Below, one piece after another: positions 1-64,000 of a stretch of DNA of 64,000 bases (the stretch's first letter is position 1; each line of letters starts with the position of its first letter). The notes beneath the pieces were generated by a model. It saw only the letters and a program-made list of their open reading frames with translations, had not been told where the DNA came from and searched no databases. Position numbers and translations under genes: made by a program. The stretch comes from Gaiellaceae bacterium (GTDB taxonomy: Bacteria > Actinomycetota > Thermoleophilia > Gaiellales > Gaiellaceae). The stretch is taken from assembly GCA_026002995.1 (NCBI GenBank), contig BPGK01000001.1, positions 1,178,001-1,242,000 on the forward strand, in the 5' to 3' direction.

Positions 1-71
1 AATTGGTAGACGCGCACGGTTCAGGTCCGTGTGCCCGTCAGGGCGTGGAGGTTCGAGTCCTCTCATCCGCA
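1..71 (+). tRNA. tRNA-Leu(CAG), 5' end cut off by the window
   Basis: This is the 3' portion of a leucine tRNA. The anticodon stem (15-19 with 27-31) encloses the loop 20-26, and the anticodon CAG is at 22-24, so it reads CUG. A long variable arm (about 32-46) marks it as class II. The T stem 47-51/59-63 encloses TTCGAGT. The 3' acceptor strand is 64-70, with discriminator A at 71. CCA is not encoded. The 5' acceptor strand and part of the D arm lie outside the window. Confidence 0.93.
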
Positions 72-111
72 TGGTGGCCTGCCGTCCCGAGCGGGCCCGG
101 TCGCGCCGTCG

Positions 112-567
112 CTAGGGAAGCGCGGCGAGCACCTCGTCGACGTGCGTGTCCGGCTTGACCCTCCGCAGCACGCGGACGACCGTGCCGTCAGGGTCGATGA
201 CGAAGGTCGAGCGTTCCATGCCCATGCTCGTCTTGCCGTAGAGCCGCTTCTCGACCCACGTCCCGTAGCGCTCGGCCACCTCGTGGTCTTCGTCCGAGAG
301 CAAGGTGAAGGGGAGGCCGTACTTCTCCTTGAACCGGCGGTGGCGCTCGGGGCTGTCCGGGCTCACGCCGAGGACGACGACGCCTCGCGCCTCGAGCTCG
401 CCCCAGGCGTCGCGGATCCCGCACGCCTGTCGCGTGCACCCAGGCGTGTCGTCGCGGGGGTAGAAGTAGAGGACGACCGTCCGGCCTCTGAAGTCCTCGA
501 GCGACACGTCGTCGCCCGTGTCGCTCGGGAGCGTGAACGTCGGTGCGGGCGTGCCTTCTTCGACCAT
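112..567 (-). CDS. bcp: Thioredoxin-dependent peroxiredoxin, BCP/PrxQ type
   Basis: This 151-residue protein reduces hydrogen and organic peroxides in the cytoplasm, using thioredoxin as electron donor. It shows the AhpC/TSA fold with the motif DDTPGCTRQAC near residues 39-49. The first Cys is the peroxidatic one, and the second, five residues later, is the resolving Cys of the PrxQ subfamily. The later ERSTFVIDPDG segment is typical of the family. Length is normal for BCP. The gene is monocistronic and divergent from the small membrane protein gene at 645. Confidence 0.96.
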   Translation of the reverse strand: MVEEGTPAPTFTLPSDTGDDVSLEDFRGRTVVLYFYPRDDTPGCTRQACGIRDAWGELEARGVVVLGVSPDSPERHRRFKEKYGLPFTLLSDEDHEVAERYGTWVEKRLYGKTSMGMERSTFVIDPDGTVVRVLRRVKPDTHVDEVLAALP

Positions 568-630
568 CTCCGGGTGCCTCCGCTTCCTCCTCGACGGGCC
601 CGCGCGTACGGTCGTGTCGCGCCGCGAGGG

Positions 631-636
631 TAGGGT
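631..636 (+). promoter_or_regulatory. -10 hexamer TAGGGT of the 645 gene
   Basis: TAGGGT lies 8 bases before the ATG at 645, with no Shine-Dalgarno sequence between them. This is the leaderless arrangement seen repeatedly in this window. It is inferred from spacing only. Confidence 0.5.
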
Positions 637-644
637 GCCGGTCG

Positions 645-998
645 ATGGTATCCGTCCACGAATGGCTCGGCGCGGCGGTCATCGCCGTGTGCGTCGCCTC
701 CGCCGCGGTGGGACTTCTGGCGGCTCGGCGAGGGCACGCAGGCCCGGTCGTCTCGAACCTGCTCGTGCTCGCCCAGACCGTCCTCGTCGCGCAGGCCGCA
801 GCCGGCCTCCTGCTCCTCTCGGACGGGCACCGAGCGCCGGATCGCCTGCACTACGCCTACGGGGCGATCGCGCTCGGGGTCGTGCTCGCCCCCTGGTTCT
901 ACGCGCCGCCGGAGGCGCGACGGCGCCTGGTCTGGTTCTCCGGCGCCGCCTTCCTGGCCGGCGCGCTCGCCACGCGCGCGTACCTGACGGGCTCGTGA
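645..998 (+). CDS. Small four-helix membrane protein, unknown function
   Basis: This is a 117-residue, very hydrophobic protein with about four predicted membrane helices: residues 8-25, 36-54, 64-84 and 90-108. I do not recognise a named family. The ATG at 645 is preferred over an upstream in-frame start at 543, because 543 lies inside the divergent bcp gene and TAGGGT sits 8 bases before 645. Its stop overlaps the GTG start of the next gene (GTGA), so the two are probably translationally coupled and may act together in the membrane. Confidence 0.72.
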   Translation: MVSVHEWLGAAVIAVCVASAAVGLLAARRGHAGPVVSNLLVLAQTVLVAQAAAGLLLLSDGHRAPDRLHYAYGAIALGVVLAPWFYAPPEARRRLVWFSGAAFLAGALATRAYLTGS

Positions 999-1369
999 GC
1001 CGGCTCTGGGATCGCACGCCACCGCTCGTCCGCGCCTTCGGCGTCGTCGCGGCGATCGCCCTGGTCGTGGTCGTCCTCTCGCTGGAGCCGGTCCTCGCCG
1101 CGATCGGCGGCCTGCTGCGGATCGCCTTCTTCCTCGCGATCGCGTTCTTCCTCTTCCTCGTCTGGCGGGAGCGGCGCGGCGACCTCGAGGCGTGGTCGGA
1201 GTGGAACCGCCGGCTCTTCTACCTCGCGATCGCCCTTGCCGTCGTGACGGTGGGGACGTGGATCGGCTACGGCCTCCCCGGCGCGAGGGATGCGCTCGCG
1301 CTCGTGCTCGTGCTCGCCGGCTGCGTCTGGGTGGTGGTGCGCGTGTGGCGCCTCGAGCACCGCCTGTGA
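995..1369 (+). CDS. Small membrane protein, unknown function
   Basis: This 124-residue protein begins at the GTG that overlaps the TGA of the previous gene. It has hydrophobic helices near residues 13-35, 38-55, 72-90 and 97-115, separated by a basic/acidic stretch (WRERRGDLEAW) that should face the cytoplasm. No catalytic motif or family is recognised. Coupling to the 645 gene suggests a two-subunit membrane unit. About 130 bases of intergenic sequence follow before the convergent glycosidase-like gene, and I see no gene in them. Confidence 0.7.
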   Translation: MSRLWDRTPPLVRAFGVVAAIALVVVVLSLEPVLAAIGGLLRIAFFLAIAFFLFLVWRERRGDLEAWSEWNRRLFYLAIALAVVTVGTWIGYGLPGARDALALVLVLAGCVWVVVRVWRLEHRL

Positions 1370-1498
1370 AGCGGCGCAGCCCGGGACGCGTTGGGGAGCG
1401 ATCGGCGTGATGTCGGCGCGGTTCCGTCTCCCACACGTACGCCGTTTCGCAGTACGCTGGCAGCGGGTGGTGGGATGGGGTGCCCCACGGGGGCGGTC

Positions 1499-2956
1499 TC
1501 ACGGCAGCCGCCACGGACGTCCGACCCGGATCGTCGGTCTCCCTGGATTGACCGGGTGCGTGAGGCGCAGCGTGTACCGGTAGCGACCTCGTCCGAGCTG
1601 CCGCCAACCGAGGTCGACGTCGACCTGCTCGTCCGCCGCTGCGACCCCGCTCCGCGCGAGGAGGGTGGCGCCGGTCGTCGCGCGCTCGAGGCGGACTCGG
1701 TATGCGCAGTCGAGCGAGCAGCGGAAGGCGACGCGAAACTGCCCGCGTCTGGCCTCGGCACGACTCCCGAAGCGCACGAACGTCGGGCGCACGACGAGCT
1801 CGAGTCCGGGGCAGCGGGCGATCGAGCCGCCGGCGGTGCGCGCGAGCGCCCGGGTGACGCGAGGGAGGCTCGCCTTCGGCGTGCCGTCGACGTAGTAGAC
1901 CCCGGACTGCCACGCCTCGAGCGCGCGCTCGTCCCGCGAGAGGAAGAAGAGGATCCCCTCCACGGTCGGTTGACAGTACGCGAGGGCGAGCGCTTGCTCG
2001 TAGAACGCCGCCTGCGTCTCCTCGTCGACGGGCCGGGTTCCCGGCGGTTCCACGCCGGTGTAGAGCGACGCCTTCGTCGGAGGGATCCGGGTCTCGACGC
2101 CGTACTCGCCGTAGAGGATGGGAAGCGTCGAGCCCCGTTGCGCGGTGCCGTCGAAGGCCTCCCCGAGCAGGCCGACGAGCTTGTCGTAGTCGGCGATCCC
2201 GATCGATGTTCCGGGATGGAGCGTCGCGGGGGGCTGGCTCGAGTGGTCGCCGTAGACGTGGATCGAGAACGCGTCCATGACGGGGCGGGTGCGGCCGCTC
2301 GCGCGGTACGCGGCGCCGAGGGCTCGGATGAACGTCGTCGGGGAGTGCGTCGGCCGGAGCCCGGTCGGCCGATCGGTGCCACGCGGCGAGACCGCGCCGC
2401 CGTAGACGCGGACACTCGGAGCCGCCGCCTTCACGGCGTCGTAGGTCATCGCGAGCAGGGCGAGGTAGGCGGCGGGCGCAGCGCTCGCTCCGTCGGGCTC
2501 GAACTGGGGGAGCCAGAAGCGGTTCAGGTTCGGCTCGTTCCCGACGATGAGGTCGCGGATCGCCGGGACCTCGCGCGCGATCGTGGCCGCGTAGCTCGCG
2601 AACTCGGCTCGCGCCTCCTCGGTCAGCGGCGTCGTCGGCGACCCGCGGTGCATGACGGTGACGTAGACGCGAACCCCGTTCCTCCGTGCGGCCGCGGCGA
2701 CCTCCGTCAAGACCGCGAGCTCCGCTTCCTCCGGCGCGGCCTTCCCCGGCTCCCAGTAGCTCGTGATCCGGGCCGCGCGGAACCCGCTCACGCGGAAGAC
2801 CTGCATGCGCGCCTCGGCCTCGACGAGCGAGCTCGCCCGGAGGTGGTCCTCGACCGCGCCGATCGCCATCCCCTGGCCGGCGGTCGCGGGAGCGACGCTC
2901 GCGAGCGACCACAGTAGACCGGCCGCGACCGAGGCGCCGAGGAGCGCCCGAACCAT
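1499..2956 (-). CDS. Secreted glycoside hydrolase-like protein (GH-A TIM barrel)
   Basis: This 485-residue protein has an N-terminal signal peptide (about residues 1-26, ending near ATAG). The body resembles clan GH-A glycosidases. A GNEPN motif around residue 139-143 would hold the acid/base Glu, and a YGEYG motif in the middle of the protein would supply the nucleophile Glu. The C-terminal 120 residues look like a beta-sandwich. A paralogue with the same layout lies at 35606-37036. Substrate is unknown. The start ATG at 2956 is 6 bases from a minus-strand -10 (TAGCGT), so the mRNA is probably leaderless. The gene is divergent from uvrC. Confidence 0.78.
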   Translation of the reverse strand: MVRALLGASVAAGLLWSLASVAPATAGQGMAIGAVEDHLRASSLVEAEARMQVFRVSGFRAARITSYWEPGKAAPEEAELAVLTEVAAAARRNGVRVYVTVMHRGSPTTPLTEEARAEFASYAATIAREVPAIRDLIVGNEPNLNRFWLPQFEPDGASAAPAAYLALLAMTYDAVKAAAPSVRVYGGAVSPRGTDRPTGLRPTHSPTTFIRALGAAYRASGRTRPVMDAFSIHVYGDHSSQPPATLHPGTSIGIADYDKLVGLLGEAFDGTAQRGSTLPILYGEYGVETRIPPTKASLYTGVEPPGTRPVDEETQAAFYEQALALAYCQPTVEGILFFLSRDERALEAWQSGVYYVDGTPKASLPRVTRALARTAGGSIARCPGLELVVRPTFVRFGSRAEARRGQFRVAFRCSLDCAYRVRLERATTGATLLARSGVAAADEQVDVDLGWRQLGRGRYRYTLRLTHPVNPGRPTIRVGRPWRLP

Positions 2957-2961
2957 GGGGA

Positions 2962-2968
2962 TACGCTA
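2962..2968. promoter_or_regulatory. Overlapping bidirectional -10 element (TACGCTA)
   Basis: On the plus strand TACGCT (2962-2967) precedes uvrC. On the minus strand TAGCGT (2968-2963) precedes the glycosidase-like gene by 6 bases. The two hexamers share five bases, so both promoters could not be occupied at the same time. Confidence 0.5.
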
Positions 2969-2976
2969 GCTGGAGG

Positions 2977-4815
2977 ATGCAGGAAGGCCTCGAGGGGAAG
3001 CTGCGAGCGCTGCCGGCGAAGCCCGGCGTGTACCTGTTCCGCGACGCGGACGGCGAGGTGCTCTACGTCGGCAAGGCGAAGTCGCTGCGCGGACGGGTTC
3101 GCAGTTACTTCCGCGGCGGCGACGGACGGGTCGGGACGGCACGGCTCGTCGAGCGCGTCGCGGACCTCGAGGTGATCGTCACCCGTACGGAGGCCGAGGC
3201 GCTTCACCTCGAGCAGAATCTCGTCAAGCGCTACCGACCGCCCTTCAACATCCGGTTGCGCGACGACAAGTCCTTCCCGTACATCGCGGTGACGCTCGAG
3301 GACGAGTACCCGCGCGTGATGTTCACCCGGGAGCGACACCGCCGAGGCACCGTCTACTTCGGGCCCTACGCGAACGCGAAGAAGGTGCGTCAGACGCTCG
3401 ACGTCTTGAACCGGGCGTTCCGGTTCCGACCCTGTGAAGGCCCGCGCCCGGGAAGGCACTCCGGGGTGCCCTGCCTCGACTTCCACATCGATCGCTGCCT
3501 GGGGCCCTGCGTGGGAGCGGTCTCGCGCGAGGAGTACGGTCGCGTCATCGAGGGCGTCGTCGCCTTCCTCTCCGGAGACACGGAGCCGATCCAGCGTGAG
3601 CTCGAGCAGCGGATGCGCGATGCGGCCGCAGAGGAGCGCTTCGAGGACGCTGCGCGCTACCGAAACCGTCTCCAGGCGGTGCGGCACCTGGCGGAGCGCC
3701 AAGCGGCGGATCGACGCTCGGTCGGGAGCACCGACGTGATCGGAGTCGCCGTCGAAGGAGATCGCGCGGCGGTGCAGGTCTTCCCGCTGCGGGACGGGAA
3801 GCTGATCGACCGGTACGGCTTCCACCTGGAGAACGTCGCCGGCGAGGACGAGGCGGCCGTGATCGAGGCGTTCGCGCTCGAGTACTACGGGGCGACGCCG
3901 AGCGTCCCGCCCACGGTGCTCGTCCCGCCCGTGCTCGAGGACCCCTCGGCGCTCGAGGAGGTGCTGGCCGAGCGGAGAGGCGGCGCGGTGCGCGTGTCCG
4001 CGCCACGACGCGGCGAGAAGCGCCGCCTCGTCGAGCTCGCCGTCGAGAACGCGAAACTCGCGCTCGTCGCCGATGCGGCGGAGCGGGAGGCGTCACGGCT
4101 GCGGCGGGTCGCTGCGCTCGAGGAGCTCCGGGAGGCCCTCAACCTCGAGAGCCTGCCGCTTCGGATCGAGTGCTTCGACGTCTCCAACCTCCAGGGAGAG
4201 GCGATCGTCGCGTCGCTCGTCGTCTTCGAGGATGCGCGCCCGAAGAAGGCGCACTACCGGACGTTCACGATCCGCGGGCTCGACGGTCAGGACGACGTCG
4301 CGGCGATGCGCGAGGCCGTGTCGAGGCGGTTCGCGCGGGCTGCGGAGCTCGCGGGCGATGAGAGCTTCTCGCAGGTCCCAAACCTCGTCGTCGTCGACGG
4401 GGGCAAGGGCCAGCTCGGCGCGGCTCTCGCCGCCCTCCACGAGCTCGGCCTCGAGCGGATTGCGGTCATCGCGCTCGCGAAGCGCGCGGAGGAGGTCTTC
4501 GTGCCCGGAGAGAGCGCGCCGATCGTGCTCGACCGCCACGGAGCGGGGTTGCAGCTCCTGCAGCGCGTCCGCGACGAAGCGCACCGCGTCGCGCTCCGGC
4601 ACCACCGCCGCCGGCGAGAGTCGAGGTCGCTGGAGACGATCTTCGAGGGCCTCGTCGGGGTGGGTCCTGCTCGGCGTCGCGCGATCCTCCGTCACTTCGG
4701 CTCCGTTGAGCGCTTCCTGGAGGCGTCGCAAGAAGAGCTGGAGGGCGTTCCCGGACTCCCGCAGAAGACCGCCCGCTCGATCTACGCGCAGCTCCACAAG
4801 GCCGGCCCGCGCTGA
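2977..4815 (+). CDS. uvrC: Excinuclease ABC subunit C
   Basis: UvrC makes both incisions in nucleotide excision repair after UvrA/UvrB load on damaged DNA. The protein is 612 residues, the usual size. It has an N-terminal GIY-YIG nuclease (GVYLF and VLYVGKAKS, residues 17-37), a UVR UvrB-binding segment near 205-240, the RNase H-like second nuclease beginning at FDVSNLQGE (about residue 400) and continuing through VVVDGGKGQL, and C-terminal helix-hairpin-helix motifs (GVGPARRRAIL). The start ATG has GGAGG just upstream. The rapZ-yvcK genes that often follow uvrC in actinobacteria are not here. Confidence 0.98.
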   Translation: MQEGLEGKLRALPAKPGVYLFRDADGEVLYVGKAKSLRGRVRSYFRGGDGRVGTARLVERVADLEVIVTRTEAEALHLEQNLVKRYRPPFNIRLRDDKSFPYIAVTLEDEYPRVMFTRERHRRGTVYFGPYANAKKVRQTLDVLNRAFRFRPCEGPRPGRHSGVPCLDFHIDRCLGPCVGAVSREEYGRVIEGVVAFLSGDTEPIQRELEQRMRDAAAEERFEDAARYRNRLQAVRHLAERQAADRRSVGSTDVIGVAVEGDRAAVQVFPLRDGKLIDRYGFHLENVAGEDEAAVIEAFALEYYGATPSVPPTVLVPPVLEDPSALEEVLAERRGGAVRVSAPRRGEKRRLVELAVENAKLALVADAAEREASRLRRVAALEELREALNLESLPLRIECFDVSNLQGEAIVASLVVFEDARPKKAHYRTFTIRGLDGQDDVAAMREAVSRRFARAAELAGDESFSQVPNLVVVDGGKGQLGAALAALHELGLERIAVIALAKRAEEVFVPGESAPIVLDRHGAGLQLLQRVRDEAHRVALRHHRRRRESRSLETIFEGLVGVGPARRRAILRHFGSVERFLEASQEELEGVPGLPQKTARSIYAQLHKAGPR

Positions 4816-4820
4816 GCGCG

Positions 4821-5765
4821 TCAGCGAGTGGTCTCGTCGGCCGTGCGCGTCTCGAGCGCGGTCGAGTACCGGAACGTGCGGAGCGTGAGGACAATCGCCG
4901 TGAAGCCGGCGGCGACGTTCGTGAGCGTGAGCGTGATCTTCGCCCCGACGCTGAACGCGAGCAGGACGGACGCCGGTGCGGCGCCGCTCAGCACGTACAC
5001 GAGGAGCGCTTGCTCCGTGCCGATGCCCGCTGGAGTGATGGGGAGGAGCGTGGCCATGCTCTGCGACACCTGGACGAGCGTTGCGCGCTCGAGCGACTGC
5101 GGGATGTCGAAGGCGTCGAGCAAGAACCAGATCGTCGCGAGCCGCAAGCCCCAGTCCGCCGCCTGCCAGAGCGCCACGCGGCCGAGGTAGCGCGTCGGTG
5201 GACGGAGGACGCGGAAGGCTTGGCCGATCCGCTCCCGGAGGTTCGCGACGTGGCCCCGGACCCAGGCCAAGAGGAGGGCGAGGGCGATGAGCGCGCCTGC
5301 GACGAGCAGGTCGAACAGGAGTGGGCGCGCGAGCAGCCAGGCGAAGTCGAAGCTCTCGAGCGACGCGAGCACCTCGAGGCCGGGGAGGGCTCCGATCGCG
5401 ACGGCCCAGCCGAGGAGGAGGCTCGCGGCGACGACGTCGAAGAGGGCGAGCACGGCCGTGGTGGAGATGACGGTCGTGTAGGTGCTGCCCGCGATCGCGC
5501 GGTGCGCGAGCACGATCCGGACGGCATCGCCGGCGCGGGCAGGAGCGATGGCGTTGACCCCGACGCCAGCGAGGTACGCGGCGTAGATCGACCGCCACCG
5601 GACGCGGCTCTCAGGGTAGGCAGCGGCGAGCACGTTCCGCCAGGCCATGCTCGTGCAGGCCATCTTCACGAGGTGGCAGCCGATCGCGAGCGAGAGCGGG
5701 AGCGGATCGACCGAGCCGAGTCGGTCGAGGAACGACTCCGTCGCATCGAGGATTCGAACGAGCAC
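4821..5765 (-). CDS. Flippase-like integral membrane protein (UPF0104 / LPG synthase TM-domain family)
   Basis: This 314-residue polytopic membrane protein has about eight hydrophobic segments and the family signature PITPAGIGTEQALLVY near residues 238-253. Family members include the flippase half of MprF and stand-alone proteins proposed to move lipids or lipid-linked sugars. The synthase half of MprF is missing, so only a transport role is plausible. The substrate cannot be told from the sequence. It starts at a GTG, ends 5 bases from the uvrC stop in convergent orientation, and lies downstream of pruA on the same strand with 83 bases between. Confidence 0.82.
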   Translation of the reverse strand: MLVRILDATESFLDRLGSVDPLPLSLAIGCHLVKMACTSMAWRNVLAAAYPESRVRWRSIYAAYLAGVGVNAIAPARAGDAVRIVLAHRAIAGSTYTTVISTTAVLALFDVVAASLLLGWAVAIGALPGLEVLASLESFDFAWLLARPLLFDLLVAGALIALALLLAWVRGHVANLRERIGQAFRVLRPPTRYLGRVALWQAADWGLRLATIWFLLDAFDIPQSLERATLVQVSQSMATLLPITPAGIGTEQALLVYVLSGAAPASVLLAFSVGAKITLTLTNVAAGFTAIVLTLRTFRYSTALETRTADETTR

Positions 5766-5848
5766 GGCACCGTCCTTCGCGGGCGCGGCCTCGGGTGCGG
5801 CCGCATCTGCGGGATTGTCGCGTCAGTGGTCGCTTCGCCCGCGCCGTC

Positions 5849-7483
5849 CTACTCGTCCGGGGCGAGGTACGGGTAGCGGTAGTCCGTCGGGGAGAGGAAC
5901 GTCTCCTTCACCGTCCTCGGCGACACCCAGCGGATGAGGTTCCACATCGAGCCTGCCTTGTCGTTCGTCCCGCTCGCACGCGAGCCGCCGAACGGCTGCT
6001 GGCCGACGACGGCGCCCGTCGGCTTGTCGTTGACGTAGAAGTTCCCGGCGGCGTAGAGGAGCGCGTTCTCGGCCTGCTCGATCGCCTGCCGGTCGGTCGC
6101 GAAGACGGCGCCGGTGAGGCCGTAGGGCGCCGTCTCGTCGACGAGCTCGAGCGTGTCCTCCCACCGACGCTCGTCGTAGACGTACGTGGTCAGGATCGGG
6201 CCGAAGAGCTCGTCACGGAGCAAGCGGAAGCCGGGATCGTCGGTCGCGATCACGGTCGGGGAGACGAAGTAGCCCTCGGAGTCGTCGACCTCCCCGCCCG
6301 TCAGGATCTCGGCACCGGCGGCGCGGGCCTCCTCGATCGCCTGCGCATGCGTGCGGAAGGCCGCGGCGTCGATGACCGCGCCCATGAAGTTCTCGAAGTC
6401 GCTCACGTCGCCGATCTTGATCGTCGACACGTCTTCGACGATGCGCTCGCGGATCGTCGGCCACAGGTTCGAGGGGACGTATAGTCGCGAGGCGGCCGAG
6501 CACTTCTGCCCCTGGTACTCGAACGCTCCGCGCACGATGGCCGTCGTCACCGCGTCCGGGTCGGCGGACGGGTGGACGAGGATGAAGTCCTTCCCGCCCG
6601 TCTCGCCGACGATGCGGGGGTAGTTGCGGTACGAACCGATGTTGCGACCGACCGTCTCCCACATCCCGTTGAACACCGCGGTGGAGCCGGTGAAGTGGAT
6701 CCCGGCGAGCTCCGGGCTCGCGAGCGCGGCGTCGCCGATCGTCGCACCGGATCCGTACACGAGGTTGATCACCCCGTCCGGGAGGCCCGCCGCCTGCAGG
6801 AGCCGCATGAGGTAGTAGGCGGAGACCGCTGCCGTCGATGCCGGTTTCCACACGACCGTGTTGCCCATGAGCGCCGGCGTCGAGGAGAGGTTCCCCCCGA
6901 TGCAGGTGAAGTTGAACGGGCTGACGGCGAAGACGAACCCCTCGAGGGGACGGTACTCCATCCGGTTCCAGGTGCCCGTCGGGGAGTACGGCTGCTCCGC
7001 GTAGATGCGGGTGAGGAACTCGACGTTGTACCGCCAGAAGTCGACCATCTCGCAGACGGCGTCGATCTCCGCCTGGTGGATCGTCTTCGACTGATTGAGC
7101 ATCGTGGCGGCGTTCAGCGTCGAACGCCACGGGCCCGCGAGCAGCTCGGCGGCGCGGAGGAAGATCGACGCGCGCTCGTGCCAGGGCATCCGCGACCAGT
7201 CGGCGTGCGCTTCGCGGGCGGCGTCGATCGCCTGCTGGACGTGCTCGGGGCCGCCCTTGGCGACGTCGGCGAGGACGTGCGTACGGCGGTGGGGCATGAC
7301 GGCCTCGAACGTCTCGCCCGTCTCGACGTCCTTGCCACCGATGACGAGTGGAATGCGTATGCGCTCGCTCTCCATGCGGCGCAGGCGCTCCTTGAGCTCC
7401 GCCCGCTCCGGCGAGCCCGGAGCGTACGACTTGGGTGGCTCGTTGACGGGGTGCGGTGGCTTGAAGATCCCGGGTGCGCTCAT
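5849..7483 (-). CDS. pruA: L-glutamate gamma-semialdehyde (1-pyrroline-5-carboxylate) dehydrogenase
   Basis: This NAD-dependent aldehyde dehydrogenase is the second step of proline catabolism, converting glutamate semialdehyde to glutamate. At 544 residues it is the single-function, RocA/mitochondrial-like type rather than a PutA fusion. Landmarks are FAVSPFNFTCIGGN, HFTGSTAVF, the general-base region GETGGKDF, and the nucleophile in QGQKCSAASR. No proline dehydrogenase gene is adjacent. The ATG at 7483 follows a minus-strand TAGAAT (7490-7495) by 6 bases, so translation is probably leaderless. It is divergent from ogt. Confidence 0.96.
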   Translation of the reverse strand: MSAPGIFKPPHPVNEPPKSYAPGSPERAELKERLRRMESERIRIPLVIGGKDVETGETFEAVMPHRRTHVLADVAKGGPEHVQQAIDAAREAHADWSRMPWHERASIFLRAAELLAGPWRSTLNAATMLNQSKTIHQAEIDAVCEMVDFWRYNVEFLTRIYAEQPYSPTGTWNRMEYRPLEGFVFAVSPFNFTCIGGNLSSTPALMGNTVVWKPASTAAVSAYYLMRLLQAAGLPDGVINLVYGSGATIGDAALASPELAGIHFTGSTAVFNGMWETVGRNIGSYRNYPRIVGETGGKDFILVHPSADPDAVTTAIVRGAFEYQGQKCSAASRLYVPSNLWPTIRERIVEDVSTIKIGDVSDFENFMGAVIDAAAFRTHAQAIEEARAAGAEILTGGEVDDSEGYFVSPTVIATDDPGFRLLRDELFGPILTTYVYDERRWEDTLELVDETAPYGLTGAVFATDRQAIEQAENALLYAAGNFYVNDKPTGAVVGQQPFGGSRASGTNDKAGSMWNLIRWVSPRTVKETFLSPTDYRYPYLAPDE

Positions 7484-7489
7484 GCGCCG

Positions 7490-7495
7490 ATTCTA
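7490..7495 (-). promoter_or_regulatory. -10 hexamer TAGAAT of pruA
   Basis: TAGAAT reads toward pruA and ends 6 bases before its ATG, without a ribosome binding site between. It is one of the best matches to TANNNT in the window. Confidence 0.55.
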
Positions 7496-7554
7496 GGGTG
7501 CCGCCGACGTGTCCGCGCCGGAGCCGGCGTGCGCGCGAGTAACCGCAGGCAGAG

Positions 7555-7560
7555 TACAGT
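7555..7560 (+). promoter_or_regulatory. -10 hexamer TACAGT of ogt
   Basis: TACAGT lies 6 bases before the GTG start of ogt at 7567, again the leaderless spacing. Confidence 0.5.
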
Positions 7561-7566
7561 CGCGAC

Positions 7567-8229
7567 GTGCCCGTGATCGAGACGCGCTACCGGGTCGAGG
7601 GCTGGGGGACGGGGGAGCTGTGGACGCGTGGAGACGCGCTCGTCGCCCACTGGTTCACGTTCGACCCCGTGCCGGCGGAAGGAGCACCGTCGGGGAGGCC
7701 CGAGGTGGGCGCCGACCTCGGTGCAGGGGGCCGGCGGGGAGCGCGGTCGCGCCCCCCTCGGGGGGTGTGTGGGCCCCCGACGTCCACGATAGCGACTGCC
7801 TCGTCACGGATGGGAGACGACTCCGTCTCGAGGTCGCGACAGCGCTGTGCCGGCGAGCGCGCCGCGGACGGCCCCGCTGAGCGCGCTGCGCGCGACCTCG
7901 TGGAGCGTCTGCGGGCGTTCCTCGAAGGCGGGGACGACGGGTTCCGCGACGTCCGGCTCGATCTCGAGGACGCGACGCCGTTCCAGCGCGCCCTCACGAC
8001 GGCGCTGCGCGCCGTGCCACGGGGCGAGACCGTCACGTACGGTGAGCTCGCAGCGCTCGCCGGCCGTCCCGGAGCACACCGCGCGGCCGGAACGTTCTGC
8101 GCCGGGAACCGCTTCGCCTTCGTCGTCCCCTGCCACCGCGTCGTCGCTGCAAACGGCATCGGCGGGTACGGAGCTGCGGGCGTCGCCGTGAAGCGCCGTC
8201 TGCTCGCGCTCGAGGGCGTCGCGGCGTGA
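7567..8229 (+). CDS. ogt: Methylated-DNA-[protein]-cysteine S-methyltransferase
   Basis: This suicide enzyme transfers the methyl group from O6-methylguanine in DNA to its own Cys. The C-terminal domain is clear: TPFQRALTTALRAVPRGETVTYGELA, the DNA-reading AGTFCAGNR, and the active-site PCHRVV near residue 195. The protein is 220 residues, about 50 longer than usual. The excess is a poorly conserved, Arg/Gly-rich stretch at residues 45-100 encoded by a hairpin-rich segment (7726-7778). The N-terminal strand segment (ETRYRVEGWGTGEL) looks normal. The stop overlaps the whiA start (GTGA). Confidence 0.93.
   Translation: MPVIETRYRVEGWGTGELWTRGDALVAHWFTFDPVPAEGAPSGRPEVGADLGAGGRRGARSRPPRGVCGPPTSTIATASSRMGDDSVSRSRQRCAGERAADGPAERAARDLVERLRAFLEGGDDGFRDVRLDLEDATPFQRALTTALRAVPRGETVTYGELAALAGRPGAHRAAGTFCAGNRFAFVVPCHRVVAANGIGGYGAAGVAVKRRLLALEGVAA
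7726..7778. repeat. Nested hairpins inside ogt
   Basis: An outer inverted repeat GGGGGCC (7726-7732) pairs with GGCCCCC (7772-7778). Inside it GGGGAGCGC (7736-7744) faces GCGCCCCCC (7749-7757), and CCCCCC/GGGGGG (7752-7757/7760-7765) offers an alternative hairpin. It lies exactly in the part of Ogt that does not look like the family, so it may be an inserted palindromic element or simply an expanded linker. Confidence 0.5.
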
Positions 8230-9149
8230 TCTCGTCGGAGGACGTGCGCGAGGAGCTCGCTCGCATCGCCCCGGAGCGCGAGTGCGATCGGCGCGCGGAG
8301 CTGTCCGGTCTCTTCCATGGCGCCGGCAGCCTGCACCTCCTCGCGGCGGGGCGCTGGGCGCTCCACCTCGATCTCGGGAGCGGAGCGGCCGCGCGACGGG
8401 CCTTCGCGCTCCTCCGCGACGAGGCCGTCCGCTCGGAGATCCGCACGTACCGGCGTTCGGCCTTCGAGCGGGAGACGCGGTACCAGCTCCACATCGCGGG
8501 AGACGACGACGCCCTCGCGGCGCTCGTCGCCTCGGGCGTGCTCGACCGGCGCCATGCGCCGCTGGAGCGGCCCCCGGAGAGCGTCGTCGCCCGGCGTTGC
8601 TGTCGGGCCGCATACCTGCGGGGGGCGTTCCTCGCGGGCGGAACGCTCTCGATCCGACGCTCGGCCCACCTCGAGTTGCGCACGGCGTCGATCGCGGGGG
8701 CGCAGGTCGTGCGCGACCTCGCCCGCCGCACCGGGATCGCACTCTCGACCCTCGAGCGTCCCACGCACGCGCTCGCGTACGCGAAGAGCTGGGACGCGGT
8801 GGAGTCGTTCCTCTCTGTCGTCGGCGCCGCCGACGCGGTTCTCGCGCTCGAGGAGCGCGCCGTCGTCGCGTCGACGCGCGATCGCGCGAACCGCCTCGCG
8901 AACGCCGATCACGCGAACCTCGTGCGGGCGAGTGTCGCGGCTCGGGAGCAGCTCGAGGCGATCGAGCGCCTGCGCGCCGAGGGCGTCCTCGACGACCTGC
9001 CCGACGCGCTCCGGGAGGCCGCCGCGCTGCGGCGACGCCACCCGAGCGCCTCCCTCTCCGAGCTCGCTCGGCGCACGGATCCGCCGGCGAGCCGCGCGGC
9101 CGTCCACCGACGCCTGCGCCGGCTCATCGCGCTCGCCGAGCCCGGTTGA
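8226..9149 (+). CDS. whiA: DNA-binding protein WhiA
   Basis: WhiA is a gram-positive DNA-binding regulator that in Streptomyces works with WhiB on sporulation and cell division genes. The 307-residue protein has the N-terminal degenerate LAGLIDADG homing-endonuclease-like fold (ELSGLFHGAGSL, and AAYLRGAFLAGGT near residue 130) and a C-terminal helix-turn-helix (residues 225-305, ending HRRLRRLIALAEPG). It overlaps ogt by 4 bases and precedes gap, the order common in actinobacteria. The usual upstream partners rapZ and yvcK are absent. Confidence 0.95.
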   Translation: MISSEDVREELARIAPERECDRRAELSGLFHGAGSLHLLAAGRWALHLDLGSGAAARRAFALLRDEAVRSEIRTYRRSAFERETRYQLHIAGDDDALAALVASGVLDRRHAPLERPPESVVARRCCRAAYLRGAFLAGGTLSIRRSAHLELRTASIAGAQVVRDLARRTGIALSTLERPTHALAYAKSWDAVESFLSVVGAADAVLALEERAVVASTRDRANRLANADHANLVRASVAAREQLEAIERLRAEGVLDDLPDALREAAALRRRHPSASLSELARRTDPPASRAAVHRRLRRLIALAEPG

Positions 9150-9189
9150 CCGAGCTCGGGGGATCGGCGGCTCGCGCTCGAGCCCTCGT

Positions 9190-10233
<1,044 letters not shown>

Positions 10234-10240
10234 CCGAGAC

Positions 10241-11287
10241 GTGCACCGGCCACGCTCCGTCCGTGCGGCGAACGTCTCCGGCAAGCACGTCCTCGTCCGC
10301 GCCGACCTGAACGTGCCGCTCGAGAACGGGCGGGTCGCCGACGACACGCGGATCCGCGCCTCGCTTCCGACGCTTCGCTACTTGCTCGACCACGATGCGG
10401 CCGAGGTCGTCGTCTGCTCTCACCTCGGTCGTCCGCAGGGGCCGGACCCTGCGTACTCGCTGGCCCCGGTGGCCGAGCGGCTGCACGAGCTCCTCCCGGA
10501 CGCGCGCGTGCGCGTCCTCGAGAACACGCGCTTCGATCCCGGGGAGACGCGCAACGACCCGGAGACCGCGCGCCGCCTCGCGGAGGGGAGGGACCTGTAC
10601 GTCAACGACGCGTTCGGCTCCGCGCACCGGGCACATGCGTCGACCGAGGGCGTCGCGCACATCCTCCCGGCGTACGCGGGCCTGCTGCTCGAGCGCGAGC
10701 TCGAGATGCTCGGCCGACTGCTCGAGGAGGACGTGGAGCGGCCGTTCGTGCTCGTCGCGGGGGGAGCCAAGGTCGAGGACAAGCTCGGGGTGCTCCGACA
10801 CCTGGGTGGTAGGGCGGATCGCGTGCTCGTCGGAGGGAAGATGGCCGAGGAGCTCCGCGCGCGCAACCCGCTTCCGTACGAAGCGCTCCTGCCCGCCGAC
10901 GTCGTCGCGGCGGCCGCGTTCGACCCGGAGGCCGAGACCCGGGTGACGGCCTTCGACGCCGTTCCCGACGCGTGGCTGGGGCTCGACATCGGCCCCGCGG
11001 CGCGGGAGGCGTTTGCCCACGAGATCCGTCGCGCGCGCACCGTGTTCTGGAACGGGCCGATGGGCGTCTTCGAGTGGCCCCGCTTCGCGGAGGGGACGAA
11101 GGCGGTCGCGGAGGCGGTCGCCTCGGTGGAGGGGTACACGGTGGTAGGCGGCGGCGACTCGGTACGCGCCGTGACCGAGCTCGGCCTCGCGAGCCGCATC
11201 TCCTGGATCTCGACGGGCGGCGGCGCGTCGCTCGAGTTCCTCGAGGGGAAGGAGCTCCCGGGGGTCGTCGCGATCCCCGCGTCCTGA
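10241..11287 (+). CDS. pgk: Phosphoglycerate kinase, compact form
   Basis: PGK makes ATP from 1,3-bisphosphoglycerate. Family motifs are present: LVRADLNVPL, SHLGRP, YVNDAFGSAHRAHAS, GGAKVEDKL, NGPMGVFEW and GGGDSVRA. The protein is only 348 residues against the usual 385-400. Two segments are short. One is the stretch between the N-terminal SLAPVAERL and the VLENTRF strand. The other is the helical part of the nucleotide domain between VGGKMAEEL and LPADVV. All ligand motifs survive, so it should be active. It begins at a GTG and lies 7 bases after gap. Confidence 0.95.
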   Translation: MHRPRSVRAANVSGKHVLVRADLNVPLENGRVADDTRIRASLPTLRYLLDHDAAEVVVCSHLGRPQGPDPAYSLAPVAERLHELLPDARVRVLENTRFDPGETRNDPETARRLAEGRDLYVNDAFGSAHRAHASTEGVAHILPAYAGLLLERELEMLGRLLEEDVERPFVLVAGGAKVEDKLGVLRHLGGRADRVLVGGKMAEELRARNPLPYEALLPADVVAAAAFDPEAETRVTAFDAVPDAWLGLDIGPAAREAFAHEIRRARTVFWNGPMGVFEWPRFAEGTKAVAEAVASVEGYTVVGGGDSVRAVTELGLASRISWISTGGGASLEFLEGKELPGVVAIPAS

Positions 11288-11290
11288 GCG

Positions 11291-13105
11291 CTACGCGTCG
11301 GGCACGCGGACGCCCGGGACGTGCCGGGCGAGGAAGTCGAGGATCGTGGCCACCTGCCGGATGCGCTCTTCCACGTCGAAGGAGGCGTGGCCGGCGTCGA
11401 ACTCGTACAGCTCGTGCGGATGCCCCCGCGCGCGCAGGCGCTCGACGTAGCGGAGTACCTGGCGGTACGGACAGCGGCTGTCGTTCCGGCCGACGAGGAT
11501 GAGGACGGGCGCGACGACGCGGTCGACGTGCTCGATCGGGTTCCGCTCGCGCATGAGCTCCGGGACCTCGGCCGGCGTCTTCCCACCGAGGAGGGCGCGG
11601 TCGTACGCTTGCAGGAGCGGTGAGAGGTCCTCGTAGGAGGCGACGTAGTCGGCGACAGGGACGCCGGCGACCCCGCAGCGCCAGCGCTCGGGATGCAGGC
11701 CGAGCTCGAGGAGCGTGATGTACCCGCCCCAGGAGTGCCCGGCGATGACCGCCCGCTCCGGGTCGGCGATTCCCCGGGCGACGAGGTCGTCGAGCCCCGC
11801 GTTCACGTCCTCGAGCTCGGGCCCTCCGATGTTCCCGACGAGGGCGTCCCGCCACGCGCGCCCGTAGCCGAGCGATCCGCGGTAGTTCACCATCCCGACG
11901 ACGAAGCCGGCGTCGACGTATGCCTGCACCTCGGGCTGCCAGCGGTCGAGGTCGAGCGAGGTGGGGCCACCGTGGACGAGCATGAGCACCGGGAACGGTC
12001 CCGTCCCGTCGGGGGTGACGTAGAAGCCGTGCACCTCCTGCCCGTGCGGGTTGCGGAAGCGCCAGGAGACGTACGGGCGCGCGGGGAGCTCCTCGGCGCC
12101 ACGGAGCGGGAGCACCTCCCGCCCGCGCTCGTCGAGGACGCTGCGAGGCCGATGGCCCTGCTCGTGCAGGTACCAGACGCTCCCGTCGGGGCGGACGCGC
12201 GCCTTCAGGATCACCCCGGGCTCGCTTGGGAGCTCGCTCGTCTCGCCGCTCGCGAGGTCGTAGCGGAGGAGGCGGTTGCGCCCGTCGAGGAGCTCGACGA
12301 GGAGGAGCGCCGAGGCATCGGGCCACCAGTCGGCCGCCCAGACCGGCCCAGGCGATGCGATGGGCAGCGGCTGGAAGCGTCCGCTCTCCGGCTCCCAGAG
12401 GGCGGGCCGCTCCTCGCCCTCGCGCTCGTGGCTCACCGCGATCCGCCCGTCGCCGTGTCGCGGCGACCAGCAGCGGGCCGTCACAGAGAGCCCCTCGTCG
12501 CGGAGGTCGGCGACGGTCTCTCCTGTCCGTGCGACGACGACGCGGAGACCCGGATGGAGGAGGTCGTCGTGGAGCGCGTGCTCGAGGCAGAGGAGCCTTC
12601 CGTCGGCGGAGAGCCCGGCCCGGAGGTACCCGCCCTCGTCGACGCCTCCGATCCGGAGCGGCTCTGGGGCGCGCAGGAGCTCCCGGGCGGGCTCGCCGTC
12701 GCGCGCGACGTGGATCGCGAACCCGTGCTCTCCGCTCAGCGCGGCAGCGACGATCCCTGGCGCCTGCGCGAGCCCCTCGCTCCACCCGACGGGCAGCTCC
12801 GGGAGGAACGGTCGTGCCTCGTCGCCCCCCTCGAAGCGGGCGACGAGCCAGCGCCCGGCCTCCGCTCCCGTCTCGTCCTGGAACCAGACGACCCCCTCGC
12901 CGCGCAGCGTCGGGAACCCGTCGACGACCCCGATCGGGTGATCGGTGACCTGCCGGCGCTCGCCGCTTCGGACGTCCCAAGCGTGCACCTGCCAGACGCC
13001 CGACTCGGTGGAGACGTAGACGGCGCGATCGGGGGCGTGCGGCGACCACTCGGGCAAAAGCGAGACGGGAGCGCGGAAGCGCCGCAGCCAGCGCGCAGGG
13101 GCCAC
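11291..13105 (-). CDS. Prolyl oligopeptidase-family (S9) serine peptidase
   Basis: This 604-residue protein has an N-terminal beta-propeller with WD40-like repeats (residues 1-350) and a C-terminal alpha/beta hydrolase. The catalytic Ser is in GHSWGG, the Asp in GRNDSRCP, and the His in the GHASF segment. No signal peptide is seen, so it is probably a cytoplasmic acylaminoacyl- or dipeptidyl-type peptidase. GTG at 13105 is preferred because an upstream extension would run into tpiA, and a minus-strand TACGAT (13114-13119) sits 8 bases before it. The gene interrupts the otherwise co-directional pgk-tpiA order. Confidence 0.9.
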   Translation of the reverse strand: MAPARWLRRFRAPVSLLPEWSPHAPDRAVYVSTESGVWQVHAWDVRSGERRQVTDHPIGVVDGFPTLRGEGVVWFQDETGAEAGRWLVARFEGGDEARPFLPELPVGWSEGLAQAPGIVAAALSGEHGFAIHVARDGEPARELLRAPEPLRIGGVDEGGYLRAGLSADGRLLCLEHALHDDLLHPGLRVVVARTGETVADLRDEGLSVTARCWSPRHGDGRIAVSHEREGEERPALWEPESGRFQPLPIASPGPVWAADWWPDASALLLVELLDGRNRLLRYDLASGETSELPSEPGVILKARVRPDGSVWYLHEQGHRPRSVLDERGREVLPLRGAEELPARPYVSWRFRNPHGQEVHGFYVTPDGTGPFPVLMLVHGGPTSLDLDRWQPEVQAYVDAGFVVGMVNYRGSLGYGRAWRDALVGNIGGPELEDVNAGLDDLVARGIADPERAVIAGHSWGGYITLLELGLHPERWRCGVAGVPVADYVASYEDLSPLLQAYDRALLGGKTPAEVPELMRERNPIEHVDRVVAPVLILVGRNDSRCPYRQVLRYVERLRARGHPHELYEFDAGHASFDVEERIRQVATILDFLARHVPGVRVPDA

Positions 13106-13113
13106 GGTGCGCG

Positions 13114-13119
13114 ATCGTA
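13114..13119 (-). promoter_or_regulatory. -10 hexamer TACGAT of the S9 peptidase gene
   Basis: It reads toward the minus-strand peptidase gene and ends 8 bases before its GTG. It is divergent from the tpiA promoter about 20 bases away. Confidence 0.45.
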
Positions 13120-13135
13120 CCGCCCGGGGTCGCAC

Positions 13136-13141
13136 TAAGAT
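13136..13141 (+). promoter_or_regulatory. -10 hexamer TAAGAT of tpiA
   Basis: TAAGAT ends 7 bases before the tpiA GTG at 13149. No ribosome binding site lies between. Confidence 0.5.
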
Positions 13142-13148
13142 CGGCCGG

Positions 13149-13868
13149 GTGCTGATCGCCGGGAACTGGAAGATGTACAAGGGAGCGCATGAGGCACGCC
13201 GCTTCGCGGCCCAGATCCGGCACCTCGGCGAGCGCACCCCGGGCGTCGACGTCGTCGTCTGCCCGCCCTTCGCGTCGCTCCAGGCCACGCTCGAGGGGCT
13301 CGGCGAGGGGAGTGCCATCCGCGTCTACGCGCAGAACGTGCACTGGGAGCTCGAAGGGGCGTATACCGGCGAGGTCTCTCCCTCGATGCTGCTCGAGCTC
13401 GGCGTCGAGGGTGCGATCGTCGGCCATTCCGAGCGTCGCCAGTACTTCGGCGAGACCGACGAGTGGGTGCGGCGACGCGCCGAGGGCGCGCTCGAGGCGG
13501 GCCTCTCCGTGATCGCCTGCGTGGGCGAGTCCGAGGAGGAGCGCGAGGCCGGCGAGACGTACGCCGTGCTCGAGCGACAGGTGGCGTCGCTCCCGCGCCA
13601 CGAGCGGCTCGTCATCGCCTACGAGCCGGTGTGGGCGATCGGCACCGGCAAGACCGCCACCCCGGAGATCGCGCAGGACGCCCACGCCTTCATCAAGACG
13701 CTGCACCCGTCGGCGGTGCTGTACGGAGGCTCGGTGAAGCCCGAGAACGCCGCCGTCCTCCTCGCCCAGCCCGACGTCGACGGCGCCCTCGTCGGCGGCG
13801 CCTCGCTCGAGCAGCACTCGTTCGAGGCGATCTGCGCCGCCGCCGTCGAGGCCGCAGCCGCCGCGTGA
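13149..13868 (+). CDS. tpiA: Triose-phosphate isomerase
   Basis: TIM interconverts dihydroxyacetone phosphate and glyceraldehyde 3-phosphate. The 239-residue protein shows the family landmarks: AGNWKMYK with the catalytic Lys, GHSERR with the catalytic His, YEPVWAIGTGK with the catalytic Glu and loop 6, and LYGGSVKPEN for phosphate. The GTG at 13149 places NWKMYK at the expected distance from the N-terminus and is 7 bases from TAAGAT. The stop overlaps the gpmI start (GTGA). The secG gene that often follows tpiA is not here. Confidence 0.97.
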   Translation: MLIAGNWKMYKGAHEARRFAAQIRHLGERTPGVDVVVCPPFASLQATLEGLGEGSAIRVYAQNVHWELEGAYTGEVSPSMLLELGVEGAIVGHSERRQYFGETDEWVRRRAEGALEAGLSVIACVGESEEEREAGETYAVLERQVASLPRHERLVIAYEPVWAIGTGKTATPEIAQDAHAFIKTLHPSAVLYGGSVKPENAAVLLAQPDVDGALVGGASLEQHSFEAICAAAVEAAAAA

Positions 13869-15331
13869 AGCCGGTCGCCCTCGTCATCCTCGACGGCTGG
13901 GGGTGCGCGCCGCCCGGCCCCGGAAACGCCGTCGCGCTCGCGGAGACGCCCGTGTTCGACGGGCTCTGGGCTCGCTTCCCGCATACGACGCTGCGCGCGT
14001 CGGGCGAGGCCGTCGGGCTCCCGGAAGGCCAGATGGGAAACTCCGAGGTCGGCCACCTGACGATCGGTGCCGGGCGCGTGCGCTACCAGGACCTCGTTCG
14101 TGTGACGAGGTCGATCGAGGACGGCTCGTTCTTCGCCAACGAGGCGCTCGTCGGCGCGTTTCGCCGCGCGCGCGAGCGCGGAGGCGACGTGCACCTGCTC
14201 GGCCTCGTCTCCTGCGGAGGAGTCCACTCCCACCTCGATCACCTGTGCGCGCTGCTCGAGCTCGCCCGGCGGGAGGGGATGCTCGAGCGCACGTGGATCC
14301 ACGCGTTCACCGATGGACGCGACGTCTCCCCACGCGCCGCCGTCTCTGATCTCGCCGAGCTCCCGGCGACGCGAGTCGCGACCGTCTGCGGTCGCTACTA
14401 CGCGATGGATCGGGACGGTCGCTGGGAGCGCACCAACCGGGCGCTCGCGGCCATCGTGGAGGGGGTGGGTCGCGTCGCCGACGACCCTGTCGAGGCGGTT
14501 CGGGCGAGCTACGCGGAGGGTGTCACGGACGAGTTCATCGAGCCCGTCGTCCTCGCCGGGCGCCCGCGGCTCGACGTGCGACGAGATGCGGCCATCTTCT
14601 TCAACTTCCGTCCCGACCGCGCCCGACAGCTCTCCCAGCGGCTCCTCGAGCTCGGCGCCGACCTCACGACGATGACCCGCTATCGCGACGACTTCCCGTT
14701 CCCGGTGGCGTTCGACGACGAGGCGCTCGCAAACACGCTCGCGGAGGTGCTCTCCCGCGCCGGGATCCGCCAGCTCCACGCGGCCGAGACGGAGAAGTAC
14801 GCGCACGTCACCTACTTCCTGAACGGGGGCGAGGAGCGCGAGTGGGAGGGGGAGACGCGGATCCTCGTCCCCTCGCCGCGGGACGTGCCGAGCTACGACC
14901 TGAAGCCCGAGATGGCGGCGCCCGAGCTCGCGACGCGAGTCTGCGAGGAGCTCCCGAACGGGTACGGGTTCTGCGTCGTGAACTTCGCGAACCCGGACAT
15001 GGTCGGTCACACAGGCTCGATCCCCGCCGTCGTTGCGGCCGTGGAGACGGTCGACCGTTGCCTCGGACAGGTCGTCGACGCCGTCCATGCTCTCGGCGGC
15101 GTCTGCCTCGTCACCGCCGACCACGGCAACGCTGAGGTCATGCTCGAGCCGGACGGCGTGAGCCCGCACACGGCCCACACGACGAGCCCGGTCCCGCTCG
15201 TCGTGACGCGCGAGGGCCTCTCGCTCCGCGAGGGGGGCGAGCTCGCCGACCTCGCGCCGACCGTGCTCGACCTCCTGGGCCTCGACATCCCGGCTGACAT
15301 GACTGGGGCTCCGCTCGCAATGCGGAAGTAA
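13865..15331 (+). CDS. gpmI: 2,3-bisphosphoglycerate-independent phosphoglycerate mutase
   Basis: This enzyme interconverts 3- and 2-phosphoglycerate using two manganese ions and a phosphoserine intermediate. The 488-residue protein starts with LVILDGWG, has the catalytic Ser in QMGNSEVGH near residue 60, the substrate segment HAFTDGRDVSP, and the metal-binding NFANPDMVGHTG and TADHGNAE. The length fits the smaller bacterial enzymes (about 490-515). It overlaps tpiA by 4 bases, so the two glycolytic steps are co-translated. Confidence 0.97.
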   Translation: MKPVALVILDGWGCAPPGPGNAVALAETPVFDGLWARFPHTTLRASGEAVGLPEGQMGNSEVGHLTIGAGRVRYQDLVRVTRSIEDGSFFANEALVGAFRRARERGGDVHLLGLVSCGGVHSHLDHLCALLELARREGMLERTWIHAFTDGRDVSPRAAVSDLAELPATRVATVCGRYYAMDRDGRWERTNRALAAIVEGVGRVADDPVEAVRASYAEGVTDEFIEPVVLAGRPRLDVRRDAAIFFNFRPDRARQLSQRLLELGADLTTMTRYRDDFPFPVAFDDEALANTLAEVLSRAGIRQLHAAETEKYAHVTYFLNGGEEREWEGETRILVPSPRDVPSYDLKPEMAAPELATRVCEELPNGYGFCVVNFANPDMVGHTGSIPAVVAAVETVDRCLGQVVDAVHALGGVCLVTADHGNAEVMLEPDGVSPHTAHTTSPVPLVVTREGLSLREGGELADLAPTVLDLLGLDIPADMTGAPLAMRK

Positions 15332-15365
15332 CGGCGCCCGAACATCTCGCTTACGGGGCCGGTTC

Positions 15366-15371
15366 TATACT
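15366..15371 (+). promoter_or_regulatory. -10 hexamer TATACT of the sigma factor gene
   Basis: TATACT is close to the TATAAT consensus and lies 10 bases before the ATG at 15382. Confidence 0.5.
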
Positions 15372-15381
15372 CGCCGCGTCC

Positions 15382-15969
15382 ATGTCGCTGCCGCAGCCCG
15401 ACCCCGGCGTTCTCCGCAAGGCCCAACGGGGCGACGAGCGGGCCTTCTCGATCATCGTCCGCACGTACGAGCAGCCGGTCTTCAACTACGTCCTGCGGCT
15501 GATCGGAGATCGCGCGCTCGCGGAGGACCTCACGCAAGAGGTGTTCCTCCGTGTCTTCCAGGGGCTGCCCGGCTTCTCGCTCCGCTCGCGCTTCACGACG
15601 TGGCTCTTCCAGGTGGCGAAGAACCGCGTGCTCGACGAGCTGAGGGCGCTCGAGCGCAGGCCGCGCGCCGTGGTCTGCCTCGACGACATCCCTCCGCTCG
15701 AGGTCGTCGACGCGCCGGCCGAGCGCTCGGAGACGATCGACGCCGTGTGGCGCGCCGTCGAGGGCCTGAACCCGGACCTGAAGATGGCCCTCCTCCTGCG
15801 CGACGTCGTCGGCCTCTCCTACTCGGAGATCGCCGAGACGCTCGAGATCACGCTCGCGACCGTGAAATGGCGGATCTACAAGGCGCGTGAAGAGGTGCAG
15901 GCCTCCCTCCAGCGCGACGGCGTCGTCGTGCCCGTCTCCGCCGAGCTGTCGGCTCGCAGCCTCACCTGA
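15382..15969 (+). CDS. ECF-like RNA polymerase sigma factor
   Basis: This 195-residue protein has sigma region 2 (residues 20-90, with DLTQEVFLRVFQGL and TWLFQVAKNRVLDELR) and region 4 with a helix-turn-helix (LKMALLLRDVVGLSYSEIAETLEITLATVKWRIYKAR compressed around residues 130-170). Region 3 is missing, as in ECF sigma factors. No anti-sigma gene with a zinc motif is adjacent, so the control of its activity is unknown. It stands alone between gpmI and argS behind a good -10 hexamer. Confidence 0.9.
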   Translation: MSLPQPDPGVLRKAQRGDERAFSIIVRTYEQPVFNYVLRLIGDRALAEDLTQEVFLRVFQGLPGFSLRSRFTTWLFQVAKNRVLDELRALERRPRAVVCLDDIPPLEVVDAPAERSETIDAVWRAVEGLNPDLKMALLLRDVVGLSYSEIAETLEITLATVKWRIYKAREEVQASLQRDGVVVPVSAELSARSLT

Positions 15970-15997
15970 TCTCCATCGAGCCGCGCCGGCCGACGCC

Positions 15998-16003
15998 TAC
16001 GAT
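15998..16003 (+). promoter_or_regulatory. -10 hexamer TACGAT of argS
   Basis: TACGAT ends 6 bases before the argS GTG at 16010. This is the same leaderless spacing as at ogt and pruA. Confidence 0.5.
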
Positions 16004-16009
16004 TGCGCC

Positions 16010-17612
16010 GTGGCAGGCTCGGATCCCGTTTCGCGGCTCGAAGGCGCCCTCGCGGAGTTTGTGGGGACTCCGGTCGCGCTCGAGCGACCGTCGGACCCCG
16101 CGCACGGCGACTACGCGACGAGCATCGCGTTGAAGCTCGCGGCGGTCGAGAAGCGCCCACCCCGCACCATCGCCGAGCGCATCGCCCGCGAGGCCGTGGA
16201 GGCGGGTCTCGTCGAGAGCGCGGAGGTCGCCGGGCCGGGCTTCGTCAACCTGCGCGTCTCCGACGCATGGCTCGCCGCTGCGGCGCACGAAGTCGCGACG
16301 GCGGGGAGGAGCTTCGGCTCCGGCTCGGCGGCGCGCCCCGAGCGGGTGCAGGTGGAGATGGTCTCCGCGAACCCGACCGGCCCGCTCACCGTCGCGAGCG
16401 CCCGCAACGGAGCCTACGGCGACTCCGTCGCCCGGCTCCTCGAGTTCGCGGGACACGAGGTGGAGCGCGAGTACTACTACAACGATGCGGGAGCCCAGAT
16501 CGAGCGCTTCCTCGCCTCGGTCGAGGCGGTTCGGCGCGGGGAGGAGCCGCCCGAGGACGGCTACCGGGGGTCGTACATCGAGGAACTGGCCGCGTCGCCG
16601 GGCGATCCTCTCCCGGCGATGCTCGAGCGGATCGAGGCGTCGCTCGAGCGCTTCCGCATCCACTTCGACAGCTGGGCGCGCCAGAGCGAGATCGAGGCGG
16701 AGATCCCCGAGGCGATCGCGCTCCTCGACACGTACGAGGCCGACGGGGCGCTCTGGGCGCGGACGAGCGCCCACGGCGACGAGAAGGATCGCGTGCTCGT
16801 CCGCTCGGACGGGACGCCCACGTACTTCGCCGCGGACGCCGCGTACATCCGCCGGAAGCTCGCGAAGGGGCTCGACCGGCTCATCTACGTGCTCGGCGCG
16901 GATCACCACGGCTACGTCGCGCGTCTCCAGGCGCTTGCCGAGATGCTCGGGCATCCGCGCGAGTGCGTGGAGGTTCTCATCTACCAGCTCGTCCACCTCG
17001 TCGAAGGCGGGGAGGCGAAGCGAATGTCGAAGCGGCGTGGCGACGTCGTCTTCCTCGACGAGCTCGTGGATGCGATCGGCGTCGACGCGGCGCGCTGGTA
17101 CCTCGTCTCGAGGGGTCATGACCAGACGATCGAGATCGACGTCGACCTCGCGGCCGAGCGCACCCAGAAGAACCCGGTCTACTACGTGCAGTACGCCCAC
17201 GCGCGCATCGCGGGGATCCTGCGCAACGCCCGGGGTCAGCGCAACGCCTGGGGTCAGGTCCCGAGTGTTGCGCTTCATGCGCAACACTCGGGACCTGACC
17301 CCAACGACCCCGCGCAACACCTCGGGACCTGACCCCAAGCCCGCCGCCTCGCTCGCGGCCGAGGAGCGCGAGCTCGTCAAGCGCCTGCTCGAGTTCCCCT
17401 CGCTCGTGGCGGAGGCGACCGAGCGCCGCGCGCCGCACGCGCTCCCGACGTACGCGATCCGCGTCGCCGACGACTTCCACCGCTTCTACCACCACCATCG
17501 CGTGCTCGAGTCCGAGCAGCGCGCGTTCCGCCTCGTCCTCTGCTCGGCGACCCAGTCCGTCGTCGCACGGGCGCTCGACCTGATCGGGGTCGAAGCGCCC
17601 GAACGCATGTGA
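16010..17612 (+). CDS. argS: Arginyl-tRNA synthetase, interrupted by a palindromic element and a frameshift
   Basis: ArgRS charges tRNA-Arg. The first frame runs from GTG 16010 to a TGA at 17330-17332 and carries the N-terminal Add1 domain, the catalytic core ([17 protein letters not shown]) and the KMSKS loop ([10 protein letters not shown]). The C-terminal anticodon-binding DALR domain follows in the +1 frame from about 17337 to the stop at 17612 ([15 protein letters not shown] through GVEAPERM). The break falls in a repeat-rich insertion at 17221-17336, at about residue 405. Removing one C near 17320 restores a single frame. The HIGH motif expected after NPTGPL reads TVAS instead of H-x-G-H. 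It may be a sequencing indel, a real mutation, or a gene rescued by frameshifting. Confidence 0.85.
17221..17336. repeat. GGGGTCAGGTC palindromic element with partial duplications, inside argS
   Basis: The core is a perfect 24-bp inverted repeat (17250-17273 and 17279-17302) with a 5-base loop TTCAT. Its outer end is GGGGTCAGGTC. To the left, an 18-base unit beginning GCGCAACGCC is repeated in tandem (17221-17238 and 17239-17256, one mismatch). To the right, the second arm is duplicated 33 bases downstream (17312-17336) with one extra C. It shares its outer 11 bases with the palindrome in carB (45079-45128). Confidence 0.9.
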
Positions 17613-17651
17613 CAGCCTGTCACGAGCCCGGAACCGCGGCTCGAAGCGCGT

Positions 17652-17657
17652 TAGCAT
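17652..17657 (+). promoter_or_regulatory. -10 hexamer TAGCAT of glpX
   Basis: TAGCAT overlaps a possible ATG at 17656 and lies 7 bases before the GTG at 17665, which makes the GTG the more likely start. Confidence 0.45.
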
Positions 17658-17664
17658 GAGGGCC

Positions 17665-18660
17665 GTGGGGGACGCCGATCGCTCCACTCCCGATCGCAAC
17701 CTCGCGCTCGAGCTCGTCCGCGTGACCGAGTCGGCCGCGACGTTCGCCGCCCGTTGGATCGGGCGCGGAGACAAGGTCGCCGCCGACCAGGCCGCCGTCG
17801 ACGCCATGCGCTTGCTGCTCGACACGGTGTCGATGCGCGGCGTCGTCGTGATCGGGGAGGGGGAGAAGGACGAGGCGCCGATGCTCTACAACGGCGAGGA
17901 GGTAGGCGACGGCACCGGTCCGGAGGTCGACGTCGCCGTCGACCCGCTCGAGGGGACGCGCCTGACGGCCTACGGCATGCCCGGCGCTATCTCGGTCATC
18001 GCCGTCTCGGAGCGGGGGACGATGTTCTTCCCCGGAGCCGCTCTCTACATGGACAAGATCGCGGTCGGTCCCGACGCGGCCGACGCGATCGACATCGAGG
18101 CTTCGCCGACCGAGAACCTCGAGCGGGTAGCGGAAGCGAAGCGCGTCGACGTCAACGACCTCACCGTCGTCGTCCTGGAGCGCGATCGTCACGAGGCCCT
18201 CATCGCCGAGCTCCGCGAGGCCGGCGCGCGCGTCAACCTCATCCGCGACGGGGACGTCGCGCCTTCCATCGCCGCCGCGCAGCCCGGCACCGGTGTGGAT
18301 CTGCTCATGGGCATCGGCGGAACCCCGGAGGGTGTCATCTCGGCGGCCGCGATCAAGTGCCTGGGCGGCGCGATGCAGGGGAAGCTCTGGCCTCGGAACG
18401 ACGACGAGCGCCGCCGGCTCGTCGAGGCCGGCTACGACGTCGACGCCGTGCTCACCCACGACGACCTCGTCCGAGGCGACGACGTCTTCGTCGCGGCGAC
18501 CGGCGTGACCGGCGGGTCGCTCCTCCGCGGCGTGCGCGTCGTCGGCGACCGCGTCGAGACCGAGTCGATCGTCATGCGCTCGCGCTCGGGCACCGTGCGC
18601 CGCATCGTCGCCTCCCACCCCCTGACGAAGATCCAGAGCCTGCTGAAAGGAGCACGTTGA
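17665..18660 (+). CDS. glpX: Fructose-1,6-bisphosphatase, class II (GlpX)
   Basis: This gluconeogenic phosphatase removes phosphate from C1 of fructose 1,6-bisphosphate. The 331-residue protein has the GlpX signatures [28 protein letters not shown] with metal-binding acids, VDPLEGT, and [15 protein letters not shown]. The in-frame ATG at 17656 would add three residues, but it overlaps the -10 hexamer, so GTG 17665 is preferred. The TGA overlaps the aldolase ATG, so FBPase and aldolase are co-translated, which suggests a gluconeogenic unit. Confidence 0.96.
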
Positions 18661-19682
18661 TGTCGTCCACCGAGCTGCACGAGACCGCACGCGCGATCGT
18701 CGCCGACCACAAGGGCATCCTCGCGGCGGACGAGAGCACAGGCACGATGACGAAGCGCCTCGACTCCATCGGAGTCGAGTCGACCCCCGAGAACCGGCGC
18801 GCCTTCCGCGGCCTCCTCTTTTCCGCCCCCGGGATGGAGGAGTACATCGGCGGCGTCATCCTCTACGACGAGACGATCCGGCAGTCCGCCGACGACGGGA
18901 CGCCCTTCCCCGAGCTTCTCGCCGCGAAGGGCGTGATCCCGGGGATCAAGGTCGACACGGGCGCGCACGACCTCGCCGGCTTCCCCGGCGAGAAGGTGAC
19001 CGAGGGCCTCGACGGCCTCCGTGGGCGGCTCGAGGAGTACCGGAGCCTGGGCGCCCGCTTCGCGAAGTGGCGCGCCGTCATCACGATCGGAGAGGGCATC
19101 CCCACGAGCGCCTGCATCGAGGCGAACGCCCACGCGCTCGCCCGCTACGCGGCGCTCTGTCAGGAGCAGGGACTCGTCCCGATCGTCGAGCCCGAGGTCC
19201 TCATGGACGGCGACCACACGATCGATCGCTGCTACGAGGTGACCGCGCAGACGCTGCACGCGGTCTACGACCAGCTCTTCCGCTTCGAGGTCGACCTGCG
19301 AGGGACGCTCCTCAAGCCGAACATGGTCATCTCGGGGAAGGGTTGTCCGGAGCATGCGTCGGCGGCCGAAATCGCCGAGAAGACGATCCGCTGCTTCCTC
19401 GACCACGTTCCGGCCTCGGTGCCCGGGATCGTCTTCCTCTCCGGCGGCCAGTCCGAGCTCGAGGCGACGGAGAACCTGAACGCCATCAACCGCGTCGGCG
19501 GCCCCTGGACGCTCTCCTTCTCCTACGGACGGGCGCTCCAGGCCTCGGCCCTCGCGTCGTGGGGTGGCGACCCGTCGAACGCGGAGGCGGCGCAGGCGGC
19601 GTTCGTCCACCGGGCGCGCATGAACTCGCTCGCGGTCGCCGGGCAGTGGAGCGCCGAGCTCGAGCAGCCGGTCGCGGCGTAG
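18660..19682 (+). CDS. fba: Fructose-bisphosphate aldolase, class I
   Basis: This Schiff-base aldolase cleaves or forms fructose 1,6-bisphosphate. The 340-residue protein matches eukaryote-like class I aldolases: GILAADESTGTM near residue 20, KWRAVI (Lys), EPEVLMDG, and LLKPNMV with the Schiff-base Lys. FLSGGQSE and SFSYGRALQ follow. A ribosome binding site AAAGGAG is 7 bases upstream of the ATG, which overlaps the glpX stop (TGATG). Class I enzymes are less common in bacteria than class II. No metal-binding histidines of class II are present. Confidence 0.96.
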   Translation: MSSTELHETARAIVADHKGILAADESTGTMTKRLDSIGVESTPENRRAFRGLLFSAPGMEEYIGGVILYDETIRQSADDGTPFPELLAAKGVIPGIKVDTGAHDLAGFPGEKVTEGLDGLRGRLEEYRSLGARFAKWRAVITIGEGIPTSACIEANAHALARYAALCQEQGLVPIVEPEVLMDGDHTIDRCYEVTAQTLHAVYDQLFRFEVDLRGTLLKPNMVISGKGCPEHASAAEIAEKTIRCFLDHVPASVPGIVFLSGGQSELEATENLNAINRVGGPWTLSFSYGRALQASALASWGGDPSNAEAAQAAFVHRARMNSLAVAGQWSAELEQPVAA

Positions 19683-19703
19683 GGCGAGGCTCGCCTCGCC
19701 CGC

Positions 19704-21851
19704 ATGACGTCGTCCGCTCCCGTCTCCGACCTCGACCCGCTCGAGGAGCACCTCCTCGCGTCCCTGCGCGCCCTCGCCCCGCCGCCCGAGCCGCAGCCGG
19801 TTCCTCCCGAGGCGGAGGCCATGTGGCGCGCCCAGGTGGCGAGTCGGCAGGCGGACTACGCCGCCCGCTGGCTCGCCGAGCACGGCCGGAGCTTCTACTC
19901 GATCGGCTCCGCGGGCCACGAGGCGAACGCTGCGCTCGCCTTCGCGACGCGCCTCGACGATCCCGCGCTCCTCCACTACCGCTCGGGGGCCTTCTACCTC
20001 GCGCGCGCCGAGCGGGCGGGGATCGACGGCGTGCTCGACATTCTCCTCGGCGTCGTTGCGGCCGCAGACGAGCCGATCGCAGGCGGTCGCCACAAGGTCT
20101 TCGGACGACGAGAGCTCGCGATCATCCCCATGACCTCGACCATCGCCTCGCACCTGCCGCGGGCGGTGGGAATCGCCTTCGCGATCGAGCGCGCTGCTCG
20201 CCTCGGCATCGCCTCGGCGTGGCCGAGTGACGCGATCGTGCTGTGCTCGTTCGGCGACGCCTCGGTGAACCACGCGACGGCCCAGGCGGCGCTCAACACC
20301 GCCTGCCACGTCGTCTACCAGCGACTCCCGCTTCCGCTCCTCCTCGTCTGCGAGGACAACGGGCTCGGCATCAGCGTTCCCACCCCCGAGGGCTGGGTCG
20401 AGCGTGCGCTCCGCGCACGGCCGGAGCTCCGCTACGCGCAGGCCGACGGATCGGATCCCGCCCTCGTCCTCGAGACCGCCCGCGAGCTCGCGCGCGTCGT
20501 CCGCGAGGAGCGACGCCCGGCCGTGCTCCATCTCCGCACCGTGCGCTACCTGAGCCACGCGGGAGCGGATGCGGAGATCGCCTACCGCACGCCGCAGGCG
20601 ATCCGCGCCGACTACGCCCGCGATCCCCTCCTCGGCACCGCCCGCTGGCTCGTCTCCTCCGGCAGGCACACCGGGGAGTCGCTCGCCGCCGACTACCTCG
20701 CGGCGCGCGAGGTGGTGCGGGCGAAAGCGCTCGCGGCGGTGGGGCACCCCCAGCTCGCGACGGCGGAGGAGGTGCTGGCGCCCCTCGCGCCGCGGACGCC
20801 GACGGCGGTTCGCCGGGCCGCGGAGTCCGTCGCGCTCGAGCCCGGCGAGCCGCTCACCCTCGCTCAGGCCGTGAACGCCGCCCTCGCGGCGACGCTCGAG
20901 GCGGTTCCGGAGGCGCTCGTCTTCGGGGAGGACGTCGCCGTGAAGGGCGGCGTCTACGGCGTCACGCGCGGGCTCCATGCGCGCTTCGGCGCCGCGCGTG
21001 TGTTCGACACGCTGCTCGACGAGACCTCCATCCTCGGGCTCGCGCTCGGGACGGCCGTGAGCGGCTTCCTCCCGATCCCCGAGATCCAGTACCTCGCCTA
21101 CCTCCACAACGCCGAAGACCAACTCCGCGGCGAGGCTGCGACGCTGCAGTTCTTCTCGCAGGGCCAGTACCGCAACGGCATGGTCGTGCGCATTGCGGGC
21201 TACGGCTACCAGCGCGGCTTCGGCGGGCACTTCCACAACGACGACGCGGTTGGCGTCCTCCGGGACATCCCGGGCCTCGTCATCGCCTCGCCCGCGCGGC
21301 CGGACGATGCTGCCGCGATGCTCGCGACCTGCGTCGCCGCCGCCCGCGTCGACGGCAGCGTCTGCGTCTTCCTCGAGCCGATCGCGCTCTACCACACGCG
21401 CGACCTCCTCGAGGAGGGCGACGAGGGCTGGGTCGCGCCGCTTCGTCCCGAGCACCTTCCGATCGGATCGGCGGCGACGTACTTCGAGGGGCGCGACCTC
21501 ACGATCGTTACCTGGGCGAACGGCCTCCGTCTCTCGCTGCGCGTTGCGCGCAGGCTCGCGGCGCGCGGCATCCACCCGCGGGTCGTCGACCTGCGCTGGC
21601 TCGCACCGCTCCCCGTCGAGGACGTGCTCCGCGAGGCCGAGGCCACGGGCCGCGTGCTCGTCGTCGACGAGACGCGTCGGACGGGTGGCGTCTCGGAGGG
21701 GATCCTCGCAGCGCTCGTCGATACCGGCTTCGCGGGGCGGATGGCGCGGGTCGCGAGCAAGGACTCGTTCGTGCCGCTCGGGGACGCTGCCGCGCTCGTC
21801 CTCGTCTCCGAGGACGAGATCGAGCAGGCCGCGCTCGCGCTCGTCTCCTGA
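19704..21851 (+). CDS. 2-oxo acid dehydrogenase E1, alpha and beta subunits fused
   Basis: This 715-residue protein is a ThDP-dependent E1 of the branched-chain/pyruvate dehydrogenase type. Residues 45-365 form the alpha half (GSAGHEANAAL, the ThDP motif around SFGDASVNHATAQ, where GDG is GDA, then CEDNGLGIS). Residues 385-710 form the beta half (FGEDVAVKGGVYGVT, IQYLAYLHNAEDQLRGE, GYGYQRGFGGHFHN, VVDLRWLAPLP). Other E1 proteins of this kind are usually two chains. No E2 or E3 gene is adjacent, so the partner and the exact substrate are open. It starts 21 bases after fba and may be in its operon. Confidence 0.9.
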   Translation: MTSSAPVSDLDPLEEHLLASLRALAPPPEPQPVPPEAEAMWRAQVASRQADYAARWLAEHGRSFYSIGSAGHEANAALAFATRLDDPALLHYRSGAFYLARAERAGIDGVLDILLGVVAAADEPIAGGRHKVFGRRELAIIPMTSTIASHLPRAVGIAFAIERAARLGIASAWPSDAIVLCSFGDASVNHATAQAALNTACHVVYQRLPLPLLLVCEDNGLGISVPTPEGWVERALRARPELRYAQADGSDPALVLETARELARVVREERRPAVLHLRTVRYLSHAGADAEIAYRTPQAIRADYARDPLLGTARWLVSSGRHTGESLAADYLAAREVVRAKALAAVGHPQLATAEEVLAPLAPRTPTAVRRAAESVALEPGEPLTLAQAVNAALAATLEAVPEALVFGEDVAVKGGVYGVTRGLHARFGAARVFDTLLDETSILGLALGTAVSGFLPIPEIQYLAYLHNAEDQLRGEAATLQFFSQGQYRNGMVVRIAGYGYQRGFGGHFHNDDAVGVLRDIPGLVIASPARPDDAAAMLATCVAAARVDGSVCVFLEPIALYHTRDLLEEGDEGWVAPLRPEHLPIGSAATYFEGRDLTIVTWANGLRLSLRVARRLAARGIHPRVVDLRWLAPLPVEDVLREAEATGRVLVVDETRRTGGVSEGILAALVDTGFAGRMARVASKDSFVPLGDAAALVLVSEDEIEQAALALVS

Positions 21852-21883
21852 GCCTTCGGGTCCGAGCCGACCGCGGCGAGGCG

Positions 21884-22429
21884 TCAGCCGCTGCGGCGCC
21901 GCAGCTCGTCTTCGACCGCGGCGGGGTCGAGGCCGCGTGCCGCGAGCAGGACGTACGTGTGGAACCAGAGGTCGGCGATCTCGGAGACGAGGCGCTCGTC
22001 GTCTTCCCCGACGGCGGCGAGCGCGACTTCGAGAGCCTCCTCGCCGACCTTCCGCGCCGCCGCCTCGACTCCCGCTTCGAGCAGCGAGGCGACGTACGAG
22101 CCGGCGGGGCGCGTCGCGGCGCGCTCGGCCACCGTTCGCCAGAGCCACGGCGCGAAGCAGGAGACCGCGCCCGTGTGGCACGCCGGCCCGGCCGGTCGCA
22201 CGCGCACGAGGATCGCGTCGCCGTCGCAGTCCTCGCGCAGCTCCTCCACCGCGAGCGTGTTTCCCGACGTCTCGCCCTTCCGCCAGAGGCGCTTCCGGGA
22301 ACGGCTGAAGAAGTGCGCCTCGCCGGTCTCGCGCGTGAGCCGGAGCGCGTCGTCGTCCATCCACGCGAGCATGAGCACGCGTCCGCTCGCCGCGTCCTGG
22401 ACGATCGCAGCCCGCAGGTCAGGCTGCAT
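21884..22429 (-). CDS. hisIE: Phosphoribosyl-AMP cyclohydrolase / phosphoribosyl-ATP pyrophosphohydrolase (HisIE)
   Basis: This bifunctional enzyme carries out histidine steps 2 and 3. Residues 1-95 are HisI, with [28 protein letters not shown] and the metal ligands in DCDGDA and the two Cys of [11 protein letters not shown]. Residues 100-181 are HisE, with [13 protein letters not shown] and [13 protein letters not shown]. The order and length (181) match other HisIE fusions. It overlaps hisF by 11 bases and is the last gene of the minus-strand his operon. Confidence 0.96.
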
Positions 22430-23162
22430 CGCGCAGCGGCACCCCGAGGCCGCGGAGCTCGGCTCGGAGCGAGCGCAGCCGCTCCGGATCCTCGTGGACG
22501 ATGGAGGCGAGGAGCGCGGCCTGGGCGATCTCGAGCGCCTCGGCGACGTGGGTCGCCGTGCCCGCGCCCCCCGAGGCGATGACCGGGATCGAGACGGCGT
22601 CCGCGACGGCCCGGGTGAGCTCGAGGTCGTAGCCCGCGCGGGTCCCGTCGGCGTCGATGGAGGTGAGCAGGATCTCACCGGCGCCTCGGCTCTCCGCCTC
22701 GCGCGCCCAGGAGACGGCGTCCCGTCCGGTGGGCGTCGTGCCCGCGCGGGAGAAGACCTGTCCACCGGCGGCGTCGATCGCGACGACCACCGCCTGGGAG
22801 CCGAGGAGGGAGGCGAGCTCGCCGATCAGCTCCGGTCGCTGGAGAGCCGCGCTGTTGACGGCGATCTTGTCCGCCCCCGCGCGCAGGAGCGCCTCCGCGT
22901 CGGCGAGCGAGCGCACGCCGCCCCCGACGGTGAACGGGATCGCGAGGGCGTCGGCGACGCGGGCGACGAGCTCCGCGAGGAGCGGACGCTCCTCCACCGT
23001 GGCGGCGACGTCGAGGTAGACGAGCTCGTCGGCGCCCGCATCGGAGTAGGCGCCTCCGAGCTCGACCGGGTCGCCGACCTCGCGGAGGCCCTGGAAGCGA
23101 ACGCCCTTGACGACGCGGCCGCCCGCGACGTCGAGGCACGGAATCAGGCGCGGGAGAGGCAC
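22419..23162 (-). CDS. hisF: Imidazole glycerol phosphate synthase, cyclase subunit
   Basis: HisF uses ammonia from HisH to close the imidazole ring. The 247-residue TIM barrel carries the two catalytic Asp residues in PCLDVAGG (about residue 10) and VVAIDAAGG (about residue 128), plus the phosphate loops VGGGVRS and ASGGAGT. GTG at 23162 is the start that gives the conserved [10 protein letters not shown]-terminus. It overlaps hisH by 19 bases, so the two subunits of the synthase are coupled. Confidence 0.97.
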
Positions 23163-23695
23163 TGCTCCAGGAAGCGCGCTCCCGCGGGGCCGCTCTTCTC
23201 GGGGTGGAACTGGACGCCGAGGAAGCTCCCGGCGCGCGCGATCGCTACGACGCCCTCGGACGTGGCGGTCGCCGCCTCCGTCTCGGCCGCGTACGAGTGG
23301 GCGAAGTAGAAGGCGTCGCCGCCGGGCTCGACACGCGCCCAGCCGATGCGAGGGACCCGACCCGAGCGGAGCCGGACGGCGCGTCCGGGAAGGAGGCCGA
23401 GCCCGCGCACGCCGCCGTCCTCCTCCGTCTCCTCGAGCGCGAGCTGGAGGCCGAGGCAGATGCCGAGGGTAGGCCCGCCGGCCTCGACCCGCTGCCTGAG
23501 CGCCTCGTCGAGCCCGGCGGCGCAGAGCCCTGCGAGCGCGCTCGCGGCGGACCCGACTCCCGGGAGCACCGCGAGGTCGGCGCCGAGCACGTCGGCGGGC
23601 TCGCGCGTGGAGGCCACGTCGACCCCGAGCCGCCGGAAGGCAGCGAGCACCGAGCGCACGTTGCCGGCTCCGTAGTCGCAGACCGCGACCTTCAC
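23144..23695 (-). CDS. hisH: Imidazole glycerol phosphate synthase, glutamine amidotransferase subunit
   Basis: HisH releases ammonia from glutamine for HisF. The 183-residue protein is a class I amidotransferase with the nucleophile Cys in LGICLGLQL, the catalytic His-Glu pair in GVQFHPEKS, and the start [11 protein letters not shown] typical of HisH. The glycines of PGVGSA form the oxyanion region. It starts at a GTG that overlaps the end of the hisCB gene by 4 bases. Confidence 0.97.
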
Positions 23696-25224
23696 AGGAT
23701 CCCCTTCGTCGAGGGGACGCCGACGCCCTCGGGCCGAACCGCGGCCCTGAGCGCGCGACCGACCGCCTTGAAGGCCGCCTCGGCGACGTGGTGGGGGTCG
23801 CGTCCGCTCGACTCGACGTGGAGTCCGGCGCGCGCGGCCTGGGCGAAGCTGCCCAGGACGTGCTCGGCGAGGCCGGGGTCGAGCGCGAGGGAGAGCTCGC
23901 TCCAGGGCCGTCCGCCGAGGTCGATCGTCGCGCGCGCGAGCGCGTCGTCCATGGGCACCGCCGCCTCGCCGTAGCGCGCGATCCCCCGCCGGTCGCCGAG
24001 CGCGCGGTCGAGCGCCTGGCCGAGCGCGAGCGCCGCGTCCTCGGCGGTGTGGTGGTCGCCTGTCTCGAGGTCGCCGGCTCCCTCGAGGACGAGGTCGAGG
24101 CCGGCGTGGAAGGCGAGTTGCTCGAGGAGGTGGTCGTAGAGGCCGGCCCCGGTCGCGACCCGGACACGCCCGGCGCCGTCGAGCGCGAGCCGCACGCGCA
24201 GCGCGGTCTCCGCCGTCGCGCGGAGGTGACGGACACGCCGTCCTCCGGCTGCGGCGACGGGGGCAGGCCGATCGAGCGCGCGCGCGAGCGCCTCGAGCAG
24301 GAGGTCGTCGTCCTCGCGATCGCGCACGGTGATCCGGATCGCCTCGGGGAAGAGCCGGACGACGATCCCGTGCCGGAGCAGCTGCTCGGCGAGCGCCTCC
24401 GGCTCTGCGACGGGAACGTAGAGGAAGTTCCCGCACGAGGGGAGAGGCGAGAGGCCGAGCGCGCGGAGGGCCTCGGCGAGCCGCTCTCGCTCCGCGATCT
24501 CCTCGGTGAGGTCGGGAGGGTCGGCGAGCGCGGCGAGGGCGAGCGCGGCGGAGAGGGTGGAGACGGCGAGCGGCGACTGCCGGAGAGTGAGCTCGGCGGC
24601 GATCTCCCGTGAGGCGAGCGCGTACCCGACTCTGGCGCCCGCGAGGCCGAATGCCTTCGAGAAGGTCCGGATGACGACGATCTCCTCCTCCTCGACGAGC
24701 GGAACGAGCGTCTCACCCGCGTACTCCCCGTACGCCTCGTCGACGACGAGCGGGCGATCCTCGGGCACCGGCCCGAGCTCACCCGTCGGGTTGTTCGGCC
24801 GGCAGCAGAACGTGACCGTCGGACTCTCGTCCCGGACGTCGGCGCCGGCGAGCCCCGCGGCAATGCGGTACAGGGGGTAGGTCGGCTCGCCCACGACCCG
24901 CACGCGATCGCCGGGACCGGCGAAGGCGCGGGCGCAGAGGAGGATGAGGTCGTCGGCCCCGGCGCCGAGGACGATGTTCTCGGGCGCCAGTCCGGTATGT
25001 CGCGCGAGCGCATGCGTGAGCTCGATGTGCCCTCCGTGCGCGTAGCTGTTCACGTCTGCGAGCGCGCCTGCGATCGTGCCCGGGCGAGCGGCGGGCGGTG
25101 GCCAGGGCCGCGTGTTCCCGTCGAAGCGGACGATCTCGAGCGGGTCGAGCCCAGTGCGGCGGGCGAGCTCCTCGGTGGAGGGAGCCCATCGGTAGGGGGC
25201 AAAGGAGGGGGGGAGCGGTCTCAC
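23692..25224 (-). CDS. hisCB: HisC-HisB fusion: histidinol-phosphate aminotransferase + imidazoleglycerol-phosphate dehydratase
   Basis: This single 510-residue reading frame holds two histidine enzymes that are normally separate. Residues 1-325 are HisC, a fold-type I PLP aminotransferase, with [32 protein letters not shown] and the PLP Lys in [16 protein letters not shown]. Residues 330-510 are HisB dehydratase, with [22 protein letters not shown] and [12 protein letters not shown] as the manganese-binding motifs. No stop or start is needed at the junction. The more familiar HisB fusion (E. coli) joins it to a phosphatase, not to HisC. The start GTG overlaps the hisD stop. Confidence 0.94.
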
Positions 25225-26243
25225 CGTCGAGCCGCCTCCGCGTGCGCCGGCATGCCTTCGACGGCAGCCAACGCCTCGATTGTGGGGAGGAGGCGCTCGA
25301 GTCCTTCCTGCGTGAGCCGCTGCACGGTGACGGGCTTGAGGAACGTCTCCAGACCGAGACCACCGACCGCCCGCGCCCAGCCGCCCGTCGGGAGGACGTG
25401 GTTGCCGCCCGTCGCGTAGTCGCCCGCAGCCACCGGTGACCAGGAGCCGACGAAGACCGCGCCGGCGTTGCGGACGCGGTCTGCCAGGGACTCCGGGCCT
25501 TCCCCGAGGAGGACGAGGTGCTCGGGCGCCGTCTGCTCGATCTCCGCGAGGACGGGCCCGAGGTCGCCGTCCGCGCGCACGAGCCGACAGACGCTGTCTT
25601 GCCCGTGTTCGGCCTGTGCGGCGAGCTCGAGCTCGGCGACGTGCTCGTCGGCGTCTGCGCCCGCGACGACGAGCACCTCCGAGGGGCCCGCCGGAAGGTC
25701 GATCGCGACGTCGCGCGAGACGAGGAGCTTCGCCTCGTTCACGTACGCGCTCCCGGGACCGACGATCTTGTCGACCGCTGCGATCGACTCGGTCCCGTAG
25801 GCGAGCGCGGCGATCGCCTGAGGGCCGCCGAGCGCCCACACCTCCTCGATGTCGAGGAGGGTCGCGGCGGCGGCGACCGTCTCGGCGCCGCTCGGCGGCG
25901 TGCAGACGACGATCCGCTCGACGCCTGCGACCCGGGCCGGCACCGCGCACATGACCAGGGTCGAGACGAGACCGCGCGGGACGTAGATCCCGACGGAGCG
26001 CAGGGGCACCCACCGCCGCTCGAGGCGCACGCCCGGCTCGATCTCGAGCTCGACGTCGACGGGGCGCTGCGCGGCGTGCCAGCGCTCGACCCGGTCGGCG
26101 AGCGCGAGGATCGCCTCCTTCGGAACCTCGCCGGCGGCCTGCGCCCGGGTCGGCTCGACCCCATCCAGCCGGCGCGCCCACTCGAGGAGGGCGGCGTCGC
26201 CGCGTCGGCGGACGTCCTCGACGATGCGGGCGACGTCACTCAC
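25221..26243 (-). CDS. hisD: Histidinol dehydrogenase, compact N-terminus
   Basis: HisD performs the last two oxidations to histidine. The protein is 340 residues against about 420-440 usually. It starts at the conserved helix IVEDVRRRGDAALLEW, so the usual 80-residue N-terminal arm is reduced. The NAD-binding YVPRGL, the KIVGPGSAYVNEAK strand, DLPAGPSEVLV, the zinc ligands Gln/His in AAQAEHG, the Asp in AAGDYATGGNHVLPT and the C-terminal His of EGMPAHAEA are all present. It overlaps hisG by 4 bases (ATGA). Confidence 0.95.
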   Translation of the reverse strand: MSDVARIVEDVRRRGDAALLEWARRLDGVEPTRAQAAGEVPKEAILALADRVERWHAAQRPVDVELEIEPGVRLERRWVPLRSVGIYVPRGLVSTLVMCAVPARVAGVERIVVCTPPSGAETVAAAATLLDIEEVWALGGPQAIAALAYGTESIAAVDKIVGPGSAYVNEAKLLVSRDVAIDLPAGPSEVLVVAGADADEHVAELELAAQAEHGQDSVCRLVRADGDLGPVLAEIEQTAPEHLVLLGEGPESLADRVRNAGAVFVGSWSPVAAGDYATGGNHVLPTGGWARAVGGLGLETFLKPVTVQRLTQEGLERLLPTIEALAAVEGMPAHAEAARR

Positions 26244-27079
26244 GCGAGCATCCGCTCGACGGGGAGGAGGAGGATGGAGGAGCCGCCGGCCGCCTCGAGC
26301 GCAGGGAGCACGCTCCAGACATCTCCGGCCGGCACGAGCGCGTGCACGGCGACCATGCCGGGCTCGGCGAGGGGGAGGACGCTCGGCGCGCGCGAGCCGG
26401 GAACGAGCGCGCAGATCTCCTCGAGCGCCGACTCCGGCGCGTTGAGCATGAGGTAGCGCGTCGCGCGCGCGTCGACGACGCTGCGCAGGATGCGAGCGAG
26501 GGTGTCCGCACGGCCGTCGCCGTCGGCGCGGCCGACGAGCACCGCCTCGGAGGAGAGGAGGACGCCGACCGAGCGCAGACCGTTCGTCCGGAGCGTGCTC
26601 CCGCTCGAGACGAGGTCGACGATGGCGTCTGCGAGCCCGAGACGAGGCGTGACCTCGACCGCGCCCGTGACCTCGACGACCTCGACCGAGATGCCGCGCT
26701 CCGCGAGCAGTCGGCGTGTGAGCCGAGGGAAGACCGTGGCGATGCGGAGACCCTGGAGGCCGTCGAGCGCGTCGATGGAGGACTCGGTCGGGACCGCGGC
26801 CTCGAGCCGGCAGGAGCCGAACCCGAGCCGCAGGAGCTCGGAGACGGCGGCGCCGCGCTCGTGGACGAGGTCGAGCCCGGTGATCCCGCAGTCGACGACG
26901 CCGTCCTGGACGTACTCGGGGATGTCGGCGGCGCGCACGAGGAGGACGTCGACCGGAGCGTTCCGGCAGGGGAAGGCGAGCGCGCGGTCGCCCGGACGCT
27001 CAGGACCGAGGCCGGCGTCCTCGAGCAGCGCGACGGCCGGATCGCGCAGGCGACCCGAGGCGGGAACGGCGATCCTCAG
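26240..27079 (-). CDS. hisG: ATP phosphoribosyltransferase, long form, probable CTG start
   Basis: HisG commits PRPP and ATP to histidine and is feedback-inhibited by histidine through its C-terminal domain. The 279-residue protein begins LRIAVPASGRL, carries DCGITGLDLV, the PRPP loop DLVSSGSTLRTNGL near residue 155, and a HisG_C regulatory domain after residue 200. No ATG, GTG or TTG fits the conserved N-terminus. A CTG at 27079 does, and it overlaps the TGA of the upstream gene (CTGA), just as other genes here overlap as ATGA or GTGA. Confidence 0.93.
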   Translation of the reverse strand: MRIAVPASGRLRDPAVALLEDAGLGPERPGDRALAFPCRNAPVDVLLVRAADIPEYVQDGVVDCGITGLDLVHERGAAVSELLRLGFGSCRLEAAVPTESSIDALDGLQGLRIATVFPRLTRRLLAERGISVEVVEVTGAVEVTPRLGLADAIVDLVSSGSTLRTNGLRSVGVLLSSEAVLVGRADGDGRADTLARILRSVVDARATRYLMLNAPESALEEICALVPGSRAPSVLPLAEPGMVAVHALVPAGDVWSVLPALEAAGGSSILLLPVERMLA

Positions 27080-27393
27080 GCGCTCGGCGCCGAGCGCGCC
27101 CGCCGCCGGTCGAGCGCCAGCCGGTACCCGCCCTCGCCACGGCGCAGCCACTGCGCCACGCGCGTCACCGTCGTCGTCGATGCTCCCGTCCGCCGTGCCA
27201 CCTCGTGGTAGGGAAGCCCCTCGTCCAGGAGCTGCGCCACCTCCCACCGATGCGTCATCGCCTCGAGCTCTCCGAGCGTGCAGAGGTCGCGCAGGAAGCG
27301 CGCCAGCTCGTCCGTCGTCTCGAGCGAGAGGATCGCCTCCATAAGCTCGGTTGTCGCGCTCGTCTGCCATTCGTGTCGGGGCTCGCTCGCCAT
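27076..27393 (-). CDS. YerC/YecD-type TrpR-like DNA-binding regulator
   Basis: This 105-residue protein belongs to the Trp-repressor-like superfamily. It has the helices ETTDELARFLRDLCTLGELEAMTHRWEVA condensed over residues 24-53, then the helix-turn-helix GLPYHEVARRTGASTTTVTRVAQWLRRG near residues 58-85. It is the first gene of the his operon and overlaps hisG by 4 bases. Its position argues that it controls histidine genes, probably by binding the 27408-27425 dyad in its own promoter. That control is inferred. The ligand is unknown. Confidence 0.92.
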   Translation of the reverse strand: MASEPRHEWQTSATTELMEAILSLETTDELARFLRDLCTLGELEAMTHRWEVAQLLDEGLPYHEVARRTGASTTTVTRVAQWLRRGEGGYRLALDRRRARSAPSA

Positions 27394-27402
27394 GTCGTGG
27401 TC

Positions 27403-27425
27403 TACAGTACCGTATTAGCATGGTA
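27403..27425. promoter_or_regulatory. Divergent his promoter with shared -10 (TACAGTA) and candidate operator
   Basis: TACAGT (27403-27408) reads toward hisA and TACTGT (27409-27404) toward the yerC-like gene, so the two -10 hexamers overlap. An imperfect 18-base dyad with TACC/GGTA ends (27408-27425) runs into the hisA start codon at 27420 and is a plausible binding site for the YerC-like regulator. Confidence 0.45.
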
Positions 27426-28163
27426 ACACGCAAGTACGGAGACGAGGTCCGAACCGGCTTCGAGGTCGTCCCCGCAATCGACCTGCTCGGCGACGAGGCG
27501 GTTCGGCTCGAGCAGGGCGCGTTCGACCGGGTCGTCGCGCGCGAGAGCGATCCGCGCTCGCTCGCGCGGCGGTTCGTCGCTGCAGGAGCGCGGACGATCC
27601 ACGTCGTCGACCTCGCTGGAGCACGGGACGGGCGCTGCCGGCCCGAGGTCATCGCCGACCTCGCCCGTGCGGCTGCGCCGGCCGCGGTTCAGGCTTCGGG
27701 CGGGGTGCGCGCGCCGGAAGACGCACGCGCGCTCGTCGCTGCCGGGGCCGAGCGCGTCGTCGTCGGAACGGCCGCGTGGGAGACGGCCGACGGAGTCGAG
27801 CGCTACGTCGAGGCGCTCGGCGAGCGGCTCGTCGTGGCCATCGACGTCCGCGGCGGGCGCGTCGTCGCGCGGGGGTGGACGGAGGACGCTGGGCTGACGG
27901 TCGCCGAGGCGCTCGAGCGGTGCGCGGCGGCGCGAGCCCCGCGGCTTCTCTGCTCCGCGGTCGAGCGCGACGGAACCCTCGCGGGGCCGGATCTCGCGCT
28001 GCTCGCCGAGGTGGTACGACGATCCGACGCGCCCGTGCTCGCAGCGGGCGGGATCCGCTCGAGCAGCGACCTCGAGGCGGTCGCGGCGGTTGGCTGCGCG
28101 GGCGCGATCGTCGGCCGCGCGCTCCTCGAGGGTGCACTCCCGCTGGCCTCGCTCGCCCGCTGA
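27420..28163 (+). CDS. hisA: Phosphoribosyl isomerase A (ProFAR isomerase)
   Basis: HisA isomerises ProFAR to PRFAR, the substrate of HisF/HisH. The 247-residue TIM barrel has catalytic Asp residues in VVPAIDLLG and VVAIDVRGG and the phosphate motifs ASGGVRAP and AAGGIRSS. In many actinobacteria the homologue (PriA) also serves tryptophan synthesis. No trpF is visible here, so a dual role is possible but not shown. The ATG at 27420 is 11 bases from TACAGT. It is divergent from the rest of the pathway. Confidence 0.95.
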   Translation: MVTRKYGDEVRTGFEVVPAIDLLGDEAVRLEQGAFDRVVARESDPRSLARRFVAAGARTIHVVDLAGARDGRCRPEVIADLARAAAPAAVQASGGVRAPEDARALVAAGAERVVVGTAAWETADGVERYVEALGERLVVAIDVRGGRVVARGWTEDAGLTVAEALERCAAARAPRLLCSAVERDGTLAGPDLALLAEVVRRSDAPVLAAGGIRSSSDLEAVAAVGCAGAIVGRALLEGALPLASLAR

Positions 28164-28164
28164 T

Positions 28165-28302
28165 TCACGCGCGCTCGTCGTCGTTCGCCTGCGAGCGTGC
28201 GAGGAGCGCGAGGACGACGACGAGGAGGACGTTGAGCAGGACGAGCGCGCCTGCGGCGAGCCCGAGCCACGTCCACAGAGAGGTGCCGATGGGCACGATC
28301 AT
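28165..28302 (-). CDS. Single-helix membrane protein of 45 residues, unknown function
   Basis: This short frame encodes 45 residues: a start at ATG 28302, one long hydrophobic helix (about residues 8-32, rich in Leu, Val and Ala) and a short charged tail ending NDDERA. A weak purine run (GAGGA) lies about 9 bases before the ATG. It sits just after hisA, facing it with one base between the stops. I recognise no family. The composition fits a real membrane segment more than chance, but the call is uncertain. Confidence 0.5.
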   Translation of the reverse strand: MIVPIGTSLWTWLGLAAGALVLLNVLLVVVLALLARSQANDDERA

Positions 28303-28334
28303 GGCGGCTCGTCCTCGAGCACCTCGGTAGCGTG

Positions 28335-28363
28335 CCGCAGACGGCGGATGTCGGCGTCTGCGG
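28335..28363. other. Hairpin in the 180-base gap before tRNA-Gly
   Basis: CCGCAGACG (28335-28343) and CGTCTGCGG (28355-28363) form a perfect 9-bp stem with an 11-base loop. It lies upstream of the 45-residue protein. There is no T-run on either side, so it is not a classical terminator. The rest of 28303-28483 shows nothing I can name. Confidence 0.45.
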
Positions 28364-28483
28364 TCCGAGGTTGCAGCGAGTGGCCGGTGCTGGGCTCGGC
28401 CCTCGACGTCTCGGACAGCGCCTCACGATGCCGGAGCTCGGAGCGGAAAGGGCGAGACCCCCGATCGGCCAGGCGCTTCGTGA

Positions 28484-28556
28484 AGCGGACGACGGGGCTC
28501 GAACCCGCGACACCTGGCTTGGGAAGCCAGTGCTCTACCAACTGAGCTACGTCCGC
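28484..28556 (-). tRNA. tRNA-Gly(CCC)
   Basis: This is a complete 73-base cloverleaf on the minus strand. The acceptor stem is GCGGACG/CGTCCGC, the D arm AGCTCAGTTGGTAGAGC is normal, and the anticodon loop TTCCCAA gives CCC, which reads GGG. The T arm contains GGTTCGAGC and the discriminator is U, as usual for tRNA-Gly. CCA is not encoded. Confidence 0.96.
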
Positions 28557-28603
28557 GCTGGCCCCGATTCTAGCTCGGAGCCGAGCGTGCTTTTGGAGAC
28601 GCG

Positions 28604-28609
28604 TAGAGT
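28604..28609 (+). promoter_or_regulatory. -10 hexamer TAGAGT of the 28618 gene
   Basis: TAGAGT ends 8 bases before the ATG at 28618, matching the leaderless pattern. Confidence 0.45.
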
Positions 28610-28617
28610 CCGTCCAG

Positions 28618-29490
28618 ATGCGCATCGCGCTCGCCGCTCTCTCCCTCGGGCTTGTCCTCGCGTGCGCCTCCTCGTCGGTGCCTGCGGCGAGGGGCGCCGA
28701 CGCCTCCGTCTTCTCCGGTCTCGGGACGTGGGTGGACATCTACGACCGCCCCGTGTACGCGGCTCCCGAGGCGACGGCTGCACGGATCGCCGCTCGGGGC
28801 GTGCGGGTCGTCTGGGTCGAGACCGCGAACTACGGCGCGTCGGTCGACGTCGTCGATCCCCTGCGACTCGGCCGGTTCGTGGAGGCGCTCCACGCCCGAG
28901 GTCTACGGGTCGTCGGCTGGTACCTCCCCGGCCACGTCCGGCCGGCCCTCGACGTCCGGCGGGCGCTCGCGATGCTCGCGTTCCGGACACCGAAGGGCGA
29001 GGCGCTCGACGGCATCGCGCTCGACATCGAGGCGACGACGCTCGCGAACGTCGGGCTCCGCTCACGGCGCGCCGTCGCGCTCACGCAACGCGTCCGGCGC
29101 GCGGCGGGCGAGGTCCCGCTCGCGATCGTCCCCTTGAACCCGCGCGGGCTCGAGCGGCGCCCGACGGCGTGGCCGCGCTACCCGTGGCAGGCGCTCGCCG
29201 CCTCGTCCGATGCGATCGCGCCGATGGTGTACACGGGCGGTGCGCTCCGGGGCTTCGACGCGACGTACGGGTACGTCACGCGGTCGCTCAGGCTGCTCCG
29301 CGAGTACACGGGCGACCCCGAGCTCCCGATCCACGTCGTCGGCGGCGTCGCCGACCGCCTCGGGCCCGCGGAGCTCGCGGGCTTCGTCGAGGCCGTACGC
29401 GACGACGGCGGCATCATCGGCGTGAGCCTCTACGACTGGCAGACGACGCCCGCTCGCGCCTGGAAGCGGCTCGCCTCGCTCAGACCGTAG
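28618..29490 (+). CDS. Exported TIM-barrel protein, glycosidase-like
   Basis: This 290-residue protein has a hydrophobic signal segment (residues 1-26). A Cys at residue 16 (LVLAC) gives a weak lipobox, so it may be either secreted or a lipoprotein. The body alternates strands and helices as in a TIM barrel: GTWVDIYD, VVWVETANYG, VVGWYLPGH, GIALDIEATT with two acidic residues at a strand end, IVPLNPRG, IAPMVYTGG, and GVSLYDWQTT at the end. This layout resembles the glycoside-hydrolase-like proteins of unknown substrate. The last 11 bases overlap the convergent HIT gene. Confidence 0.75.
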   Translation: MRIALAALSLGLVLACASSSVPAARGADASVFSGLGTWVDIYDRPVYAAPEATAARIAARGVRVVWVETANYGASVDVVDPLRLGRFVEALHARGLRVVGWYLPGHVRPALDVRRALAMLAFRTPKGEALDGIALDIEATTLANVGLRSRRAVALTQRVRRAAGEVPLAIVPLNPRGLERRPTAWPRYPWQALAASSDAIAPMVYTGGALRGFDATYGYVTRSLRLLREYTGDPELPIHVVGGVADRLGPAELAGFVEAVRDDGGIIGVSLYDWQTTPARAWKRLASLRP

Positions 29491-29971
29491 ACCAGGCCTC
29501 TCGCAGCCGCTCGCGCGTGGCGAGGAGGTGCTCGGGGAGCACCTTCACGTCTGCGAGCACGGGCATGAAGTTCGTGTCGCCGGACCAGCGGGGGACGACG
29601 TGCAGGTGGACGTGGTCGTCGATCCCCGCGCCGGCCGGGCGCCCCAGGTTCCAGCCCAGGTTGAACCCGTCGGGGGCGTACGTTCGCGCGAGCGCGTCCA
29701 TAGCAGCGACGGCGAGCCGATGGATCTCGAGCGCCTCTGCATCCGCGAGTCCGGCGAGCGTCCCGACGTGCCGTGTCGGAGCGACCATCACGTGCCCCGA
29801 GGAGTACGGGTACTTGTTGAGGAGAACCGCGGCCTTCTCGCCCCGGTGGACGAGGAGGGTCTCCGTCGCTCCGAGAGCTCCCTCCGCCTCGGCGCAGAAG
29901 ACGCACCCGTCCCCGTCGCCGGCCTGCTGGACGTACTCGAGGCGCCAGGGCGCCCACAGCGGCTTGGTCAT
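29480..29971 (-). CDS. HIT family nucleotide hydrolase/phosphorylase
   Basis: This 163-residue protein has the histidine-triad motif HVHLHVVPRW (about residue 118-127), with the catalytic His, and the zinc-type pair CVFC near residue 25. The PLWAPWRLEYV start is typical of the actinobacterial Ap4A phosphorylase-like HIT proteins, which split dinucleoside polyphosphates or nucleotide adducts. The exact substrate is not determined by the sequence. The ATG at 29971 is 6 bases from a minus-strand TAGAAC. Confidence 0.92.
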   Translation of the reverse strand: MTKPLWAPWRLEYVQQAGDGDGCVFCAEAEGALGATETLLVHRGEKAAVLLNKYPYSSGHVMVAPTRHVGTLAGLADAEALEIHRLAVAAMDALARTYAPDGFNLGWNLGRPAGAGIDDHVHLHVVPRWSGDTNFMPVLADVKVLPEHLLATRERLREAWSTV

Positions 29972-29977
29972 GGTCGG

Positions 29978-29983
29978 GTTCTA
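29978..29983 (-). promoter_or_regulatory. -10 hexamer TAGAAC of the HIT gene
   Basis: It reads on the minus strand and ends 6 bases before the HIT ATG. Confidence 0.45.
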
Positions 29984-30077
29984 CCGCAGTTGCAGGTGCG
30001 GTGCGCGCCCTCTACACTCGCGCGGCGATATTCGCGGCACCCGGGATAGTGACCTCCGTCGGAGCGCTCCGGGCCTC

Positions 30078-30599
30078 CTGATCGACCGCTGTCGGCTCCG
30101 GCTCGCGGCCACGCTCGTCGCGCTCGTCGCGCTCACGGGCTGCGCCGAGGCGTCCCTCACTGTCTCGCAGGAGACCCGCCGCGTCGCGCGGATCGTCGAC
30201 GGCGACACGCTCGTCGTCCAAGGCGGCGAGCGCGTGCGGCTCCTCCAGGTGGACGCGCCCGAGGCGGGCAGCGAGTGCTACGCGGGCGCCGCCGCCCGCG
30301 CGCTCGCGCGCCTCACGCCGGTCGGTGCGGAGGTCGTTCTCGAGTCCGACCCGGCGCTCGATCGCGTCGACCGCTTCGGTCGGCTCTTGCGGTACGTGCG
30401 CTCCGGCGCGCTGAACGTCAACGTCGAGCTCGTACGCCGTGGCGCGGCGACGCCGTACTTCTACCACGGGGAGCGCGGACGGTACGCCTCCCGCTTGCTC
30501 GCCGCCGCACGAGACGCACGCGCGGCGCGGCGAGGCATGTGGGGCGCGTGCGAGGTCTCATGGGCCCCGACGCGGCAGGTCGACACGCGGTTCCCGTGA
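30078..30599 (+). CDS. Thermonuclease-like lipoprotein (SNase domain), start uncertain
   Basis: Staphylococcal-nuclease-like enzymes cut DNA and RNA with calcium. The SNase fold is clear: VARIVDGDTLVV, RVRLLQVDAPEAG with the catalytic Arg and Asp, then DRFGRLLRYV and NVELVRRGAATPY. Before it is a lipoprotein signal ending ALTGC, so the enzyme should sit on the outer face of the membrane. No ATG, GTG or TTG lies in frame before the signal. The CTG at 30078 gives a normal signal of 20 residues before the Cys, and an ATT at 30030 is another option. Length is 173 residues. Confidence 0.82.
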   Translation: MIDRCRLRLAATLVALVALTGCAEASLTVSQETRRVARIVDGDTLVVQGGERVRLLQVDAPEAGSECYAGAAARALARLTPVGAEVVLESDPALDRVDRFGRLLRYVRSGALNVNVELVRRGAATPYFYHGERGRYASRLLAAARDARAARRGMWGACEVSWAPTRQVDTRFP

Positions 30600-30663
30600 C
30601 GCTCCCTCGACCGAGGGACGTGCGTACCCCGCAACCGGACCTTCGGCCCGGCATACCTGGACC

Positions 30664-30691
30664 TCAAGCAAGCGCCGCCGGACGCCGATCA
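30664..30691 (+). promoter_or_regulatory. Sigma-28/WhiG-like promoter candidate
   Basis: TCAAGC (30664-30669), a 14-base spacer and GCCGATCA (30684-30691) resemble the sigma-28 (FliA/WhiG) consensus TAAA-N15/16-GCCGATAA. It lies 45 bases before the small protein at 30736 in an otherwise gene-free stretch (30600-30735). Confidence 0.4.
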
Positions 30692-30735
30692 GGGTGAACT
30701 GTGAGCTGCGAACCGAAGCGACGAGGGAGGCGGTC

Positions 30736-30939
30736 ATGACTGCGGCCCAGTTCGAGCTGATCGACGAGACCGAAGCCGAGGCGATCCTTCGCTGGCGCTT
30801 CGAGGAGCTCGTCCGAGCGGGCTACGACGTCGGCTCGGCGCTCGTCCTCGCCTCGCACGTCGAGGTCGACCTCCACCAAGCGGCCGACCTCACGCGGCGC
30901 GGCTGCTCGCCGGAAACGGCCCTTCGCATCCTCCTCTAA
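30736..30939 (+). CDS. Small acidic helical protein, unknown function
   Basis: This 67-residue protein begins MTAAQFELIDETEAEAILRW and is predicted mostly helical, with a WRFEELVRAGYD segment and a C-terminal repeat-like DLTRRGCSPETALRILL. I do not recognise a family. The start is firm: GGGAGG (30725-30730) lies 5 bases before the ATG. The promoter candidate upstream is of sigma-28/WhiG type. If that is right, the gene is expressed in a special state such as development or motility. Confidence 0.7.
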   Translation: MTAAQFELIDETEAEAILRWRFEELVRAGYDVGSALVLASHVEVDLHQAADLTRRGCSPETALRILL

Positions 30940-31005
30940 CGCGTGCCCTCCACGCCGACGGCCAGGCCCCGATGCGGCGGGGGCCTCGGCCGCGCGCCCG
31001 GCCCC

Positions 31006-31998
31006 TCAGAGCCAGCGCTTCCAGCGGAAGATCCCGACCATCCCGAAGAGGGCGGCGGCCATCACCGCCATGATGACCCAGAACGCGTGCCGCGTCCCTT
31101 CGCCCGGGAAGAGGACGTTCATCCCGAAGATGCTCGCGATCACGGTCAGGGGCAGCGCGATCGTCGCGATGACCGTGAGGATGCGGAGGACGTCACCCTG
31201 CTCATGGGCGATGACCGACTCGTTCGTGGACTCGAGCGCCTCGATCACCTCCTTGTAGTTGTCGAGGAGGTCCCAGATCCGCTCCGCGGAGTCGACGATG
31301 TCGTCGAAGTACTGCTCGAGCTCCTCAGGGAGGAAGGCCTCGACCCGGCGCTCGAGCACGCGCAGGGTCGTGCGCTCGGGCTTGATGATCTTCCGGTAGG
31401 AGATGATCTCCTGCTTGACGTTCGAGATGTCGCGAACGACCTCGTAGGAGCGGCCCTCGAACATCTCGTCCTCGATCACGTCGAGCTTGTGCGCGATCTT
31501 GTCGAGGATCGGGAAGCAGTAGTCGAAGAGGTCGTCGAGGATCTCGTACAGGAGCCGGCCCGAGCCGCGCGCGAAGAGCTGCTCGCGGAGCTCCTCGTCC
31601 TCCTGGCAGCGGTCGAAGAGGCGGGTGACCGGGTGGAGCTGGGGGTGGGGAATGGTGACGACGTAGTCGCGCCCGATGAAGATGTCGAGCTCGGCTGCGT
31701 TCAGCCGCTGCACCTGCTTGTCGAAGACCGGGAAGTGGAGAACGGCGAAGAGGTACCCCTCGTCTTCGTAGTCGTCGACCTTCGGGCGCTGCCGCTTCGA
31801 GACGATGTCCTCGACGTCGAGCGGGTGCCAGCCGAACCGATCGGCCAGCTCTTGAGCGACCTCGACGTCGGGGGCGACGACGTTGATCCAGGTGAGGCCG
31901 CTAGCGGAGAGCTCGTGGACGAGGGGCGCTGGGCGTGCAGTGGCCTGGCCGGCTCCACGGGCCGAGCGTGTGCGCCGGATGCGGGGAAGGCTGGGCAC
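31006..31998 (-). CDS. corA: CorA-family magnesium/divalent cation channel
   Basis: CorA forms a pentameric Mg2+ channel. The 330-residue protein has the large cytoplasmic domain (residues 1-265) and two C-terminal membrane helices. The selectivity signature GMN is present in SIFGMNVLFPGE near residue 290, and the end is basic (FRWKRWL) as usual. It starts at a GTG. A minus-strand TACAAT lies about 40 bases upstream (32040-32045). The TM1-loop-TM2 topology agrees with CorA rather than ZntB specifically, so zinc or cobalt transport remains possible. Confidence 0.94.
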   Translation of the reverse strand: MPSLPRIRRTRSARGAGQATARPAPLVHELSASGLTWINVVAPDVEVAQELADRFGWHPLDVEDIVSKRQRPKVDDYEDEGYLFAVLHFPVFDKQVQRLNAAELDIFIGRDYVVTIPHPQLHPVTRLFDRCQEDEELREQLFARGSGRLLYEILDDLFDYCFPILDKIAHKLDVIEDEMFEGRSYEVVRDISNVKQEIISYRKIIKPERTTLRVLERRVEAFLPEELEQYFDDIVDSAERIWDLLDNYKEVIEALESTNESVIAHEQGDVLRILTVIATIALPLTVIASIFGMNVLFPGEGTRHAFWVIMAVMAAALFGMVGIFRWKRWL

Positions 31999-32064
31999 GG
32001 CGACTGAGCGGGTCGTCCACGGTCCGATGCATGTTCGCGATTGTAGCCCGCTCGCCTCCCTCGA

Positions 32065-33312
32065 CTACGCGGAGACGGCAGCGGCCGTCGGCGTCCGCCG
32101 GGCGCGTTCGGGGAGCTGGGAGTCGACGGCGAACGTCAGCGCGGCGCCGAGCGCGCAGAGCCCGGCCGCCGCGAGCCAGACGCCGGTCGGCGAGAGGGCG
32201 AGCCCGGCGCCTCCAAGCGCCGGCCCGAGCGCGAAGCCGATCTGCCAGGAGAGCGCATTCAGCGCCATGTAGCGCCCGAGGAGGTGGGGCGCGGCGAGGT
32301 CGGCGACGAGGGGGGCGGCGACGGCGCCATGGAGGCACATGCCGACGGCGAAGATCGCCATCACGAGCGTGAGGACGGCCATTGCCCCTGTCGGGGACAA
32401 CGCGCCCGCGAGCGGGACGAGGAGCCACGCGGCGGCCCACAGCGCCCCGAACAGCGCGAGCGTCGGCATGCGCCTGCGACCGCGGGCGAGCCGGGCGATC
32501 GGGAGCTGCGCGAGGAGGATGACGACCGTGTTGACGAGGAAGAGGAGGCCGATCAGCGTCTCGCTCAGGCCGGCCTCGTTCTTCGCGTAGACGGGGAGGA
32601 CGTCGAAGCCGGAGTACCCGGCGAAGATGAAGAGCGCGTTCAGCGACACGACCGCGACGACGGGGCGCTGTCGCAGCACCTCCCGGTACGAGCCGACGCG
32701 CCGCTCGGCGGCCGGAGCCCGCTCGGGTGCCGGGACGAGGAGCGCCATCACGACGCCGTAGACGGCGAACGAGGCCGAGTCGATGAGGAAGAGCGTCACG
32801 AACGAGCGCGGCGAGTCGGCGCTCGCGATCAGCCCGCCGGTCAACGCCCCGAGCCCGAACCCGAGGTTCATCACGACGCGCTGCATGGCGAAGGCGGCCG
32901 GCCGTTGCTCGGTCGGCGTCAGGCCCGCGATGAGCGTCGACTGCGCAGGCCAGAAGCCGCCGACGCCGACGCCGCTGAGGGCAGCGACCGCGAAGCCCTG
33001 CCAGGGCGTCTCGACGAGCGCGTACAGGGCGTAGCCGACCGTGAGGATCGCGAGCGAGAGCCCGAGCATGGCCTTGCCTCCGAAGCGGTCGATCTGCGAG
33101 CCGAAGACGGGGCCGGCCACGATCGAGACCGTCGCGTGCGTCGCGAGGATCAGGCCCGCGGTCGCGAGCCCGATCCCCCGGACGTTGTGCAGGTAGATGA
33201 AGAGGAACGGCAGCACGACGCCGTTCCCGAACGCGTTGACGAGCCCGCCGAGCTGGAGCGTCGTCACGGAGCGGGGGAGAGGCGGGACGTACGTGCGGAG
33301 CAGTCCGCGCAC
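32065..33312 (-). CDS. Major facilitator superfamily transporter
   Basis: This 415-residue protein has about 12 hydrophobic helices. The MFS motif A loop between helices 2 and 3 reads GSQIDRFGGKAML near residue 75, and motif C-like glycines follow (ALTGGLIA). A short cytoplasmic loop after helix 6 is rich in Arg. It resembles drug exporters of the DHA1 type, but the substrate cannot be named. The GTG at 33312 is 6 bases from a minus-strand TAGGGT. Confidence 0.9.
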   Translation of the reverse strand: MRGLLRTYVPPLPRSVTTLQLGGLVNAFGNGVVLPFLFIYLHNVRGIGLATAGLILATHATVSIVAGPVFGSQIDRFGGKAMLGLSLAILTVGYALYALVETPWQGFAVAALSGVGVGGFWPAQSTLIAGLTPTEQRPAAFAMQRVVMNLGFGLGALTGGLIASADSPRSFVTLFLIDSASFAVYGVVMALLVPAPERAPAAERRVGSYREVLRQRPVVAVVSLNALFIFAGYSGFDVLPVYAKNEAGLSETLIGLLFLVNTVVILLAQLPIARLARGRRRMPTLALFGALWAAAWLLVPLAGALSPTGAMAVLTLVMAIFAVGMCLHGAVAAPLVADLAAPHLLGRYMALNALSWQIGFALGPALGGAGLALSPTGVWLAAAGLCALGAALTFAVDSQLPERARRTPTAAAVSA

Positions 33313-33318
33313 CTTGGG

Positions 33319-33324
33319 ACCCTA
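33319..33324 (-). promoter_or_regulatory. -10 hexamer TAGGGT of the MFS gene
   Basis: Minus-strand TAGGGT ends 6 bases before the transporter start codon. Confidence 0.45.
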
Positions 33325-33409
33325 GCCGGGCGGATGCGCCGGCGGATTCTCCTCGTCGAGGACCTGGAACAGGCGACGGCGTGGATGGACTGCGAGGTAT
33401 CCCCCGCGA

Positions 33410-33482
33410 TGCGCCCGGCAGGATTCGAACCTGCGGCCTATGGCTCCGGAGGCCATCGCTCTATCCCCTGAGCTACGGGCGC
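33410..33482 (-). tRNA. tRNA-Arg(CCG)
   Basis: This is a complete 73-base tRNA on the minus strand. The acceptor stem is GCGCCCG/CGGGCGC, the D arm AGCTCAGGGGATAGAGC is normal, and the anticodon loop CTCCGGA gives CCG, reading CGG. The T arm contains GGTTCGAAT and the discriminator is A. CCA is not encoded. Confidence 0.96.
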
Positions 33483-33512
33483 GGATGGGTCAGTGTACTC
33501 GCCGCGCGCCGT

Positions 33513-33518
33513 TAGGCT
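33513..33518 (+). promoter_or_regulatory. -10 hexamer TAGGCT of the epimerase gene
   Basis: TAGGCT ends 7 bases before the GTG at 33526. This supports GTG 33526 over the longer frame that begins at 33493. Confidence 0.5.
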
Positions 33519-33525
33519 CACTCCC

Positions 33526-34542
33526 GTGCAGGTCCGCGCGCGCATCGTCCGCCTCGACCTCGCCGAGACGTTCGTCATCTCGCGCGAGGCGTCCGATCAC
33601 GCGGAGGTCGTCCATGTGGCTCTGAGCCACGAAGGGGTGGTGGGCTACGGCGAGGCGGCCCCGGTCGAGCGCTACGGTGAGTCAGCGGCCTCGGCGCTCC
33701 GCTTCCTCGAGGAGCACGGCTCGCTCCTCGGCGACGACCCGTTCGCCCTCGAGGAGATCGGGTCGCGCCTCGCCGAGATCCCCGGCGAGCATGCCGCGAA
33801 GGCGGCGCTCGACGCGGCGCTGCACGACCTCCAGGGGAAGCTCCTCGGCGTCCCCGTCTGGAAGCTCCTCGGGCTCCCGCGCGCCGGCCCGCCGACCTCG
33901 TGGACGATCTGGCTCGGCGACCCCGACGACATGGCGCGGCGCGCGGAGCGCTCCGCGCCTCGGTTCCGGCGACTCAAGCTCAAGCTCGGCGGAGGGGACG
34001 GCCTCGACGTCGAGCGTGTCCGCGCCGTCCGTGGCGTCACCGACCGGCCGCTGCAGGTCGACGTCAACGAGTGGTGGTCGCTCGAGGAGGCGCTCGCCGC
34101 GCTCCCGCAGCTCGCCGCGCTCGGCGTGGAGTACTGCGAGCAGCCGCTGCGCGCCGGCGACGAGGGCGGCCGCGTGCTGAAGGAGCGCTCGCCGATCCCG
34201 ATCTACGTCGACGAGGACTGCCACGTCCTCGCCGACATGGCCCGTTGCGCCGAGATCGCGCACGGTGTCAACCTCAAGCTGGCGAAGTCCGGGGGCATCC
34301 GAGAAGCGATCCGCATGGCGCATGCGGCGCGTGCCCTCGGGCTCGGGGTCATGGTGGGCTGCATGCTCGAGTCGGGGCTCGGGATCGCCGCGGGGTGTTG
34401 CGTCGCTCCGCTCTGCGACCACGCCGACCTCGACGGGAACTTGTTGCTGGCCGACGATCCATGTCCGGGCGTCGCGCTCGTCGACGGCGTGCAGGTGCCT
34501 GCGGCGAGCCCAGGGCTCGGCGTCTCCGTCCCCCATGTCTGA
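33526..34542 (+). CDS. dgcA: Enolase-superfamily epimerase, DgcA / Ala-Glu epimerase type
   Basis: This 338-residue enzyme has the catalytic set of the Ala-Glu epimerase subgroup: the KxK pair in RRLKLKLGG, metal ligands Asp in LQVDVNEWW, Glu in YCEQPL and Asp in YVDEDCH, and the second KxK in NLKLAKSGG. The MLESGLGIAA segment is also typical. It overlaps a DUF1611 gene by 8 bases. That same pairing is known as DgcA-DgcN, in which D-glutamate is N-acetylated and then racemised. The pairing makes N-acetyl-D-glutamate the most likely substrate, although dipeptide epimerisation cannot be excluded. Confidence 0.87.
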   Translation: MQVRARIVRLDLAETFVISREASDHAEVVHVALSHEGVVGYGEAAPVERYGESAASALRFLEEHGSLLGDDPFALEEIGSRLAEIPGEHAAKAALDAALHDLQGKLLGVPVWKLLGLPRAGPPTSWTIWLGDPDDMARRAERSAPRFRRLKLKLGGGDGLDVERVRAVRGVTDRPLQVDVNEWWSLEEALAALPQLAALGVEYCEQPLRAGDEGGRVLKERSPIPIYVDEDCHVLADMARCAEIAHGVNLKLAKSGGIREAIRMAHAARALGLGVMVGCMLESGLGIAAGCCVAPLCDHADLDGNLLLADDPCPGVALVDGVQVPAASPGLGVSVPHV

Positions 34543-35563
34543 GCGAGCCCGCCGCATCCTGATGCTCGGCGAGGGGTTCTCGCACGACCCCCACTACGGC
34601 AAGACGATGAGGGGGATCATCCGCTATGGCCCCGACCCCGTGGTTGCGATCCTCGACTCCCGCCGGGCCGGCGCAGAGCACGAGGGGATCCCCATCGTCG
34701 GCACCGTCGCCGAAGCGCTCGTCTACGAGCCGTCGGTTGCGGTCGTTGGCGTCGCCACGCAGGGTGGACGGTTCCCGCCCGCCTGGCGGGAGCTTCTGAA
34801 GGCGTGCATCGCGCACGGGCTCTCGATCGAGAGCGGCCTGCACGAGTTCGTCTCCGAGGATCCCGAGCTGACCGAGCTCGCGCGCCGCCACGGCGTCGAG
34901 CTCCGCGACCTGCGGAAGCCGCCGGAGGGCCTGAACGTGCCGTCCGGCGCGAATCTCGAGGTGCCTGCGAAGATCGTCTTGACGGTCGGCTCCGACTGCG
35001 CGATCGGGAAGAAGACGGTCGCGATCGAGCTCGACCTCGAGGCGCGTCGCCGGGGGCTCCGCTCGGTGTTCGTGCCCACGGGGCAGACGGGGATCGCGAT
35101 CGCGGGTTGGGGGATCGCCGTCGACGCGGTCGTGGCCGACTTCCTCGCGGGCGCGGCGGAGCGCCTGGTCGTCGAGGGGCACGCCCGCGGCGGCGAGCTC
35201 CTCTTCGTCGAGGGGCAGGGCTCGCTCGTCCACCCGCTCTACTCGGGCGTGACGCTCGGGCTCTTCCACGGCTCGGTTCCGCACGCGCTCGTCCTCTGCC
35301 ATCGCGCCGGGGCGACCGAGATCGAGGGGTGTCCGGGACACCCGATCCCGCCCCTCTCGACCCTCGTCCGACTTCACGAGGAGGTCTCCCTGCCGGCGCG
35401 CAGAGCGCGCGTCGCGGGCATCGCGCTCAACACCGCCGACCTCGACGACCGAGACGCCCGTGCCGCCGTCCAGCGAGCCGCAGACGAGACGGGGCTGCCG
35501 GCGGACGATCCGGTGCGCTTCGGCGCGGCGCCTCTGCTTGACGCCGTCCTCGCGTCGCTCTAG
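34535..35563 (+). CDS. dgcN: DUF1611 protein, DgcN-like D-glutamate N-acetyltransferase
   Basis: This 342-residue protein has an N-terminal Rossmann-like domain and a C-terminal P-loop-like domain with VGSDCAIGKKTVAIEL near residue 150 and GHARGGELLFVEGQGSL near residue 218. DUF1611 members are known as DgcN, which transfers acetyl to D-glutamate. The start ATG overlaps the epimerase stop. This arrangement supports a two-gene route for use of D-glutamate, for example from peptidoglycan. Activity itself is inferred from family and context. Confidence 0.86.
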   Translation: MSERARRILMLGEGFSHDPHYGKTMRGIIRYGPDPVVAILDSRRAGAEHEGIPIVGTVAEALVYEPSVAVVGVATQGGRFPPAWRELLKACIAHGLSIESGLHEFVSEDPELTELARRHGVELRDLRKPPEGLNVPSGANLEVPAKIVLTVGSDCAIGKKTVAIELDLEARRRGLRSVFVPTGQTGIAIAGWGIAVDAVVADFLAGAAERLVVEGHARGGELLFVEGQGSLVHPLYSGVTLGLFHGSVPHALVLCHRAGATEIEGCPGHPIPPLSTLVRLHEEVSLPARRARVAGIALNTADLDDRDARAAVQRAADETGLPADDPVRFGAAPLLDAVLASL

Positions 35564-35605
35564 CGTTCCGGAGCCGCGGGGGAGAGGCCCGCGTAGGTGG
35601 ATCCG

Positions 35606-37036
35606 ATGCGACTTCTGGCTGCGGCAACCGCTCTCGTGGCAGCGCTCCTCGGCGGCGCGACGTCTGCGCGCGCCCTCGACGTCGGCGCGAACGACGACTC
35701 GGCGCGCTACCAGGACGATCGCGGGGCCGCCATGTTCGCGCAGATGCGCGAGCTCGGGCTCACCCGGGTCGTGATCGGCGTGCGGCACACGCCGAGCGAC
35801 CCGCTCGCGATCCCGGGGCGGGAGGGCCTCGCGGAGGCGGTGGAGGCGGCGTCGGCGGCCGGGCTGCGGGTCGTGCTCGCCGTCTACCCCTACCCACCGC
35901 GGGAGCTCGAGGCGGGCGTCGGGTCGCCGGTGCGCTTCGCGGCGTTCGTCGCGGAGGTCGCAAGGACGTTCCCCGCGGTGCGGGCCTTCGTGATCGGCAA
36001 CGAGCCGAACCAGCCCGCGTTCTGGCGCCCGCAGTTCGACGCGAGCGGCCGGAACGTCTCGGCGGCGGCGTTCGGCGCCTACCTGGCGGCGGCCTACGAC
36101 GCGCTCGAGGCCGTCGACCCGTCGATCACGGTGATCGGGGTCGGGCTCTCGCCGCGAGGGAACGACAAGCCGAGCGCGAGGAACAACGTCTCCACGTCGC
36201 CGATCCGCTTCCTCCGCTCGCTCGGCGCCTGGTACCGGGCGAGTGGGCGGACGCGCCCGCTCATGGACGCGTTCAGCTTCCACCCGTACCCCAGGGAGGC
36301 GACCGACCCGCTCGATCGCGGGTACGGATGGCCAAACGCAGGCTTCGTCAACCTCGACCGGGTGAAGCAGGCGCTCTGGGACGCCTTCCACGGAACCCCG
36401 CAGCCGACGACCCTGAACGGCCTCGCGATTCACCTCGACGAGGTCGGCTGGCAGGTCGACACTGCCCTGCGCGAGGGCTACCGCGGCGACGAGAACGTGC
36501 GTGTTACCGACGAGGCGTCCCAGGCGGAGATCTACGGCGAGCTCGTCCGCCGCGCCGCCTGCGATCCCGACGTCGCCTCGCTCAGCTTCTTCGGGTTCCG
36601 CGACGACGGGCTCCGCACCGGCTTCCAGACCGGGCTCCAGCGCGTCGACGGCAGCCCGCGACCCGCCTCGGCGGCGGTCCGCCAGGCTCTGAGCGAGGTA
36701 GCGGGCGGCTGCCCGTCGCCGGCCGCGCGCTGGCGGCCGGCTCGCACCGTCCTCGACGCGTCCGTCGCGGTCGAGGCTCGCGGAGCACGCCTGCTGACCC
36801 GTATCTCGACAGGAGAGGACGCCCGCGCGACGGTCTGCGTGCGGAGCATCCGCACCGGCAGGATCACCACCTGCCGCACCGTCTCGGTCGTCGGGCTCCG
36901 GCCGGCGCTCGTCGCCCTGCCGGCGCGGCGGGCGCTCCGTAGCCGTCTCGAGGTCGCGGTCGACCTCGAGGCCGAGGCGAACGCGGCCCGACGGAGCCGC
37001 CAGGTGCTCCGAGCGTACCCGGAAGCCCGGTCTTGA
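35606..37036 (+). CDS. Secreted glycoside hydrolase-like protein, paralogue of 1499-2956
   Basis: This protein of about 476 residues has a signal peptide (residues 1-24, ending SARA), a GH-A-type barrel with GNEPNQPAFW (acid/base Glu, about residue 133) and HLDEVGWQ (candidate nucleophile Glu), and a C-terminal domain with two Cys pairs. It shares the layout, RASGRTRP-MDAFS segment and NEPN motif of the gene at 1499. ATG 35606 is preferred over GTG 35597 because it gives the cleaner signal. Its TGA overlaps the -35 box of the following SOS promoter. Confidence 0.78.
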   Translation: MRLLAAATALVAALLGGATSARALDVGANDDSARYQDDRGAAMFAQMRELGLTRVVIGVRHTPSDPLAIPGREGLAEAVEAASAAGLRVVLAVYPYPPRELEAGVGSPVRFAAFVAEVARTFPAVRAFVIGNEPNQPAFWRPQFDASGRNVSAAAFGAYLAAAYDALEAVDPSITVIGVGLSPRGNDKPSARNNVSTSPIRFLRSLGAWYRASGRTRPLMDAFSFHPYPREATDPLDRGYGWPNAGFVNLDRVKQALWDAFHGTPQPTTLNGLAIHLDEVGWQVDTALREGYRGDENVRVTDEASQAEIYGELVRRAACDPDVASLSFFGFRDDGLRTGFQTGLQRVDGSPRPASAAVRQALSEVAGGCPSPAARWRPARTVLDASVAVEARGARLLTRISTGEDARATVCVRSIRTGRITTCRTVSVVGLRPALVALPARRALRSRLEVAVDLEAEANAARRSRQVLRAYPEARS

Positions 37037-37077
37037 CAGCGAACACGTGTTCGCTCATACTGCGAACACGTGTTCGC
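37033..37077 (+). promoter_or_regulatory. SOS promoter with two LexA boxes
   Basis: TTGACA (37033-37038), a 17-base spacer and CATACT (37056-37061) form a near-consensus promoter. The spacer holds a perfect LexA box with core CGAACACGTGTTCG (37040-37053). The identical core recurs at 37063-37076, after the -10, and covers the GTG start codon at 37070. Transcription should begin at or next to that start codon. Confidence 0.88.
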
Positions 37078-37309
37078 CAGGATCGTGATCGTCGTCCTCG
37101 TCTCCGTCCTCCTCTGGGCCGTCCTCGTACGGGACGGCGACGCGGGCTCGCCGCTCCGCCACCACGTCGTGCAGCCCGGAGACACGCTCTGGTCGATCGC
37201 AGCCGAGTCGTACGGCGGGGATCCGCGCGAGGGCGTGTGGAAGATCCAGCAGCGGAACGGTCTCGAGGGGGCGACGATCGTGCCGGGCCAGCGGCTCGTG
37301 CTGCCCTGA
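37070..37309 (+). CDS. SOS-controlled LysM membrane protein, YneA/DivS-like division inhibitor candidate
   Basis: This 79-residue protein has an N-terminal membrane helix (residues 3-18), a short linker and one LysM domain (HHVVQPGDTLWSIAAESYGG... ending GQRLVLP), which binds peptidoglycan. This layout and the tandem LexA boxes match the SOS-induced cell-division suppressors of gram-positive bacteria (YneA, ChiZ, DivS, SosA). These are unrelated or only loosely related in sequence but alike in build. Those genes usually sit beside lexA. Here lexA is not in the window. The start GTG lies inside the second LexA box, so the mRNA is probably leaderless. Confidence 0.85.
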   Translation: MFARIVIVVLVSVLLWAVLVRDGDAGSPLRHHVVQPGDTLWSIAAESYGGDPREGVWKIQQRNGLEGATIVPGQRLVLP

Positions 37310-37358
37310 GTCTCGCCGGGTGGTATGAACCCGCGGACGCCCGCGTGAAAGGAGACGC

Positions 37359-37811
37359 ATGGCCAGCGACCGCATCCTCCAACTCCTCCGCAGTCCGGTC
37401 GATCCCGACGAGCTGGCAGAGATCCGAGAGCTCTGGAAGGCGCACTCGATCGCCGAGGACAACCGTGACCTACCGGGCCTGATCGCCACGCTCACCGAGG
37501 ACTGCGTCTACGAGGTGATGGGCACGGGCGCTCGCTGGGAGGGCCACGCCGGCGCCGAGCGCTTCTACACCGAGCTCCTGACGGCGTTCCCGGACATCCA
37601 CTTCGAGCTCGAGTACATCGTCATCGGGCCGCAAGGTGTCTGCGAGGACGCACGCGTGACCGCGACGCACGCCGGGCGCTGGCTCGATCTCGAGCCGACG
37701 GGCGAGCGGCTCGAGTGGCGGAACGCGATCTTCTTCCCCTGGGACCGGGGTGCCCGCAAGTTCAAGGGCGAGACTGTGTTCACGGACTTCCCGCACCTCG
37801 GCGTGCGCTGA
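37359..37811 (+). CDS. SnoaL/NTF2-fold protein
   Basis: This 150-residue protein has the NTF2-like cone fold: helices IRELWKAHSIAEDNRD, then strands ending FHFELEYIVIG-like and a TATHAGRWL strand. Family members are ester cyclases, hydratases or polyketide-type cyclases, and many are of unknown function. A good Shine-Dalgarno, AAAGGAG, precedes the ATG. The conserved Asp/His residues that define SnoaL activity cannot be assigned with certainty, so the substrate is unknown. Confidence 0.75.
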   Translation: MASDRILQLLRSPVDPDELAEIRELWKAHSIAEDNRDLPGLIATLTEDCVYEVMGTGARWEGHAGAERFYTELLTAFPDIHFELEYIVIGPQGVCEDARVTATHAGRWLDLEPTGERLEWRNAIFFPWDRGARKFKGETVFTDFPHLGVR

Positions 37812-37847
37812 GCGCGCGGGGGCGGGAGCCGGCGGGTGCGGGCGCGG

Positions 37848-37853
37848 TACGCT
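37848..37853 (+). promoter_or_regulatory. -10 hexamer TACGCT of rnz
   Basis: TACGCT ends 6 bases before the GTG at 37860, supporting that start over an in-frame GTG at 37836. Confidence 0.5.
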
Positions 37854-37859
37854 CGCGCG

Positions 37860-38837
37860 GTGGACCTCGACGTCGTCTTCCTCGGCACCGCGGGCTCGAT
37901 GCCGACGGCGGCGCGCGGCCTTCCGGCCACGCTCGTCCGCCGCGGGGGCGAGCGGCTGCTCTTCGACTGCGGCGAGGGCACGCAGCGGCAGCTCCTCCGC
38001 TCCGACGTCGGGCTCGTCGAGCTCGAGGAGATCTTCCTCACCCACTTCCACGCCGACCACGTTCTCGGGCTGCCCGGACTGCTGAAGACGTTCGCGCTGA
38101 GGGGTCGCGACGTGCCGCTGACGATCTACGGGCCGGTGGGGACCCGTGCGCTCATGGAGACGCTGCGCCGCGTCTACGGGCGACTCGACTACCCACTCGC
38201 GATCACCGAGCTCGAGCCCGGGGACGAGCTCGCTCGCGACGGATACGCGCTTCGCGCCTTCGCGGTGAGCCACGGCGTGGCGGCGCTCGGGTACGCGCTC
38301 GTTGAGGACGAGCGGCCCGGCCGGTTCGACGTCGAGGCCGCGGACGCGCTCGGCGTCCCGCCGGGGCCTGCCCGCGGCGCGCTCCAGCGGGGCGAGCCGG
38401 TGCGACTCGGAAGCGGCGAGGAGGTGCGACCGGAGCAGGTGCTCGGTCCTGCGCGACCCGGCCGGAAGGTCGTCCTGGCGGGAGACACCGCCCCCGCCGC
38501 GTCGGTCGTCGAGGCAGCCACAGGCGCCGACCTCCTCGTGCACGAGGCGACCTTCCTCGCGGCCGAGCGCGCGCGCGCCCGGGAGACGTCGCACTCGACG
38601 GCCGGGGAGGCGGCGCTCGTCGCCCGCGAAGCGGGCGTCGGGCTCCTCGCGTTGACGCACGTCTCGCCGCGCTACTTCGGCCACGAAGTGGTGGAGGAGG
38701 CGCGGGAGCTCTTCCCCCGTACGGTTGTGCCCCGCGACTTCGACCTCGTGGCGATCCCCTTCCCGGAGCGCGGATCGCCGGAGCTCGTCCGCTCGGGGGC
38801 GCGCACCGACCGACGTGCGGTAGGGTCCGAGGCATGA
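37860..38837 (+). CDS. rnz: Ribonuclease Z (tRNA 3' processing)
   Basis: RNase Z trims the 3' trailer of tRNA precursors that lack encoded CCA, which fits the three CCA-less tRNAs in this window. The 325-residue metallo-beta-lactamase protein begins LDVVFLGTAGSMPTA and has the zinc motif THFHADHVLGLPG near residue 60, the flexible-arm region after it, and the later zinc ligands AGDTAP, HEATF and HSTAGEA-type His. The GTG at 37860 gives the standard N-terminus. Its TGA overlaps the next ATG (ATGA). Confidence 0.96.
   Translation: MDLDVVFLGTAGSMPTAARGLPATLVRRGGERLLFDCGEGTQRQLLRSDVGLVELEEIFLTHFHADHVLGLPGLLKTFALRGRDVPLTIYGPVGTRALMETLRRVYGRLDYPLAITELEPGDELARDGYALRAFAVSHGVAALGYALVEDERPGRFDVEAADALGVPPGPARGALQRGEPVRLGSGEEVRPEQVLGPARPGRKVVLAGDTAPAASVVEAATGADLLVHEATFLAAERARARETSHSTAGEAALVAREAGVGLLALTHVSPRYFGHEVVEEARELFPRTVVPRDFDLVAIPFPERGSPELVRSGARTDRRAVGSEA
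38821..38826 (+). promoter_or_regulatory. -10-like TAGGGT before the 38834 gene
   Basis: TAGGGT ends 7 bases before the ATG at 38834, inside the 3' end of rnz. It may add a separate leaderless transcript. Confidence 0.35.
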
Positions 38838-39067
38838 CGAGGCTCGTGCAGGTAGCGGTCGCGGGCGACGTGGCCGAGGCGGAGCTCATCCAGGAGATGC
38901 TCGCCACGGCGGGGATCGAGTCGCGGCTCGAGCCCGCGGTCGAGCACGACGCCGCGGCGCACGACGATCCACCGCTCAAGGTGCTCGTGGCCGAGTCCGA
39001 GATCGAGGACGCGCGCGAGGCGATCGAGGCGCTCGCGGAGCCGGACGCCGAGCTGGACGATCTCTAG
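38834..39067 (+). CDS. DUF2007-like small protein
   Basis: This 77-residue acidic protein reads TRLVQVAVAGDVAEAELIQEMLATAGIESRL and later LKVLVAESEIEDAREAIEAL. This beta-alpha-beta layout, with a helix carrying AELIQEML, is that of the DUF2007 'putative signal transducing protein' family. Its function is unknown. The start overlaps the rnz stop, so it may be coupled to rnz. Confidence 0.82.
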   Translation: MTRLVQVAVAGDVAEAELIQEMLATAGIESRLEPAVEHDAAAHDDPPLKVLVAESEIEDAREAIEALAEPDAELDDL

Positions 39068-39094
39068 CGCGACGGCTCGCGCCGACGCATCCGC

Positions 39095-40705
<1,611 letters not shown>

Positions 40706-40706
<1 letters not shown>

Positions 40707-41977
40707 TGCTCGTCTGCCGCAATGGGCGTGCCGACTCGCTCGTGCTCGAGGGGCGTGCGCTCGACCCAGGGCGAGGGATCGACGCCTGTTTGCGCGTCGT
40801 GGTCGAGGACGGCATCGTCGCCGCTCTCGAGCCGGGAAGCGACGCTCGGCTCGTTCTCGCGCCGGCCTTCGTCGATCCGCACGTCCACCTGCGCACGCCG
40901 GGCCGCGAGGACGAGGAGACGCTCCTCTCGGGAACGTCCGCCGCCGCGGCCGGCGGGTTCTGCGCGATCCTCGCCATGCCCAACACCGAGCCCGTCGTCG
41001 ACTCCGCAGCAGTGCTCGGGTCGCTCGTCGAGCGTGCGCGCGACGAGGCCCTCGTCCCCACGGGCTTCCTGGCGGCGATCACGAAGGGGCAGCGCGGCGA
41101 GGAGCTGACGGAGATGGCCGAGCTTGCCGCGGCCGGCGCTCTGGGTTTCACCGACGACGGGCTGCCCGTCGCCGCGGCCGGCGTGCTCCGCCAAGCGCTG
41201 CGCTACGCCGGTCTCACCAGGCTCCCGCTCGCGCTCCACTGCGAGGAGCCCACGCTCTCGCGAGGCGGCCACGCCCACGAGGGTCCCGTCTCCGCGGAGC
41301 TCGGCCTCGGCGCGATCCCGTCGCTCGCGGAGAGCCTCATGGTGCGACGCGATCTCGCGCTCGCCGGCCTCGAGGAGTACCCCGTCCACCTCATGCACCT
41401 CTCGGCGCGGGAGTCCGTCGAGGCTCTCGAGCAGGCCCTCGCGGAGGGCGTTCCAGCGACCGCCGAGGTGACGCCACACCACCTCGTCCTCACCGACGAG
41501 GCCGTTCGCTCGCTCGATCCGAACCTGAAGATGAATCCCCCGCTGCGCTCTGAGGACGACCGCGAGGCGCTCCGAGCGGCGTTGCGCAGCGGAACGATCT
41601 CGTGCATCGCGACCGACCACGCGCCGCACGCGCGGCACGAGAAGGACGTCCCCTTCGAAGAGGCGCCCTTCGGCGTCACGGGTCTCGAGACCGCCTTCGC
41701 GGCCCTCTACACGCACCTCGTCGTGCCTGGGCTCCTCACGCTCGAGACGCTCCTCGAGCGCATGTCCTCCGGGCCCGCGCGCGTCTTCGGTCTCGACGAG
41801 CCGCGCCTCGAGGTCGGTGCGCGCGCGAACCTCGTCGCGCTCGACCTGGAGGCCGAGTGGACGGTCACCGAGGATGGGTTCCGCTCGCGATCTGCGAACT
41901 CGTGGTTGCTCGGTCGGCGGCTCCGGGGGCGGGTCGTGCGCACGATCGCCGACGGTCGAGAGGTCTTCGCCGAGTGA
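40706..41977 (+). CDS. pyrC: Dihydroorotase
   Basis: This amidohydrolase closes carbamoyl aspartate to dihydroorotate. The 423-residue protein is of class I type, with the metal motif [13 protein letters not shown] near residue 57, the [22 protein letters not shown] loop, LHCEEP and HLSARESVE metal His residues, HHLVLTD, and [13 protein letters not shown] carrying the catalytic Asp. The product strand VTPHHL is normal. It overlaps pyrB (TGATG) and carA (GTGA). Confidence 0.97.
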
Positions 41978-43010
41978 GCGGCTACCTGCTCCTCGAGGAC
42001 GGGACGCTCCTGCGCGGCCGCTCGGTGGGAGCGGACGGCGCCGCCTTCGGCGAGGCGGTCTTCACGACGGCGATGACGGGCTACCAGGAGACCGTGACCG
42101 ATCCGAGCTACGCCGAGCAGCTCGTCTGTTTCACCGCGCCGATGGTGGGGAACTACGGCGTCGCCGAGGAGCGACTCGAGTCGGACGGGCCGCATGCGAA
42201 GGCCGTCCTCATGCGTCGGCTCGGCGGCTCGGAGTGGGCCGAGTGGTTGCGCCGGCACGGCCTCGTCGGCCTCGAGGAGATCGACACGCGAACGCTCGTC
42301 CTTCGCCTGCGCGAGGCCGGCGCGATGCGCGGGGTCGCCGTCTCCAGCGAAGACGTACTCTCACCCGACGACGCCCTCGGGCGCGTTCGGGCGACGCCCG
42401 TGATGGCAGGGCAGGCGCTCGTCGCGCAGGTCTCGACACCGGCGGCGTACGTGTTCCGCGCGGAGGGCTCTCCCCGCGTCGCCGTGATCGACTATGGGAC
42501 GAAGCGGTCGATTCTCCGTCGCCTCGCGACGGCGGGCGCGTCGGTGACCGTCTTCCCGCACACGGTGGGTGCGGAGGAGCTCGTCGCCTTCGACGGCGTC
42601 GTGCTGTCGAACGGCCCGGGCGATCCGGAGCCGCTCGTGCAGGAGGTCGAGACGGTGCGCGATCTCCTCGGCCGCGTGCCCGTCTTCGGGATCTGCCTCG
42701 GGCACCAGCTCCTCGGGCTTGCGACCGGTCACGAGACGTACAAGCTCCCCTTCGGCCACCGGGGCGCGAACCACCCGGTCCTCGACCGCCGCTCCGGACG
42801 CGTGCTCGTGACGAGCCAGAACCACGGGTTTGCAGTGGCTCCCTCCGAGGAGGCCGAGGCGACGCACGTCTCGCTCTACGACGGGACGGTGGAGGGCTTC
42901 GACTTCCCGGGCCTGCGCGCGCGCTCGGTGCAGTTCCACCCCGAGGCGGGCCCGGGCCCGCACGACGCCTGGCCGCTCCTCGAGGCCTGGGTAGAGGAGC
43001 TCCGCGCCTG

Positions 43011-43011
<1 letters not shown>
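41974..43011 (+). CDS. carA: Carbamoyl-phosphate synthase, small (glutaminase) subunit
   Basis: CarA supplies ammonia from glutamine to CarB. The 345-residue protein has the N-terminal interaction domain ([23 protein letters not shown]) and the class I amidotransferase domain, with the nucleophile in GICLGHQLL near residue 235 and the His-Glu pair in [14 protein letters not shown] 41974 overlaps the pyrC stop. Its TGA overlaps the carB ATG. Confidence 0.97.
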
Positions 43012-46117
<3,106 letters not shown>

Positions 46118-46121
<4 letters not shown>

Positions 46122-46825
46122 TCGCCCCGAGCGCCCCGAGCGCGACGCTCTCATTCGCCGGTCGGCGGGCGCGCCGTGAGCGCCTCGGCGTACGCCGAGT
46201 GGAGCCGGTCGGCCCGTACACGCTCCTTTGCCTCGAGCGGGGCGGGCTCGAGTCAGGGAGGCCGGGGCAGTTCTTCATGCTCGAGGCCCCGGGACGACTC
46301 CTGCCGCGGCCGATGAGCCTCTGCCTCGCTCCGCCAGGCGAGCTCGCGTTCCTCGTCGAGCCGATCGGCCCCGGCACGCGCGCGCTCTGCGCTCTCACTC
46401 CGGGGGACGCGATCCACGTTCTCGGGCCGCTCGGCAACGGCTTCGACCTCGACGTCGAGCGTCCTCTCCTCGTCGCCGGCGGGATCGGCATCGCACCGAT
46501 GCCGTACCTGCGAGAGGCTCTCGGTGGGGCGCCCGCGATCCTCGGCTTTCGGAGCGAGCTACACGCCGAGGCTGCGTGCCTCCTCCCGGACGCCGAGGTC
46601 GTCGTCGAGCCGGAGCTCGTCACCGACCTCCTCGGGGAGGATCCCGGGGACGTCCTCGCGTGCGGGCCCGAGCCCATGCTCGAAGCGGTGCGGCGCGCCG
46701 TGCCGGGCGCCCAGCTCGCCTGGGAGGCGCCGATGGCGTGCGGCTACGGGGCGTGTTTCGGATGCGTCGTCGAGCTCGAGGGGCGCTACGCGCGCCTCTG
46801 CGTCGAGGGGCCGGTCCTGCGGTGA
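46118..46825 (+). CDS. pyrK: Dihydroorotate dehydrogenase electron transfer subunit
   Basis: PyrK passes electrons from dihydroorotate dehydrogenase PyrD to NAD through FAD and a 2Fe-2S cluster. The 235-residue protein has the FAD site [10 protein letters not shown] near residue 63, an NAD-type [11 protein letters not shown] near residue 125, and the C-terminal cluster Cys residues in [13 protein letters not shown] plus a later Cys. GTG 46118 overlaps the carB stop. With the adjacent pyrD it forms the class 1B enzyme. Confidence 0.95.
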
Positions 46826-47673
46826 GCGTCCCGATCCTCAACGCGTCGGGCTGCCTCGACGCCCTCGTCGCTCCCGATGTCGCGCGGACGCTCGACGCCT
46901 TCGTCACGAAGACCGTGACTCTCCTTCCACGGGAAGGCAACCCGCCGCCGCGCATCGCCGAGGTCGAGCACGGGATGCTGAACTCGATCGGCCTCCAGAA
47001 CCCCGGGATCGACGCCTTCGTCAGCGAGGCGCTCCCGGCGCTCGCCGAGCTCGGTGTCCCGCTCTGGGTGTCGGTTGGCGGCTTCTCTGCCCGCGAGTAC
47101 GCGCACGTCTGCGAGCGGCTCGACGAGTGCGAGGACGTGACGACGATCGAGCTCAACCTCTCCTGCCCGAACGTCGAGGAGGCGGCGGAGACCGCTGCGG
47201 AGATCACGCGCGCCGCCCGCGCGGCGACGTCGAAGCCCCTGTACGCGAAGCTCTCGCCCGCGACCTGGGACCTCGCCGCCCTCGCGCGCGCCGTCGCCGA
47301 GGCCGGCGCCGACGGGCTCTCGCTCGTGAACACGATCCGCGGGCTCGCGCTCGATCCGGCAACGGGGCGCCCCGTGCTCGCCCGCGGCGCCGGGGGGTAC
47401 TCGGGCCCGGCGCTGCTCCCGATCGCCGCAGCGTGCATCCACGCCTGCGCCCACGCCGTCGATCTCCCGATCGTGGGGATGGGCGGCGTCGCATCCGGGG
47501 CGGACGCAGCGATGCTCGTCGCGGCGGGAGCGAGCGCGATCGCGATCGGGACGGCGCTCTTCGCCGACCCGCTCGCAGCCGAGCGGATTCGCGCGGAGCT
47601 CGCGAGCGCCGTGGGGACGCCGCCGGCGGCCGATCGGGACTCGCGCTCTCTCTCGCAGGCGTCTTCAGCCTAG
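46822..47673 (+). CDS. pyrD: Dihydroorotate dehydrogenase, class 1B catalytic subunit
   Basis: PyrD oxidises dihydroorotate to orotate with FMN. The 283-residue TIM barrel has LNASGCLD, the TKTVTLLPREGNPPPR loop, NSIGLQNPG, ELNLSCPNVE with the class 1 catalytic Cys, YAKLSP, and GMGGVASGADAAMLVAAGASA. The start GTG overlaps pyrK. It closes the operon. pyrE and pyrF are not next to it, though pyrF usually stands before mihF in actinobacteria. Confidence 0.96.
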   Translation: MSVPILNASGCLDALVAPDVARTLDAFVTKTVTLLPREGNPPPRIAEVEHGMLNSIGLQNPGIDAFVSEALPALAELGVPLWVSVGGFSAREYAHVCERLDECEDVTTIELNLSCPNVEEAAETAAEITRAARAATSKPLYAKLSPATWDLAALARAVAEAGADGLSLVNTIRGLALDPATGRPVLARGAGGYSGPALLPIAAACIHACAHAVDLPIVGMGGVASGADAAMLVAAGASAIAIGTALFADPLAAERIRAELASAVGTPPAADRDSRSLSQASSA

Positions 47674-47714
47674 AGAACGAAAAAATCCCTGCAAATGAGC
47701 TAAAACATTGACGC

Positions 47715-47742
47715 TTGACCACGGTGTGAGTCTTGGTAGACT
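47715..47742 (+). promoter_or_regulatory. Promoter of mihF
   Basis: TTGACC (47715-47720), a 16-base spacer and TAGACT (47737-47742) lie in a locally AT-rich stretch after pyrD (47674-47752). The ATG of mihF at 47753 is 10 bases after the -10, so the leader is only a few bases long. Confidence 0.65.
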
Positions 47743-47752
47743 CGTCCGGCTC

Positions 47753-48088
47753 ATGGTCACCACGAAGTCCTCGGCGCAGGCACCGGCACGGTCGCTCGAC
47801 CAGCGGATGGAGGCGCTTCAGCGGGCGAACGACGTCCGCGTGCGGCGGGCCCAGCTCAAGCGCGATCTCAAGGCGGGGCGCGCCCACATCGAGGACATCC
47901 TGCGCGACCCACCCGACTGGGTCGAGACCGCGAAGGTGTTCGACATGCTGATGGCGGTGCCGAAGTTCGGCCGCGTCAAGGCGGCGCGGCTCCTCAACCA
48001 GTGCCGGATCAGCCAGTCGAAGACCGTGGGCGGACTCTCCGAGCGCCAGCGCACCGAGCTCGTCCAGCTCTTCAACCACCGCGGGTAG
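47753..48088 (+). CDS. mihF: Integration host factor, actinobacterial type (mIHF)
   Basis: mIHF is a small nucleoid-associated protein that bends DNA through a helix-two-turn-helix domain. The 111-residue protein has KRDLKAGRAHIEDILRDPP near residue 40, the motif VPKFGRVKAARLLNQCRIS near residue 70-88 and the GLSERQRTELVQLF end. Start ATG 47753 is favoured over an upstream TTG (47708) because the TTG lies before the promoter -35. Its neighbours gmk and rpoZ are its usual actinobacterial ones. Confidence 0.95.
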   Translation: MVTTKSSAQAPARSLDQRMEALQRANDVRVRRAQLKRDLKAGRAHIEDILRDPPDWVETAKVFDMLMAVPKFGRVKAARLLNQCRISQSKTVGGLSERQRTELVQLFNHRG

Positions 48089-48092
48089 CCCT

Positions 48093-48677
48093 GTGGCCGA
48101 GTCCGTGCGGCCCGTCTTCGTCGTCACGGGACCGTCGGGCGCGGGGAAGGGCACGCTCATCGCGGGGCTCCTGGAGCGGCTGCCCGAGCTCGAGGTCGCG
48201 GTCTCGGCGACGACGCGCTCGCGCCGCCCGGGCGAGGTCGACGGACGCGAGTACTGGTTCCTGTCCGAGGTCGAGTTTCTGCGCCGCGTCGATGCGGGGG
48301 AGTTCCTCGAGCACGTCTGCTACGTCTCCGGGCGGCGCTACGGGACGCTTCGCTCGGAGATCGATCGGATCGCAGCCGAGGGTAAGGTATGCGTCCTCGA
48401 GCTCGAGCTCGAGGGCGCGCTCAAGGTGCAAAGCGAGGTGCCGGGGAGCGTGACGCTCTTCATCTCCGCCGACGTCTCCGAGCTCGAGCGGCGGCTCCGC
48501 GAGCGCGCGACCGAGAGCACGGGCGAGATCGGAGAGCGGATTCGGCTCGCCCGGCAGCAGCTGGAGCAGGCGCACCTCTTCCGGTACATGGTGCGGAACG
48601 ACGACGTCGAGCGGGCGACCGCGGTTCTCTCGGCCATCGTCGAGCGCGAGCTCGAGCTCGCCGCCGAGCGCGCCTGA
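48093..48677 (+). CDS. gmk: Guanylate kinase
   Basis: Gmk phosphorylates GMP to GDP. The 194-residue protein has the P-loop GPSGAGKGTL near residue 13, TTRSRRPGEVDGREYWF (GMP binding), the GRRYGTLRSEID segment and LELELEGALKVQ. Start GTG 48093 is 4 bases after mihF, so the two are co-transcribed. A normal length and all nucleotide motifs are seen. Confidence 0.97.
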   Translation: MAESVRPVFVVTGPSGAGKGTLIAGLLERLPELEVAVSATTRSRRPGEVDGREYWFLSEVEFLRRVDAGEFLEHVCYVSGRRYGTLRSEIDRIAAEGKVCVLELELEGALKVQSEVPGSVTLFISADVSELERRLRERATESTGEIGERIRLARQQLEQAHLFRYMVRNDDVERATAVLSAIVERELELAAERA

Positions 48678-48704
48678 GGCATCTCCCGCTACCATGGCGC
48701 GGCC

Positions 48705-48944
48705 ATGATCCATCCGCGACTCGACACGCTGCTCGAGAAGACCGGCGGCTCCCGCTACGCGCTCGTCATCGTGGCGGCGAAGCGCGCCCGCCAGATCAAC
48801 AACTACCACCACCAGCTCGGCGAGGGGTTGGGCTTCGAGGACGCCCCGCCGCCGCTGATCGAGTCCCGCTCGAAGAACTACCTCACGATGGCGATGGAGG
48901 AGATCGCGAGCGGGAAGATCACGTACAAGCTGCCGACCGGCTAG
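48705..48944 (+). CDS. rpoZ: RNA polymerase omega subunit
   Basis: Omega helps assemble RNA polymerase. This 79-residue protein begins MIHPRLDTLLEKTGGSRYAL, with the typical VVAAKRARQINNY and the SRSKNYLTMAMEEIASGKI segment that cradles beta-prime. In actinobacteria rpoZ follows gmk, as here. TACCAT lies about 10 bases before the ATG and may start an extra transcript. Confidence 0.96.
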   Translation: MIHPRLDTLLEKTGGSRYALVIVAAKRARQINNYHHQLGEGLGFEDAPPPLIESRSKNYLTMAMEEIASGKITYKLPTG

Positions 48945-48957
48945 GACCACGCGCCCG

Positions 48958-50124
48958 ATGGCACGCGTCCTGCTCGGCGTCACCGGGGGGATCGCGGCCT
49001 ACAAGGCCTGCACGCTCGTTCGTCTCCTCGTTCGTGCGGGACACGAGGTCACGCCGCTCGTGACCGCCGGCGCGGAGCGATTCGTCTCCGCGGAGACGTT
49101 CCACGCGCTCGCGCGGAGAAGCCCGGAGCGGGACGCCTACCCACACCTCGAGCGGGCCGACGTGCTCGTGATCGCGCCCCTCACCGCGAACACCCTGGCG
49201 CGACTCGCGCACGGCCTCGCCGACGACGTCCTGACCGAGGCCGCCCTCGCGCACAGGGGCCCCGTCCTCGTCGCGCCCGCGATGAACCCGCGGATGTGGG
49301 AGCACCCCGCGACGCAGGCCAACGTCGCGCTCCTTCGCGCGCGGGGCGTCGAGCTCGTCGGCCCCGTCGAGGGCGAGCTCGCCGAGGGCGACGTCGGCGT
49401 GGGCAGGATGGCCGAACCGGAGGAGATCGCCGCTCGGCTCGAGGAGCTCCTCGCGGCGGGTAGACCGGAGGGCGCGCTCGCCGGGCGGACGGTGCTCGTC
49501 TCGGCCGGCGGGACGCGCGAGCCGATCGACGCCGTCCGCTTCATCGGGAATCGCTCCTCGGGTCGTATGGGCGTCGCGCTCGCGGTCGAGGCGCTCGCGC
49601 GCGGAGCCGACGTCACTCTCCTCGGCGCGAACCTCTCCGTCCCGGCGCCGTCCGGCGTTCGCCTCGTCGAGACGCCGACTGCGGCCGAGCTGGAGCGCGA
49701 GGCGCTCGCTCGCGCGGACGCCGACGTCGTCGTGATGGCTGCCGCGGTCGCCGACTACCGGCCGGTCGCTCCTTGCGAGGACAAGCGCTCGAAGGACGGG
49801 CAGCCCTGGACGCTCGAGCTCGAGCCGACGACCGACGTCCTCGCCGCCTTGGGCGCGCAGAAGCGAAAGGGCCAGGTGCTCGTCGGCTTCGCGGCGGAGC
49901 ACGGGCCCGGCGGCCTGGAGCGGGCGCGCGAGAAGGCCGTCCGCAAAGGCGCGGACCTCGTCGTCTTCAACGACGTGGCGCGCCCGGACATCGGGTTCGA
50001 CGCCGAGGAGAACGAGGTGGTGATCCTGTCGCGCTCGGGTGAGCGGGCCGTGCCGAAGGCGCGAAAGCGCGAGGTCGCGGCGGCGATCCTCGACGAGGTG
50101 GAGCGGCTACTCTCGGAGGGATGA
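48958..50124 (+). CDS. coaBC: Bifunctional phosphopantothenoylcysteine decarboxylase/synthetase (CoaBC)
   Basis: This fusion carries out two steps of coenzyme A synthesis. The N-terminal half (residues 1-175) is the FMN-dependent decarboxylase: GVTGGIAAYKA, PLTANTLAR and PAMNPRMWEHPA. The C-terminal half is the synthetase: SAGGTREPIDAVRFIGNRSSGRMG and FNDVARPDIGFDAEENEV. The 388-residue length is normal. The TGA overlaps the start of the MoxR gene (ATGA). Confidence 0.96.
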   Translation: MARVLLGVTGGIAAYKACTLVRLLVRAGHEVTPLVTAGAERFVSAETFHALARRSPERDAYPHLERADVLVIAPLTANTLARLAHGLADDVLTEAALAHRGPVLVAPAMNPRMWEHPATQANVALLRARGVELVGPVEGELAEGDVGVGRMAEPEEIAARLEELLAAGRPEGALAGRTVLVSAGGTREPIDAVRFIGNRSSGRMGVALAVEALARGADVTLLGANLSVPAPSGVRLVETPTAAELEREALARADADVVVMAAAVADYRPVAPCEDKRSKDGQPWTLELEPTTDVLAALGAQKRKGQVLVGFAAEHGPGGLERAREKAVRKGADLVVFNDVARPDIGFDAEENEVVILSRSGERAVPKARKREVAAAILDEVERLLSEG

Positions 50125-51092
50125 GGGACGGCGTGACCGCTCGCTCGGCGGTGCCGCCCGCCGCCGCGGCGGAGGTGGTCGCGCGTGTCGTCGACAACCT
50201 CGAGTCGGCCGTGCGCGCTCCCCGGGAGACGCTCGAGCTCAGCGTGCTCGTCCTCGTCGCCGAGGGGCACCTCATCGTCGAGGACTTCCCGGGCGTCGGG
50301 AAGACCGTCCTCGCGAAGTCGCTTGCTCGCTCGCTCCATCTCTCCTTCTCGCGCGTGCAGTTCACGCCGGATCTCCTCCCGACCGACGTCACGGGCGTGA
50401 ACGTGTTCAACCAGCAGACGAACGCCTTCGAGTTCCGACCCGGGCCGGTGTTCGCGAACGTCCTCTTGGCCGACGAGATCAACCGTGCGTCGCCGAAGAC
50501 GCAGTCCGCGCTCCTGGAAGCGATGCAGGAAGCCCAGGTCACGGTCGACGGGGCCACGTACGCGCTCGAGGCGCCGTTCCTCGTCGTGGCGACGCAGAAC
50601 CCGATCGAGTACGAGGGGACGTACCCGCTCCCCGAGGCGCAGCTCGACCGCTTCACCGCCCGCCTCTCCCTCGGGTACCCGCCGCTCGCCGAGGAGGCCC
50701 GGATGCTCCAGGAGCAGACGACGCAGCCTCCGCTCGACCGGCTCGAGCCCGTCGCGGGACGCGCCGACGTCCTGGCTGCGATCGAGGCTGCGAAGAGCGT
50801 CTACGTCGAGGAGAGCGTCGGCCGGTACGTCGTCGCGCTTCTCCGGCACACGCGCGCGAGCTCGCTCCTCGCCCTCGGTGCGAGCCCTCGGGCGGGGATC
50901 GCCCTCCTGCGGATGGCGAAAGCTCGCGCCGTGGCGGCGGCGCGCGACTACGTCCTGCCCGAGGACGTCCAGGCGGTCGCCGAGGCCGTTCTCGCCCACC
51001 GGCTCATCGTCGCGCCGGAGGCGCGTGCAGCCGGCGCGACCGCCGAGGAGGCGGTGCGCGAGGCGCTCGAGCAGACACCCGTCCCGGTATGA
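50121..51092 (+). CDS. MoxR-family AAA+ ATPase
   Basis: MoxR ATPases act as chaperone-like machines on partner proteins. The 323-residue protein has Walker A VEDFPGVGKTVLAKSLA near residue 55, Walker B LLADEINRASPKTQSALLEAMQE, sensor NPIEYEGTYPLPEAQLDRF and the C-terminal lid. It overlaps the DUF58 gene that follows (ATGA). This MoxR-DUF58-transglutaminase order is common, and the three proteins probably act together at the membrane. What they assemble is not known. Confidence 0.94.
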   Translation: MRDGVTARSAVPPAAAAEVVARVVDNLESAVRAPRETLELSVLVLVAEGHLIVEDFPGVGKTVLAKSLARSLHLSFSRVQFTPDLLPTDVTGVNVFNQQTNAFEFRPGPVFANVLLADEINRASPKTQSALLEAMQEAQVTVDGATYALEAPFLVVATQNPIEYEGTYPLPEAQLDRFTARLSLGYPPLAEEARMLQEQTTQPPLDRLEPVAGRADVLAAIEAAKSVYVEESVGRYVVALLRHTRASSLLALGASPRAGIALLRMAKARAVAAARDYVLPEDVQAVAEAVLAHRLIVAPEARAAGATAEEAVREALEQTPVPV

Positions 51093-52294
51093 GCAGGCTC
51101 GCGTGGGCGACGCTGCTCGGAGCGTGCGCGACGACTGCGGCCGTCGCGCTCGGATCTCGTCCGCTCGGCGTGGCCGGAGTGGGCATTCTCCTCGCCGCGC
51201 TCGTTGGACGCGCGTGGGCCGGAGCCGTGCGCGGGCCGGCGACCCTCACCGTCTCGATCACCCCGCAGCCGGCGAGCGAAGGCGATCGCATCCGCATCGA
51301 GATCGAGGCCCGCCGCTCCTCGCGCGTGCCGGTGGGCGGGGCGACAGTTCGCGGCCGCCTCGGGGGGAGCCGAGCGATCGAGTGTCCGCTCGCAGGGCAC
51401 GGGAGAACGCTCGTTGGGATCGAGGACCTCGGCCGCCTTCCGCGCGGCCGCTACCCGCTCGAGGAGACGCGGCTCGAGCTCGTCGACCACCTCGGCTTGA
51501 GCACGCAGACGGTGGCGGTGCCCGTCCGCGCTGCGATCCTCGTTCGCCCTAGGCTCGTCGAGCTGCGGGCGCTCCCCGGGGACGTCGGACGGCGGGAGCT
51601 CGACGGCCGGCGCCTCCTCCTGCGCAGGCCCGTCGGGTTCGATCTGCACTCCGTGCGCGAGTACGAGCAGGGCGAGTCGCTCCGGCGCGTGCACTGGCCG
51701 ACGACCGCCCGCCGCGGGCGACTCATGGTGAAAGACCTCCAGGACGCGCCCCGAGACGCGGTCGTCGTGCTCCTCGACTGCGATCCGGCGGGCGCCGTCG
51801 GGGAGCCGCCGCACTCGAGCTTCGACACTGCCGTGCGCGCCGCCGGCTCGCTCGTGCGGGCGATCGCCCTCCGCGGGCGGCGGGCCGTGCTCGTGACCAC
51901 GGCGAGCGATGCCAGGGCCCTCACCGTGCGCGGCCTCGGCGGTGACTTCAGCGCTGCGCTCGACGTGCTCGCGGCGGTTCGGCCCGACGCGCGGGCGGGG
52001 CTCGCCGCGGCGCTCCGCCGCGGAGAGACTGCCGCCTCCGAGGCCGCCGAGCTCGTGGTCGTGACCGCCGTTCTCTCCGGCGCCACTGTCGACGCGATCC
52101 TGCGGTCGGCGAGACGGAGTTCGGTCTCGGTCGTGTGGATCGACGCGGCGAGCTTCGCGGGCCGACCGGCGACGACGTCCCCAGGGGCGCTCAGGCTGGC
52201 GCGGGGCGGTATCACCACAGCGGTCGTGCGAGCCGGAGACGACCTCGCGGCCGCGCTCGCGCCGGGGCCCGTCCGGGAGGCCGCGCGTGCGTAG
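51089..52294 (+). CDS. DUF58 protein
   Basis: This 401-residue protein has two N-terminal membrane helices (residues 5-40), a beta-rich domain, and the DUF58 motif RPVGFDLHSVREYEQGESLRRVHWPTTARRGRLMVKDL near residue 185-222. This is followed by a von Willebrand factor A-like fold (VVVLLDCDPAGA). It is the usual partner of MoxR. ATG 51089 overlaps the MoxR stop. A longer in-frame extension begins inside coaBC and is rejected. Confidence 0.9.
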   Translation: MSRLAWATLLGACATTAAVALGSRPLGVAGVGILLAALVGRAWAGAVRGPATLTVSITPQPASEGDRIRIEIEARRSSRVPVGGATVRGRLGGSRAIECPLAGHGRTLVGIEDLGRLPRGRYPLEETRLELVDHLGLSTQTVAVPVRAAILVRPRLVELRALPGDVGRRELDGRRLLLRRPVGFDLHSVREYEQGESLRRVHWPTTARRGRLMVKDLQDAPRDAVVVLLDCDPAGAVGEPPHSSFDTAVRAAGSLVRAIALRGRRAVLVTTASDARALTVRGLGGDFSAALDVLAAVRPDARAGLAAALRRGETAASEAAELVVVTAVLSGATVDAILRSARRSSVSVVWIDAASFAGRPATTSPGALRLARGGITTAVVRAGDDLAAALAPGPVREAARA

Positions 52295-54476
52295 GACGCT
52301 CGCCGCCTCGGCTCTGCCTGCACTCGCAATCGCGATCGCCTGGCTTCGCACCGAGGAGCCGCCTGCGCTGACGAGCGCCGCGCTCGTCGCGGCGCTCGCG
52401 ACGGCCTGCGCGCTCCCGGGCTTGGGGTGGGCTCGCGCCCTCGCGCTTGCTTGCGCCTCCGCCGGCCTCGCCGCAGCCGTCGCGGGCGTGAGACCGTCGG
52501 CCGTGCTCGAGCGGGAGGACGTGCTCGAGCCCGTCGTGCGCGTGCTGAGCACCGGGATCGGCGACTTCTACGGCGTTGTCCTTCCGTTCGATCCGGGTCG
52601 ACACGAGGACATGCACGCCGTCGTGCTCCTCGCCGTGTTCGGGTTCACGGCAGCGGTGACGCAGCTCGTCGCCGCGCGACGGCCGCTCGGAGCCGCGGCG
52701 GTGACGATCGTCGCGGTCGGCTGGCCCGCGACGTTGACCGGCGCGGAGACCGTCCTGCTCGGGGCGCTCTCGCTCGCGGCCGCGCTCTCCGTCTTCGTGG
52801 CGCTCGGCGTCAGCTCGCTGCGGGGAGTCGCCGTCTCCGCGGTCGCGGGGACGCTCGTCGTCACGACGGCGGCCTCGCTCTCGGCGGCGACGACGCTCCC
52901 CGAGCGACCGACGCTCGACTGGCGAGCCTGGGACTTCCGCGGCGTCCCCGCGGCCGCGCTCGGCGTGCGCTTCGTCTGGAACGCGAACTACGACGGCATC
53001 AGCTTTCCGCCGACTCGGACGACCGTGCTCGAGATCGAGGGCCCCGAGGAGGCGCAGTACTGGCGCGTCTCGACGCTCGAGCTCTTCACCGCCGACCACT
53101 GGTTCGAGGACCACTACCCGCAGGGGATCGCGCCCGAGGACGGCGAGCTGCCGCTCGACGCGCTCATGCCGCCCGACGCGCGGGACCGCTCGCGCTGGCT
53201 CGAGCAGCGCGTGTCGGTGAAGGCGCTCGTCGACGATCGGATTGCGGCCGCGGGGACGCCGGTCGCGATCTCGACGGGCTCGCTCGGCACGGTCTTCCGG
53301 CTCACGGGAGGCGTCATTCGCGCTCGCCATGCGATTCGCGGCGGCTCCCGCTACCGAGTGTGGAGCTACGTTCCGGATCCGACGCCGAGCGAGCTCGCCG
53401 CGGCGGGCACGGCGTACCCGAGCGCGACGCGCAGGTTCCTCGAGGTCTGGGGCCAGGCGATCCAGCCCTTCGGAGCCCCGAATCGGAGCTCCGCGCTCGA
53501 GAGCCCGCTCTTCGGCGTGTCCCGCTACCTGCCGCTCCTCCGCGTCGCCGAGCGCGTGACACGGGGGGCCGAGACGCCGTATGAGGCCGTGCTCGCCCTC
53601 GAGTCGTGGTTCCGGACACGCGGAGGGTTCCGGTACGACGAGCGGCCCGTTCGGCGGACGGAGCTCCCGCCCCTCGTCGAATTCGTCACTGTCTCGAAAG
53701 CGGGGTACTGCCAGCACTACGCGGGCGCGATGGCGGTCATGCTCCGCCTCCTGGGAGTGCCTGCGCGGGTGGCCGTGGGCTTCACGAGCGGGCGACGTGT
53801 CGGCGGCGTCTGGCACGTGACCGACCACGATGCCCACGCGTGGGTCGAGGTCTGGTTCCCCGGCGTAGGCTGGGTCGCGTTCGACCCGACACCCGGACGC
53901 GGCACGCTCTCCGGCGTCTACTCCTTCGCGTCCGAGAACGCGCAGGCGGTCGCGGCGCTCGGTCGCGGCGACCTCGCCGCTGCGGAGGAGAGCGGCGGCC
54001 GCGGCGTCACTACTCGGCGGGGTGGAGGAGAGATCGCCTCGCAGCGCGACGCGCGCCCGACCCTGCCGGGAGCCCTCGCTCTCGCCCTCGTGCTCAGCCT
54101 CGCCTCCGTCGGCACCGGCAAGTGGGCCGTGCGTCGCGCCCGCTACCTCTCCCGTGAGCCGCGGGCGCTCGCGACGGCGTCCCGCCGGGAGCTCGAGGGG
54201 TTCCTCCGCGATCAAGGGGTCGCGCTCCGACCCGGAGCGACGCTCGAGGACCTCGCGGCCGCGGCTGCGCGCGAGCTCGGCGTCGACGGGGCGCCGTACG
54301 TGAAGGCCGCGGGGCGCGCGCGCTTCGGCCCGCCGGAGGGGGCGCGGTGGAGCGCGCACGCCGCCCGCCGGGAGCTGCGAGCGTTGCTCGACGAAGCGAG
54401 GCGCGCTCTCTCGCCGTGGAGCCGGCTGCGCGGCTTCGTATCGCTGCGCTCGCTCGTCGGAGGTCGGGGCACGTGA
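52287..54476 (+). CDS. Membrane-anchored transglutaminase-like protein (TgpA-like)
   Basis: This 729-residue protein has several N-terminal membrane helices (residues 5-215), an extracellular stretch, a transglutaminase core near residues 430-540, a further helix near 590-610 and a C-terminal DUF4129-like tail. The catalytic triad is visible: Cys in SKAGYCQHYAGAMAV, His in VTDHDAHAWVEVW, Asp in VAFDPTPGRG. Such proteins act outside the membrane as proteases or cross-linkers. The GTG start overlaps the DUF58 gene, and its stop overlaps the TPR gene. Confidence 0.9.
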   Translation: MRRTLAASALPALAIAIAWLRTEEPPALTSAALVAALATACALPGLGWARALALACASAGLAAAVAGVRPSAVLEREDVLEPVVRVLSTGIGDFYGVVLPFDPGRHEDMHAVVLLAVFGFTAAVTQLVAARRPLGAAAVTIVAVGWPATLTGAETVLLGALSLAAALSVFVALGVSSLRGVAVSAVAGTLVVTTAASLSAATTLPERPTLDWRAWDFRGVPAAALGVRFVWNANYDGISFPPTRTTVLEIEGPEEAQYWRVSTLELFTADHWFEDHYPQGIAPEDGELPLDALMPPDARDRSRWLEQRVSVKALVDDRIAAAGTPVAISTGSLGTVFRLTGGVIRARHAIRGGSRYRVWSYVPDPTPSELAAAGTAYPSATRRFLEVWGQAIQPFGAPNRSSALESPLFGVSRYLPLLRVAERVTRGAETPYEAVLALESWFRTRGGFRYDERPVRRTELPPLVEFVTVSKAGYCQHYAGAMAVMLRLLGVPARVAVGFTSGRRVGGVWHVTDHDAHAWVEVWFPGVGWVAFDPTPGRGTLSGVYSFASENAQAVAALGRGDLAAAEESGGRGVTTRRGGGEIASQRDARPTLPGALALALVLSLASVGTGKWAVRRARYLSREPRALATASRRELEGFLRDQGVALRPGATLEDLAAAAARELGVDGAPYVKAAGRARFGPPEGARWSAHAARRELRALLDEARRALSPWSRLRGFVSLRSLVGGRGT

Positions 54477-54853
54477 GCGAGACGTACGACCTGTTCCAAG
54501 AGGGCCTTGCCCACCTGCGCGCGGGCAGGCCCGAGGAGGCGACGAGCCCGCTCGAGCGGGCCAGGGCGCGCGAGCCGGCTTCGCGCTCGATCCGGGAGGC
54601 GCTCGGGCTCGCGTACTTCCGGACACGCCGCTGGATCGAGGCGGAAGCGGAGTTCCGGGTGCTCGCCGAGCTCGCGCCCGACGACGAGTTCGCGCACTAC
54701 GCGCTCGGCCGCGCCCTCTCGAACCAGGGACGGAGGCGCGAGGCCCAGCGACACCTGAAGCTCGCTACCGTCCTCCGCGGCACGCCCCGCGAGCTCGGCC
54801 TGGCGCTCGACGAGCCGACGGACGACGCCGGACGCGAGGAGTCGCGCCCCTAG
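54473..54853 (+). CDS. Small TPR protein
   Basis: This 126-residue protein consists of about three tetratricopeptide repeats: YDLFQEGLAHLRAGRPEEA, LGLAYFRTRRWIEAEAEFR and YALGRALSNQGRRREAQRHL. TPRs bind other proteins. Its GTG overlaps the transglutaminase stop, so it should be a scaffold for the MoxR-DUF58-transglutaminase set. Its own 3' end overlaps the convergent PilB-like gene by 4 bases. Confidence 0.85.
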   Translation: MSETYDLFQEGLAHLRAGRPEEATSPLERARAREPASRSIREALGLAYFRTRRWIEAEAEFRVLAELAPDDEFAHYALGRALSNQGRRREAQRHLKLATVLRGTPRELGLALDEPTDDAGREESRP

Positions 54854-57800
54854 AACGCGCGCCCGAGCGCACGCTGGATCTCGGCGACCGTCGTCAGCCC
54901 CTCGAGGACGAGCCGGACGGCGTCGTCGGCGAGCGTGCGCTTGCCGGCGAGCCGGGCTGCCCGTTCGATCTCCGTCGCCGGCGCGTTTGCCGCGATGAGC
55001 GACCGCACCTCGTCGTTCGGCGTGAGCACCTCGTACATCCCGATCGTCCCGGCGAAGCCCGTGTGGCCGCACTCCGCGCAGCCGGCGGCTCGTGCGAGGA
55101 GCCGACGGCCGATCTCCTCGTCCGGCCGGCGCAATGCGGCCGCGTCGACCGCCGTCGCGTAGTACCCCTCGCGGCAGTGGTCGCAGAGTCGCCGGACGAG
55201 CCGCTGGGCGACCACCAGGGAGAGCGTCGAGGCGAGGAGGTCCGAATCCACGCGGTACAGCGAGAGGCGGTCGATCGCTCCCACTGCGGACTGCGCGAGG
55301 ACCGCCGTCACGACGAGGTGCCCCGTGGCGGCATCGACGGCGAGGCGCGCGGTCTCCTCGTCCGCGAGCTCCCCGACGAGGATGGCGTCGGGATCGGCGG
55401 AGAGGAGCGCGCGCAGGCCGTCCGCGTAGCCGCGGCCCGCGCTCTCGTCGACCGCGACCTGGTCCGCGCCCGGAATGACGTGCAGGATCGGGTCCTCGAT
55501 CGTCATCACCGCGCCCTCCGTCGACGCGAGCTCGTACAACGCGGCCGACAGCGTGTCCGCCCGGACGCTACTGGACGGCCCGGCGACGAGGACGAGGCCG
55601 AAGGGCTGCCGGAGGGCGCGCTCGAGCGCCTCGCGATCCGTCGGCTCCAGGGTGAGCGACTCGAGCGTCGTGGGGGTCGAGCTCGTCCGGAAGCGCACGC
55701 TCACCGTCTCGCCGTGTGGAGTCGGCAGCGCGGTGACGTGTCCTCCCGCGAGCCTACCCTCTTGCGCAGCGAGCGAGAGCTCGCGCGCGAGCTCGAAGCG
55801 AGCCTGCCCGGTGACGAGCTCGAGCTTGCGCAGGACGCCGTCGATCCGTGCACGCACGACGATGCCGTGCTCCTGCGCGGAGAAGTGGAGCGTGCTCGCG
55901 CCGAGCGAGAGCGCGCGCTCGACGAGCGGCGCGAGCGGACTGGCGTCGAGGCTCTCGGGCGCCGCTCTTCCGGAGACGGCGGCGGGGAAGAGAGAGCCCG
56001 GCTCGGCCGGCGGCGCGTCCTCGAGCTCCCACGGCGCCGCGACGTCCGCCGGTGAGTCGGGCTCGAGCTCCGCGGGCCACGCAGAGTCGGACTCGCGGGC
56101 ACCGAGCTCGCTCGCCGCGGCGTGTTCGAGCGGGTGGTCGGCGAGCTCCTGCTCGTCGAGGTCGGCCAGGGCATCCTCGCGCCAGGGGTCGGCAGCGCCG
56201 GCAGCGGGCTCCCATGCGCTCCAGCGCGGTCGCTCCACGGCGACGTCGGAGTCGTACGAGGCGGTTGCGGGTTCGTCCGCTGTCGGGGAGGCCTCCGAGA
56301 GCGCCGGCTCCTCGAACGCTGCGAGCTCGTCCTCGCCCCCCTGCTCGGGCTCTTGCACGGCGAGCGCGCGGCCGCCGTCCACCTCCGTGGCTGGCTCGTG
56401 CTCGGTCGCGTCGGGCGACGTCTCGGACCCTCGCCCGAGGCTCGGGGCGGCCTCGACGGCTGTCTCGGGCGCAGCGATCGCCGCTGCCGGGGCCGGCGCG
56501 AAGATGTTCCACTCCGGGGCGACTCCGAGCGCCTCGCCTGCGTCGGAGACGGTGTCGGGCGCGGGCTCTGCGAGCTCCGTGGTGAGCGAAAGGACAGTCT
56601 GCTCGTCCCCGACCTCGTCCTCTCCGAGTGCCTCCGGGCGATCGTCCGCCCACGACTCCGAGGCAGCGGCGGCGTGCTCCGCCTCGGTGCGCTCCGCCTC
56701 CACCTCGGGCGGCTCCGCCTCGACCTCGGTGGGCGCGGCGAGCCCCTCGTCACCCGCGAGCCAGAGGCGGAGGACCGCCGCTTGCTCGGCGGCCCGAGGG
56801 GAGTCGTCCGCAAGCGGATCGTCCGCGTCGTCTTCTGCCTCGCCGGCGAGGAGGAGGTCGGCGAGCGGATCCGCTGGCGGCGCGGGGTCGGCCGGCGTCT
56901 CGGCGACGTCGGTGTCAGAGGCGACCTCGAGCTCGGTCTGGTCGTCGGCGACCCCGTCGCGGTTGCGCCTGCGCCAGAACCAGCGGCGACTCTGTCTCGT
57001 GCGCTCCGGGCGCCCCTCGGTCTCCGTAGGCGGTGCCGCCGCGTGACCGTCCGGAAGGGCGCTCTCCTCGACGACCTCCGCCTGGGAGGGCGTGCTCCGA
57101 CGCTCCACGACCTCGTGGACGGGGGCGACCTCCGCGGCGGGGACGACGATCAGGTCCGACGCGTCGACGTGCGCGCGCTCGAGTGGGCGGGTGAGCGGGG
57201 GATCGACAGTTGCGAGGCTCGCCCACGACCTCGTCGAGTCGGACTGCTCGCGCAGGCGCTCCAGGGTAGCCTCGATGAGCTCGGGGTCGGCGACGGCGAA
57301 GGTCAGGCGCGCGCCGAGCACGGCGAGAATCTCCTCCGGAGCGAGCACCTTCGTCGGGTCGGCGACGGCGACACGGAGCGACCCGTCGGGGAGGAAGTCG
57401 AGCGGCAGGGCGCCGTAGCGAGCAGCGACGTTGGACGGGAGGAGGGCCGCAACCCTGGGGTCGACCTCGAGCGCAGCGAGGTCGAGGAACTCGAGCTCGT
57501 ACTGCTCCGCGACAACCCGCGCGACGTCGGCACGCGTGAGGGCGCCGCGCTCGACCAGGATCTCGCCCAGCCGCTTGCCCGGAGACCGCCGTTGCTCGGC
57601 GAGGGCGGCCTCGAGCTCGTCCTCGGACACGAGGCCATCCCGCATGAGCAGCGTCCCGAAGAGCGGGTACGAGCGCTCGTCGGCCCGCTCTGCGCCGCTC
57701 GTCGGCTCTTCGCTTCGCGCGTCTGTATCCGCCGCCTCGTCCTCCGGGAAGTGGAAGGACGGCGTGCCGGAGGGCCAGGCGAGTGCGAGGCCCGGTTGCT

Positions 57801-58272
57801 CGGGCTCGGCCTCGCCGCGGACGACGGCGAGGGTCTCCGCCATCGCGTCCTGCGCGACGACGACGAACCGAAGCGGGCGACCGACTGCGCGGCGGAGCTC
57901 GTCGGAGAAGAGGACAGACGCGGGGTCGGCAACCGCGAGGACGAGCGAGCCGTCGGACGCGATCTCGACCGGCAGCGCGGAGAAGCGCTCCGCGAGCTCG
58001 GAGGGGAGGAGGTCGACGACGGCGCGGTCGACCGCGGACGCCTCGAGCTCGAGGTACGGGAGCTCGTACTGCTCGGCCACGAGCTGCGCCACCTGGCCCT
58101 GCGTCATGATCCCGCGCTCGACGAGGATCTCCCCGAGTCGCCAGCCGGAGAGGCGGTGATCGGGAGAGTCGTGCTGCGCGCGGAGGATCTCCTCGAGCTC
58201 CTCCGTGGTGACGTACCCGTCACGGAGCATCAGGGAGCCGATCGCAGGCCACGGGTGCGGGGCCGCTTCCAT
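54850..58272 (-). CDS. PilB/GspE-like protein with two MshEN units, a very long acidic linker and a degenerate ATPase core
   Basis: The 1140-residue protein has two MshEN-type units (about residues 10-150 and 205-335). Each contains paired 24-residue motifs such as [10 protein letters not shown], the c-di-GMP-binding repeat of MshE. An acidic, Ala/Glu/Pro-rich linker runs from about 345 to 775. The C-terminal part has the PilB/GspE fold ([28 protein letters not shown], zinc pair CDHC and CAEC). Walker A reads GPSSSVRAD instead of GxTGSGKT, Walker B reads [10 protein letters not shown], and the His box TGHLVFSTLHTN reads [15 protein letters not shown] hydrolysis is therefore unlikely. ATG 58272 is chosen because an upstream extension would cover dtd. 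Confidence 0.88.
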
Positions 58273-58326
58273 GAGGAGGGTATCGGTCGAGAGGGCGCCG
58301 TCCTTGACCCTCGTCACACTCGTCGC

Positions 58327-58764
58327 ATGCGAGCGGTGCTCCAGCGTGTGCGCGAGGCCTCTGTCGAGGTCGCCGGAGAGCGGGTCTCCGGGTGCGGGGC
58401 CGGCCTCCTCGTCCTGCTCGGGGTGGCCGTCGGCGACACGTCGGACATCGCGAGACGCCTCGCGCGGAAGACCGCCGAGTTGCGCGTCTTCGAGGACGAG
58501 CGCGGCCGGTTCGACCGCTCGCTCCGCGACGTGGGCGGAGAGGCGCTCGTCGTCAGCCAGTTCACGCTGCTCGCGGACGTCACGAAGGGTCGTCGACCGG
58601 GCTTCGCCGACGCGGCGCCGCCGGAGGTCGCGGAGCCGCTCTACGAGGAGTTCTGCCGAGCTCTTTCGGAGCATGGGATCCGCGTCGCGCAGGGCGTCTT
58701 CGGAGCCCGCATGCAGGTGTCGCTCGTCAACGACGGCCCTGTGACGATCGTGCTCGACCTCTGA
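58327..58764 (+). CDS. dtd: D-aminoacyl-tRNA deacylase
   Basis: DTD removes D-amino acids from mischarged tRNA. The 145-residue protein starts [15 protein letters not shown] and carries the substrate-binding SQFTLLAD near residue 80 and the C-terminal [10 protein letters not shown]. The length is normal for bacterial DTD. CACACT lies 6 bases before the ATG as a weak -10. The gene is divergent from the PilB-like gene and precedes the rimP leader. Confidence 0.96.
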
Positions 58765-58794
58765 GCGGCAGCCACGAGAGCGCTCAGGGGGTGC

Positions 58795-58856
58795 TATCCT
58801 GGGGGCACGACATTTCACCGGTTTGGAGAAATGGGCGCGCGGCGCCCATTCTTTTT
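58795..58856 (+). promoter_or_regulatory. rimP operon promoter and hairpin leader (attenuator candidate)
   Basis: TATCCT (58795-58800) is a -10. The leader then offers hairpin 1 (CATTTC 58811-58816 with GAAATG 58828-58833) and hairpin 2 (ATGGGCGC 58831-58838 with GCGCCCAT 58842-58849), followed by TTCTTTTT (58849-58856). Hairpin 2 with its T-run looks like an intrinsic terminator 10 bases before the rimP ATG. The two hairpins share 58831-58833 and exclude each other. Confidence 0.65.
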
Positions 58857-58866
58857 GGAACGAGAC

Positions 58867-59319
58867 ATGAGCACGGCCATCTACAGCAAGGAACGCGCCC
58901 TCTCGAGCGAGATCGCGCCTGCGGTCGAGCGCAGCGTGCCCGGAGTCGAGGTCCTCGCCGTCGAGCTCCTCTCGCCGAGCCGCTTCTGCGTCTACATCGA
59001 CCACCCGAACGGGGTGGATCACGCGCTCTGTGAGCGCGTCACGTACGTGCTCGACGCCTACCGCGACGACTACACGATCGACGTCTCCTCACCGGGCCCC
59101 GAGCGCCCCCTGCGCACGCGAGCGCACTTCGCCCGCGCGCTCGGGTTGGCGGTGAGCGTGAAGGCGGAGGGCCTCGGCCGGAAGCGCGTCCGCGGGCGCG
59201 TCGTCGAGGCGGCCGAGGACGAGGTCGCCATCGCCGTGCCCGGAGCGGCCGAGCCGTTGCACATCCCGTACGACGCGATCGTGCGGGCGAACCTGATCGA
59301 CGAGGGGTTGACGACATGA
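58867..59319 (+). CDS. rimP: Ribosome maturation factor RimP
   Basis: RimP helps assemble the 30S subunit. The 150-residue protein has the N-terminal segment VPGVEVLAVELLSPSRFCVYIDHP, the middle SPGPERPLRTRAHFARALG with the family motif, and a C-terminal Sm-like fold (IPYDAIVRANLI). ATG 58867 is preferred to an upstream ATG (58831), which lies in the terminator hairpin. The stop overlaps the nusA ATG. It is the first gene of the nusA operon. Confidence 0.95.
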   Translation: MSTAIYSKERALSSEIAPAVERSVPGVEVLAVELLSPSRFCVYIDHPNGVDHALCERVTYVLDAYRDDYTIDVSSPGPERPLRTRAHFARALGLAVSVKAEGLGRKRVRGRVVEAAEDEVAIAVPGAAEPLHIPYDAIVRANLIDEGLTT

Positions 59320-60788
59320 GCCAGGAGATCATCGAAGGGATTCGCGCGATCGAGAAGGAGAAGGGGATCGAGGAGGGCGTCCTCGTCGCCGCGCTCGAGG
59401 ACGCGCTGCTCGCGGCGTACAAGAAGACCCCCGGCGCCGCCCGACATGCCGAGGTTCGTCTCGACGAGGAGGGCGAGTTCCGGGTGTACGCGATCGAGAT
59501 CCCCGAGGACATCGAGGAGCGGCTGCTCGAGGAGGCGCGTGAGGCGCGCATTGCCGAGCTCGAGCGCATCGAGGAGGAGACTGGCGAGCGGCAGCATACG
59601 CTCGTCTCGGACGACGACCTCGACCTCGACTGGTCGCAGGTGCCGCCCGACAAGATCGTCCGCACCGACGTCACGCCCGAGAACTTCGGGCGCATCGCCG
59701 CGCAGACCGCGAAGCAGGTGATCCAGCAGCGCATCCGCGAAGCCGAGCGCGCGATCATGTACGAGGAGTACGTCGATCGCCAGGGCGAGGTCGTGACCGG
59801 CATCGTCCAGCAGGCGGGCGACCGCCACAACGTCCTCGTCGACCTCGGTCGCGTCGAGGCGCTCCTGCCGCGCTCCGAGCAGGTCGAGGGTGAGCGCTAC
59901 GAGCAGGGAAGCCGGATCAAGGCCGTCATCGCCGAGGTTCGCTCGGGGACGAAGGGCCCGCAGGTGATCCTCTCGCGCCGCGACCCGGAGCTCATCCGCG
60001 CGCTCTTCGAGCTCGAGGTGCCCGAGATCGCCGACGGCATCGTCGAGATCCGCGGCGTCGCTCGCGAGCCCGGCTACCGCTCGAAGATCGCCGTCGAGTC
60101 GCACATGCAGGGCGTCGACCCGGTCGGCGCCTGCGTCGGGCCGCGCGGCTCGCGCGTCCGCATGGTCGTCTCGGAGCTCCGCGGCGAGAAGATCGACATC
60201 ATCCCCTGGAACACGGAGCCGGCCCGCTTCGTCGCCAAGGCGCTCTCGCCCGCACGCGTGCGCGAGGTGTACATCGACGACGAGACGAAAGAGGCGATCG
60301 TCGTCGTCCCGGACGACCAGCTCGCGCTCGCAATCGGCAAGGAGGGCCTCAACGCGCGTCTCGCGGCGCGCCTCTCGGGGTGGAAGATCGACATCCAGTC
60401 GGAGACGGAGTTCGCGCAGGCGGAGGCCGAGGCCGCGTTCGCCGGCGAGGGAGAGGACGAGGAGGTCTCGGGCCGCTGTGCCGCGATCCTCTCGAACGGC
60501 AAGCGCTGCCCGAACGCCGCTCTCCCCGGCTCTCGCTACTGCGGCGTCCCCGCGCACCAGGCGCTCGCCGGAAGCGAGCCCGACGGGCTAGCGGCGGACA
60601 CGGAGGCGACAGCCGACGAGGCGGCGGCGGACGAGGAGCCGACGAGCGGCGAGCAGACGGCGAGCGCCTCGACCGAGACGGACGAGCCTGCTGTGACGGC
60701 CGACGACGGCTCGGAGGAGGAGGCCCCTGCCGTCGGGACGGTGAGGATCCACGAGGAGGGTCGCGGGGCCGGCTCCGAGGAGGAGTGA
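59316..60788 (+). CDS. nusA: Transcription elongation/antitermination factor NusA with Cys/His C-terminal tail
   Basis: NusA binds RNA polymerase and controls pausing, termination and antitermination. The 490-residue protein has the N-terminal polymerase-binding domain, an S1 domain (about 138-205: VDRQGEVVTGIVQQ), then two KH domains (GACVGPRGSRVRMV, LAIGKEGLNARLAARL). After KH2, near residue 385, a tail carries the pattern C-X9-C-X10-C-X4-H in CAAILSNGKRC and YCGVPAH, resembling a small zinc module, and then an acidic run to the end. The ylxR gene usually found next is missing. It overlaps rimP by 4 bases (ATGA). Confidence 0.96.
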   Translation: MSQEIIEGIRAIEKEKGIEEGVLVAALEDALLAAYKKTPGAARHAEVRLDEEGEFRVYAIEIPEDIEERLLEEAREARIAELERIEEETGERQHTLVSDDDLDLDWSQVPPDKIVRTDVTPENFGRIAAQTAKQVIQQRIREAERAIMYEEYVDRQGEVVTGIVQQAGDRHNVLVDLGRVEALLPRSEQVEGERYEQGSRIKAVIAEVRSGTKGPQVILSRRDPELIRALFELEVPEIADGIVEIRGVAREPGYRSKIAVESHMQGVDPVGACVGPRGSRVRMVVSELRGEKIDIIPWNTEPARFVAKALSPARVREVYIDDETKEAIVVVPDDQLALAIGKEGLNARLAARLSGWKIDIQSETEFAQAEAEAAFAGEGEDEEVSGRCAAILSNGKRCPNAALPGSRYCGVPAHQALAGSEPDGLAADTEATADEAAADEEPTSGEQTASASTETDEPAVTADDGSEEEAPAVGTVRIHEEGRGAGSEEE

Positions 60789-60798
60789 GCTCGGCCTC

Positions 60799-60804
60799 TA
60801 GACT
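60799..60804 (+). promoter_or_regulatory. -10 hexamer TAGACT of infB
   Basis: TAGACT ends 9 bases before the infB ATG, so infB may have its own leaderless transcript within the operon. Confidence 0.4.
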
Positions 60805-60813
60805 TGACCTCTG

Positions 60814-62799
60814 ATGGCCGACGGCAGGAAGCGACCCAACCGACCGATCCGCCCGCGCGGGGGGCCCGCGGGGCGAAAGCGCCGCGTCGTCATCGAGGGC
60901 GGAGGCGCGCGGACGCACGGGCGCCAGGCGCGCGAGCGCGGCGCCGCGCCGGGTGCTTCCCGCCAGCCCCAGGCCCCCGCTACGCCGACCGGGCCGGTCG
61001 CGGTCGAGTCGGGCGTCACCGTGAAGGATCTCTCGCAGGCCCTCGGCGTGCCGATGCCGGAGATCATCAAGATCCTCATGAGCCTCGGCGAGATGCGGAC
61101 GGCTACGCAGTCGCTCTCCGACGAGGAGGTCGAGGTCATCGGGGCCGAGCTCGGCCGCGAGATCGTCATCAAGCACGCCGCCGAGGAGGAGCTCGCCCCC
61201 GTCGAGTTCGAGGACGCGGAAGAGGACCTCGTCCCGCGGCCGCCGGTCGTCACCATCATGGGGCACGTCGACCACGGGAAGACGACGCTCCTCGACGCGA
61301 TCCGCCGCTCGTCGGTCGTCGAGACCGAGGCGGGGGGGATCACCCAGCACATCGGCGCCTACCAGGCCGAGGTGAACGGACGCAAGATCACCTTCCTCGA
61401 CACGCCGGGCCACGAGGCCTTCACCGCCATGCGCGCCCGCGGCGCGAAGGTGACCGACATCGCGGTTCTCGTCGTCGCCGCGGACGACGGGGTGATGCCG
61501 CAGACGAGGGAGTCGATCTCGCATGCGCGGGCCGCCGGCGTCCCCATCGTCGTCGCCGTGAACAAGATGGACGTCCCGAACGCGAACGCCGACCGCGTCA
61601 AGAGCGAGCTCGCGGCGGAGGGTCTCCAGCCCGAGGAGTGGGGTGGGACGACCCAGTTCTCGGAGGTGTCCGCGAAGCAGCGCACGAACCTCGACGACCT
61701 CCTCGAGAAGATCCTCCTCGTCGCGGACGCCGAGCTCGACCTGCGCGCGAACCCGAAGGCAGAGGCCTCCGGCGTCGTCATCGAGTCTCGGCTCGACGTG
61801 GGGCGCGGGCCGGTGGCGACGGTGCTCGTCCAGCGCGGCACCCTGCGGGTCGGCGACGCCGTCGTCGCCGGGGACGCCTCGGGGAAGGTCCGGGCGCTCT
61901 ACGACTACCGCGGCGAGCGCGTGCAGGACGCGGGCCCGGGCGTGCCCGTCGAGGTGCTCGGATTCGATCATCCGCCGGCCGCCGGAGAGCTCGTGCGCGT
62001 CGTCGAGCACGAGCGTCAGGCGAAGCACCTCGCCAACCTGCGCGCCGAGCGGTTGCGCAGAGAGCAGCTCGCGCAGCGGCCGCGCCGTCGCGTCTCGCTC
62101 GAGACGCTGCACGCCGACCTGCGCGCGGGCGAGGTGAAGGACCTAAACATCGTTCTCAAGGGAGACGTGCAGGGCTCCGTCGAGGCGCTCGTGAGCGAGC
62201 TCGCGAAGATCCAGCACCCCGAGGTCCGGGTCAACGTCATCCACGCGGGCGTCGGCGGGATCACGGAGAACGACGTCAACCTCGCGTCCGCCTCAGACGC
62301 ACTCGTCATCGGCTTCAACGTGCGTCCGAGCGCAGACGCCCGGGCGCTCGCGGAGCGCGAGGGGGTGGACATCCGGACGTACCGCGTCATCTACCAGCTC
62401 ACCGAAGACATCCAGCAGGCGCTCGTCGGCATGCTGTCCCCGGTGGAGACGGAGGAGACGCTCGGCGAGGCCGAGGTGCGCGCGCTCTTCAAGGTCTCGC
62501 GCCTCGGCACGATCGCCGGCTGCATGGTCACGAGCGGGGTCGTGCGCCGGGGCGCCAAGGTCCGCGTCGTCCGCGACGGGGCTGTCGTCATCGAGACCTC
62601 GATCGCGCAGCTCAAGCGCTTCAAGGACGACGTGCGCGAGGTGAGCGAGGGCTTCGAGTGCGGCATCCTCCTCGACGGCTTCAACGACGTGAAGGAAGGC
62701 GACGTCCTCGAGGTGTACGAGACGCGCGCGGTCGAGCGGACGGACCTCGGCACGACGCCGACGCCCGCCGGCGCGCAGACGGCCGACGGGCCCGCGTAG
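60814..62799 (+). CDS. infB: Translation initiation factor IF-2
   Basis: IF-2 is the GTPase that brings initiator tRNA to the ribosome. The 661-residue protein is short for an actinobacterium, because the N-terminal region is only about 65 basic residues before the IF2_N domain ([21 protein letters not shown]). The GTPase has [20 protein letters not shown], and NKMDVPNAN. Domains II to IV follow, with the C-terminal [10 protein letters not shown] near the end. It is the third gene of the operon and has its own -10 (TAGACT). Confidence 0.97.
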
Positions 62800-62848
62800 A
62801 GCGCGTCGAGCTCCCGCGCGCTCGTCATGCTCGTACCATGCGGACGAG

Positions 62849-63148
62849 ATGGCGAGCGGTTACGTCGGCATCCTCACCGCGGAGCTCCACTTCCCCGACA
62901 ACGGGTCGCTGAAGGGCAAGCGCCGGCACCTGAAGTCGACGAAGGCGCAGCTCCACGAGCGGTTCGGCGTCGCCGTCGCCGAGGTCGACTACCACGACCT
63001 GTGGCAGCGCTCGCGGCTCACCGTCGCGTGCGTGGCCCGCGAGCACCGAGAGCTCGAGGAGCTCCTCGACGCGGTCGAGCGACACCTCGACTCGCAGGGC
63101 TTCGAGCTCCTGCGCACCGAGCGGGAGGTGGTCGTCCCTGGCGAGTGA
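62849..63148 (+). CDS. DUF503 protein (YlxP-like)
   Basis: This 99-residue protein begins YVGILTAELHFPDNGSLKGKRRHLKS, the signature of the DUF503/YlxP family, and continues through FGVAVAEVDYHDLWQRSRLTVACVA. The role is not firmly known. It usually sits between infB and rbfA, as here, which suggests a link to ribosome biogenesis. TACCAT lies about 10 bases before the ATG. Its 3' end overlaps the proposed rbfA start by 11 bases. Confidence 0.93.
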   Translation: MASGYVGILTAELHFPDNGSLKGKRRHLKSTKAQLHERFGVAVAEVDYHDLWQRSRLTVACVAREHRELEELLDAVERHLDSQGFELLRTEREVVVPGE

Positions 63149-63506
63149 GCGACAGCGGCGGGTGAACGAGTCGATCCGCCAGCTCCTCTCCGACGCGATC
63201 CCCACGCTCAAGGACCCGCGGATCGGGTTCGTGACCGTGACCGGGGTCGAGACGTCGCGGGACTACGCGTACGCGACCGTCTACGTGAGCGTCCTCGGCT
63301 CCGAGGAGGAGCGAGAGCGGACGCTGGAGGGGCTCGCCGCGGCTCACGGCGTCCTCCAGGCGAGGATCGGTCGGGCGCTCCGGCTTCGGAACACGCCGAT
63401 CCTCCGCTTCGCGTACGATCCCGCGGTCGAGCGCGGCGTCCGGTTGACGCAGATGATCGACGAGCTCGCGCCCGAGGCTTCCGATGTCGCAGACCCCCAT
63501 GAGTGA
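63138..63506 (+). CDS. rbfA: Ribosome-binding factor A, probable CTG start
   Basis: RbfA matures 16S rRNA in the 30S subunit. The frame from the first ordinary start, GTG 63162, gives NESIRQLLSDAI..., and lacks the usual first residues. Reading back to a CTG at 63138 adds LASERQRR, which matches the SERxxRV opening of the family. That CTG follows a strong GGGAGGTG (63123-63130) at correct spacing, whereas GTG 63162 has none. The core carries KDPRIGFVTVTGVETS. The total is 122 residues from the CTG. It overlaps the next gene by 8 bases. Confidence 0.9.
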   Translation: MASERQRRVNESIRQLLSDAIPTLKDPRIGFVTVTGVETSRDYAYATVYVSVLGSEEERERTLEGLAAAHGVLQARIGRALRLRNTPILRFAYDPAVERGVRLTQMIDELAPEASDVADPHE

Positions 63507-64000
63507 CCTCCAGGCCGTGGTCGACGCGCTCCGCGAGCGCGACCGCTTCCTCGTCACCTCCCACGAGGCGCCCGACGGCGACGCGCTCGGGTCGCTCCTC
63601 GCCACGCACCTCGCGCTCGAGCAGCTCGGGAAGGACTCCGTCATGTTCCTCGGCGGGCCGGCGCCGCTTCCGGGCGAGTACCGGTTCCTCGACCTCCCCG
63701 CCCGCGGTCTCCTGCGCGCGCTCCCCGCGGACGCGGGCGAGCGCACCCTCGTCGCCGTGGACTGCGCGAGCGCCGCGCGGGTCGGGGCCGAGCCCGGCGT
63801 CGTCGAGCAGGCTCCCTTCACCGTGAACATCGACCACCACCACGACAACCCGTGCTACGGAGACGTGAACCTCGTCGTCCCCGACGCGTCCTCGACGGGC
63901 GAGGTGCTCGCGGACGTCTTCCGGGAGCTCGGTGTCGAGCTCACTCCCGAGATCGCGGAAGGGCTCTACGTCGCGCTCGTCACCGACACCGGACGCTTCC
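63499..64000 (+). CDS. nrnA: Bifunctional oligoribonuclease / PAP phosphatase (DHH family), C-terminus cut off
   Basis: NrnA degrades nanoRNA and dephosphorylates 3'-phosphoadenosine 5'-phosphate. The start is ATG 63499, overlapping rbfA. Visible are HEAPDGDALGSLL with metal ligands near residue 23, the VAVDCAS motif, NIDHHHDNP (the DHH motif) near residue 111, and DASSTGEVL followed by GLYVALVTDTG. The frame is open to the window's end, about 167 residues in, so roughly half the protein is seen. It follows rbfA as in other actinobacteria. Confidence 0.94.
   Translation, partial: MSDLQAVVDALRERDRFLVTSHEAPDGDALGSLLATHLALEQLGKDSVMFLGGPAPLPGEYRFLDLPARGLLRALPADAGERTLVAVDCASAARVGAEPGVVEQAPFTVNIDHHHDNPCYGDVNLVVPDASSTGEVLADVFRELGVELTPEIAEGLYVALVTDTGRF

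Follow-up and report, generated by a model that had tools for sequence, protein, structure and literature searches.

Introduction

SOS-induced LysM proteins that inhibit cell division are known, and the nearest described counterpart of the gene considered here is YneA of Bacillus subtilis, a small LexA-controlled protein with one N-terminal membrane helix and one extracellular LysM domain. The helix of YneA docks on FtsW, and its LysM domain is required for wall binding (PMC13396833). ChiZ (Rv2719c) of Mycobacterium tuberculosis and the lexA-linked LysM genes of other Actinomycetota likewise combine a membrane-LysM protein with nearby LexA boxes. SosA of Staphylococcus and DivS of Corynebacterium are SOS-induced single-helix division inhibitors as well, but have no LysM domain (PMC6851548). 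Streptomyces, on the other hand, reportedly has no clear homologues of the known SOS division inhibitors (PMC9380542). As to the form of SOS transcripts, the M. tuberculosis lexA mRNA is leaderless, with translation beginning at the transcription start, and the available part of the report in question does not describe a start codon within the operator (PMC2897130).

Here, a LysM gene is described from the window, i.e., the whole stretch of 64,000 nucleotides that was analysed, which comes from a bacterium of the family Gaiellaceae (class Thermoleophilia, order Gaiellales). It is probably an SOS gene, repressed by LexA and transcribed without a leader, that encodes a small division inhibitor of the YneA kind and has moved away from lexA. 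New with respect to the known SOS LysM division inhibitors is an SOS-type LysM protein whose gene is not linked to lexA, appears to be leaderless and has its start codon in the operator. Among open-access papers, none was found to describe a start codon covered by a LexA box, and a search by the names of the order and class found no LexA study of the order.

A start codon inside a predicted LexA box

The promoter region of the gene comprises the following elements.

37033..37038, forward strand: -35 hexamer TTGACA (direct read)
37041..37052, forward strand: predicted LexA box 1, GAACACGTGTTC, within the -35/-10 spacer (pattern match and conservation)
37056..37061, forward strand: -10 hexamer CATACT, with a 17-bp spacer 5' of it (direct read)
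37064..37075, forward strand: predicted LexA box 2, GAACACGTGTTC, holding the start codon and codon 2, GTG TTC (pattern match and conservation)
37068..37070, forward strand: predicted transcription start, giving a leader of 0-2 nt (from the distance to the -10)

The first-pass annotation had called this promoter nearly ideal. This is true of the TTGACA, which also holds the stop of the upstream gene (TGA, 37034-37036), and of the 17-bp spacer (GCGAACACGTGTTCGCT, 37039-37055), but CATACT agrees with TATAAT at only four of six positions. Similarly, box 1 does lie inside the spacer but does not fill it exactly, as had been stated: the 14-bp palindrome at 37040-37053 nearly fills the 17 bp. The identical second box was found where it had been placed, two bases (GC, 37062-37063) past the -10. 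The GTG start codon at 37070-37072 occupies bases 7-9 of this box, the right half of which thus constitutes codons 1 and 2. Because the LexA box commonly reads GAACNN(A/G)TGTTC, it can supply a start codon unchanged.

No Shine-Dalgarno-like stretch is found in the sequence 5' of the GTG. The gap between the -10 and the start codon is 8 nt, within the 6-10 nt or so that, together with a missing Shine-Dalgarno sequence, characterizes leaderless genes, but it also permits a leader of about two bases rather than zero. Judged from these sequence features, the LysM gene very likely has a leaderless start.

LexA and its predicted sites in the genome

The genome of the organism (2.62 Mb, a single contig) encodes one clear LexA (TIGR00498, 219 bits, cut-off 111), in which both an S24 peptidase domain and a LexA DNA-binding domain are recognized. 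The promoter of this lexA gene contains GAACATACGTTC, a GAACN4GTTC box. The first-pass annotation had conceded that its interpretation would fall if LexA of this organism recognised another sequence; this is unlikely, since a box of the same type lies in the promoter of the only clear lexA gene. From the sequence, the LysM gene is very probably under LexA control.

Palindromes of this kind can nevertheless serve other regulators, in which case the gene would stand outside the SOS response. Two TetR-family genes elsewhere in the phylum (L206, L207) have a pair of TGAACN4GTTCA palindromes, with the start codon in the second; the palindromes are probably the TetR genes' own autoregulatory operators over a leaderless start. 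However, the LysM-gene boxes have CGAAC..GTTCG flanks, which the lexA promoter of this genome shares, a LexA DNA-binding domain is present in 57 of the 61 genomes of the comparison set, and the mapped loci have no regulator gene as a constant neighbour. Operators of another repressor, e.g., of the TetR type, are accordingly considered very unlikely.

Other promoters of this genome that bear boxes are those of uvrA, an ImuB-like Y-family polymerase gene (two boxes), a DEDDh exonuclease/UvrC-type gene and dnaB. At dnaB, which encodes the replicative helicase, the perfect LexA-type box (L011, 1501-1512) lies right behind a -10-like TAACAT. The 500 bp upstream of recA (L242) hold no perfect GAACN4GTTC box. 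Single boxes are not significant genome-wide, because the 23 found compare with a chance expectation of about 16 for 2.62 Mb; counting them as a regulon was consequently abandoned. A pair this close together is expected only 0.0007 times per genome, and the two boxes of the LysM gene are the only perfect GAACN4GTTC sites in the window.

Paired boxes in the class

A pattern comprising both boxes and the embedded start codon (GAAC-N4-GTTC-N8..14-GAAC-NN-RTGTTC) was searched for in 399 genomes of the class, with the reversed pattern as control. It occurs in 116 of them and the control in none. By family (f1 to f5 and f7), matches were obtained in 103 of the 124 genomes of f1-f3, none of the five of f4, 12 of f5 and one of f7. 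In 29 of 30 sampled double-box loci, the embedded codon leads directly into the LysM family protein.

The f7 match is located at lexA. The f5 matches were rejected as LysM genes: they belong to another gene, which lies opposite mraZ and encodes a protein of about 100-115 aa with no LysM domain. In this family (L158-L169), paired LexA boxes with GTCCG between them precede a protein of about 96-115 aa divergent from an mraZ-like gene, a neighbour that heads the division cluster; the small protein of L158 has no Pfam match. The f5 protein may be an SOS division regulator of another kind.

Conservation among orthologues

A search for homologues was positive in 55 of 61 genomes, the own genome included, and 53 loci with usable upstream DNA were compared, the start being taken as the in-frame codon within the best box. 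This choice favours embedded starts, yet the GAAC half of the box is non-coding and the pattern search is free of that bias. The start codon lies in a box in 52 of the 53 orthologues (50 perfect GAACN4GTTC, two with the one-mismatch form GGAC..GTTC) and outside in one. ATG is used in 48 and GTG in five; all 52 with a box-embedded start, and no others, have TTC as codon 2. Box 1 is perfect in 47 of 53, and the starts of the two boxes are 22-25 bp apart, a variable spacing that implies no fixed LexA-LexA contact. Nearly all promoters keeping box 1 (46 of 47) also have TTGACA or a one-mismatch form of it. A TANNNT is present in 48 of 53, and 7-9 nt separate its end from the start codon in 45 of these 48; the compared orthologues have no space for a ribosome site between the -10 and the start. 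The conserved upstream columns of the alignment are those of the boxes and the -35. The screen of relatives proposed in the first-pass annotation has thus found boxes, leaderless geometry and LysM protein conserved together, through most of the order.

An AGGA just upstream of the GTG at 37085 raises the question of whether translation begins there, behind an ordinary leader, the overlap of the codon at 37070 with the box being incidental. But the AGGA is spaced only 2 nt from this codon, which is not a conserved start, whereas 52 of 53 orthologues retain Met-Phe at the N-terminus; a start at 37085 is most improbable.

With the start thus placed at 37070, the second residue deserves attention. 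In the aligned family, Met1 is invariant and Phe2 is found in all but one member (L077), which begins Met-Asn and has no box at its start but retains box 1, TTGACA and a -10. Moreover, the LysM homologues that adjoin lexA in other parts of the phylum start outside the boxes and mostly not with Met-Phe. Since L077 has lost both the box and Phe2, and the lexA-linked homologues mostly do without Met-Phe, Phe2 is apparently imposed by the operator. To judge from these alignments, the N-terminus seems to be dictated by the operator rather than by the protein.

A YneA-like protein

The gene and the parts of its product are as follows.

37070..37309, forward strand: 79-aa SOS-type membrane LysM protein, YneA-like (open reading frame; PF01476, E=1.3e-11; NF010723, 44.8 bits)
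37073..37135, forward strand: membrane helix, residues 2-22 (AlphaFold2 helix 2-22; hydropathy)
37163..37306, forward strand: LysM domain, residues 32-79 (PF01476; strand-helix-helix-strand in the AlphaFold2 model)

The protein indeed has the single membrane helix and single LysM domain that were first annotated. The mean hydropathy of the helix reaches 2.9 over 17 residues, the AlphaFold2 model (mean pLDDT 82) consists of one helix and the LysM fold, and the profile of the family finds LysM domains of known structure, e.g., that of LytE. The build had been likened to that of YneA, ChiZ and SosA. The helix-plus-LysM build of YneA, with a single C-terminal LysM domain, is present, and so are LexA boxes in the promoter, two of them, perfect and conserved; SosA does not belong in the comparison. 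The NCBIfam model of YneA is matched by all 26 aligned family members and, near full length (residues 5-79), by the window protein, which is filed as YneA-like and not as YneA proper because its score lies below the equivalog cut-off of 60. It differs from the B. subtilis protein in this respect, and also in that its gene lies away from lexA, appears to be leaderless and has its start codon inside the operator.

A LexA-controlled, leaderless gene of this build could also encode a damage-induced cell-wall factor, such as a hydrolase helper or an anchor that strengthens or remodels the envelope. LysM indicates likely wall binding alone, the YneA cut-off is missed, and ChiZ has been reported with hydrolase activity (PMC6851548). 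However, a helix and one LysM domain with nothing more is the build of YneA, a Pfam search found no catalytic domain in the 79 residues, and homologues elsewhere in the phylum are linked to lexA, like the known inhibitors. A cell-wall factor is hence judged unlikely. LysM is a common domain, so the reading as a division inhibitor rests on analogy; given LexA control and a leaderless start, inhibition of division by the LysM protein is likely, and a YneA-like action is what we infer for it.

A locus away from lexA

The LysM gene is flanked by two genes on the same strand.

35597..37036, forward strand: upstream gene, annotated in the first pass as a glycosidase (no Pfam or NCBIfam match at 0.001)
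37359..37811, forward strand: SnoaL-like gene with its own ribosome site, GGAG 9 nt upstream (PF07366, E=1.2e-14)

The LysM gene does follow the supposed glycosidase gene, but the latter is not a constant neighbour among relatives and was dropped as a partner gene; it and the SnoaL-like gene are found beside the LysM gene mainly within the genus. In families f1 and f2, the locus lies between an enolase-superfamily/DUF1611 pair and rnz, followed by pyrR-pyrB-pyrC, and most f3 members retain the enolase/DUF1611 side.

That the gene stands apart from lexA, as had been noted, holds for the order: among 30 lexA neighbourhoods, none has a LysM family member beside lexA, and no second, lexA-linked copy was found there. 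Adjoining lexA is a usual, not strictly defining, trait of YneA-type genes, in place of which the family occupies a fixed locus elsewhere. In other parts of the phylum, the search pattern picks out intergenic regions between lexA and a LysM gene, and family f6, which belongs to the same class, has its LysM gene downstream of lexA, under paired boxes. The simplest reading is that the LysM gene was relocated away from lexA. ChiZ and the other lexA-linked LysM genes thus differ from the gene described here in adjoining lexA and, in those read, in starting outside the boxes with other second residues.

A model for repression and induction

In the undamaged cell, one LexA dimer would sit between the -35 and the -10 and a second over the transcription start and the start codon, and the two bound dimers would exclude RNA polymerase from a strong promoter. 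Upon damage, RecA-driven cleavage of LexA would clear both sites. Transcription would then start at the GTG or within about two bases of it, yielding an mRNA without a leader. The N-terminal helix of the product would be inserted in the membrane with the LysM domain outside, where it may bind septal peptidoglycan and hold division during DNA repair, as YneA does via FtsW. A LexA box just behind a -10 would thus be a ready-made leaderless start codon, the operator fixing residues 1 and 2 as Met-Phe.

A possible second damage element

Six LysM promoters (L048, L050, L053, L054, L056, L057) lack both box 1 and a TTGACA at the proper place, but have GTCCG ahead of the -10. The lexA promoters of the order (own L125; relatives L132-L156) also carry GTCCG, about 10 nt before TANNNT and next to LexA boxes. 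The spacing between GTCCG and the -10 resembles that of the mycobacterial PafBC-type, RecA-independent motif, tTGTCRgtg-8 nt-TannnT (PMC5656591). The genome of the organism also holds, at C1:1653571-1654812 (L243, L244), a single open frame of 673 aa whose two WYL domains make it resemble a fused PafB-PafC damage regulator. Dual control by LexA and a PafBC-like regulator is plausible from these motifs.

Predicted operators as start codons

In other families of the phylum, DEDDh exonuclease/GIY-YIG genes (L204, L205) and AlkB-like 2OG oxygenase genes (L184, L185) have their start codon in the second of two LexA-type boxes, and all four proteins begin (M/V)F. There may be an even chance that the actinobacterial LexA box is a portable leaderless start, a box behind a -10 providing repression and the start codon together. 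Such an arrangement would have arisen more than once, for the LysM protein in one order and for AlkB-like and DEDDh-exonuclease genes in other families, the operator dictating the first two residues in each case.

The LysM gene would extend the SOS-type LysM division inhibitors to another actinobacterial order, at a site that searching beside lexA misses. Operator and coding sequence appear to be under joint constraint here, and the natural loss in L077 separates the two. Searching by promoter instead of by lexA linkage may uncover further SOS division inhibitors, for instance in bacteria such as Streptomyces.
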